Source: an uncultured Treponema sp.
GTDB lineage: Bacteria; Spirochaetota; Spirochaetia; Treponematales; Treponemataceae
Length of the DNA stretch: 41,410 nt
Reading direction: 5' to 3'
Assembly (NCBI GenBank): GCA_946185925.1
Contig: CAMHLH010000002.1
Location: 1-41,410, forward strand
Shown here piece by piece: positions 1-41,410 of the stretch; the stretch's first letter is position 1, and every line of letters starts with the position of its first letter. Position numbers and translations under genes: made by a program. The notes beneath the pieces were generated by a model. That model made no database searches, was not told the origin of the DNA, and saw nothing but the letters and a program-made list of their open reading frames with translations.

Positions 1-113
1 GCGGGTCAAGCCCGCTGCGGTACAACCAGTTGTTATGTGGACGCCCGCACTGGGGGAAGAGGTGTAAGCAGAAAAATCTTTACAGATTGAATTTTCCATA
101 CAACAATTACATC

Positions 114-908
114 ATGCATTTTATCCAGAAAATTGAGATTCGTGAAAATGAAAAGCCTCGCAATGACAAGGGGGACACTTCGACGCTGAAGATTGCGCTT
201 TTGGCGTTCGGGCTTCCGGGACTTGTGATGCTTGTGATTATGTGCCTGATTCTCCCTTCCAAAATTGAGTATGTTGTAAAAGGCGAACCTGTAAAGGCGG
301 AGCTGATTTCCGTTTCCGACAAAGGTTCCAGGTTTTCTTTTTATTACAATGAAAAAAAATATGAAATTCATCCTGGTGTTCGCAGCGCCGCATGGACGGA
401 AGGGGAAACTTTCACCGTATATGTGCTGAACGGCGAGCCTTATAAAGCGCGGTTGCAGTCAGAATTGTTTTTTGCTCCGATGTTCCTGCTTGTTATGGGA
501 GGCGTTTTCTTTTATATAGGCTTCAAGGTGGGACTTTTAGACTACCTCAAGACAGAGCTCTTCAACAAGCGTTTCTGGAAGGAGCATCCCTGGGTGGTGA
601 TTCCCGCAAGCAATGCCGTCGAAACAGAAGGAACTGTAATGGAGATTGTCGAGCATGATGCCAAGCGGGACACGACAATAAACAGAAGATTGCGCTACAA
701 AAAAAATTACAGCCTTGTCTGCCGCTACGAGCAAGATGGACAAGAGAAATATCTTGAAAGCGCGGTTTTCTGGACCGAACCCTACAAATTCATAAAACCG
801 GGAACAAAGGTGAGCATTCTTTTGGACAAGACCAAGAGCGGAAAATTCATTGTGGATGTTAACGCTCTTTTTAGGAATGCGGCTGAAAAAATCGGAGAGG
901 ATAAATGA
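114..908 (+). CDS. DUF3592-like membrane protein (hypothetical)
   Basis: ORF track 30..908; ATG at 114 (MHFIQKIEIRENEK) is a more plausible start than 30. Two hydrophobic segments; 'Y..DG' style extracytoplasmic segments resemble DUF3592-type proteins. Confidence 0.6.
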   Translation: MHFIQKIEIRENEKPRNDKGDTSTLKIALLAFGLPGLVMLVIMCLILPSKIEYVVKGEPVKAELISVSDKGSRFSFYYNEKKYEIHPGVRSAAWTEGETFTVYVLNGEPYKARLQSELFFAPMFLLVMGGVFFYIGFKVGLLDYLKTELFNKRFWKEHPWVVIPASNAVETEGTVMEIVEHDAKRDTTINRRLRYKKNYSLVCRYEQDGQEKYLESAVFWTEPYKFIKPGTKVSILLDKTKSGKFIVDVNALFRNAAEKIGEDK

Positions 909-1600
909 CTATAGCGGTTATAAAAGGATTCATTGCGGTAATCTTGTCCACTTATTTAGACAGTTCTATGAGTTGGGGACTGCTGATAGCTCTCCTTCAG
1001 TTTCTCATAGGTCTCTTTATTGAACTGCCGCTCTTGGGCTTTGGAACACGGAAGGTCGACGCGGAGTGCTTCAACATAAGAGATGCGACGGTGACAGGCC
1101 GCGCCAACAGCATCGGCCAGGGGAGTTTCAAGTTTTATATTCCAAGATTGAAGATTCCCACATACCGCTATATTGTGGATGGAAAACTGTATATTTCATC
1201 TCCTATGCTTATGAGCAATCTTCCGAGCTACAATCCTGTCGCAGGTCCGTGTACGATTCGGGTGAAGAAAAGCAAGCCGTGGAAGATGATTTCTCCTTTG
1301 CGCCACTCCGCAGCCTCCATTTTGTATGCGCTGGCGTTGGGTTGGCTGGTTCTGCCAGGCATTTTGTCGCTGGCGGACGCTGATTTTCAGAAGATTCTGC
1401 ATCCTGCTTCTGAAAATATTTCCATCAGGGAATTGATGGACGAGATGAAGCCTTCCAGTGAATTTTCCGACAACGATTACGAAAACGATTACGATGAGTA
1501 TTGGAACGACGATTGGCTGCAAGATCTTCGGGACACCTCTTCCGAAGATTCCACAGAGGATTATGTTCCTTATGAATCGTTATACCCAAGCACGCCCTAG
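905..1600 (+). CDS. hypothetical membrane protein
   Basis: ORF overlaps the upstream stop by ATGA (905-908), so likely translationally coupled; N-terminal hydrophobic segments; acidic C-terminus. Confidence 0.6.
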   Translation: MTIAVIKGFIAVILSTYLDSSMSWGLLIALLQFLIGLFIELPLLGFGTRKVDAECFNIRDATVTGRANSIGQGSFKFYIPRLKIPTYRYIVDGKLYISSPMLMSNLPSYNPVAGPCTIRVKKSKPWKMISPLRHSAASILYALALGWLVLPGILSLADADFQKILHPASENISIRELMDEMKPSSEFSDNDYENDYDEYWNDDWLQDLRDTSSEDSTEDYVPYESLYPSTP

Positions 1601-1660
1601 GGCACAGCTAAAAATGATTAATTGTCAACTCACCTGCTGAGTATGATATAGGAGAATGCT

Positions 1661-2383
1661 ATGGAACAACTAACTGAACAGACGGAGGAAAAATCGAAAA
1701 AAGGATTTATTAAAGACCCTGGTTTTCTGTCTTTTTTTGCAATACCGGTTTACATGTTCGGCTACAATCCACTTCAGAAGAAAATCGTGTGTGCCGCATC
1801 GGACGCTCTTGCCGTTCACCCGTCCTGGCTCAAATATCTTGGATTTATTTTTTTGCTTTTTGTCACTTTTGTGATTTTTGACGCGCGCGGGGAAATGTCT
1901 GTTTCAAATTCATGGGATAGGAAAACATGGAAAGAAAAAAGAAAGCCCCTTTTTATTACGGGTCTGATTTTATTTTTATTCTGTTTTATTACGCCGTTTT
2001 TTTGCCGCTTGGAACTTTATGACGGAACTGTGAAAAGAAGGTTCGTTATAGAACAATTGTCAAAAGATTATAATCTTGCCGAAGCTGAAAGCATGCAGGT
2101 CGGATTCACACTGATAACGACGCGTAGCGGAGGGAAGAGTTCGGCCAACGCCCATTTGATTCGTGAATACAAAGCTTATGTTTCTTATAAATTCGGAAAC
2201 AAGAAGTTCAGGTTTTATGATGTCGATTTTGAGGACGAGCGAGTGATGATATCCGTGATAGAAAAATACAAGGACGCGCTTCCCCTTGAGTTAGAAAGAA
2301 AGCATCTTGAAGGTTTTGTCACTTACAACGGTGCAGATGAATCCTTGCGACTTTATCTTAAGAAACTGTTTGGGGAGGAATGA
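1661..2383 (+). CDS. hypothetical membrane protein
   Basis: Long ORF, ATG preceded by 'aggagaatgct'; two predicted TM segments. Confidence 0.6.
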   Translation: MEQLTEQTEEKSKKGFIKDPGFLSFFAIPVYMFGYNPLQKKIVCAASDALAVHPSWLKYLGFIFLLFVTFVIFDARGEMSVSNSWDRKTWKEKRKPLFITGLILFLFCFITPFFCRLELYDGTVKRRFVIEQLSKDYNLAEAESMQVGFTLITTRSGGKSSANAHLIREYKAYVSYKFGNKKFRFYDVDFEDERVMISVIEKYKDALPLELERKHLEGFVTYNGADESLRLYLKKLFGEE

Positions 2384-2488
2384 CACAGGAACAGCTTGCA
2401 GAAAAGGGATGGAACCGCTATGTCTTTGCGATTCCATCCTTGTACAGACCTGTCCGACAACTAGGTCACCGCACAGGTCGATTTAAGC

Positions 2489-4456
2489 TTATTTCGTCAA
2501 AAGCGCGTTCATCGCCTTCACGAACGCGTTCGGGTCCTTGATTTCCGCGCCGGAAACGAGAATCGCCTGGTCGAGGAGGACTTCAGAGACGTTGGCGATG
2601 TAGGCTTCGTCGGAGCAGTTCTCAAGGGTCTTCACGAAAGCGTGGTCGGCGTTCACTTCGAGAATCGGCTTTATTCCGGCTCCCTCCTGTCCCATCGCCC
2701 TCATCATGCGCTCCATCTGGATTCCAGGGTCGTTCTCGTCAACAACCACGCACGACGGAGAGTCGGAAAGACGCTTTGAAAGGACGACATCCTTCACGCG
2801 GTCGCCGAGAGCCTTCTTGATTTTCTCCTGCACCGGCTTGAACGCCTCTTCCTTCTTCTTGGCCTCTTCCTTGTCAACTCCAAGCTCGTCGTCACTTCCG
2901 GCCCTGTTCACGGCCTTGAGCTCGAATTCCTTGTACTTGTTGAGCGACGGAATCACGATGTCGTCGATGTCGTCGGCCATGATGAGGACTTCAAAGCCCT
3001 TCTTCTTGTAGGCTTCGAGGAGCGGAGACGAGCGGAGGTTCTTCTCGTCGGTTCCTGTGATGTAGTAGATTGCCTTCTGCTCAGGCTTCATTCTTGAAAC
3101 ATAGTCGGCGAAGCTCGTCCACTTGTCGTCGCCGTTGCCGGAGTCGTCTGTGGACTTGAACCTGACGATTTCCGCGATTTCGTCCCTGTTGGCGTAGTCG
3201 GCGTACAAGCCTTCCTTCATCGGGCGGTTGAAATTCTTGACGAACTTGTTCCACTTTTCGATGGAAGCCTTCTCCTCGTCGGTCGGTTTCTCTGATTTTC
3301 TCGCCTTGTCGGCCTCCTCGCCCATCTTCTTGAATTCGGAGAGGAGTTTCTTGACGGAAGCCCTCTTGATGTTGTCCAGAATCTTGTTCTGCTGGAGGAT
3401 TTCGCGGCTCACGTTCAAAGGCAAGTCCTCGCTGTCGATGATACCGCGGACGAAGCGGAGGTAGGCCGGAAGAAGCTCCCTGTCGTCGTCGGTGATGAAG
3501 ACGCGCTTGACGTAGAGTTTCACGCCGCTCTGGTAGTCGGCCTGGTACATGTCGAACGGAGCCTGCTGTGGAACGTAGAAGAGAGTCGTGTACTCCTGTG
3601 TTCCCTCTGCGTGGGTGTGCACATAGTGGAGCGGGTCAGTAGAATCGTGGGAAATCGTCTTGTAGAAGTCGTTGTAGTCCTCTTTCTTGAGCTCTGACTT
3701 GGACCTCTTCCACAATGCGGAAGCCGAGTTTATCTGGTCGACTTTAGCCTCGCTTCCCGTCGTGTTTCCCTTGTCGTCGTAGGTGTTCTGCGTGTAGTGG
3801 AGGTAAATCGGGAAGGCGATGTGGTCGGAGTATTTCTTGATGAGCTCCTCAAGCTTCCATCTTGAAGCGTACTCTTTCGAATCGTCGTTCAAGACCATCT
3901 CGATTGCAGAACCGTGCTTCTCCTTGTCGTCGAATCCGTATTTCTTGGCCTCGTCGGAATCCGCCTTGATTTCGTCCACGGAATAAGAATTGGTGCCGTC
4001 GGAAGACCACTTGAAGACCTTGTCGCTTCCGGCCTTTCTCGTGATGACGTTTATCTGCTTGGCCGCCATGAAAGCCGAGTAGAAGCCCACGCCGAACTGT
4101 CCGATGAGGTTGGACTCTCCAGCGTTCTTGTCCTGCGACACGCGCTCTATGAACGCTTTCGTGCCGGAGCGGGCGATTGTTCCGAGGTTGTTGTTCAAGT
4201 CGTCCTCGTCCATTCCGATTCCAGAATCCTGAACCGTGAGGATTTTGTTCGGGTCGTCGAACGTGATGTCGATTCTCGGGTCTGTCTTTATGTTCTTGTA
4301 AGCGGCGTCTGAGACTGTCAGATAGTTGAGTTTGTCCAACGCATCCGATGCATTCGAAACGATTTCGCGGAGGAAAATGTCCTTGTTGGAATACATTGAA
4401 TGGATGATGAGCTTCAAAAGCTGGTTTACTTCGGTCTGAAATTGATGTTGTGCCAT
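2489..4456 (-). CDS. htpG: molecular chaperone HtpG (Hsp90 family)
   Basis: Protein MAQHQFQTEVNQLLKLIIHSMYSNKDIFLREIVSNASDALDKLNYL, DSGIGM, GQFGVGFYSAFM, GIIDSEDLPLNVSREILQ are Hsp90/HtpG hallmarks. Confidence 0.98.
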   Translation of the reverse strand: MAQHQFQTEVNQLLKLIIHSMYSNKDIFLREIVSNASDALDKLNYLTVSDAAYKNIKTDPRIDITFDDPNKILTVQDSGIGMDEDDLNNNLGTIARSGTKAFIERVSQDKNAGESNLIGQFGVGFYSAFMAAKQINVITRKAGSDKVFKWSSDGTNSYSVDEIKADSDEAKKYGFDDKEKHGSAIEMVLNDDSKEYASRWKLEELIKKYSDHIAFPIYLHYTQNTYDDKGNTTGSEAKVDQINSASALWKRSKSELKKEDYNDFYKTISHDSTDPLHYVHTHAEGTQEYTTLFYVPQQAPFDMYQADYQSGVKLYVKRVFITDDDRELLPAYLRFVRGIIDSEDLPLNVSREILQQNKILDNIKRASVKKLLSEFKKMGEEADKARKSEKPTDEEKASIEKWNKFVKNFNRPMKEGLYADYANRDEIAEIVRFKSTDDSGNGDDKWTSFADYVSRMKPEQKAIYYITGTDEKNLRSSPLLEAYKKKGFEVLIMADDIDDIVIPSLNKYKEFELKAVNRAGSDDELGVDKEEAKKKEEAFKPVQEKIKKALGDRVKDVVLSKRLSDSPSCVVVDENDPGIQMERMMRAMGQEGAGIKPILEVNADHAFVKTLENCSDEAYIANVSEVLLDQAILVSGAEIKDPNAFVKAMNALLTK

Positions 4457-4549
4457 TTCTTTTTCTCCAAACAGCGGCCGACAGAAAAATGCGGCCTGAT
4501 ATTTATGAATTCAAATTAATAAAGAAAAAGCGAATCGGCAAAAAAAAGA

Positions 4550-4567
4550 GACCGCCAAAAGACGGTC
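4550..4567 (-). terminator. intrinsic terminator downstream of the 4592..5580 gene
   Basis: Minus strand GACCGTC-TTTT-GGCGGTC followed by TCTTTTTTT. Confidence 0.75.
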
Positions 4568-4591
4568 CCCTAAAAACAGCTTCAAGTCAAA

Positions 4592-5580
4592 TTAGAGAGT
4601 CTTTCTGATTCCCTGCTGCTCGACTTTGATTACAGAGATTACGGCACCGACGAGGGCGGCAACCCAGCCGATTGCGATGATGCAAGTTCCGAAGCAGACG
4701 CTGTACTCAGTGCCTTCGAGGTAGCTTGGAATTGTTATGCAAGCGGCGATTCCGAAAGCGGCTCCGACAAGCCAGACGAGAACGTCGAGGACGACACTGT
4801 TCGTGCAGATGAAGACCACGATTCCGGCGATTGACATGAGCCAGAGAATGACGAGGAATGTCGAGTTGTAAGCGAATCCACCAGCAGAGTCGGCGATGTT
4901 GAAGAAACCGGCGGCACCTGTGATGGACGGCGTTCCTGGCTCGTAGGCTGTGAAAATCTCGTTCTTCCAGTCGTACTCGGAGAAATCGACTTTCTTGAGG
5001 CCGTATTTTTTCAGATACTGCTCTTTTGTGTTGGCTTCAGGATGCTTCTGGGCGAATTTTTCAGTAGAGAGCTTCAAGTCATCGTACTCAGGATACTCCG
5101 CGACATCAAAATCAGAGAGGTCGTCGTCTGTGAATCCGCAGAGGAGCGATTTTGTAGAAGTGATGTCCTTGACGTATTTCTGTGGAAGTTTCTCGGTCTT
5201 TTTGTTTGTGACTTTCTTTGTAGCAGAAACGGCATCAACGGCCTTCTTCACAGCCTCGTTGGAAGCAGCGATTGCATTCACTTCATCGATTGTCGTCAAT
5301 TCCGCGACAGCTTCGGCGGCTTCGCCTTCAGCAGCAACGGCATTCGCCGCAGACGCCTTGAGAACAGCATTGGCCGCATTGATTTTGTCGGCGTTGATTT
5401 CATCGGCAGAACGGTCCACAACCTCTTCGGTGCTGATTTCAACATCAGCATATTTGAGTCCCTTCACTTGATCCTGGACTTTTATGATTGGAACCATGAA
5501 TCCAATGAATGTGACCGCAGAGCCAATTGCGAAAATCTTTCGGCTCAAAGATCTTTTTTTCAAGTTATCTACGAATGACA
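4592..5580 (-). CDS. hypothetical membrane protein with Ala-rich extracytoplasmic segment
   Basis: In-frame ATG at 5580 (MSFVDNLKKRSLSRKIFAIGSAVTFIGF) is preferred over the longer track ORF; N-terminal TM, Ala/Glu-rich region, three or more C-terminal TMs. Confidence 0.65.
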
Positions 5581-5770
5581 TAGAATACTCCTTATTTAAA
5601 ATTAAATTTTTCACATTATATACTGTTATTTTTGGCAAAGTCCATTGAAAAACCTCCCAAAAACTTACACCTTTTTTCAAAGAACCGTTATTCCGTGGTC
5701 ATTTTTGCATTATTTTCAATGTGAAATCCATGTCGAATTTAGAACGGCTTTAAACTATAATTTTCCCATT

Positions 5771-6949
5771 ATGGCAACAATTTACGAAAAAGCACTCGAA
5801 AAACACGAAGAATGGAAGGGCAAGATTTCAACAGAAGTGAAAATGCCGCTTGAGACAAGGGACGATTTGTCCGTCGCATACACGCCTGGTGTCGCGGAGC
5901 CTTGCAGGCAAATCCACAAGAATCCCGACGACGTTTACAAGTACACATGGAAGGGGAACACGATAGCGGTCGTCTCCGACGGAACGGCCGTCCTCGGACT
6001 CGGCGACATCGGACCTGCGGCGGGTCTTCCCGTCATGGAAGGGAAGTGCGTGCTCTTCAAGAAATTCGCGGGCGTGGACGCGGTTCCGCTCTGCATCGAC
6101 ACGAAGGACCCGCAGAAAATCATCGAATTCTGCAAGCAGATTGCACCGACTTTCGGCGGAATCAACCTTGAGGACATCTCGGCTCCGCGCTGCGTGGAAA
6201 TCGAGCGCACCCTCATAAAGGAGCTGGACATTCCGGTCTTCCACGACGACCAGCACGGAACGGCGATTGTCGTTACGGCGGCCATAATGAACGCGCTCAA
6301 GGTGGCGGGAAAGAAGCCTGAGGACTGCACGCTCATCGTCTCTGGAACAGGCGCCGCCGGCTCTTCGATAATCAGGATGCTCCACAAATTCGGAATCGGA
6401 AAAATCTACGGATTCAACATCAACGGAATCGTTATAAAAGAAGATTACGACAAGTACGACTTCCTCACGAAGGAGCTCACGGAAATCACGAACCCGGACA
6501 ACAAGCGCATGACACTCAAGGAAGCCATGGTGGGCGCGGACATCTTCGTCGGCGTCTCGGCACCGAATCTGGTTTCGGAGGAGATGGTGAAGTCGATGGC
6601 TCCGAAGTCGATTGTGTTCGCGATGGCGAACCCGGAGCCAGAAATCACATACGAGAAGGCGAAGGCGGCCGGAGCGTACATCATCGGAACGGGACGCTCT
6701 GACTATCCGAACCAGATAAACAACCTTTTGGCGTTCCCGGGACTTTTCAGGGGCGCGCTCGACTGCAGGGCCTCCAAAATCACCGAGGAGATGAAGATTG
6801 CGGCGAGCCGTGGCCTGGCATCCCTCGTCTCGGAAGCGGAACTGGGGCCGGACATGATAATTCCGTCCGTGTTCGACCCAAGAGTCTCGAAAGTCGTGGC
6901 GGCGGCCGTTGCCGAAGAGGCGAAAAAAGCTGGACTAGCCAGAATCTAA
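5771..6949 (+). CDS. NAD(P)-dependent malic enzyme (malate dehydrogenase, decarboxylating)
   Basis: Start at ATG 5771 (MATIYEKALEKHEEWKGKIST); motifs VAYTPGVAEPCRQI, FHDDQHGTAIVV, VSGTGAAGSSI, FAMANPEPEI. Confidence 0.95.
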   Translation: MATIYEKALEKHEEWKGKISTEVKMPLETRDDLSVAYTPGVAEPCRQIHKNPDDVYKYTWKGNTIAVVSDGTAVLGLGDIGPAAGLPVMEGKCVLFKKFAGVDAVPLCIDTKDPQKIIEFCKQIAPTFGGINLEDISAPRCVEIERTLIKELDIPVFHDDQHGTAIVVTAAIMNALKVAGKKPEDCTLIVSGTGAAGSSIIRMLHKFGIGKIYGFNINGIVIKEDYDKYDFLTKELTEITNPDNKRMTLKEAMVGADIFVGVSAPNLVSEEMVKSMAPKSIVFAMANPEPEITYEKAKAAGAYIIGTGRSDYPNQINNLLAFPGLFRGALDCRASKITEEMKIAASRGLASLVSEAELGPDMIIPSVFDPRVSKVVAAAVAEEAKKAGLARI

Positions 6950-6967
6950 AAGAGCGGCGGCAGAAAG

Positions 6968-7741
6968 ATGAAGCGGAAGGGAGTTCTATCGATTGTTTTT
7001 CTCATTTCGGTTGCGCTTCCCGCTTTCTCTTTCACGATAAATTCGAGGTCGGACATTCTCCACTGGACGATAGACTCGACCTCGGGCAGGCAGCTCTTCA
7101 ACTTGATGGCGAAGGAGAACGGAAAGAACGTGGAAAGCTCGTTCGTGCTTGAGACGAGCGGGCTTCTCTTCCATTCGTTCTTCAAAAAAAGGCTCACTTC
7201 AAGGGCGGTCCTCGACTTCGGTTTTTCCGAAAAACCGGATTTTCTTTGGAGCGAGCAGTCGAATTTTTTGGACGCGTACAACAAGAAGACAATCAACGAG
7301 AATTTGAAGAGCGTGGAATTCGAGTACCAGTACTATTTTCCGAAAATCGGAACGTGGTTCTTGAATTTCATGCCGTTCGTGGGGTTCTCTTTCGTAAATC
7401 TAGTTGACGATTTGTTCTATGGAGATTCAAACGGAGAGTTCACCTATTTCAGCCCGGCCGGCGGTGTCCAATACTACAGGAGCGTGAACAAGCATTTCTC
7501 GCACACTTACTACGCTTCTTACTCCCCGATGATGATAATCGACGACATGCGCTACCAGCACACCGTCCACTACATGAACTACGGCGCGGAATTCACTGTG
7601 AACGTCAGCCCGTTCTCTCTCATGCTCTTCATGATAGTGAGGAAAGTGTTCGAGGATTTCGAGCAGGTCTTCATCCTGGCGAACACGGACTACACGATAA
7701 ATTCCACGGAGATAGGATTCTCCTTCAAGACGATGCTCTGA
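6968..7741 (+). CDS. hypothetical exported protein
   Basis: ORF with N-terminal signal peptide (MKRKGVLSIVFLISVALPAFSF); beta-rich, possibly envelope-associated. Confidence 0.65.
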   Translation: MKRKGVLSIVFLISVALPAFSFTINSRSDILHWTIDSTSGRQLFNLMAKENGKNVESSFVLETSGLLFHSFFKKRLTSRAVLDFGFSEKPDFLWSEQSNFLDAYNKKTINENLKSVEFEYQYYFPKIGTWFLNFMPFVGFSFVNLVDDLFYGDSNGEFTYFSPAGGVQYYRSVNKHFSHTYYASYSPMMIIDDMRYQHTVHYMNYGAEFTVNVSPFSLMLFMIVRKVFEDFEQVFILANTDYTINSTEIGFSFKTML

Positions 7742-7756
7742 TTTTCCGCAGTCGGC

Positions 7757-9853
7757 TCACGGAAGAACGCAGAGCCCTTTGCCGCGGAATTTCCTCTCCG
7801 GAGCGTCCGCCTTCTCCTCGAAGAACTCTCCCATGTAGAACCAGCCGACTCTTCCCTTCCCTGTTTCCACCTTCTCCCCTCCGAGCCAGATTTTCTTTCT
7901 TTCGTCGTCCGGAACTTTCCTGAAGCTCTCGTCCCTTTTCGACTCGTAGTTTTCGATGAGCTTTGAGATGAAGTCCTTGGGCACGGTCGGCTTTGGCATT
8001 TGGAAGTCGAAATAGTTCTGCACTGGAACGTTCAAATCCTCTCCGTGCATCCACTGGTTCAGCGAATAATCCAAGAATCTTCCGTATTTGTTCGATTTTT
8101 TCTCGCCCTCGAAATGCATTCCGTTCTTGGCGAAGAGGGGCTGGTCGTCGTTCAAAATGGGCTTCAAGTCTGGAATCAGCCCCTCCTTCCATTCCTTGAA
8201 GGCGCGGGAGTGGCGAGTGAGGACGAATTTGTGCCAGAAACACGAATCCAAGAGTCCGTTCTCGTAGAACTGCCGGAGCGTCTCCATCGAATTCATCAAG
8301 TCGATTGGCTTCTCCCACCAGTAGCCGTAAATCATGTAAGCGTGGACGAGAATTCCGGCTTCCTTGAACGCGCAGCACGCACCCACGATGGATTCGAGGT
8401 CGGTGCCCTTGTGGATTGCGGTCAGACCGTTTCCGGTCGCGCTCTCAAGTCCCGCCGACACGCCCACGAGACCTCCCGCGGCGAGGAAATCCGCCACGTC
8501 GCGGCTGAAATATTTTTCGAATCTCACGTTGCCCCACCACGAAAGCGGATAGCCGTGCGCGATGTTCTCTTTTGCGAATTCCACCATCATCGAAGGCGGC
8601 ATGGCCTCGTCCACGAAATGGATTCCGAAAACGCCCTTCTCCTCCGCAGTCCGCAAAAGCCCCTCGTAGAGCGCGTGGACGTCGGTCGGGCAGAACGAGC
8701 AGACGTAATCGAGCGTCACGTCGCAGAAGGCGCACTTGTGCCAGTAGCAGCCGTGCGCCATGTACGCCTTTATCCACGCGCCGTCCGACCAGAGCCTGTG
8801 CATCGGGTTCTTGTCGTCCAGCAATCTTGGGTATCTTGAAAAATCGATGTCGGAAAAATCGGGCACGAGAGTCCTGGTCACTTCCTTCTCGTACTTCTCG
8901 GACTCCTCGTCGCGCTCAAGAACGTCCGAAACGGAACCATTTTTGAAGAAGCGCATCTTGAAGAATTTCTCCGACTTGTCCAGAAGCTGTTTGTAGCCTG
9001 AGTAGCCCCTGTCGAAGCTCAGAGCGTCGCAGTATTTTGACAGGGCGGGTTCGACAGTCTCCCGAAGCTCCGTGTTGATGAAGCCGCCCCCCATGGAGAC
9101 GAAGACTTTCTCGCCGAACTTTTCCTTGAAGAATTTTCCGGTGGCGAGGGCGGCCGCGAACGTGCCGGCGAAGGGGACTGAAATCAGGACGAGGTCGCTT
9201 TTCAAATCCATGCGCTCAAGAATCGGAAGGTAGAATTCGGTCATGACTGGCGAGGACGCGCCCTTTTCGATTTGGGCGAACGTGGATTCGCTCACTGTGA
9301 GAGCCTCGGCGTAGCGCACAAGGCTGAAGTTGGGGTCGAAGACGGCCGCTATGAAGTCGGCGATGTCGGCGAGGGCGAAACTCGCGAGGCTCCGCGCGTC
9401 GTCGGTGGAGAGGTCGTGGTCGAGGCTTTCAAGGAAATTCTCCATGCGGCTCCCGCGGGGGACGTGCGCTCCGAAGACGAAGCGGTGCGCGTTCTCGAAT
9501 CCGCTCTTGTCGGCGCGGAGAATCGACACGATGTCGTCTATCCAGTCAATCCAGAGTTTCTTTGTGGAGACGTAGCGCCGCAAGTTGAAAGCGGTTCCGT
9601 CGTCTCCGTTCTTCTCCGCATCAGAAGCTTTTTGCAGTGCTTTCTCGGAGCAGAGTGAAAAAAGCCGCTCAAGCCCCTTCCTGGAAAAAACCGCATAGAA
9701 AAGCTCGATTCCCAAATCCAGCCACTTCACGCTTTCGATTCTGTCTTTGAATTCTTCCCTTCTGAAAAACGCCGAAAGATAAGCTCCGCTTGGATAAGCC
9801 GTGTTCAGCTGCACGATTGGTGGTTGGATTATTAGAACGTTCATGAAGAACAT
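7757..9853 (-). CDS. B12-binding-domain radical SAM protein
   Basis: N-terminal MNVLIIQPPIVQLNTAYPSGAYLSAFF (cobalamin-binding-like) and a Cys cluster HGCYWHKCAFCDV; GGVSAGLES motif. Confidence 0.85.
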   Translation of the reverse strand: MFFMNVLIIQPPIVQLNTAYPSGAYLSAFFRREEFKDRIESVKWLDLGIELFYAVFSRKGLERLFSLCSEKALQKASDAEKNGDDGTAFNLRRYVSTKKLWIDWIDDIVSILRADKSGFENAHRFVFGAHVPRGSRMENFLESLDHDLSTDDARSLASFALADIADFIAAVFDPNFSLVRYAEALTVSESTFAQIEKGASSPVMTEFYLPILERMDLKSDLVLISVPFAGTFAAALATGKFFKEKFGEKVFVSMGGGFINTELRETVEPALSKYCDALSFDRGYSGYKQLLDKSEKFFKMRFFKNGSVSDVLERDEESEKYEKEVTRTLVPDFSDIDFSRYPRLLDDKNPMHRLWSDGAWIKAYMAHGCYWHKCAFCDVTLDYVCSFCPTDVHALYEGLLRTAEEKGVFGIHFVDEAMPPSMMVEFAKENIAHGYPLSWWGNVRFEKYFSRDVADFLAAGGLVGVSAGLESATGNGLTAIHKGTDLESIVGACCAFKEAGILVHAYMIYGYWWEKPIDLMNSMETLRQFYENGLLDSCFWHKFVLTRHSRAFKEWKEGLIPDLKPILNDDQPLFAKNGMHFEGEKKSNKYGRFLDYSLNQWMHGEDLNVPVQNYFDFQMPKPTVPKDFISKLIENYESKRDESFRKVPDDERKKIWLGGEKVETGKGRVGWFYMGEFFEEKADAPERKFRGKGLCVLP

Positions 9854-10008
9854 TGTAGCAGTTTTGAAGGAAGAAAGTCCAAAACGAAAGTCCGCAACTT
9901 AAGAACATCGGCTGAATCGGCCGATAAAATTAGAAATGTTTTTTTTCAGCGAACCAGTGAAAGGCGTGCCTGCGCTCTTCTGTCTGGGAACGAATTCAAG
10001 GAGTAAAG

Positions 10009-11427
10009 ATGAATAGTGTTGTGAAGCTGTTGGACAACATCGACAGCGTAATGTATTACCCGATTCTGATTATCGTGATGGCGATTGCGGGCGTGTATTT
10101 CACCGTGCGGACACGCGGCGTGCAAGTTCGGCTTTTCGGAGAGGCGCTGCGGGTAATCCGCGAAAAACCAGACGACAAAAACCACGTCTCCTCTCTTCAG
10201 GCAATGCTCGTCTCAACCGCATCCCGCGTCGGCACGGGAAACATCGTCGGCGTCTCCACCGCGATTTGTCTTGGCGGAGCGGGCGCGGTGTTCTGGATGT
10301 GGGTCATGTGCATAGTCGCGACCGCCTCGGCTTTCGTGGAAAGCACGCTGGCACAAATCTACAAGCGCAAAAACAGCGACGGCTCGTCATACGGAGGCCC
10401 TGCCTACTACATCGAAAAAGCCCTGCACACGCCGTGGCTCTCCGTCGTCTTCTGCGTCTTCCTCATCGCAACTTATGCGGTCGGTTTCAACATGCTCGCC
10501 TCCTACAACCTGCAGTCGACATTTGCCGCCTATTCTTTCTACGACGCAAAAACCACTCCGCTCGTAATCGGCTTTGTACTCGCGCTTCTCGTGGGCTACT
10601 GCGTGGTCGGCGGCGGAAAGAGAATAGTGAAGTTCACGGGCGTAATCGTGCCGGTGATGGGAGTGTCGTACATTCTCGTCTCGCTCATCGTGATATTCGC
10701 CCACATAAATCTCATTCCCAAGATGTTCTCCCTGATTTTCTCGGACGCATTCAACTTCCGCTCGATTGCGTCGGGAGTGGCAGGCTCGTGCATGGTCTAC
10801 GGAATCAAGCGCGGACTCTACTCGAACGAGGCGGGTGTCGGCTCGGCGCCAAACGCGTCGGCGAGCGCGAACGTGTCGCACCCAGTGAGCCAGGGACTCG
10901 TGCAGATGCTTTCGGTCTACATCGACACGCTTCTGCTCTGCACGGCCACGGCCTTGATGTGCCTCGCAAGCGGCGTGGAGCGCAATGCGGACGTGAGCGG
11001 CGCACCGTATGTGCAGAACGCGATTTCAACGGTGTTCGGAGCCGCAGGCCCTGTGTACATCACGGTGGCGATGGTGCTTTTTGCGTTCACCACGCTCATC
11101 GGAAACCTTTATTATGTGGACAACGCCCTCATCTACCTGCACGGCAAAAAGGAGCTTTCAAAAACTTTCATGAGAATCTTCCACGCCATCTGCGCCCTCG
11201 TGGTTTTGGCGGGAGCGATTATCCCGATGGACGCGGCATGGGCAGTGGCCGACATTTTGATGGGCGGAATGACCTTCATCAACCTTCCAGTCTGCGTCGT
11301 TCTCGGAAAAGTCGCCATAAAAACCCTCGACGACTACGTCCGCCAGCGCCGCGAGGGCAAAACCCCGGTCTTCCGCGGAAAATCCATCGGCTTGGACGAA
11401 AACGACCTGGACTTCTGGCGTTCATAG
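10009..11427 (+). CDS. alanine/glycine:cation symporter (AGCS family)
   Basis: Motifs GTGNIVGVSTAICLGGAGAVFWMW, SSYGGPAYYIEKAL, KRGLYSNEAGVGSAPNASASANVSHPVSQGL are diagnostic of AGCS transporters. Confidence 0.95.
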   Translation: MNSVVKLLDNIDSVMYYPILIIVMAIAGVYFTVRTRGVQVRLFGEALRVIREKPDDKNHVSSLQAMLVSTASRVGTGNIVGVSTAICLGGAGAVFWMWVMCIVATASAFVESTLAQIYKRKNSDGSSYGGPAYYIEKALHTPWLSVVFCVFLIATYAVGFNMLASYNLQSTFAAYSFYDAKTTPLVIGFVLALLVGYCVVGGGKRIVKFTGVIVPVMGVSYILVSLIVIFAHINLIPKMFSLIFSDAFNFRSIASGVAGSCMVYGIKRGLYSNEAGVGSAPNASASANVSHPVSQGLVQMLSVYIDTLLLCTATALMCLASGVERNADVSGAPYVQNAISTVFGAAGPVYITVAMVLFAFTTLIGNLYYVDNALIYLHGKKELSKTFMRIFHAICALVVLAGAIIPMDAAWAVADILMGGMTFINLPVCVVLGKVAIKTLDDYVRQRREGKTPVFRGKSIGLDENDLDFWRS

Positions 11428-11459
11428 CCCCACAGGTCTGAAAGCCGACATATTCCAAA

Positions 11460-11507
11460 AGCTGCTGGCCGTCTGTCATTATGCAAACAGCCGGCAGCTC
11501 ATTTTTA
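11460..11507 (+). terminator. intrinsic terminator after the AGCS gene
   Basis: AGCTGCtGGC...GcCGGCAGCT hairpin followed by 'catttttatt'. Confidence 0.6.
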
Positions 11508-11685
11508 TTCTGCCGCCTTCCTTAGAACCAACCCTCTTTTTCCTGAACCTCCGCTGAGCGTTTTCTTAATGCACATTCATTAACGTCTAAAGTCCGTTTT
11601 TTCAAAAAGGCGTATCCTAAAATCACAAAGGGGAACGAAAACCCCAAAAACAAAAACAGCATCGATTTTAAGAAAGGAGATTCTT

Positions 11686-11988
11686 ATGAATACAATGAAA
11701 AAAATCACAGCGGCTTCGGTTTTGGCGTTGGCTTTGGGCGGTTCCGCAATGGCGAAGACGATGGTTGCGGTTTCTACGCCGGGAATTCAAGTGACATACG
11801 AGAATGGAACTTCTGAAGGAAAGCAGAAGATGCAGGAAAAGAGAAGCGTGGAAAATCCACAGCAGGCTCCAAAAATCGAAAAACGGTCGGCAAAAAGCGG
11901 GTGCTGCTCCGAACCCCAGGCGGGCAGAATCGGAAGAAGCGATAGAGACGGATGGAGCGAGAGTTCCAAGGAGATGCCCAGAAGATAG
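11686..11988 (+). CDS. small exported hypothetical protein
   Basis: RBS aaaggag upstream; MNTMKKITAASVLALALGGSAMA signal peptide; charged, Cys-containing tail (SGCCSEP). C-terminal part uncertain. Confidence 0.45.
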   Translation: MNTMKKITAASVLALALGGSAMAKTMVAVSTPGIQVTYENGTSEGKQKMQEKRSVENPQQAPKIEKRSAKSGCCSEPQAGRIGRSDRDGWSESSKEMPRR

Positions 11989-12027
11989 ATAGCAGTTTTC
12001 ATCAAAAATTGACCTCCTAATGAATGA

Positions 12028-12067
12028 AGCCCGGACGGAAACCAAAATCCGCCCGGGCTTTTTTTCT
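12028..12067 (+). terminator. intrinsic terminator (likely bidirectional)
   Basis: AGCCCGGaCGGAaaccaaaaTCCGcCCGGGCT followed by T7. Confidence 0.85.
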
Positions 12068-12083
12068 CACAAACAAACGACTG

Positions 12084-14786
12084 CTAGTTTCCAGCCTTTA
12101 TGACGGCCTGTGCGCCTGCCAAGCGGGCGAGCGGCACGCGGAACGGCGAGCATGAGACGTAGTTCAAGCCGATTTTGTAGCAGAGGGCGATTGAAGCAGG
12201 GTCGCCTCCGTGCTCTCCGCAGATTCCCAAGTGCAGCTCCGGCTTGACGCCGCGCCCCTTTGCCTCGGCGATTTCCATCAAGACTCCCGGACCGTCGGCA
12301 TCGAGAGTGGCGAACGGGTCGTCCTCAAGAACGCGCTGGTCGAGGTAGGAGTTGATGAATTTGCCGTAGTCGTCGCGGCTGAAACCGAATGTGGCCTGGG
12401 TCAAATCGTTCGAGCCGAAAGAGAAGAAGTCGGCCACGGAAGCCACTTTGTCGGCGGTCAAAGCCGTGCGCGGGAATTCGACCATCGAACCAATCTGGAA
12501 CGAAAGACCTGTTCCGCACTCCTTGTTCACGTTCGCAATCACGGCCTCGGCCTGGGCGCGAATCTGCTCGACTTCCTTGTATGTGACGACGTTCGGAATC
12601 ATGATGCGCACATCGTGCTTTGCCCCTTCCTTGTCGAGCTGGGCGGTCGCGCGGGCAATCGCCTCCACCTGCATCTCGTAGATTTCAGGATAAGTGATTG
12701 CGAGGCGGCATCCGCGGTGACCGAGCATCGGGTTGTGCTCTGCGAGCTGGAGAACTTTATGCGAAAGCTTTTCCTTTTCGATTCCGAGTTTTGAAGAAAG
12801 AGCGTCGAGCTGCGCCCCACTCTCCGCCTGGATGAACTCGTTGAGCGGCGGGTCGAGAAGGCGGATTGTGACAGGGCGTCCTTCCATCGTCTTGATGATT
12901 TCGTAGAAGTCCTTCTGCTGATATGGAAGAATCTTCGAAAGATTTTCCTTTCTCTGCTCGGTCGTGTCCGAGACAATCATCTTCTGGAACGCGGTGAGCT
13001 TTGGCTCGTCGAAGAACATGTGCTCCGTGCGGCAGAGACCGATTCCCATGGCTCCGAACCTGAATGCGTCCTTGGCATTCTGCGGCGTGTCTCCGTTGGC
13101 GAGGACGTTGAATCCCTTGACGGTCTTTCCAGAGGCGGTAGTGCGGACGGAATTGTTCCTAATTTCGTCGGCCCAGCCAAGGAATTTTTCAAGGTCGCCG
13201 GAAATCGTGGCGGGCTTTACCGCAACCTGTCCCTCGAACACGCGGCCAGTGGCTCCGTCAATCGTGAGGAAGTCGCCCTTCTTGTATTCCTTGCCCTTCA
13301 CGACAATCGTGTTCTCGTCCTTGAATGTGACATCGGCGCATCCGCATACGCAGGGCGTTCCCATTCCGCGGGCTACGACAGCCGCATGAGAAGTGCGTCC
13401 GCCAGTCGATGTGAGGATTCCCTGGGCGACAGCCATTCCTGCGATGTCGTCCGGAGACGTCTCCTTTCTGACGAGAAGAACCTTCTTTCCATCCTTCGCC
13501 CAAGCCTCGGCCTCTTCCGCTGTGAATACAATCTGTCCGCATCCGGCACCCGGAGAGGCGTTCAAGCCGCCCGCAATCTCAACAGCCTTCTTCACAGCGT
13601 CCTTGTCGAGCTGCGGGAGGAGAAGCTGGTTGAGCTGCTCCGGCTCCACGCGGAGAAGAGCCTGCTCTTTCGTGATGAGCCCCTCGGCAACCATGTCCAC
13701 GGCCATCTTCACGGCTGCGGCGCCAGTCCTCTTTCCGTTGCGGCACTGGAGCATGAAGAGCTTTCCTTCCTCGACGGTGAATTCCATGTCCTGCATGTCG
13801 TGGTAGTGCTTCTCAAGGCGGTCGCGGATTTCGCAGAGCTGGTCGTAGATTGCCTTGTTCGTCTGCTCAAGCTGCGAAAGCTTCTGCGGAGTGCGGATAC
13901 CGGCTACGACGTCCTCTCCCTGGGCATTCATCAAATACTCGCCCATGAACACGTTCTCTCCAGTCGACGGGTCGCGGCTGAAGCAGACACCCGTTCCCGA
14001 CGTCTCTCCCTTGTTTCCGAAAACCATGGCCATGACGGAGACGGCGGTTCCCTTGAGCGCGCCTTCCTTGATGTTGTTGAGCTTTCTGTACTTGATTGCG
14101 CGCGGATTCATCCACGAACCGAAGACGGCGCCAATCGCTCCCCACATCTGCTTTTTCGCGTCCTGCGGGAAATCCTCGCCCTTCTCTTTTTTGTACATCT
14201 CCTTGTATTTTGAAACAATCGTCTTGAGTTCCTCGGTGTTCAGCTCGGTGTCCTGCTTGACTCCGCGAATCGCCTTCACTTCGTCGATGATGGCCTCGAA
14301 TTTGTCGTGGTCGACGCCCATCGCGACATCGCCGTACATCTGGATGAAGCGGCGGTAGGCGTCCCATGCGAAACGCTCGTTGTTCGTCTTCTTTGCCAGC
14401 CCAATCACGGCCTTGTCGTTGAGTCCAAGATTGAGAATCGTGTCCATCATTCCCGGCATGGAAATAGCGGCACCCGAACGGACGGAAACGAGGAGCGGGT
14501 CGCTCTCGTCGCCAAGCTTCTTGCCCATCGCATTTTCGAGCTTGGCCAGATATTCATCGACCTGCGAGGCAAGCTCCTCAGGATAGTTTCTGTTTAGCTT
14601 GTAGAATTCCTGACATACATCCGTCGTTATTGTGAATCCAGGTGGAACAGGAAGGCTCAACGGCGCCTTCGCCATCTGGGCGAGATTCGCGCCCTTTCCG
14701 CCGAGTTCCGCACGCATCGACTCGTCGCCGTCTGCGTCGCCATTGCCAAAGAAGTAGACATACTTTGCTGACATAGTTTTCTCCAT
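12084..14786 (-). CDS. ppdK: pyruvate, phosphate dikinase
   Basis: KYVYFFGNGDADGDESMRAELGGKGANLAQM; GGRTSHAAVVARGMGTPCVCG; FGSNDLTQATFGFSRDD; LGICGEHGGDPASI. Confidence 0.98.
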   Translation of the reverse strand: MEKTMSAKYVYFFGNGDADGDESMRAELGGKGANLAQMAKAPLSLPVPPGFTITTDVCQEFYKLNRNYPEELASQVDEYLAKLENAMGKKLGDESDPLLVSVRSGAAISMPGMMDTILNLGLNDKAVIGLAKKTNNERFAWDAYRRFIQMYGDVAMGVDHDKFEAIIDEVKAIRGVKQDTELNTEELKTIVSKYKEMYKKEKGEDFPQDAKKQMWGAIGAVFGSWMNPRAIKYRKLNNIKEGALKGTAVSVMAMVFGNKGETSGTGVCFSRDPSTGENVFMGEYLMNAQGEDVVAGIRTPQKLSQLEQTNKAIYDQLCEIRDRLEKHYHDMQDMEFTVEEGKLFMLQCRNGKRTGAAAVKMAVDMVAEGLITKEQALLRVEPEQLNQLLLPQLDKDAVKKAVEIAGGLNASPGAGCGQIVFTAEEAEAWAKDGKKVLLVRKETSPDDIAGMAVAQGILTSTGGRTSHAAVVARGMGTPCVCGCADVTFKDENTIVVKGKEYKKGDFLTIDGATGRVFEGQVAVKPATISGDLEKFLGWADEIRNNSVRTTASGKTVKGFNVLANGDTPQNAKDAFRFGAMGIGLCRTEHMFFDEPKLTAFQKMIVSDTTEQRKENLSKILPYQQKDFYEIIKTMEGRPVTIRLLDPPLNEFIQAESGAQLDALSSKLGIEKEKLSHKVLQLAEHNPMLGHRGCRLAITYPEIYEMQVEAIARATAQLDKEGAKHDVRIMIPNVVTYKEVEQIRAQAEAVIANVNKECGTGLSFQIGSMVEFPRTALTADKVASVADFFSFGSNDLTQATFGFSRDDYGKFINSYLDQRVLEDDPFATLDADGPGVLMEIAEAKGRGVKPELHLGICGEHGGDPASIALCYKIGLNYVSCSPFRVPLARLAGAQAVIKAGN

Positions 14787-15068
14787 ATCTGAAAATTAAA
14801 AAAACGATATATTTTTGGATATATCCGCTCAAAATAATATATGTGTAACGCTTTGTTGTCAAAGAGAAAATGTCAGTTTTGGAAAAAAACTGCAAAAAAT
14901 ATTAATTTTCTGATATGAAAAACCTGAAAGTTTCAAATTCATGCAGCCGAGAAAACTAGACCAAAAACGGCCATTCAAAAGTCGGAAAAGTCAAATAAAC
15001 TAGCGGATTTTTAATTTTCTGAAGAGATACAATCATTTTTAACCATCAAAAAAATTTGGAGGATAATT

Positions 15069-15572
15069 ATGAAAAAATTACTCACTATCGCCTGCGCCGC
15101 TCTCGTTGGAATCTGCGCGGCCTACGCAGAGCCACTCGCAATAGGAACTTTGTGGGAGACAACAACTTATGTCGAAAAATACGGCGAATCTGGAGCGAAA
15201 GTCGGCGAGGGAGTCTCTTTCGGAGCTGTTGAACTTGGAAAGAACGTAAAGGCAGTTAACAAAGGAAACGGTGCGGCTGGAACAATCGGAGCCGACACAA
15301 AGGGCTATGTCCAGGTCTCAAACGGCGACGCGGGTTCCCTCAAAGTGACAGTTCCTGCAGGCACGTCAAAAATCACAATCTGCGCAAAGGCAGTGAAAGG
15401 AAAGGCTTTCCAGGTCAAAGAAGGCAAGAAAGTCCTTTTGAAGGCCAGCGGCTGCTGCAAGAAGGATTACGAGGACCATGTAATCACACAGAAATTCGCT
15501 GCCGACACAGAGCTTTTGATTTCTGGAGCATCCGATTCAAACTGCAACATCAAGGCAATCAAAATCGAATAG
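15069..15572 (+). CDS. exported hypothetical protein (beta-sandwich-like)
   Basis: RBS ttggagg; signal peptide MKKLLTIACAALVGICAAYAE; C-terminal '...SNCNIKAIKIE'. Confidence 0.65.
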   Translation: MKKLLTIACAALVGICAAYAEPLAIGTLWETTTYVEKYGESGAKVGEGVSFGAVELGKNVKAVNKGNGAAGTIGADTKGYVQVSNGDAGSLKVTVPAGTSKITICAKAVKGKAFQVKEGKKVLLKASGCCKKDYEDHVITQKFAADTELLISGASDSNCNIKAIKIE

Positions 15573-15619
15573 ATTTCAAGCAAATGACATCGGCAAAAAC
15601 AAGCCGATTCCATGAAAAA

Positions 15620-15661
15620 TGCCCTGACGGAATTGAAAAAATCCGCCAGGGCATTTTTTTT
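15620..15661 (+). terminator. intrinsic terminator
   Basis: TGCCCTGaCGGAattgaaaaaaTCCGcCAGGGCA followed by T8. Confidence 0.85.
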
Positions 15662-15675
15662 CACCAGCTGAACAT

Positions 15676-15822
15676 GTGCCGTGAACCGTTGCATCCATAA
15701 AGCAAATTCTTAGGACACAACAGCACCCCGGCAACGTCCGGAGAGGTACGCGCCATGCGCGTGCCGTGAACCGTTGCATCCACTAAGCAAACGCCTAGGA
15801 CACAACAGCACCCCGGCAACGT
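15676..15822. repeat. two direct copies of a 62-bp element (15676..15737 and 15761..15822)
   Basis: GTGCCGTGAACCGTTGCATCCaytAAGCAAA...TAGGACACAACAGCACCCCGGCAACGT; the copies differ at 5 of 62 positions by eye and are separated by 23 bp. Confidence 0.9.
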
Positions 15823-18800
15823 TATATCTCTATCTCACCCTCGTAGCAGACGCTGGTCGTGCCGGTGAGGAAGACTGTCTCGCCCGTGTACTTGACGATG
15901 AGAGAACCGCCGCGGACTTTCACCGTGATGTTCTCGTTCATCGGGCAGAAGCCGTTCAAGACAGCTGCGACAGCGGCCGCGCACGCGCCTGTACCGCACG
16001 CGAGGGTCTCGCCGTTTCCGCGCTCCCAAGTGCGCATCTTCAACTCGTTCGCGCTCACGACGCGCACGAACTCGACGTTCGTCCTGTTCGGGAAGACCTT
16101 GCTGTTCTCCTCGATGAGGGAGCCGATTTCCTTGACCGGTTCCTTGTCCACGAATTTGCTGAAGATGACGCAGTGCGGGTTTCCGACCGCAAGGGAAGTA
16201 ACGTGGTAGTCGATGGCTTTCACCATGAGCGACACGTTCACCACGGCCTCGCGAGGAAGCTTTGCGTAGTCGGCGACGGACTTCTTGAACGGAATGTCGT
16301 ACTTGTTGCCGGCCGTGAAAGCGTTTATCGCGACAGGCTCAAGCGTCGTCGGGATGTTGGCGGCCTTGAACTTCGGCGCGCCCATGTCGACAGTGACGGA
16401 AGAGACCTTTCCGTTGAGCTTGTAGAGGTCGAGATGCTTGATTCCGGCCTCCGTCTCAACGCTCACCGTGGCCATCGGAGCATTCTTGTCGCCGTGCTTT
16501 CCGTCGTCCTGAACGCCATTGATGTTGTTGTCGTAGATGTACTTTCCGACAGCGCGGATTGCGTTTCCTGCAAGGCGGCTCTCTGTTCCGTCAAGGTTGA
16601 AGAAGCGCATCTTCGCGTCCGCCTTGTCGGATTTTTCGATGAGGACGAGCGAGTCGGCGCCGATTCCGGTCTTCCTGTCGCAGAGTCTCACGGCAAGTCC
16701 AGCCGGGTTCTTCACGTCCTGGTCGAGAGATTCGATGACGATGAAGTCGTTTCCGGTCGACTGCATCTTCGTGAACTTGATTTTCTCCTTCGTCTCGCGG
16801 AGCGAGTTGATGTCCACGAGTTCCACGTTCTCGGCAGAGTAGTTCGATTTCAAGCAGTCGGCGATTGCGTTCGCGGTGTCGATTGCGGTGAGACACGGAA
16901 TGTCCTTCTCCACAGCGTGGCGGCGGATTCTGACCGAATCGGCCCTCGGATTTCTTCCCTTGGCGGAAGTCGAAACGATGTAGTCGATTTTTCCAGAATC
17001 CAAGAGAGTGAGAACATTGTCGTCCGGGTTTTCCCTGACCTTGTTCACAACCTGAACTTCCATTCCGAAGTCGGAGATGACCTTGGCAGTTCCTTCGGTG
17101 GCGTAGAGCTTGAATCCGAGGTCGTAGAATTTTCTCGCGAGGTCAGGAATCTCGTAGTGGTCGGTCGTCCTTATCGTGAAGAGGACACCGCCTGAGCGTT
17201 TCATGGCGTATCCCGCCGCGATGAGTCCCTTGAAAATCGCTTCCTCGCGTGTGGCCGCGATTCCAAGAACCTCTCCAGTCGACTTCATCTCAGGGCCGAG
17301 GTGCGTGTCCACGTCCATCAGTTTCTCGAAGCTGAACACCGGCACCTTCACGGCGAAATACGGCGGAATCTTGTAGAGTCCTGTTCCATAGCCCATGTCC
17401 TTGAGTTTCTCGCCGAGCATCGCGCGGACCGCCAAATCGACCATCGGAACGCCCGTGACTTTCGAGATGTACGGAACAGTTCTTGAAGAGCGCGGGTTCA
17501 CTTCGATTATGTACAAGTCGTTGTTGTAGATGAGGTACTGGATGTTCACCAAGCCCTTTGTTCCGAGCTTTATAGCCAAGTCCTTCGACTGCCTGATGAT
17601 TTTTTCCCTCAACACGTCGTTCAAGTTCCAGCTCGGATAGACCGCAATCGAGTCTCCAGAGTGGATACCAGTGCGCTCTATGTGCTCCATGATTCCAGGG
17701 ATGAGAACGTCCTCGCCGTCGCAGATTCCGTCGACCTCAAGCTCGATTCCCATCATGTACTGGTCGATGAGGACAGGATTCTCGATTCCCTGCGCCAGGA
17801 TGATTTTCATGTACTCTTTCACGTCGTCATCGTTGAAGGCGACAATCATGTTCTGTCCACCGAGGACGTAAGACGGGCGGAGGAGGACTGGATAGCCGAG
17901 ATTCTCCGTGGCTTCGAGAGCCTCCTGCTCGGTGAAGACGGTAAGTCCGCGAGGGCGGTTTATCTTCAAGTGCTCGCAGAGTTCGTCGAATCTCTCGCGG
18001 TCCTCCGCCAAGTCGATTGCGTCAGCGCTCGTTCCAAGAATCCTGATTCCCTGGCTGTCGAGGAAATTCGCGAGCTTGATTGCCGTTCCACCACCGAACG
18101 CCACGACGACACCAAGCGGCTTCTCGGTCTCGATGACACTCATCACGTCTTCCGGTGTGAGCGGCTCGAAGTAGAGGCGGTCTGCCGTGTCGAAGTCCGT
18201 GGAAACAGTTTCCGGGTTGTTGTTTATCGTCACGACATCGTATCCGAGCTTCTTGAGGGACCAGACGCACTGGACAGAAGCGTAGTCGAACTCGATTCCC
18301 TGTCCGATTCTGATAGGGCCTGAGCCGAGTACGATAATCGTTCCCTTTTTCGACTTCTTTCCCTGCTCCTCGCGTTCCTTCAAGAACAAGTCGGCTTCGT
18401 TCTCAGAGTTGTAGCCCGCGTAGAAGTACGGCGTCTCCGCGCTGAATTCGCCAGCGCAAGTGTCTACCATCTTGTAGGTCGCAGGAATGTGGGCGAGCTT
18501 TCCTTCCTTCAAGAGAGCCTTCGCCTTTTCCGCGTCCTTGAGTTCTCCGCCGGAACCGACGATTTTCACGCCCGAAAGCTGCTCGATTACCTTGTCGGGA
18601 TAGCCGAATTTCTTGGCATCCCTGTAAAGCTCAAGAGAAAGCTCCCCGTTCGATTTCTTGATTTCGTCGAATTTGCCTTCCATGTCGGCGAGCTTCTTCA
18701 AATGCTCAAGGAACCACGGGTCGATTTTCGTGATTTCGTTGATTTCTTTTACAGAAAGAATCTTTCTCTTTATCGCCTGGAAAATCGCGAAGATTCTCTG

Positions 18801-20090
18801 GTCTGTGCATTCGCCCACGCGCTCCTTGATTCTCTCGTCGTCCTCTTCCTCGAACGCTTTCAAGTTCAGGCTCTGGACACCGATTTCGGCACCGCGCGCG
18901 GCCTTCATTATCGCCTGCTCAAAGTTGAATCCGATTGCCATGACCTCTCCGGTCGCCTTCATCTGCGTTCCGAGCTTCCTAGCGGCGTAGACGAATTTGT
19001 CGAACGGGAATTTCGGGAATTTCACGACAACGTAGTCGAGGACAGGCTCGAAGCACGCCGCAGTCTTCTTCGTGACGAAGTTCGGAATCTCGTCGAGGTT
19101 GTAGCCGATTGCGATGAGGGTCGCGACCTTCGCGATTGGATATCCCGTCGCCTTTGAAGCGAGAGCGGAAGAGCGGGAAACGCGAGGGTTCACCTCGATT
19201 ACCGCGTACTCGAACGAATCCGGCTTGAGGGCGAACTGGCAGTTGCAGCCGCCTTCCATGTCGAGGGACGAGATTATGTTGAGCGCCGCCGAGCGGAGCA
19301 TCTGATATTCCTTGTCGGAAAGGGTAACTGTCGGAGCGATAACGATTGAGTCGCCGGTGTGGACGCCGACAGGGTCGAAGTTCTCCATTGAACAGACCGT
19401 GAGGACGTTTCCAGAATGGTCGCGCATTACCTCGAACTCGACTTCCTTCCAGCCGGCTATGCACTTCTCAACGAGAATCTGGTGGATTGGAGAGCGGTGC
19501 AGACCGTTGTGGGCGATTTCGTCGAATTCCTCCCATGTGTTCGCGATTCCGCCACCTGTTCCACCGAGCGTGAAGGCAGGACGGATTATCGCCGGAAGCC
19601 CGATTCCGTTCTTGGCGAAGTCGAGCGCGTCCTCGTACGAAGTGACGACCTTCGACGGAATGCAAGGCTCTCCAATCGACTCCATCGTGTCCTTGAACAT
19701 CTGCCTGTCCTCGGCCTTGTCGATTGTCTCAGGCTTGGCTCCGAGAAGTTTCACGCCGTGGCTCTCAAGAAAGCCCGACTTCGCAAGCTCCATGCAGAGC
19801 GTAAGTCCCGTCTGTCCGCCCAAAGAAGAAAGAATCGAATCCGGCTTCTCCTTCTCGATGATTCTCTGAATCGTCTCCGGGATGAGCGGCTCGATGTAGA
19901 TGTGGTCGGCCATCTGGTGGTCGGTCATCAACGTGGCAGGGTTCGAGTTCACAAGGACGACCTCAAGTCCCTGCTCCTTCAACGCCTTGCACGCCTGTGA
20001 ACCTGCGTAGTCGAACTCAGCGGCCTGTCCGATGATGATAGGCCCTGAACCAATAACCATTACTTTGTGGATGCTTGGATTAAGTGGCAT
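15822..20090 (-). CDS. carB-dapF: fused carbamoyl-phosphate synthase large subunit / diaminopimelate epimerase-like protein
   Basis: Residues ~1-1090 show both CarB synthetase repeats ([50 protein letters not shown]) and the MGS-like allosteric domain. From [18 protein letters not shown] to the stop is a DapF-like domain ([23 protein letters not shown]). One uninterrupted frame. Confidence 0.95.
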   Translation of the reverse strand: [1422 protein letters not shown]

Positions 20091-20120
20091 TTTATATATA
20101 ACTCCTAAATGTTTTTTTCA

Positions 20121-20156
20121 AAAAAAAACTGAATCCCTTGAAAAAGAAATTCAGTT
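20121..20156 (-). terminator. terminator-like hairpin in the carB-dapF leader (possible attenuator)
   Basis: Minus strand AACTGAAT-ttctttttcaaggg-ATTCAGTT followed by a T run, ending about 31 nt before the carB ATG. Confidence 0.6.
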
Positions 20157-20305
20157 CGGAAATTCAGAAATAAAAACAATATGAACGCAAGTTTTTTCCG
20201 CGAGAATAGAATCTATGTCAAAAGCCCCATTGTCCATACTAAAAGTCTAGTATAGCGAAAATCGACTTCTTATGGTAGGAGGTGGAAGGGGATTTTGAGC
20301 GCGCA

Positions 20306-21703
20306 TCAAATTTTCAGCCGGAAAACCTTGGAGCCGCGCTTGGGGTTCCAGAGTTTCCGCCGCTCCTCTGGAAGCGTCTCTATGGAGTCTGGGACGAAGC
20401 CGAGCTTCTCGAACCAGTCGGCGGTCTGCGTCGTGAGGATGAAGACGCTCTGCAGGTTGATTGTCTGGGCCTTTTCTATGAGGTACGAAATCATCTTGGG
20501 GCCGATTCCGATGTGGGCGCAGCTCTCGTCAACGGCAACGCCCGCAATCTCCGCCTGCGTCCTGTCGTAGATGTGCAGGGCGGAGCACGCCCTCACCGCG
20601 CCGTCAAGCTCGTAGACGATGTAGTCGTTGTAGGTCGCCTCCAGCATCTCCTCCGTCCTCGGAAGCAGAATCTTCTTCGCGACGAACGGGCGTATGAGGG
20701 AGAGAACGGCAGGAATGTCCTCCCTCCGCATGGCGCGGAATTTTCCATAGTTGGAAGCGTAAATCATCGTGCCCGAACCGAGGTCGCTGAAAATCTCGCA
20801 CGGAAGGGTTCCCTCAAGGGAGCCATTCAAAATGTGCACGCGGGTGACGCCTGACGTTACAGCCTTCTTCGCGAGCTTGACCATGGAGATAATGGTCTCG
20901 AAGAAATCCTTGTCCAGGTTCTTGTTCTCGCTCGTGTTGAATTTGGATTTGTCGGGCTTCTTGTTCAGCGAAAGGAACGAGTCCAGCTCCTCGATTGTCA
21001 TGGCGGGAATGCAGCCGGCGGGCGAAAGCCCGATTCCTTCGGGAATGTTGAAGTATTTCTCCGAAAGTTCAGCGTCGGGAAGCAGGTAGAAGAGCTTGTC
21101 CGCCTTTATGTGCACGGCAATTTGGTTCGCGAGCTGCACGGACGATATGTTGTAGGGCTTTCCGCTCAGGCTCCAGCCGATGCACGGAAAAATCGGGATG
21201 AAGCCGCTGTCGAGTACGGTCTGCAGCGTCGAGTCGTCGATTTTGTCGATTTCCCCGGCCGAACCGTAGTCGACACCGCCGAGCACACCCTTTCCGCGCG
21301 CACGCACCCAGTTGCCGATGACGGCCGTCAGATGCTCGCCGGCGAGACTCGTCATCACCGCGTTCGATACATCGAAGGCCGCGGTCTTTATGAGCGGCAT
21401 GGCCTCAGGAGATGTTATCCTCGAACCGTCCTTTATCTTCCACGGAATCGAGTGCTGGCTCAAGATGTCGTCTATCATCTGGTGCGCGCCGGGAACGATT
21501 ATCACCCGGAGCCCGGCCTCGTGAATCAGCGAGATGTCCCTGATGTGGTTCGAGAAGAGCTGAGAGTCTATCACCCGGTCGTCTATGTGGATTACGACCG
21601 CGGCATTCTTGAATTTCTTGATGTATCGTATTACGTCCCTGATGCGCTCCGCCTTGTCCTTGATTGAAACGGCCGAAACGCTCTGCTTTGAAGATTCTTC
21701 CAT
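20306..21703 (-). CDS. argA: amino-acid N-acetyltransferase (N-acetylglutamate synthase, AAK+GNAT)
   Basis: N-terminal amino-acid kinase fold (VIIVPGAHQMID...) and C-terminal GNAT (IAGVAVDESCAHIGIGPKMISYLIEKAQ, TADWFEKLGFVPDSIETLPEERRKLW). Confidence 0.9.
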   Translation of the reverse strand: MEESSKQSVSAVSIKDKAERIRDVIRYIKKFKNAAVVIHIDDRVIDSQLFSNHIRDISLIHEAGLRVIIVPGAHQMIDDILSQHSIPWKIKDGSRITSPEAMPLIKTAAFDVSNAVMTSLAGEHLTAVIGNWVRARGKGVLGGVDYGSAGEIDKIDDSTLQTVLDSGFIPIFPCIGWSLSGKPYNISSVQLANQIAVHIKADKLFYLLPDAELSEKYFNIPEGIGLSPAGCIPAMTIEELDSFLSLNKKPDKSKFNTSENKNLDKDFFETIISMVKLAKKAVTSGVTRVHILNGSLEGTLPCEIFSDLGSGTMIYASNYGKFRAMRREDIPAVLSLIRPFVAKKILLPRTEEMLEATYNDYIVYELDGAVRACSALHIYDRTQAEIAGVAVDESCAHIGIGPKMISYLIEKAQTINLQSVFILTTQTADWFEKLGFVPDSIETLPEERRKLWNPKRGSKVFRLKI

Positions 21704-21786
21704 GGACTCGATTTTATCACAACTTGAAAGAGCAAAGTATCATCATGTAAGATTAAAGATTATCAGCATATTTTAAGGAGATTATG

Positions 21787-22443
21787 ATGAAAAAGTTTAT
21801 CAACATCATTTTGGTTTTGTCGCTTCTTTTCATTGCTTCCACTGCAAGCGCAAAAGGGGCAAAGGACAGTTCCACCATGTACGCGAAACTTTCGCTCGGA
21901 TATGCAGGCGGAGAAATCGAAGGCGGCGATTTCGACTACTCGGGCTTTGAGATTGTTCCCGCGTTCGGATTCGTCCTGCCAGTTTTGGAAGACACGGAGC
22001 ACTTCACGCTCGCGATTGAGCCGTTCCTCGGCCTCACGTTCGGCGACGGCGACGAGCACAAAAAAGGCTACAGATACGATGACAAGTGGGACTACGACGT
22101 GACTGTCATAAACCCCGGAGCGATGTGCATCCTGAATTTCTACTTTGGAAAAGGAGCTGCGAAAGCCCTCCAGAAACTCGTTCCATACGGAGGAGCAGGA
22201 CTTTCCACCCCGATAAAGCATTATTCAATCGAATACACATACCACACCTACGATGAAAATGGAACTCCAACAAAGCACAAAGCTCCTAGCGAGAGTGACA
22301 CAGACGTCAGCGTGAAGCTCAACTCCATGGTCGGAGCCAGGTACGACTTCACCGACAACTTTTCCGCGCTCGTCGAGGCGAACATCGGAATCTTCGGCGA
22401 CTGGATAGGCTCGTTCAGAATCGGCGGAATGTACAGGTTCTAA
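21787..22443 (+). CDS. outer-membrane beta-barrel-like exported protein
   Basis: Signal peptide MKKFINIILVLSLLFIASTASA; alternating beta pattern, C-terminal ...RIGGMYRF ending in aromatic. Confidence 0.6.
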   Translation: MKKFINIILVLSLLFIASTASAKGAKDSSTMYAKLSLGYAGGEIEGGDFDYSGFEIVPAFGFVLPVLEDTEHFTLAIEPFLGLTFGDGDEHKKGYRYDDKWDYDVTVINPGAMCILNFYFGKGAAKALQKLVPYGGAGLSTPIKHYSIEYTYHTYDENGTPTKHKAPSESDTDVSVKLNSMVGARYDFTDNFSALVEANIGIFGDWIGSFRIGGMYRF

Positions 22444-22465
22444 AAAACACGCACAAAACAAATGC

Positions 22466-22511
22466 CCCCGGAAGCAGAACGCAATTGAGCATTCCGCTTC
22501 CGGGGATTTTT
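22466..22511. terminator. bidirectional intrinsic terminator between convergent genes
   Basis: CCCCGGAAGC...GCTTCCGGGG followed by ATTTTTTT. Confidence 0.85.
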
Positions 22512-23429
22512 TTACCCCTGCTCGGCGATGGACTCTACTTCAGCAACGGAAAGTCCTGTTGCCTCCGCGATTTTTTCGGCATCGCAGATGTTCATCGAGA
22601 GCATCTTCTTCGCAACTTCAACTGCCTTCTGCCGAAGACCTTGCTCTAAACCTTGCTTCAAACCTTGTTCCAGACCTTGCTTCACGGCGTTCTGCATTAT
22701 CGTGTTGCGGTCGCGCTGGGCAATGAAAATGGAATTCTGGCGGACCCAGTTGATTTCATCCTGACTGACAGTGCACAGAGACGATTTTGCGTTCATGATT
22801 CCCTCCTCGCTTTTTATGAGACCGTCGATGTACTGCGAATACCGCTCGTCATCGGCGTAGGACAGGAACAGGCCCCACTTCTCAAGTTTGGACAGTTCCT
22901 CCACTGGCTTTCCGAGCAGGGCGTGCACCTTCACCAAATCGAAGAAAACCACGTTCAGCCTGCCGGAAAGTTTTTCTCCGTCTTTCCTGCGCATAGAATA
23001 CCACGACAGGGCGGAATCGTCATCTTTGTCGAATTCAAAGTTCAGCACTGAAATCTGGAAAGCCGCGGACGTGTTCCAGTTGTCGCCCTTCTTGTTCATC
23101 GAAGCGAGCAGTCGCGCCACCTGAATCTCCGCGCGGGCGGCGTAGTCGTAGTTCTGGAGCCGCGACTGCATCTCGATGTCGACCATCTCCCCGTCGTTGA
23201 ATTTCACGCTCACGTCGAAGCTCATCTGGCTTTCGTCGAGCACGTCCACGGCAGGCTCGTTCGGCATGAGCTGGACAGTCTCGACAGGCCTGTCCAAAAT
23301 CGTCGAGATGAAATCCTTCAAGGCTGCATTCGACTCCTCCGTGTCGAGCGTGAACATGGCCTTGAACGAAGCGTCGCACCTGGGGTTCAGCAACGCAGTC
23401 GGCGACGGTCGGAAAGTTTCTTTTCGCAT
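22512..23429 (-). CDS. Rpn-family PD-(D/E)XK nuclease / putative transposase-associated protein
   Basis: LLNPRCDASFKAMF, FDVSVKFNDGEMVDIEMQ core motif, YADDERYSQYIDGL..., C-terminal QGLEQGLKQGLEQGLRQ repeat typical of this family. Confidence 0.88.
   Translation of the reverse strand: MRKETFRPSPTALLNPRCDASFKAMFTLDTEESNAALKDFISTILDRPVETVQLMPNEPAVDVLDESQMSFDVSVKFNDGEMVDIEMQSRLQNYDYAARAEIQVARLLASMNKKGDNWNTSAAFQISVLNFEFDKDDDSALSWYSMRRKDGEKLSGRLNVVFFDLVKVHALLGKPVEELSKLEKWGLFLSYADDERYSQYIDGLIKSEEGIMNAKSSLCTVSQDEINWVRQNSIFIAQRDRNTIMQNAVKQGLEQGLKQGLEQGLRQKAVEVAKKMLSMNICDAEKIAEATGLSVAEVESIAEQG
22644..22692 (-). repeat. 12-bp tandem-type repeat encoding QGLE/QGLK
   Basis: Degenerate 12-bp units encoding QGLEQGLKQGLEQGLRQ. 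Confidence 0.75.
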
Positions 23430-23474
23430 TTCATACCTCCGCCTTCTACTTATCTCAAAAAGTTCATTTTCTGC

Positions 23475-23513
23475 AAAAAAAAGACGGGTCCGAGAAAAAT
23501 TCCCGAACCCGTC
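23475..23513 (-). terminator. intrinsic terminator downstream of the pectate lyase gene
   Basis: GACGGGTtCGgGaatttttctcgGaCCCGTC-type hairpin with T run on the minus strand. Confidence 0.75.
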
Positions 23514-23532
23514 GAAAAAAGGCAGCGAAAAA

Positions 23533-25479
23533 CTAGTAGCTCAAACTTGTGAAGGTCGCGCCGGCATTTTCGACGACGTATGATTTGGCTACGGATGCAG
23601 ATGCAGGAGAATACTCGTAGGCAGGCTTGTAGCTTGACGAGCCTGGCGCAGGCGTGTTGACGCACTCTTCAAGCTCATTCGAATCCGGGAATGAATATTC
23701 CTCTTCCCCGTTCGTACCGCTGCCGGCAAGGTCGATGCCGATTGGGTTCTTCACGCCGCTGAAATAGTTCGCTTCCGCAAGCACGGCGCTTCCGACACGC
23801 ACATCGATGCAGTTCGAATTTCCCTTGATTTCAGTGTTCTCAGACAGGAAATAATTGTTGAAAAGATGGGCTTTGCCCCAGCGGAACAAGGGCTGGCGGG
23901 AATTGATGTCCTTGAAGAAGCAATCGACGACGGTGAGGCGCATATCGCTGTCGCCATCGTCGTGGCTGTCGCCGGAACCGCAGAGGAACGCTTTCCAATG
24001 GTCGTGGAAGTAGCAGTTTGAGATAGTGACCCAGGAAGCGCCATTCTTCAAATCCAGAAGTCCGTCGTAGAAATCCTTCTTGAAGTCTGCGTCTCCGCTA
24101 TCTGGGACATCGCTTCCACTGTTGTATTTAGGAGAAAGATTCGAATGGAATTCGCAGTGGTCAACCCAAACGTGTGTGGCTCCGTTCAAGGAAAGGGCGT
24201 CGTTTCCTTTTCCCTTGTAAGTGTCATAGGCGATTACCTCTCCGAGGACAAGGTTTCTGATTATGACGTTCTTGCCGGAAACACGCATCTCGATGTTCTT
24301 CAATCCGGCTCCAGTCACAGCACCGTAGACGGTTTTGTTTGAACCGATGGACATGATTATGCTCGCGTCGGTAGTCGTCGTTATTCTTTCTGCATTGGTG
24401 AATTTGACAATGTACGGCATGCTGCCAGAAAGTTTTGAACTGTTGCTTGTCAAATCATCAAGAGAGGCGATTTCAATCGTTTCTCCTCCGGCTCCACCTG
24501 TAATCGTATACGCGACGGCTGCATCACTCGTGACGGTCGCATATCCGACATACCCTTCTTCGGCTGTAGGAGCCTCATAGTCTGAAGGAATGAAGTGGGC
24601 GGAAATTTCAGAACTTTCCGAAACCGTCTTGGCATACGGATTTTCAGACGAACCGTCAGACCAGCACTGGAACTTCCAACCGTTGTTGGCCGTCGCAGAA
24701 AGATTCACCACAGTGCCTTCGGCCAAAGTCAAGACAGAAGCGTCGCTGGTCACAGTTCCGGCAGCATCGTTTTCAGAGACAAGAGAGAAAGCATAGTATT
24801 TCGTCGTGTCCGTTCCGTAGTCGATTCCCTTGCCGTTCACGATGAGGTAGTCGATGTTTGAAAGCTGCCCGTCGTTGTTCACTACAAGGGAAGTCAGTCC
24901 GTTTTCAGTGTCCTTTTCTGTTGGAACGAAGTTCGAATAGGTCGCGGCAGGAGCGCCGTAAACCATGATTGTGTTGTTTCCCTCATTGAGACTCACACCT
25001 GTAAGATAGCCTGTATCAATCCAACGGTCTTCGACAACAACACTCTGCGTTCCCTTGTTGGTGTAGGTCATGGAAATTGGCTTGTTCTCATTGACGAGCG
25101 TTCCGTTCACAGAAACATACGCTCCTCTGACATTTGTGCTCTGCCAGTTGGCATAGTGAAGTGCTATTTTCGCATCCGTGATTGCTGATTCGGCCTTGAC
25201 TGTGTAGACAACGGCCTTGCCACTGGTCAAGCTCTCGACATAGCCGCCAGAAAATCCAATCCACTTGGTATCCGACGTATTAATTGAACCTGTCGTAGCT
25301 AAAAATCCGCTGGCGTTCTCTTCGATTTTGAGCGTGGTCGTGCCGTCTTCCCCGCTGGAAGGGCTTTCCGTGGAGTTTGAGCTGTCACTTTCGTTGTCGT
25401 CCGAGCAGGCGGACGCGAAAAGAACTGACAAAGCGACAAAGCCTGCCGCGAATGTCGATAACATTTTGTCTTTTTCATA
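23533..25479 (-). CDS. pectate lyase (PL1-like) lipoprotein with N-terminal carbohydrate-binding-like and InlB-type repeat regions
   Basis: MLSTFAAGFVALSVLFASACSDD lipoprotein leader; HVWVDHCEFHSNL, DGLLDLKNGASWVTISNCYFHDHWKAFLCG, RQPLFRWGKAHLFNNYF are PL1 signatures. The exact start is uncertain (see finding). Confidence 0.88.
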   Translation of the reverse strand, partial: YEKDKMLSTFAAGFVALSVLFASACSDDNESDSSNSTESPSSGEDGTTTLKIEENASGFLATTGSINTSDTKWIGFSGGYVESLTSGKAVVYTVKAESAITDAKIALHYANWQSTNVRGAYVSVNGTLVNENKPISMTYTNKGTQSVVVEDRWIDTGYLTGVSLNEGNNTIMVYGAPAATYSNFVPTEKDTENGLTSLVVNNDGQLSNIDYLIVNGKGIDYGTDTTKYYAFSLVSENDAAGTVTSDASVLTLAEGTVVNLSATANNGWKFQCWSDGSSENPYAKTVSESSEISAHFIPSDYEAPTAEEGYVGYATVTSDAAVAYTITGGAGGETIEIASLDDLTSNSSKLSGSMPYIVKFTNAERITTTTDASIIMSIGSNKTVYGAVTGAGLKNIEMRVSGKNVIIRNLVLGEVIAYDTYKGKGNDALSLNGATHVWVDHCEFHSNLSPKYNSGSDVPDSGDADFKKDFYDGLLDLKNGASWVTISNCYFHDHWKAFLCGSGDSHDDGDSDMRLTVVDCFFKDINSRQPLFRWGKAHLFNNYFLSENTEIKGNSNCIDVRVGSAVLAEANYFSGVKNPIGIDLAGSGTNGEEEYSFPDSNELEECVNTPAPGSSSYKPAYEYSPASASVAKSYVVENAGATFTSLSY

Positions 25480-25650
25480 TTTTACCTCTTTTTTTTGACT
25501 CTCGATTCTACAACATCGCAAAAATCAAAAATTGAGAAGATATATGAAAAAAGCGACTTTTGACTATAAGGCGGACAAAAATCTAAAAATCTGCTTTTGT
25601 AAAAAAAAGTGCAAAACAATATAATGAATGTCCATTTTAAAGAGGAAAAG

Positions 25651-27702
25651 ATGAAAATTTCGACAAAGCTAAGCCTATACATAGGAACAGTGGTAATAGC
25701 CAGCTGCGCGGTAGTGGCGGCGGTTTCAATCGGGCAGTTCACAAGAGGATTCCACGGAGTGATGGATGCGAATCTTTCAATATATTCTGGAGGAATCGAG
25801 AAGACGCTTGAAGAATGGAAGGACACGGCGATAAGCGCGGCAAAAAGCGCGAGCGGTGACGTTGCCGATTTTTTGGAGGAAGAAGAAAGCGCGGAATTTG
25901 AAAAAACGCTCGGAGGAATCAAAGAAGACCTGGCCATGGACGAGATGTTCGTGGTGGACAGCGACGGAAAAGTCATCAGAGCAGAGCAGGCTGCCGGAAA
26001 GCAGTATGCGCCGCAGTTCGTGAAGGAAGCCCTTGCGGGAAACGAGAGCTTCGACTACATCGAGGCCCCCGACGGGCATTTCTCAATACTTGCGGCATTT
26101 CCGGTCGAAGCGGACGGGCGGACAGTCGGTGCGGTGCTCGCCGGGTACGATTTGACAAAAGAGGACTTTCCTGCCTACATCAAGGACAGCTTCGGCTGCG
26201 ACGGCTCCATTTATTCCGGCAAAGTGATGGTCTCGACCACGATACGGAACAAATCAGGCTCGTCGATAGCCGGGACTGAGGCGAAGGACACCGCCGTGCT
26301 CAAGGCGGTTCTCGAAAACGGAGAGCGCGCGGTGCGGAAAGTCAAAATCGACGGAGACACATACAGGAGCGCGTCCATCCCGATAAAGAACGGACACGGG
26401 GAAGTGCGGGGAATGGCGTTCGTCGGAGTTCGGCAGTCGCTAGTCAACGCAATAAAGTCAAGCGTAATCGAAATAGTATCTCCAATCATCATTCTCATAG
26501 CGGCGGCTGTCGCGCTCGTCCTCACCCTCATAATCCGCTCGGTGCTCAGACCGCTCAAAACCGTAAGGAACAGCATAAACGGCATCGCTTCGGGAAAAGC
26601 GGACTTGACCAAGAGAATCGACATCGAAGCGAACAACGAAATCGGAGAGGTGGTGAAGGGATTCAACTCCTTCTCCGACAAACTCCAGAGCATTGTAAGG
26701 AACTTGAAGGATTCCAAGAACAACCTCGTGGAATCAGGCGAGAACCTCAAGGAAGGGACGCTGGACACTTCATCGGCCATAAGCCAAATCATCGGCAACA
26801 TCGAAAGCATGGGCGGCAACATCAGCAACCAGGCGGGTAGCGTGCAGCAGACGGCGAGCGCGGTGAACGAAATCATTGCGAACATCCAGTCGCTCTCGCA
26901 CATGGTCGAGACGCAGGCCGCAGGAGTCGCGCAGGCTTCTTCGGCGGTTGAGCAGATGATAGGGAACATCGCGAGCGTGAACCAGTCCGTGGACAAGATG
27001 GCGGAATCGTTCAGGCTCATCGCAACGGAAGCCGAGACGGGAGCAAGCACGCAGGCGGACTTGAGCGTGCAAATCATGAGGATAGACGAGCAGTCCAAGC
27101 TGCTGCACGATGCGAATTCCACAATCTCAAACATCGCGAGCCAGACGAACCTCCTCGCCATGAACGCGGCAATCGAAGCGGCGCACGCTGGAGAAGCGGG
27201 CCGGGGATTTGCCGTCGTGGCGGACGAAATCAGAAAGCTCTCGGAAACGTCGTCGGAGCAGTCCAAGTCGATAGGCTCGCAGCTCAAGAGCATACAGGAC
27301 ACTATAACGACAGTCGTGGACTCGGCACAGCGCGGTGCGCAGGGCTATTCAATCCTCGCAGAGCGAATCCGGGACACGGACGAGCTTGTCAGGCAGATAA
27401 AATCGGCTATGGCGGAGCAGAACGAAGGCTCCAAGCAGATAACGCAGGCTCTCCACAACATGAACGACAGCACGGTGGAAGTCAGGAACGCGTCGGAGGA
27501 GATGGCCGAGGGAAGCCGGGCGATTCTCACGGAAGTCCACGCCCTCCAGGACTCCTCGGAGAGCATGAGGCAGGGAATGGACGAGATGGCGGCCGGAGCC
27601 AGGAAGATAAACGAAACCGGAGCGGTCCTGTCGAACATCTCAAGCGGAATGGAAAAGTCGATAATGGAAATAGGCGCACAAGTCGACCAGTTCAGCGTCT
27701 AG
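25651..27702 (+). CDS. methyl-accepting chemotaxis protein (Cache-like sensor, HAMP, MCP signalling domain)
   Basis: Start ATG 25651 with RBS agaggaaa; hairpin signature [40 protein letters not shown]. Confidence 0.97.
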
Positions 27703-27704
27703 GC

Positions 27705-28406
27705 TCAAGAGCGCATGGAAAAAACGCAGCCGCAGTAGTCCTGCCGCCATAGTCCGTACTCTGCGGAAAGCTCGGTGGAGCGGAGGTAGCCGCCTTTTTT
27801 CTTGAAGTCGCTCGGAAGGAAGACGGTCGTTTTTTTCGGTTCGCCTGATTCTTCCGGTTCAAGCTCCAAAGCCCTTCCAATCGCGTTGATTTTGTCCGCG
27901 TCCTTGTGGGGGGAGATGCTCAGCGTGGTCGTGAAGTAGTCGAAGCCGTTCTCCACCGCGTAACCGAACGCCCTTCTCATGCGGAACTCGTAGCAGCGGC
28001 GGCACCGCTCGCCTTTCTCGCGCTCTGTTTGCAGTTTCGGCTCGTTTCGGACGTTCGTGGCGGAAAAATAATCCTCCACATCGTAATCGGAGACGACAAG
28101 CTTCACAGAATTCTCCACGGACACAGGGAAGACTCCAAGGAATTTCTTCAGCTCCTCAAGCCTGCGCTCGTACTCGGCTTTCGGGTGGATGTTCGGGTTG
28201 TAGTAGAAAACCGTGATGTCGAAGACTTCCGCCAACCGCTCAAGGACCGCCGAGGAGCACGGCCCGCAGCAGGCGTGAAGGAGCAGCGAGGGCTTTTTTT
28301 CGGAGCCGGACGATTTTTTCCGTTCCAGAATCATCTCGATTTCCCTCTCCATGTCCTCGTTGTAGTTCGGCTTCTTCTGCGGGCGTACTTTATGATTGTC
28401 GCTCAT
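27705..28406 (-). CDS. queH: epoxyqueuosine reductase QueH
   Basis: LLLHACCGPCSSAVLERL, YYNPNIHPKAEYERR, CRRCYEFRMRRA; matches the QueH/DUF208 family. Confidence 0.93.
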   Translation of the reverse strand: MSDNHKVRPQKKPNYNEDMEREIEMILERKKSSGSEKKPSLLLHACCGPCSSAVLERLAEVFDITVFYYNPNIHPKAEYERRLEELKKFLGVFPVSVENSVKLVVSDYDVEDYFSATNVRNEPKLQTEREKGERCRRCYEFRMRRAFGYAVENGFDYFTTTLSISPHKDADKINAIGRALELEPEESGEPKKTTVFLPSDFKKKGGYLRSTELSAEYGLWRQDYCGCVFSMRS

Positions 28407-28409
28407 GGC

Positions 28410-29576
28410 TTATTTTGAAAGAGCTTCCACGACTTTTTCCATCTGGGAGAGATTCTCTTCTTTCATGGAAATCTTCAACGAAACCTTGTCTTCCACAATA
28501 GAAATTCCATTGCAGAGGGCGAGCACGGAAGCCATCTTTTTCTCCGCCATCGGAGCCCAGCTTCCGTTCTCGATGAAGGCGACAGTCTTGTTCTGGAAAT
28601 TCCGCTCGGCGAGCTTCAAGAGGAATTCGCGCATGGCAGGGAAAACGTCGCCGTTGTAGGTCGTGCTTGCGAAGACGATTTTGCTGAACCTGAAAGCGTC
28701 GGAAAGGCACTCGTAGATGTCGTCGCGCGCCAAATCGTGGACGACGACCTTCTGCCCCTTCTCCGAAAGTTTTTCCGCAAGCTTCAGCGATGCCTTTTTC
28801 GTGTTTCCATAGACGGAAGTGTAGGCCACGAGTATTCCGTCCTCCTCGCTTTCGTATTTCGACCAAATGTCGTAGAGGGAAACGTACGCAGAGACGTCGC
28901 CCGAAAGGACAGGGCCGTGCAGGGGACAGATTTTTTCGATTTTGAGATTCGCCGCCTTTTTTAGGACAGCCTGCACGTTCGAGCCGAATTTTCCGACGAT
29001 GCCGAAGTAATAACGCCTGGCCTCGTCCTTCCATTTTTCAACCGCAGAATCTCCCTCGGAATCGAGCGCGCCGAATTTGCCGAAGCCGTCCGCGCTGAAA
29101 AGGATTCCCTCGCCCGCCTCGTAGGTCATCAAAACTTCCGGCCAGTGGACGTTCGGCGCGGCAATGAACGAAAGAGTGCGCTTTCCGAGTTCCAGCTTTG
29201 AATTTTCGGCCACGACAACCTGCCTTTCAGCAAAATCAGTGCCGAAGTAGTTCTTCATCATGTTGAACGCCATCTTGGACGAAACGATTTTTGCATCCTT
29301 GAAAGTGTCCATGAATTTCTTTATGTTCGCCGAATGGTCCATCTCCATGTGCTGCACGACAAGGAAATCCGGATTTCTTCCACCGGCCTCTTCCTTTATG
29401 TTGGAAATCCACTCGTCACCGAAATCCTCGTCCACGGAATCCATCACGGCGATTTTCTCGTCGAGAATCAAATATGAGTTGTACGACATCCCGTTCGGAA
29501 CATCGAACTGCCCCTCGAACAAGTCGATTTTGTGGTCGTTCACTCCGACATATTTTACAGAATCTGATATTTGCAT
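28410..29576 (-). CDS. fprA: FprA family A-type flavoprotein (beta-lactamase-like + flavodoxin)
   Basis: VVQHMEMDHSANIKKFM, HGPVLSGD, VAYTSVYGNTKKASLKLAEKL. Confidence 0.9.
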   Translation of the reverse strand: MQISDSVKYVGVNDHKIDLFEGQFDVPNGMSYNSYLILDEKIAVMDSVDEDFGDEWISNIKEEAGGRNPDFLVVQHMEMDHSANIKKFMDTFKDAKIVSSKMAFNMMKNYFGTDFAERQVVVAENSKLELGKRTLSFIAAPNVHWPEVLMTYEAGEGILFSADGFGKFGALDSEGDSAVEKWKDEARRYYFGIVGKFGSNVQAVLKKAANLKIEKICPLHGPVLSGDVSAYVSLYDIWSKYESEEDGILVAYTSVYGNTKKASLKLAEKLSEKGQKVVVHDLARDDIYECLSDAFRFSKIVFASTTYNGDVFPAMREFLLKLAERNFQNKTVAFIENGSWAPMAEKKMASVLALCNGISIVEDKVSLKISMKEENLSQMEKVVEALSK

Positions 29577-29629
29577 TTTTTCCTCCAGATTTTAGTTCCT
29601 ACATTCTATTCAAAACTGACGAAAATCTC

Positions 29630-29668
29630 AAAAAAAATAATCCGCCCGCAAAACTTGCAGACGGATTC
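29630..29668 (-). terminator. orphan minus-strand terminator-like hairpin upstream of fprA
   Basis: Minus strand AATCCGtctGCAAgttTTGCgggCGGATT followed by ATTTTTTTT. Confidence 0.55.
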
Positions 29669-29893
29669 AAAGATTGAAGAAGTAGAATTTTAGTCAAAGC
29701 CTTTTCATTGTTGTGTGGTGCAGGCTCAACCCTTTTTCCTTCAACAATTTTTACAGACTAAATTAAAAGAACTAGCACATTCAACACACCTTCGATATGT
29801 AATTAAAGACAAAATCAATAGTCAAAATATGAATTGGAAACTGTAAAAAAATCCCTTCTTTTTCTATGCCGAAGCCTCTGCTATAATTTTGTC

Positions 29894-31657
29894 ATGGCTA
29901 AAACTTTCGACGACAAAAAAATCATCTACACAATGGACCGCGTTTCCCGCGCGTATGGAACAAAAGTTGTATTGAAGGACATTTCGATTTCGTACTATTA
30001 CGGAGCTAAAATCGGAGTGATTGGAGAGAACGGAGCGGGTAAATCTTCGCTGTTCAAAATCTTCGCAGGAATCGACAAGGACTACACGGGAGAGACAAAG
30101 CTCCTTGACGGATATACGATGGGCTACCTCGAACAGGAGCCGTATCTTGAGCCGGGAAAAACAGTCCTCGAAATCGTGAAGGAAGGCGTGAAACCGATAA
30201 CCGACCTTCTGGCGGAATTCGACAAGGTGAACGAGGAATTCGGAAACCCGGACGCGGACTTCGACAAGCTCTGCGCTAGGCAGGCGGAGATTCAGGAGAA
30301 GCTCGACGCGGCGGACGCATGGAACCTTGACTCGAACCTGGAACTTGCGATGGACGCGTTGCGCTGCCCACCGGGAGACCAGGTTGTGGACGTGCTCTCG
30401 GGCGGTGAAAGAAGGCGCGTGGCACTCTGCCGCCTTCTGCTCCAGAAACCGGACATCCTCCTTCTGGACGAGCCGACGAACCACCTGGACGCGGAGACAA
30501 TCGCATGGCTTGAGCGGCATTTGAAGGACTATCCCGGAACAATCATCGCGATAACCCACGACCGCTACTTCCTCGACAACGTGGCGGGCTGGATTTTGGA
30601 GATGGACAGGGGAGAGGGCTATCCGTTCAAGGGAAACTACACGGAATGGCTCGAAGCCAAGCAGAAGAGACTCGCCCTTGAGGAAAAGCAGGCTTCCGTC
30701 CGCCAGCGCGAGATGCAGGAGGAGCTTGAGTGGATTCACGCGGGCGCGAAGGGAAGACAGGCCAAGCACAAGGAGCACATCACAAAGTACGAAGCACTTT
30801 TGGCGGAGGAATCCAAGAGAATCCAGCTCAAGGACACGCAGATTTCAATTCCGGCAGGCCCAAGACTCGGAAGCGTCGTAATCGACGCGGAAAAGCTCAC
30901 GAAGTCGTTCGACGACAGGGTGCTGTTCGAAAACCTGGACTTCCACATTCCGGCCGGAGCGGTTGTCGGCATCGTCGGCCCGAACGGAGCCGGAAAGACG
31001 ACTCTCTTCAAGATGATTGCGACCGCGGCGGGACAGAAAATCGAGCTTCCAGACGGAACGATGGGCGAGGAGAAGCCGGACTCTGGCGAAATCAAAATCG
31101 GCGACACGGTGAAACTCGTCTACGTGGACCAGATGAGGAGCAAGCTCGACCCGAACAAGACGGTCTACGAGACACTTTCAGGCGGCTCTGACTTGGTCAA
31201 GCTCGGAGCCGTGGACGAGAAGGGCAGGGCGGTGAACGGAGCCGTCCGCGAAATCAACTCGCACGCCTACTGCTCATGGTTCAACTTCAACTCGTCCGAC
31301 CAGAACAAGAAAATCTCGGTGCTCTCCGGCGGAGAGAAGAACAGGCTCAACATGGGTCTCATGTTCAAGGAAGCCGGCAACGTGCTTCTCCTGGACGAAC
31401 CGACAAACGACCTGGACATCACCACGACACGAAGCCTTGAGGAGGCGATTTCGTCGTTCGCGGGCGTCGTCCTCGTCGTCAGCCACGACCGCTACTTCCT
31501 CGACAGAATCTGCACCCACATCCTCGCGTTCGAGAACAACAGCGAAGTCAAGTTCTTCGAGGGCAACTGGAGCGAATACGTCGAATGGAAGAAGGAAGTG
31601 CTCGGAATTTCAGATGAGATTCCGCACAAAACTGTCTACAGAAAACTCACTCGCTAG
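29894..31657 (+). CDS. ettA: energy-dependent translational throttle protein EttA (ABC-F ATPase)
   Basis: Two ABC domains (GENGAGKSSL, LSGGERRRVALCRLLL, GPNGAGKTTL, LSGGEKNRLNMG) and the EttA-typical MDRGEGYPFKGNYTEWLEAKQKR. Confidence 0.93.
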   Translation: MAKTFDDKKIIYTMDRVSRAYGTKVVLKDISISYYYGAKIGVIGENGAGKSSLFKIFAGIDKDYTGETKLLDGYTMGYLEQEPYLEPGKTVLEIVKEGVKPITDLLAEFDKVNEEFGNPDADFDKLCARQAEIQEKLDAADAWNLDSNLELAMDALRCPPGDQVVDVLSGGERRRVALCRLLLQKPDILLLDEPTNHLDAETIAWLERHLKDYPGTIIAITHDRYFLDNVAGWILEMDRGEGYPFKGNYTEWLEAKQKRLALEEKQASVRQREMQEELEWIHAGAKGRQAKHKEHITKYEALLAEESKRIQLKDTQISIPAGPRLGSVVIDAEKLTKSFDDRVLFENLDFHIPAGAVVGIVGPNGAGKTTLFKMIATAAGQKIELPDGTMGEEKPDSGEIKIGDTVKLVYVDQMRSKLDPNKTVYETLSGGSDLVKLGAVDEKGRAVNGAVREINSHAYCSWFNFNSSDQNKKISVLSGGEKNRLNMGLMFKEAGNVLLLDEPTNDLDITTTRSLEEAISSFAGVVLVVSHDRYFLDRICTHILAFENNSEVKFFEGNWSEYVEWKKEVLGISDEIPHKTVYRKLTR

Positions 31658-31673
31658 AAAAACGGAGGACGAA

Positions 31674-31937
31674 ATGAAATACCGAAGGAAAGAGACAATC
31701 GAAGCCGTCCAATGGACTGGAAAGAACCAAGCAGAACTCAAGGAATTCGCCAAGCAGTTCGCCATGTTCGACTACGCCGACGTGACGAACGACGGAAAGC
31801 TCGACCACATCCTGAAGGTAAAAACTTCCGACAGGATAATCGTCGCAGAATACGGCGATTACGTCGTGAGGGGAGAGAAAGGCGATTTTTTCGTCATGAA
31901 AAAAGACGAGTTCGAATCGATTTATGAAGAAGCCTGA
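31674..31937 (+). CDS. small phage-type hypothetical protein (YGDYVV/EKGDFF motif)
   Basis: RBS cggagga at 31663-31669; MKYRRKETIEAVQWTGKNQ...IVAEYGDYVVRGEKGDFFVMKKDEFESIYEE resembles small proteins common in phage genomes. Confidence 0.65.
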   Translation: MKYRRKETIEAVQWTGKNQAELKEFAKQFAMFDYADVTNDGKLDHILKVKTSDRIIVAEYGDYVVRGEKGDFFVMKKDEFESIYEEA

Positions 31938-31980
31938 TTGACATTTTTTTCCAGATGCCATATCATCTTTTCTTGTCTTT

Positions 31981-32054
31981 GGGGGCGTAGCTCACCTGGC
32001 TAGAGCGTTTGAATGGCATTCAAAAGGTAGTCGGTTCAAGTCCGATCGTCTCCA
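31981..32054 (+). tRNA. tRNA-Ala (anticodon GGC)
   Basis: Cloverleaf by hand: acceptor GGGGGCG/CGTCTCC, D stem GCTC/GAGC, anticodon stem TTTGA/TCAAA with loop ATGGCAT, T arm GTCGGTTCAAGTCCGAT. CCA not encoded. Confidence 0.95.
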
Positions 32055-32056
32055 TA

Positions 32057-32088
32057 AACTCTGAACTTTTTGTTCAGAGTTTTTTTTG
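32057..32088 (+). terminator. intrinsic terminator after the tRNA
   Basis: AACTCTGAAC-ttttt-GTTCAGAGTT followed by T8. Confidence 0.9.
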
Positions 32089-32098
32089 CACCATCAGC

Positions 32099-33544
32099 CT
32101 ATTTCTTCCAATAATCCGGCAAAAAGAAAATCAGCAGATTGTAGAGTTCAAGACGGCCGGCAATCATCACGAAGCAGTACCAGAATTTCAGGGCGGACGG
32201 CAGGAAGCCGTAGTTGGCGGTCGGCCCCAGCTCCCCGAATGCAGGCCCCACGTTCCCCACCATGGAAAGGGAGGCGGTGAAAGCCGTGAACAAGTCCAGG
32301 CCGCCCACAGTGCCCACGAAAGTCGTCAAAAACACCAGGCAGGCATAGACGAAAACGAATGAGCCCACATTGAAGACGAGGTCGTTCTTGCCGGAACTGC
32401 CGTTCAATCGTACAGAATAGACCCCGTGCGGATGCAGCATCCTCATCATCTCGTTCTTGGCGTGGCGGAACAAAACGCAAATCCTAATCACCTTCACGCC
32501 TCCGGCCGTCGAACCTGCGCATCCACCAATGAAGAAGAGCATGAAAATCAAGAACTGAGCCGCCGAAGGCCATTGCAGATAATCGGCGGTCATGTAGCCG
32601 GTGGACGTCATTATCGAGGCGACCTGGAAACTCGAATAGCGGAGCGCGGTGAAGAAATTCGAGTAGTGAGGAAGCAAAAAGAGTGCGGAAAGCAGAATCG
32701 AGCCGAAGAAGACCAGAATGTACGCCTTCAATTCCGTGTTCTTCCTGATTTCGCTGAATTTGCCAGTCAAAAGGTAGTAGTAGAGGCTGAAGTTGATTCC
32801 TGCCAGGAACATGAAGACGAAGCAGACCATCTCTATCGCGACTGAGCCGTAGCTTCCAACGCTCGAATTCATCGTCGCGAAACCGCCGGTTCCGAGCGTC
32901 GAGAAAGCGTACGAGAACGAGTCAATCCAATCGAGTCCGCAAATCCGCAATGCGACCGCGTGCAAAAGCGTGAGCCCGCCGTACAAGGCCCAGAGCATTT
33001 CCGCTGTGTTCGCCATCTTCGGTGTGATTTTTCCCTTCTCAGGCCCTGTGGACTCCGCCTTTATGAGGTTGAAGCCGCCCACGCCGAGAAGAGGCAGAAG
33101 CGCAACCGTGAGCGCGATGATTCCCATCCCCCCGAGCCAGTGCATCTCGCACCTCCAGACATTGACGCTCCTCGGAAGCCCCTCGATTTCGCCCAATATC
33201 GTAGCCCCCGTGGTCGTGAAACCAGAGCAGCTTTCAAAAAAAGCGTCCAGAAACGATGGAATAGCGCCGGACAAGAATAGGGGGACGGCGCCGAAAAGCG
33301 ATATCGAAATCCAAGCCGAGGCGACGAACAGAAAAACCGACCTGATTGAGAAGCGCACGGACGACTTCCGCCCAAGCAGCAAGAAGACGATTCCGATGAC
33401 AATCGAAGCGAGCATGGGGCAGAGGAATGCCGAAACGACAGAATCCTCGCCGGAGTACAGGGCGACGCCAATCGGCAGCGACAACGAAAAACCGACAACG
33501 GCAAGGACTATGAATATCAATCTCAGAAACACGAACGCATTCAT
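32099..33544 (-). CDS. trkH: Trk-type potassium uptake transporter TrkH/KtrB
   Basis: Multi-TM; SCSGFTTTGATIL, FSTLGTGGF, GCAGSTAGGVKVIR pore motifs. Confidence 0.95.
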   Translation of the reverse strand: MNAFVFLRLIFIVLAVVGFSLSLPIGVALYSGEDSVVSAFLCPMLASIVIGIVFLLLGRKSSVRFSIRSVFLFVASAWISISLFGAVPLFLSGAIPSFLDAFFESCSGFTTTGATILGEIEGLPRSVNVWRCEMHWLGGMGIIALTVALLPLLGVGGFNLIKAESTGPEKGKITPKMANTAEMLWALYGGLTLLHAVALRICGLDWIDSFSYAFSTLGTGGFATMNSSVGSYGSVAIEMVCFVFMFLAGINFSLYYYLLTGKFSEIRKNTELKAYILVFFGSILLSALFLLPHYSNFFTALRYSSFQVASIMTSTGYMTADYLQWPSAAQFLIFMLFFIGGCAGSTAGGVKVIRICVLFRHAKNEMMRMLHPHGVYSVRLNGSSGKNDLVFNVGSFVFVYACLVFLTTFVGTVGGLDLFTAFTASLSMVGNVGPAFGELGPTANYGFLPSALKFWYCFVMIAGRLELYNLLIFFLPDYWKK

Positions 33545-34959
33545 CGAGCGAACCTCTCCAAGACGTGCTGGCTGTCCTCTTTCGTGGCGATTATGACGAG
33601 CTTGTCACCGGCTTCAAGGACGGAGTCGCCCTTCAATATTTTGTACGACTCCTCGCCGTTCTTCAGCGCCATCAAGATGAGGAATTTTCCGGGGTCTGAA
33701 ATCTCCATCAGCTTCTTTCCATCGACTTTTGAATCTTTCGCGACCGTGACCTCAAGAATCTCAAGGAAACCGCCGTTCACCGAATGAATGCCTGAAACGC
33801 TCGTGCCGCGGAGGTGGCTCATTATCGAATCCACAACGGTGTCGCGGACTGGAATTGCGACTTCGATTCCGAGTCTGCGGGCAATCGAGCCGTAAGCGTC
33901 GGACGCGACAAGGACGATGCTGTTCTCGACTCCGAGCGACTCCACATAAGCCGCCGCGACAATATTCATCTCGTAGTTGGAAGTGGAGCAGATGAGAAGG
34001 TCGAAGTTGTTTATCTTCTCCTCCTCCAAAAATCCCTCCTCAGTCACGTCCGCGTTGAAGACCCTGGCGACGCCCGCGAACTTCTCCTCGGCCGCGCTCG
34101 CCCTCTCCGCGTCGCTTTCGATTATGACGAACTGCGCCCTCTGCCGCCTGAAGAATTTCCGCTCGCCCTTCTGCTTCTCCCCGAGCCGTTCTGCGATGAG
34201 CGTTCCGATTCGCCCGGCTCCGACCAGAGCGATTTTCTGGATGTTCTTTATCTTGGAGCCGCAGAGCTTCAAAAATTCCTCCAAATGGCTCCTCTCAAGC
34301 AACAGCCCAAGGACATCGCCCGACTTCACGATTGTGGCTCCGTACGGCAGCGACGCGACTCCGTCACGCTCCATGTACGCAACGAAGAATCTGCTGCTGG
34401 TGAGCCTCCACAAGTCCTTCAAGGCGATTCCGTCGAATTCGCTCCCTTCTTCGACAGTTATTCTGAGAATCTCGTATGGCGAGTTGTCGAATTTGAGGGA
34501 ATCTATTATCGAATTTTTTTCTATTGAATTGACAATCGCCTGCGCGGCCTCGAAATCAGGGTTGACCATGAAGTCGATTCCGTAGAGCGGCCGGTTGTTC
34601 TTCGTGTCGTCCGAATGCTTTTTCGCGGCCTCGGCGGTGTTCACATAATAGGCGTAGTTACGGACGCGGGCGATTTTCAGGATTTTGGGGTAGACGGAAT
34701 CGACGAGGGAACAGGTTATCATGTTCACTTCGTCGTCGGATGTGACGCAGACCAGGGCGTCAGCGTCGGCGATTCCGGCATCCTCAAGGACGGCGAGGTT
34801 GTTTCCGTCGGCAAGAATCGCGCCGCAGTCCAATCTGTTCTCCGCATACGAAACAGCGTCCTTGTTGTTGTCGATGATGACCACATCGTTCTTTCCGTCC
34901 ACGAACCTCTTGGCAAGCTGAATCCCCGTGAATCCAGCACCGATTATGAAAATCTTCAT
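33541..34959 (-). CDS. trkA: Trk system potassium uptake regulator TrkA (two RCK units)
   Basis: Start ATG at 34959 (MKIFIIGAGFTGIQLAKRF); second Rossmann IALVGAGRIGTLIAERL; 4-bp ATGA overlap with trkH. Confidence 0.93.
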   Translation of the reverse strand: MKIFIIGAGFTGIQLAKRFVDGKNDVVIIDNNKDAVSYAENRLDCGAILADGNNLAVLEDAGIADADALVCVTSDDEVNMITCSLVDSVYPKILKIARVRNYAYYVNTAEAAKKHSDDTKNNRPLYGIDFMVNPDFEAAQAIVNSIEKNSIIDSLKFDNSPYEILRITVEEGSEFDGIALKDLWRLTSSRFFVAYMERDGVASLPYGATIVKSGDVLGLLLERSHLEEFLKLCGSKIKNIQKIALVGAGRIGTLIAERLGEKQKGERKFFRRQRAQFVIIESDAERASAAEEKFAGVARVFNADVTEEGFLEEEKINNFDLLICSTSNYEMNIVAAAYVESLGVENSIVLVASDAYGSIARRLGIEVAIPVRDTVVDSIMSHLRGTSVSGIHSVNGGFLEILEVTVAKDSKVDGKKLMEISDPGKFLILMALKNGEESYKILKGDSVLEAGDKLVIIATKEDSQHVLERFAR

Positions 34960-35798
34960 AGGACGAACTTCTCCAAAAACCTTCCGACACCGCTGTTGTC
35001 GTTGTCGAATTCCGTCACGAAATCGGCGACCGACTTTATGTGCTCGTTCGCGTTCTTCATGGCGACTCCGTATCCGCACTTTGTAATCATCGACTCGTCG
35101 TTCATTCCGTCGCCGAAGGCCATCGCCTTGGACACTGGAAAGCCGAGCCTCTCGCAAAGCCACGAAACGGACTCGCCCTTTCCGCAGCCGCTCGGCAGAA
35201 GCTCAAGGAAGAACGGCTTGCTCGTGAAAACCACGGCGCGGTCGCCGAATTCTTTCCTCATGCGCTCCATTAGTTTCTGCACGACTTCCGGCGTTTTTGG
35301 GTCGCATGGAACGAGCATTTTTGGAGAGCCTTTGGCGAGCATTGCGGGGTAGTCGTCGACTTTCGCACCCTTCACCTTGCACAAGTCGATGTCCATCTGA
35401 ATCCATGGAGTGAGCGTTCCGTAATGGATTGTGTCGGTCGAATAAATCTGGCTCTGCAGACCGGCCTCGCGCGCCAGTTCGTCAGCCCTCAGCAAAATGT
35501 CCCCCGGAACTTTCTCGCAGAGAATCTGCCGTCTCTCGTGCATGTCGAACACGCTGCAGCCGTTTATGGCTATGACGAAGCGGCCGAACTCGCTCCCCGC
35601 AATCTGCAGCCGGCGGACAAAAGGCGCGATTCCAGCCTCAAGCCGGCCGGAGCAGAGAACGACGTAAATTCCACGCTCGGCGCATTTTTTCAAAGCCGCC
35701 ACATTCTCGTCCGAAATCTCGGCATTGTCGTTCAACAGCGTATCGTCCAAATCCAGGGCGATGAGCTTCACATCAAGTTTCTGATTCTTCGTGCACAT
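34956..35798 (-). CDS. Cof-type HAD-superfamily phosphatase
   Basis: LIALDLDDTLLNDN, VLCSGRL, AMAFGDGMNDESMITKCGYGVAMKNANEHIK; overlaps trkA by 4 bp. Confidence 0.93.
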   Translation of the reverse strand: MCTKNQKLDVKLIALDLDDTLLNDNAEISDENVAALKKCAERGIYVVLCSGRLEAGIAPFVRRLQIAGSEFGRFVIAINGCSVFDMHERRQILCEKVPGDILLRADELAREAGLQSQIYSTDTIHYGTLTPWIQMDIDLCKVKGAKVDDYPAMLAKGSPKMLVPCDPKTPEVVQKLMERMRKEFGDRAVVFTSKPFFLELLPSGCGKGESVSWLCERLGFPVSKAMAFGDGMNDESMITKCGYGVAMKNANEHIKSVADFVTEFDNDNSGVGRFLEKFVL

Positions 35799-35902
35799 AG
35801 ATGAAAGTCTAACACGTTTTCACTGTTCAAAAAAACGATTTCCAACGAGAATTGAGGGCATACAAAAGAGAGATTTCTTAAAGATTCCATAAAGAAGAAG
35901 AG

Positions 35903-35956
35903 TTATCCACATGAGTTATCCACAATTTATCCACAAACTACCGATAGTTATCCACC
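35903..35956. promoter_or_regulatory. cluster of DnaA-box-like TTATCCACA 9-mers overlapping the hrpB start
   Basis: TTATCCACA at 35903-35911, 35916-35924, 35927-35935; TTATCCACc at 35948-35956. Confidence 0.7.
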
Positions 35957-38361
35957 TTGACGAGATATGCGAAAAGCTGAAATCGTCAAAAAGCCGCTTC
36001 CTTGTGCTGACTGCCGAAACCGCCGCTGGAAAGTCCACGGCCCTTCCAGTGGCCCTTCTGAAGCATTTCAAAGGAAAAATACTGATGACGGAGCCGAGAA
36101 GAATTTCCACAGTCGCAGTCTCAAGCAGAATTGCAGAGATAATCGGGGAGGAAGTCGGAAAGACCGTCGGCTACACCCTGCGCATGGAGTCGAAAAAATC
36201 GGCGGAGACACGGCTTGAAGTGCTTACAGAAGCCATTCTGACACGGAAAATGCAGGCAGATCCGCTTCTGGAGGGAGTCGAGGTCGTCGTTCTGGACGAA
36301 TTCCACGAGCGGTCGGTCAACCTTGATTTGTCACTCGCGTTCCTCAAGCAGGCGATGGAACTTCGGGACGATTTGTATGTCGTCGTGATGAGCGCGACAA
36401 TCAACTACCGTTCGTTAGCCGAATTTTTGAGCGCGGAGACGATGCAGATTCCTGGCAGGCAATTTCCGGTGGAAATCGAGTACAGACCTGAAAATGTGGA
36501 TAAATGCCTCTTTTCGTTGCTGACTAACAAACAATCGTTAGTTTATCCACAATCCACCCACAAAAATGTGGATAACTTGTGGATAAATAACAAAATTCTT
36601 GAAAATTCATCTAAAGTCCAAAATACCGAATGCCGAAAAGACACGATTCTAGTTTTTCTTCCAGGGATAAAAGAGATAAACAGGGCTAGGGAGGACATCG
36701 AAAAACGGCTGGAAAAAGACCAGGCCGAAGTTCTCATCCTCCACTCGTCGATACCGCTTTCGGAGCAGAAGAAAATTCTCTCTGAAGTCCCGATTGACGA
36801 GCCAAGAAGAATCATCCTCTCATCCGCAATCGCGGAAACCTCGCTCACGGTGCCTGGCGTCTCCACCGTCGTGGACACAGGTCTCTGCCGCTTGAACAGG
36901 ATGGACATCTCCCTCGGAATGGAAAAACTCGTGACGGAAAGGGAAAGCCTTTTCAGCGCGGAGCAGAGGGCGGGTCGGGCAGGCCGCATCATGGCCGGAA
37001 AATGCATAAGACTCTGGAGCAAGAACGACATCCTGCCGGATTCCACACCGCCAGAAATCCTCCGCACAGACCTTGCGCAACTCGTCCTTGAATGCGCAAA
37101 GTGGGGCGCACAGGACGCAGAGTCCATCGACTGGCTCACGCCGCCGCCGACTTCCGCATGGAAGGCCGCAAAGAATCTGCTTGAAGAGCTGGGACTTTTG
37201 GGGAAAAACGGAAAAATCACACAAAAGGGGGAAAGAGCACTGACGCTCGGTCTTCCGCCTCGGCTTGCCTGCGTGGCACTCTCTGCGGAAAATTCGATTC
37301 CCACCGTCTTGAAATTCAGCGAGTACAAGGACGCTCCAGTCCAACAGCAGAAGGCGTTCCAGGAAGACTTGCGGAGAAGGCTTTCAAGAACCGAAGGGGA
37401 TTGGGCTGGAAAAAGCGGAAAAAAGCGGACCGAAGAGATTTTGCTTTCAGGCTTCCCGGACAGAATCGCGCGAAAAGTCGAATCCAAAGGGGACTTCACC
37501 ACATACCAGTTTCCGTCCGGCAGAAAGGCTTCCATTAAACTAACGAACGGTAGTGAATGGATTGTCGCACCAAAAGTGGACGCGGGCGAGACGACGGGAA
37601 AAATCTACGAATACGAAAATTTGGACACGTCTTTCGCGGAAAAGTGGATTCAAGACAGGGCGGCAATTGAAACGCTCACGACACTCGACGGCGACATGAA
37701 GATGCGGAAGGCGGAAATCACGCATTACGGAAAAATCGTCATAAAAGAGAAGAAGCTCTCCGCGACGGCCAACGACTTTTCGGACGCGGTATGCCAGACG
37801 CTCAAGGAAAAGGGCTTGGGATGGCTTCCTCTTGGAAAAACCGGAGAGGACTTTCTTCTGAGGGCGAAATTCTACGCAAAAAACAAACCCGACTCCAATC
37901 TTTCAAAGAAAATCGAGAGACTTCCTGAAACCGCTGAGGAATGGCTCAAGCCCTTCCTCACATCCACGAAACTCGACGAAAAGACGGTGCTCGACGCGCT
38001 CCGCTACCATTTGGACGGCGGAAGAATTGACAGCGAAGCCCCAACGGAAATCAAACTAACGAACGGTAGGAAACGGAAAATCGTGTACGAAAGGATAGCG
38101 TCGAGCAACAAGGGCGTTGAAGAGAAGATAAGGCCAGTGCTCGAAATAATAATCCAGCAGATTTTCGGCTGCTTCGAGACCCCGAAACTGCTCGGAGTCC
38201 CGGTGCTCTTGAAGCTCCTCTCGCCGGCCCGCAGGCCGCTCCAGATAACAGAGGATTTGGAGCATTTCTGGAGCGGAGCCTGGATTGAAATCTGCAAGGA
38301 AATGAAGGGCCGCTACCCCAAGCACAACTGGGACTACAGGATAGCGGACGACAGCGATTGA
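35911..38361 (+). CDS. hrpB: ATP-dependent RNA helicase HrpB (DEAH-type)
   Basis: TAETAAGKSTALPVALL, DEFHERSVNLDLSLAFL, VMSATI, ILVFLPGIKEI, AGRAGR, and the HrpB C-terminus LLSPARRPLQITEDLEHFWSGAWIEICKEMKGRYPKHNW. Confidence 0.93.
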   Translation: MSYPQFIHKLPIVIHLDEICEKLKSSKSRFLVLTAETAAGKSTALPVALLKHFKGKILMTEPRRISTVAVSSRIAEIIGEEVGKTVGYTLRMESKKSAETRLEVLTEAILTRKMQADPLLEGVEVVVLDEFHERSVNLDLSLAFLKQAMELRDDLYVVVMSATINYRSLAEFLSAETMQIPGRQFPVEIEYRPENVDKCLFSLLTNKQSLVYPQSTHKNVDNLWINNKILENSSKVQNTECRKDTILVFLPGIKEINRAREDIEKRLEKDQAEVLILHSSIPLSEQKKILSEVPIDEPRRIILSSAIAETSLTVPGVSTVVDTGLCRLNRMDISLGMEKLVTERESLFSAEQRAGRAGRIMAGKCIRLWSKNDILPDSTPPEILRTDLAQLVLECAKWGAQDAESIDWLTPPPTSAWKAAKNLLEELGLLGKNGKITQKGERALTLGLPPRLACVALSAENSIPTVLKFSEYKDAPVQQQKAFQEDLRRRLSRTEGDWAGKSGKKRTEEILLSGFPDRIARKVESKGDFTTYQFPSGRKASIKLTNGSEWIVAPKVDAGETTGKIYEYENLDTSFAEKWIQDRAAIETLTTLDGDMKMRKAEITHYGKIVIKEKKLSATANDFSDAVCQTLKEKGLGWLPLGKTGEDFLLRAKFYAKNKPDSNLSKKIERLPETAEEWLKPFLTSTKLDEKTVLDALRYHLDGGRIDSEAPTEIKLTNGRKRKIVYERIASSNKGVEEKIRPVLEIIIQQIFGCFETPKLLGVPVLLKLLSPARRPLQITEDLEHFWSGAWIEICKEMKGRYPKHNWDYRIADDSD

Positions 38362-38860
38362 AAAGTTCTGAATCTATTTTGAAAGCAAATCGCGGATTGC
38401 GAACGCCACGTCCCGAATCTCCCTCTGGGCGTGCGCGTCGCATCTGAGGGCGAAGAATCCCTCCCAGTCGCACGGTCTGCCTGTCATGACGATTACGGAA
38501 GCGGCCGCGTTCGGCAAAATCGCCCTCGCGTCCTCCGCCCGAAGCTTCAGGTTGTCCACCAAGTCGAAGTAGTCGCTCTCGATTCTCTCAAGGCTCTCCT
38601 TGAACCTCGCCTCGATTTTCGACTTCTCCTCGGCCGAAAACTCCTTCACGTCGTCGAAGACCGGCATGATGAAGTCGATTGAGTGCCCGAATTTGTCGCC
38701 TGAGAAATTGCAGTACCGCTGCGACTGCTGCGAGAACGAGAACGCGCGGTGGCGGACAAGCTGGTGGGTGCAGGCGCGGCTGCAGGTGATTTGGAAGGTG
38801 CGGGCAGAATGAGCGTATTCAATCGATTTTCTCTCATCGGCGGAAACTAACGAAAGGTAG
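36405..38860. repeat. dispersed 14-bp word CTAACGAACGGTAG
   Basis: 36405-36418 (minus), 37540-37553 (+), 38056-38069 (+); variant CTAACGAAaGGTAG at 38847-38860 in thyX. Confidence 0.85.
36495..36587. promoter_or_regulatory. second cluster of four TTATCCACA boxes forming overlapping inverted repeats inside hrpB
   Basis: TGTGGATAA at 36495-36503, TTATCCACA at 36543-36551, TGTGGATAA at 36567-36575 and 36578-36586; perfect 11-bp arms TTTATCCACAA (36542) / TTGTGGATAAA (36577). Confidence 0.7.
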
Positions 38861-39279
38861 TTTTCATCGACGATTTTCACGGAAGAACCGTCGACGGCGC
38901 ATTCGTCCTCAAAAAGGAACGGATAAAGCGATTTGAGATGCGGATAGAAAGCCGATTCCGAACCGACATTCTCAAGCCATGCACGGACATTTGCGGAGAC
39001 GAACCTCTTCCCCGCGACCTCCCCGACCGCGAAGAATTTCACGCACTTCGCGCAAGAAGCCAAATCCACATCAGAAGAGACCTCGAAACACACGCGCTCG
39101 TGCTCAAGAACCGACGTGTGCCCGGATTTCGCGATGTTCCTCAAGAATTTCACATACGAGTCGTCGTTGATTTTCGAGTCGGACTTGTAGCAGACCCGAC
39201 CGCAGAACTCCATCTTCTTTCCCGGAGTTTTGTTCACAATTTCTTTTACTGAAGGTTTTACGATATTCATGTACGCCAT
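38374..39279 (-). CDS. thyX: FAD-dependent thymidylate synthase ThyX
   Basis: RHRAFSFSQQS fits RHRX7S; SVLEHERVCFEVS; SRACTHQLVRHR. Confidence 0.96.
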   Translation of the reverse strand: MAYMNIVKPSVKEIVNKTPGKKMEFCGRVCYKSDSKINDDSYVKFLRNIAKSGHTSVLEHERVCFEVSSDVDLASCAKCVKFFAVGEVAGKRFVSANVRAWLENVGSESAFYPHLKSLYPFLFEDECAVDGSSVKIVDENYLSLVSADERKSIEYAHSARTFQITCSRACTHQLVRHRAFSFSQQSQRYCNFSGDKFGHSIDFIMPVFDDVKEFSAEEKSKIEARFKESLERIESDYFDLVDNLKLRAEDARAILPNAAASVIVMTGRPCDWEGFFALRCDAHAQREIRDVAFAIRDLLSK

Positions 39280-39326
39280 TATAAAACAAAAGCGGGGTCA
39301 GGGCATCGAAATGAAAACCGCAAACA

Positions 39327-39377
39327 TAAAAAAACGCCCGGACAATGACGAACAAAAAGTGCATCAGCGTCCGGGCG
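39327..39377 (-). terminator. intrinsic terminator downstream of adhE
   Basis: CGCCCGGACgc...GTCCGGGCG stem with T run on the minus strand. Confidence 0.8.
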
Positions 39378-39400
39378 GATTTTCAGCTCAAGAGTTCAGG

Positions 39401-41410
39401 CTATTCGGCCAAGAATTCCTTCGTGTAGTAGGCTTCCTTGAGAATCTGCTTCATGTCCTCAACGAGCGGAACACGCGGGTTAGCAGGAGAGCACTGGTCT
39501 TCGTAGGCGAGGAAGGCGAGCTTGTCGAGGTTGTCGAGCCACTCCTTCTCGTCCAAGCCCTGTGACTGGAAGTTCATTGCGATTCCAAGCCTCTTTCCAA
39601 GCTCACCGCAGGCCTTCGCGTAAGACTCGACGCCCTCGGCAGTCGTGCTGGCAGGAAGTCCGAGCATACGGGCAAGCTCCGCGTATCTTTCGGCGGCCTT
39701 GTAGTAGTTGTACTTCGGCCATGTAGAGAGCTTGTCTGGCTGGGTTCCGTTGTAGCGGATTGTGAACGGCAGAAGAATCGCGTTCGCCCTTCCGTGTGGG
39801 ACGTGGAATTCACCGCCGACTTTGTGGGCCATCGAGTGGTTCATTCCGAGGAACGAGTTCGCGAACGCCATTCCTGCGAGACAAGAAGCGTTGTGCATCT
39901 TCTCCTTCGCCTCGTCGTCGCGCTCCGCGCCCTTGAATCCGGCCTTGTAAGAGCGTTCGAGGTATGTGAACACCATCTTTATCGCCTGGATACAGATTCC
40001 GTCAGTGAAGTCGTTGGCGAGTGTGGAAACGAAAGCCTCTGTCGCGTGCGTGAGAACGTCCATTCCAGTGTCGGCGATGATTTTCGGCGGCAGGCTGTAT
40101 GTGAACGTCGGGTCGATGATTGCGATTGTCGGTGTGAGGGCGTAGTCCGTGAGCGGATACTTCTTGTGCTCCACCTTGTCGGTGATGACCGCGAACGGAG
40201 TCACCTCTGAACCAGTTCCCGAAGTCGTCGGAACGCAGACGAGCTGGGCCTTCTGTCCGAGGTTCGGATAGCGGAAAGCCCTCTTTCTGATGTCCATGAA
40301 CTTCTGCTTGAGGTCGTTGAAGTCGACGTCCGGGTTCTCGTAGAAGAGCCACATTCCCTTTGCGCAGTCCATTGAAGAACCGCCTCCGAGAGCGATGATT
40401 GTGTCAGGCTCGAAAGACCTCATCAATTCGACGCCTTCCTTTACAGTCTGGATAGACGGATCCGGCTCGACATCGCAGAAAAGCTCGTACTGGACAGGGT
40501 CTCTCCTCAACTTGAGCTGGTCGGTGATTTTGTCGACGAAACCAAGCTGGACCATAGAGCGGTCAGTTACGATGATGGCCTTGTGGATTCCCTTCATCTG
40601 ATGGAGGTATTCGATTGAGTCACGCTCAAAGAAGATTTTTGATGGAACCTTGAACCACTGCATATTGTTTCGTCTCCTTCCCAATTTCTTTACGTTCAAA
40701 AGATTGATTGCGCTTACGTTGTCGTCTGTAGAGTTGTGTCCGTATGAACCGCAACCGAGAGTCAAAGAAGGGATGAACGAGTTGTAGACGTTTCCGATTC
40801 CACCGAATGTAGAAGGCTGATTCCAAATCACGCGGATGGCAGGAACAAGGTCTCCGAACCTCTCGGCGAGTTCCTTGTTGTTTGTATGGATTGCAGCCGA
40901 ATGTCCAAGACCGTTGAAGCGGACAGAAGCCTCGGCCTTCTTGAGACCGTCCTCTGTTGAATTCGCCTTTACGACGGCGAGGACTGGAGCGAGTTTTTCG
41001 CGGGTGAGGCATTCGTCAGGTCCGATGTCCTTGCACTCCGCCAAGATGATGCTAGTGCGCTCAGGAACCTCGAAGCCGGCGTTCTTCGCGAGCACGCATG
41101 GAGCCATGCCTGGAACCTCTCCGCGGAGCTTGGCGACGCTCGGGTCTCCGTCGACTCCGAACATGTACTTCTCAAGCATCTTCTTCTCTTTTGCGTTGCA
41201 GAGGTAGGCCCTGTACTCCTTGAACATGGAGATTGCGTCGTTGTAGATTTCCTTGTCGATGATTGCCGTCTGCTCCGAAGCGCAAATCATTCCGTTGTCG
41301 AACGACTTCGACATCACGATGTCGTTCACGGCCTGCTTCAAATTGCAAGTTTTCTCGACGTATGCAGGAACGTTTCCGGCACCAACACCGAGAGCCGGTT
41401 TTCCCTGAGA
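39401..41410 (-). CDS. adhE: bifunctional acetaldehyde-CoA/alcohol dehydrogenase AdhE (5' end outside the window)
   Basis: Frame stays open to the window edge upstream of the track's Met (…SQGKPALGVGAGNVPAYVEKTCNLKQAVNDIVMSKSFDNGMICASEQ); iron-ADH domain ALGGGSSMDCAKGMW, NSFLGMNHSMAHKVGGEFHVPHGRANAILLP. Confidence 0.96.
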   Translation of the reverse strand, partial: SQGKPALGVGAGNVPAYVEKTCNLKQAVNDIVMSKSFDNGMICASEQTAIIDKEIYNDAISMFKEYRAYLCNAKEKKMLEKYMFGVDGDPSVAKLRGEVPGMAPCVLAKNAGFEVPERTSIILAECKDIGPDECLTREKLAPVLAVVKANSTEDGLKKAEASVRFNGLGHSAAIHTNNKELAERFGDLVPAIRVIWNQPSTFGGIGNVYNSFIPSLTLGCGSYGHNSTDDNVSAINLLNVKKLGRRRNNMQWFKVPSKIFFERDSIEYLHQMKGIHKAIIVTDRSMVQLGFVDKITDQLKLRRDPVQYELFCDVEPDPSIQTVKEGVELMRSFEPDTIIALGGGSSMDCAKGMWLFYENPDVDFNDLKQKFMDIRKRAFRYPNLGQKAQLVCVPTTSGTGSEVTPFAVITDKVEHKKYPLTDYALTPTIAIIDPTFTYSLPPKIIADTGMDVLTHATEAFVSTLANDFTDGICIQAIKMVFTYLERSYKAGFKGAERDDEAKEKMHNASCLAGMAFANSFLGMNHSMAHKVGGEFHVPHGRANAILLPFTIRYNGTQPDKLSTWPKYNYYKAAERYAELARMLGLPASTTAEGVESYAKACGELGKRLGIAMNFQSQGLDEKEWLDNLDKLAFLAYEDQCSPANPRVPLVEDMKQILKEAYYTKEFLAE

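Follow-up and report, generated by a model that had tools for sequence, protein, structure and literature searches.

The locus described here raises the question of why a helicase gene of an uncultured Treponema species should harbor two groups of predicted DnaA boxes within its coding region, one overlapping the start codon and the other translated as part of the protein. The stretch of DNA analyzed, referred to as the window, comprises 41,410 nucleotides and represents contig C2 of a source genome of 355 contigs that is 74.5% complete. The helicase product scores 571 bits, above the cutoff, against the NCBIfam model TIGR01970, and its relatives include the HrpB proteins of the named species Treponema berlinense and T. 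ruminis, which belong to the same genus as the species from which the window derives. The gene, its immediate downstream neighbor, and the features of the two box groups are as follows.

35911-38361, + strand: hrpB, ATP-dependent helicase of 816 aa (NCBIfam TIGR01970; Pfam DEAD, Helicase_C, and HrpB_C)
38374-39279, - strand: thyX
35903-35956, + strand: start-codon DnaA-box cluster, with exact TTATCCACA at 35903, 35916, and 35927 and TTATCCACc at 35948
35936-35949, no strand: near-palindrome AACTACCGATAGTT, between boxes 3 and 4 of the start-codon cluster
36490-36639, + strand: expanded 50-aa linker joining the helicase lobes, flanked by FPVEIEYRP and DTILVFLPG
36495-36503, - strand: linker DnaA box TTATCCACA, also exact in RGIG6705
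36523-36542, no strand: spaced palindrome ACTAACAAACAATCGTTAGT, whose CTAAC/GTTAG stem is common to both sister species
36542-36587, + strand: 11-bp inverted repeat TTTATCCACAA / TTGTGGATAAA, made by opposed boxes
36543-36551, + strand: linker DnaA box TTATCCACA, also exact in RGIG9161
36567-36586, - strand: DnaA-box pair TTATCCACAAGTTATCCACA, with exact boxes at 36567 and 36578 and 11-bp spacing

The preliminary description of this DNA had pointed to an additional in-frame stretch between the helicase lobes, and comparison with Escherichia coli HrpB (6eud) bears this out, phmmer aligning query residues 193 to 244 with chain residues 192 to 216, such that 50 amino acids correspond to a linker of 23 residues, a net excess of approximately 27. 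The GC content of the segment at positions 36492 to 36640 is 33.6%, compared with 51.4% for the gene as a whole. Across the genus, the linker is variable in both length and sequence, being shorter and devoid of boxes in most congeners.

Seven exact copies of TTATCCACA, a genuine DnaA-box 9-mer, are present in the hrpB region, three at the start codon, the first of which overlaps the ATG, and four in the linker, at 36495 (-), 36543 (+), 36567 (-), and 36578 (-), in both orientations as previously claimed; the site at 35948 represents an eighth, inexact copy. These seven are the only exact copies in the window and fall within 0.7 kb, while dinucleotide shuffles of the window yield a mean of 0.10 and a maximum of 2. 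The perfect pairing proposed between the segments at 36542 and 36577 was likewise verified, TTTATCCACAA (36542-36552) and TTGTGGATAAA (36577-36587) being exact reverse complements, and the nested CTAAC/GTTAG pair is indeed present, with GTTAG at 36537-36541 and CTAAC at 36524-36528, one position from the start previously assigned to the latter (36523). Genome-wide, the exact 9-mer occurs 20 times, 7 of which are in the hrpB region; the only other group, of five, adjoins a RepA_C gene, ParA, and iterons. This locus (L114, positions 196 to 2900 of contig C1 of G000), with its ParA gene, RepA_C-type replication gene, CAACAAAACTGTTACCTTT iterons, and five copies of TTATCCACA, has the appearance of a replication origin from a plasmid or chromid.

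Box starts in the start-codon cluster are spaced by 13, 11, and 21 bp. Throughout the genus, box pairs favor start spacings of 11 to 12, 20 to 22, and 30 to 33 bp, a periodicity of approximately 10.5 bp, with which the window's pairs at 11, 11, and 21 bp agree. The hrpB boxes are, as in DnaA-box clusters (DBCs), exact sites grouped beyond chance in a cooperative, helically spaced geometry.

The 161-bp linker segment was searched against 98 genomes and was found to be single copy in its own genome, with one match to hrpB of the RGIG6705 type. Its core, AATGTGGATAACTTGTGGATAA, matches DnaA-box modules of approximately 27 congeners, mostly at 92 to 100% identity over 21 to 31 bp, and the TTATCCACAAGTTATCCACA pair represents the same module as their intergenic clusters. 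The congener modules examined are located downstream of gyrA beside parS or between genes for a STAS-domain protein and a polyprenyl synthase, with some in a few other intergenic positions, and no exact box was observed inside an open reading frame (ORF) in the 28 congener loci examined. The cluster between the STAS-domain and polyprenyl synthase genes is seen as two groups approximately 215 bp apart in many Treponema (loci L134, L136-L138, L140-L146, and L258-L265), and the corresponding locus in the window's genome (74.5% complete) has no exact box pair. In the genus, parS-type sites (TGTTTCACGTGGAACA or close variants of it) follow gyrA and adjoin DnaA boxes, as at L156 (G000 contig C138, 4163-6867) and L165 (7700-8430). 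The possibility that CTAACGAACGG is a highly repeated, uptake-type sequence was considered and rejected, as it occurs in 0 to 5 copies per genome with no excess over a reversed-pattern control in the 98 genomes.

As regards chromosomal position, hrpB lies 9 to 25 kb from dnaA in six relatives (G018, G004, G015, G016, G001, and G060), and in T. ruminis the gyrA/parS region is approximately 50 kb away. RGIG6705 shares the window's gene order around hrpB, and there the gene is 19 kb from the parS cluster and approximately 27 kb from the boxes that follow dnaA. In the window's own genome, which encodes a DnaA protein with the box-binding domain PF08299, the dnaA-gyrB-gyrA contig stops 0.2 kb past gyrA, just beyond a parS-like site, and synteny with RGIG6705 suggests that hrpB is located outside but near the origin. 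GC skew local to the window is weak and noisy. Because dnaA, gyrA, and parS are located elsewhere in every relative checked, an ectopic origin within hrpB was rejected; hrpB lies 9 to 50 kb from the places expected of oriC (the dnaA-dnaN or gyrA/parS region) in these relatives, whose parS-accompanied boxes sit downstream of gyrA or after dnaA. A search for a promoter-like site near the start of hrpB found none, which weighs against the reading preferred below.

The closest orthologs are those of RGIG9161 (86% identity over the best segment) and RGIG6705 (69%). Linker length is identical in the three species, and the start-codon and linker clusters, which had been noted to share a 9-mer, are both present in each of them, with exact boxes numbering 3 + 4 in the window, 2 + 2 in RGIG9161, and 1 + 1 in RGIG6705. 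No ortholog was seen to retain the protein segment without boxes, and close relatives keep the palindrome together with some boxes, contrary to the two findings named in advance as incompatible with a functional element. The RGIG9161 counterpart of AACTACCGATAGTT is the perfect palindrome AACTATCGATAGTT. Both clusters of RGIG9161 encode the heptapeptide YPQSIHK, which suggests that one was copied from the other or that both derive from the same kind of module.

Columns occupied by boxes are more conserved than the rest of hrpB in each of the three pairings, at 94% versus 83% identity between the window and RGIG9161 (p = 0.013), 84% versus 70% between the window and RGIG6705 (p = 0.009), and 81% versus 70% between RGIG9161 and RGIG6705 (p = 0.03; 0.033). 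Relative to the rest of the linker, both pairings that involve the window show the excess (p = 0.013 and 0.02), whereas the RGIG9161-RGIG6705 pairing does not (p = 0.21). Third codon positions agree in the window pairings (p = 0.03 and 0.02). When a comb of the same spacing was slid along hrpB, 21, 10, and 49 of its 560 placements attained the observed identity. Alignment of all three species shows long stretches of the linker to be unchanged, namely GAAAATGTGGA (box 36495), ACTAACAA.CA.TCGTTAG, AAAAATGTGGATA (box 36567), and TTGAAAATTC.TCTAAAG. With p values of this modest size, boxes chosen on the window, and only four and two of the seven boxes exact in RGIG9161 and RGIG6705, respectively, these comparisons provide modest evidence for selection, short of strict selection on each box.

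The CTAAC/GTTAG palindrome of the linker belongs to a 16-bp family, ACTAMCGNNCGKTAGT, of which hrpB carries several copies. Exact CTAACGAACGGTAG occurs three times elsewhere in the gene, at 36405 (-), 37540 (+), and 38056 (+), accounting for three of the four copies in the genome, and thyX carries a copy with one mismatch at 38847.

36404-36419, no strand: ACTA palindrome ACTACCGTTCGTTAGC, in frame (INYRSLA)
37539-37554, no strand: ACTA palindrome ACTAACGAACGGTAGT, in frame (KLTNGS)
38055-38070, no strand: ACTA palindrome ACTAACGAACGGTAGG, in frame (KLTNGR)
38846-38861, no strand: ACTAACGAAAGGTAGT, same ACTA palindrome family, inside thyX

In three closed genomes, ACTAMCGNNCGKTAGT is concentrated near the origin, with 3 of 3 copies lying no more than 25 kb from the gyrA/parS region in T. 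ruminis (binomial p = 5e-6), 5 of 7 no more than 60 kb from dnaA in G060 (p = 3e-6), and 13 of 22 within 300 kb in G092 (p = 1.5e-5), counts which allow at most one mismatch and for which the radii were set after looking. Three quarters of the sites inspected are within ORFs, and in the window, G092, G060, and G115 the family is in several cases found between convergent genes. Several of the hrpB palindromes (e.g., 36404) replace the aligned sequence of relatives with no change in length, which points to an origin by substitution rather than insertion, as would be expected of a binding site acquired in that way. The layout is similar to that of the Noc sites of Firmicutes; however, Noc is restricted to that phylum (PMC7383237), and a putative ACTAMCGNNCGKTAGT-binding protein of Treponema is therefore not assignable to Noc. 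A tentative extension, to which we attach limited credence, is that chromosome proteins dock at hrpB close to the origin, its coding DnaA boxes being accompanied by ACTAMCGNNCGKTAGT sites for an undescribed organizer of the origin domain, much as Noc sites mark the chromosome of Bacillus subtilis; protein sequence in the tolerant linker would then have been given up to DNA-binding sites.

Our preferred reading, to which we assign a probability of roughly 0.5, is that hrpB harbors an origin-proximal DnaA-box cluster of the Bacillus subtilis kind which would have arisen inside coding sequence at a tolerant linker. The leading rival, possible though doubtful, is that a fragment of an origin or DnaA-box cluster was copied into the linker and 5' end of hrpB and is decaying there as a remnant without function. 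Such hitch-hiking would suit a linker which varies throughout the genus in length and sequence, the small number of exact boxes retained by the sister species, the identity of the linker core with intergenic cluster modules, and the resemblance of the two clusters to mutual copies, evident not only from YPQSIHK in RGIG9161 but also from an inverted 20-mer which is 95% alike between them. It is at odds, however, with the slower evolution of box columns relative to both gene and linker in the two window comparisons and with the exactness of all seven boxes in the window lineage.

The mobile-element and RNA readings are weaker. The former, unlikely in our estimation, considers the linker a hot spot for short in-frame mobile palindromes, with the DnaA boxes incidental, and draws on the different palindromes found in other linkers (AACTAACGATAGTT in T. 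ruminis and two metagenome-assembled genomes [MAGs]; also CTACCGACCGTTCGGTAG and AGGGGACAGACCCCT) and on the enrichment of two words in hrpB linkers, ACTAAC (9 in 2.3 kb versus 12 in the remaining 60 kb, which is 26-fold longer; p = 3e-8) and GGGACAG (p = 7e-5), both of which were chosen after inspection. Perfect palindromes with 7-bp arms show a weak excess in these linkers (1.5 versus 0.6 per kb, four events). Set against this are the substitution origin of several hrpB palindromes and the single-copy status of the 161-bp segment in its genome (74.5% complete), of which only the DnaA-box core of the segment matches elsewhere, and on this count the dispersed, Rickettsia-like element proposed previously was rejected. 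Still more improbable is an RNA element, in which hairpins of the hrpB mRNA would control how well this transcript is translated or how long it persists: the linker folds better than shuffled sequences (z = -3.4 in the window, -2.9 and -2.3 in the sister species) and the small CTAAC/GTTAG stem is retained in all three, but RGIG6705 has lost the long hairpin between boxes, opposed DnaA boxes yield hairpins automatically, the start-codon region has a z of only -1.2, and no Rfam match was found within positions 35000 to 38500 up to E = 1. The earlier proposal of an RNA element built of boxes was rejected on the grounds of the unconserved hairpin and the lack of an Rfam match.

Other repeats were observed in hrpB of congeners. 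Palindromes of the AGGGGACAGACCCCT type are in frame in the linker of Treponema MAGs at L192 and L194, the latter with two copies; hrpB of G016 (L170) has an in-frame tandem 12-bp repeat, GCGGAAATAAAA, of approximately seven copies at about codons 500 to 545; and several AAGGGTACAGA / TCTGTACCC words are present in hrpB of G060 (L174) and G001 (L167), those of G060 including a 23-bp palindrome, AAGGGTACAGATTCTGTACCCTT, with a further such word in G060 dnaA.

Returning to the origin-proximal cluster, we propose that three rumen/reticulum Treponema lineages descend from an ancestor in which hrpB acquired boxes both at its start codon and in the interlobe linker, a fast-evolving and structurally tolerant position where they are translated as approximately 27 extra residues. 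DnaA is predicted to bind cooperatively to box pairs one helical turn apart and would thereby be tied up near the origin, as with the oriC-proximal clusters of B. subtilis, while hrpB expression may be dampened by DnaA occupying the boxes at the start codon, which could in turn be bridged to those of the linker, 0.6 kb downstream. The sites themselves, their excess and spacing, their common descent, the closeness of hrpB to the origin in relatives, and the likeness to intergenic modules are observed; binding, titration, bridging, and the effect on hrpB are inferred. If DnaA does bind, the locus would be a clear instance of binding sites for the initiator having evolved within a gene as part of its translated sequence, as well as a lead on how Treponema buffers its supply of DnaA. 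The clusters found across the genus and the origin-proximal palindrome open replication control in this large and little-studied group of gut spirochaetes to direct testing.

Among known systems, the hrpB cluster is unusual in being located within coding sequence and forming part of a protein. Like the Rickettsia palindromic elements, the hrpB linker adds in-frame residues to a protein and has palindromic DNA; those elements are described in PMC10969869 as families of approximately 150 bp dispersed in many genes, in contrast to the single copy in the window's genome (74.5% complete). In E. coli, datA and DARS are chromosomal DnaA-box loci outside oriC which set DnaA activity and whose distance from oriC is conserved (PMC5010248, PMC4585315); they share with hrpB a location outside oriC but, unlike its boxes, are noncoding. 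Sites inside ORFs have been reported in B. subtilis codV and rplB (PMC4447404), the excerpts of which describe no linker expansion such as that which carries the hrpB sites; the rplB site is bound in vitro and not in vivo, perhaps owing to transcription, and the boxes within hrpB may thus likewise be free in vivo. The closest likeness is with the oriC-proximal DBCs of B. subtilis, similarly DnaA-box groups outside oriC yet near the origin, where deletion of six results in early initiation, read as DnaA titration (Okumura et al. 2012, as described in PMC5295017), whereas the predicted sites of hrpB lie in an ORF, overlapping its start codon and partly taking the form of a translated expansion.
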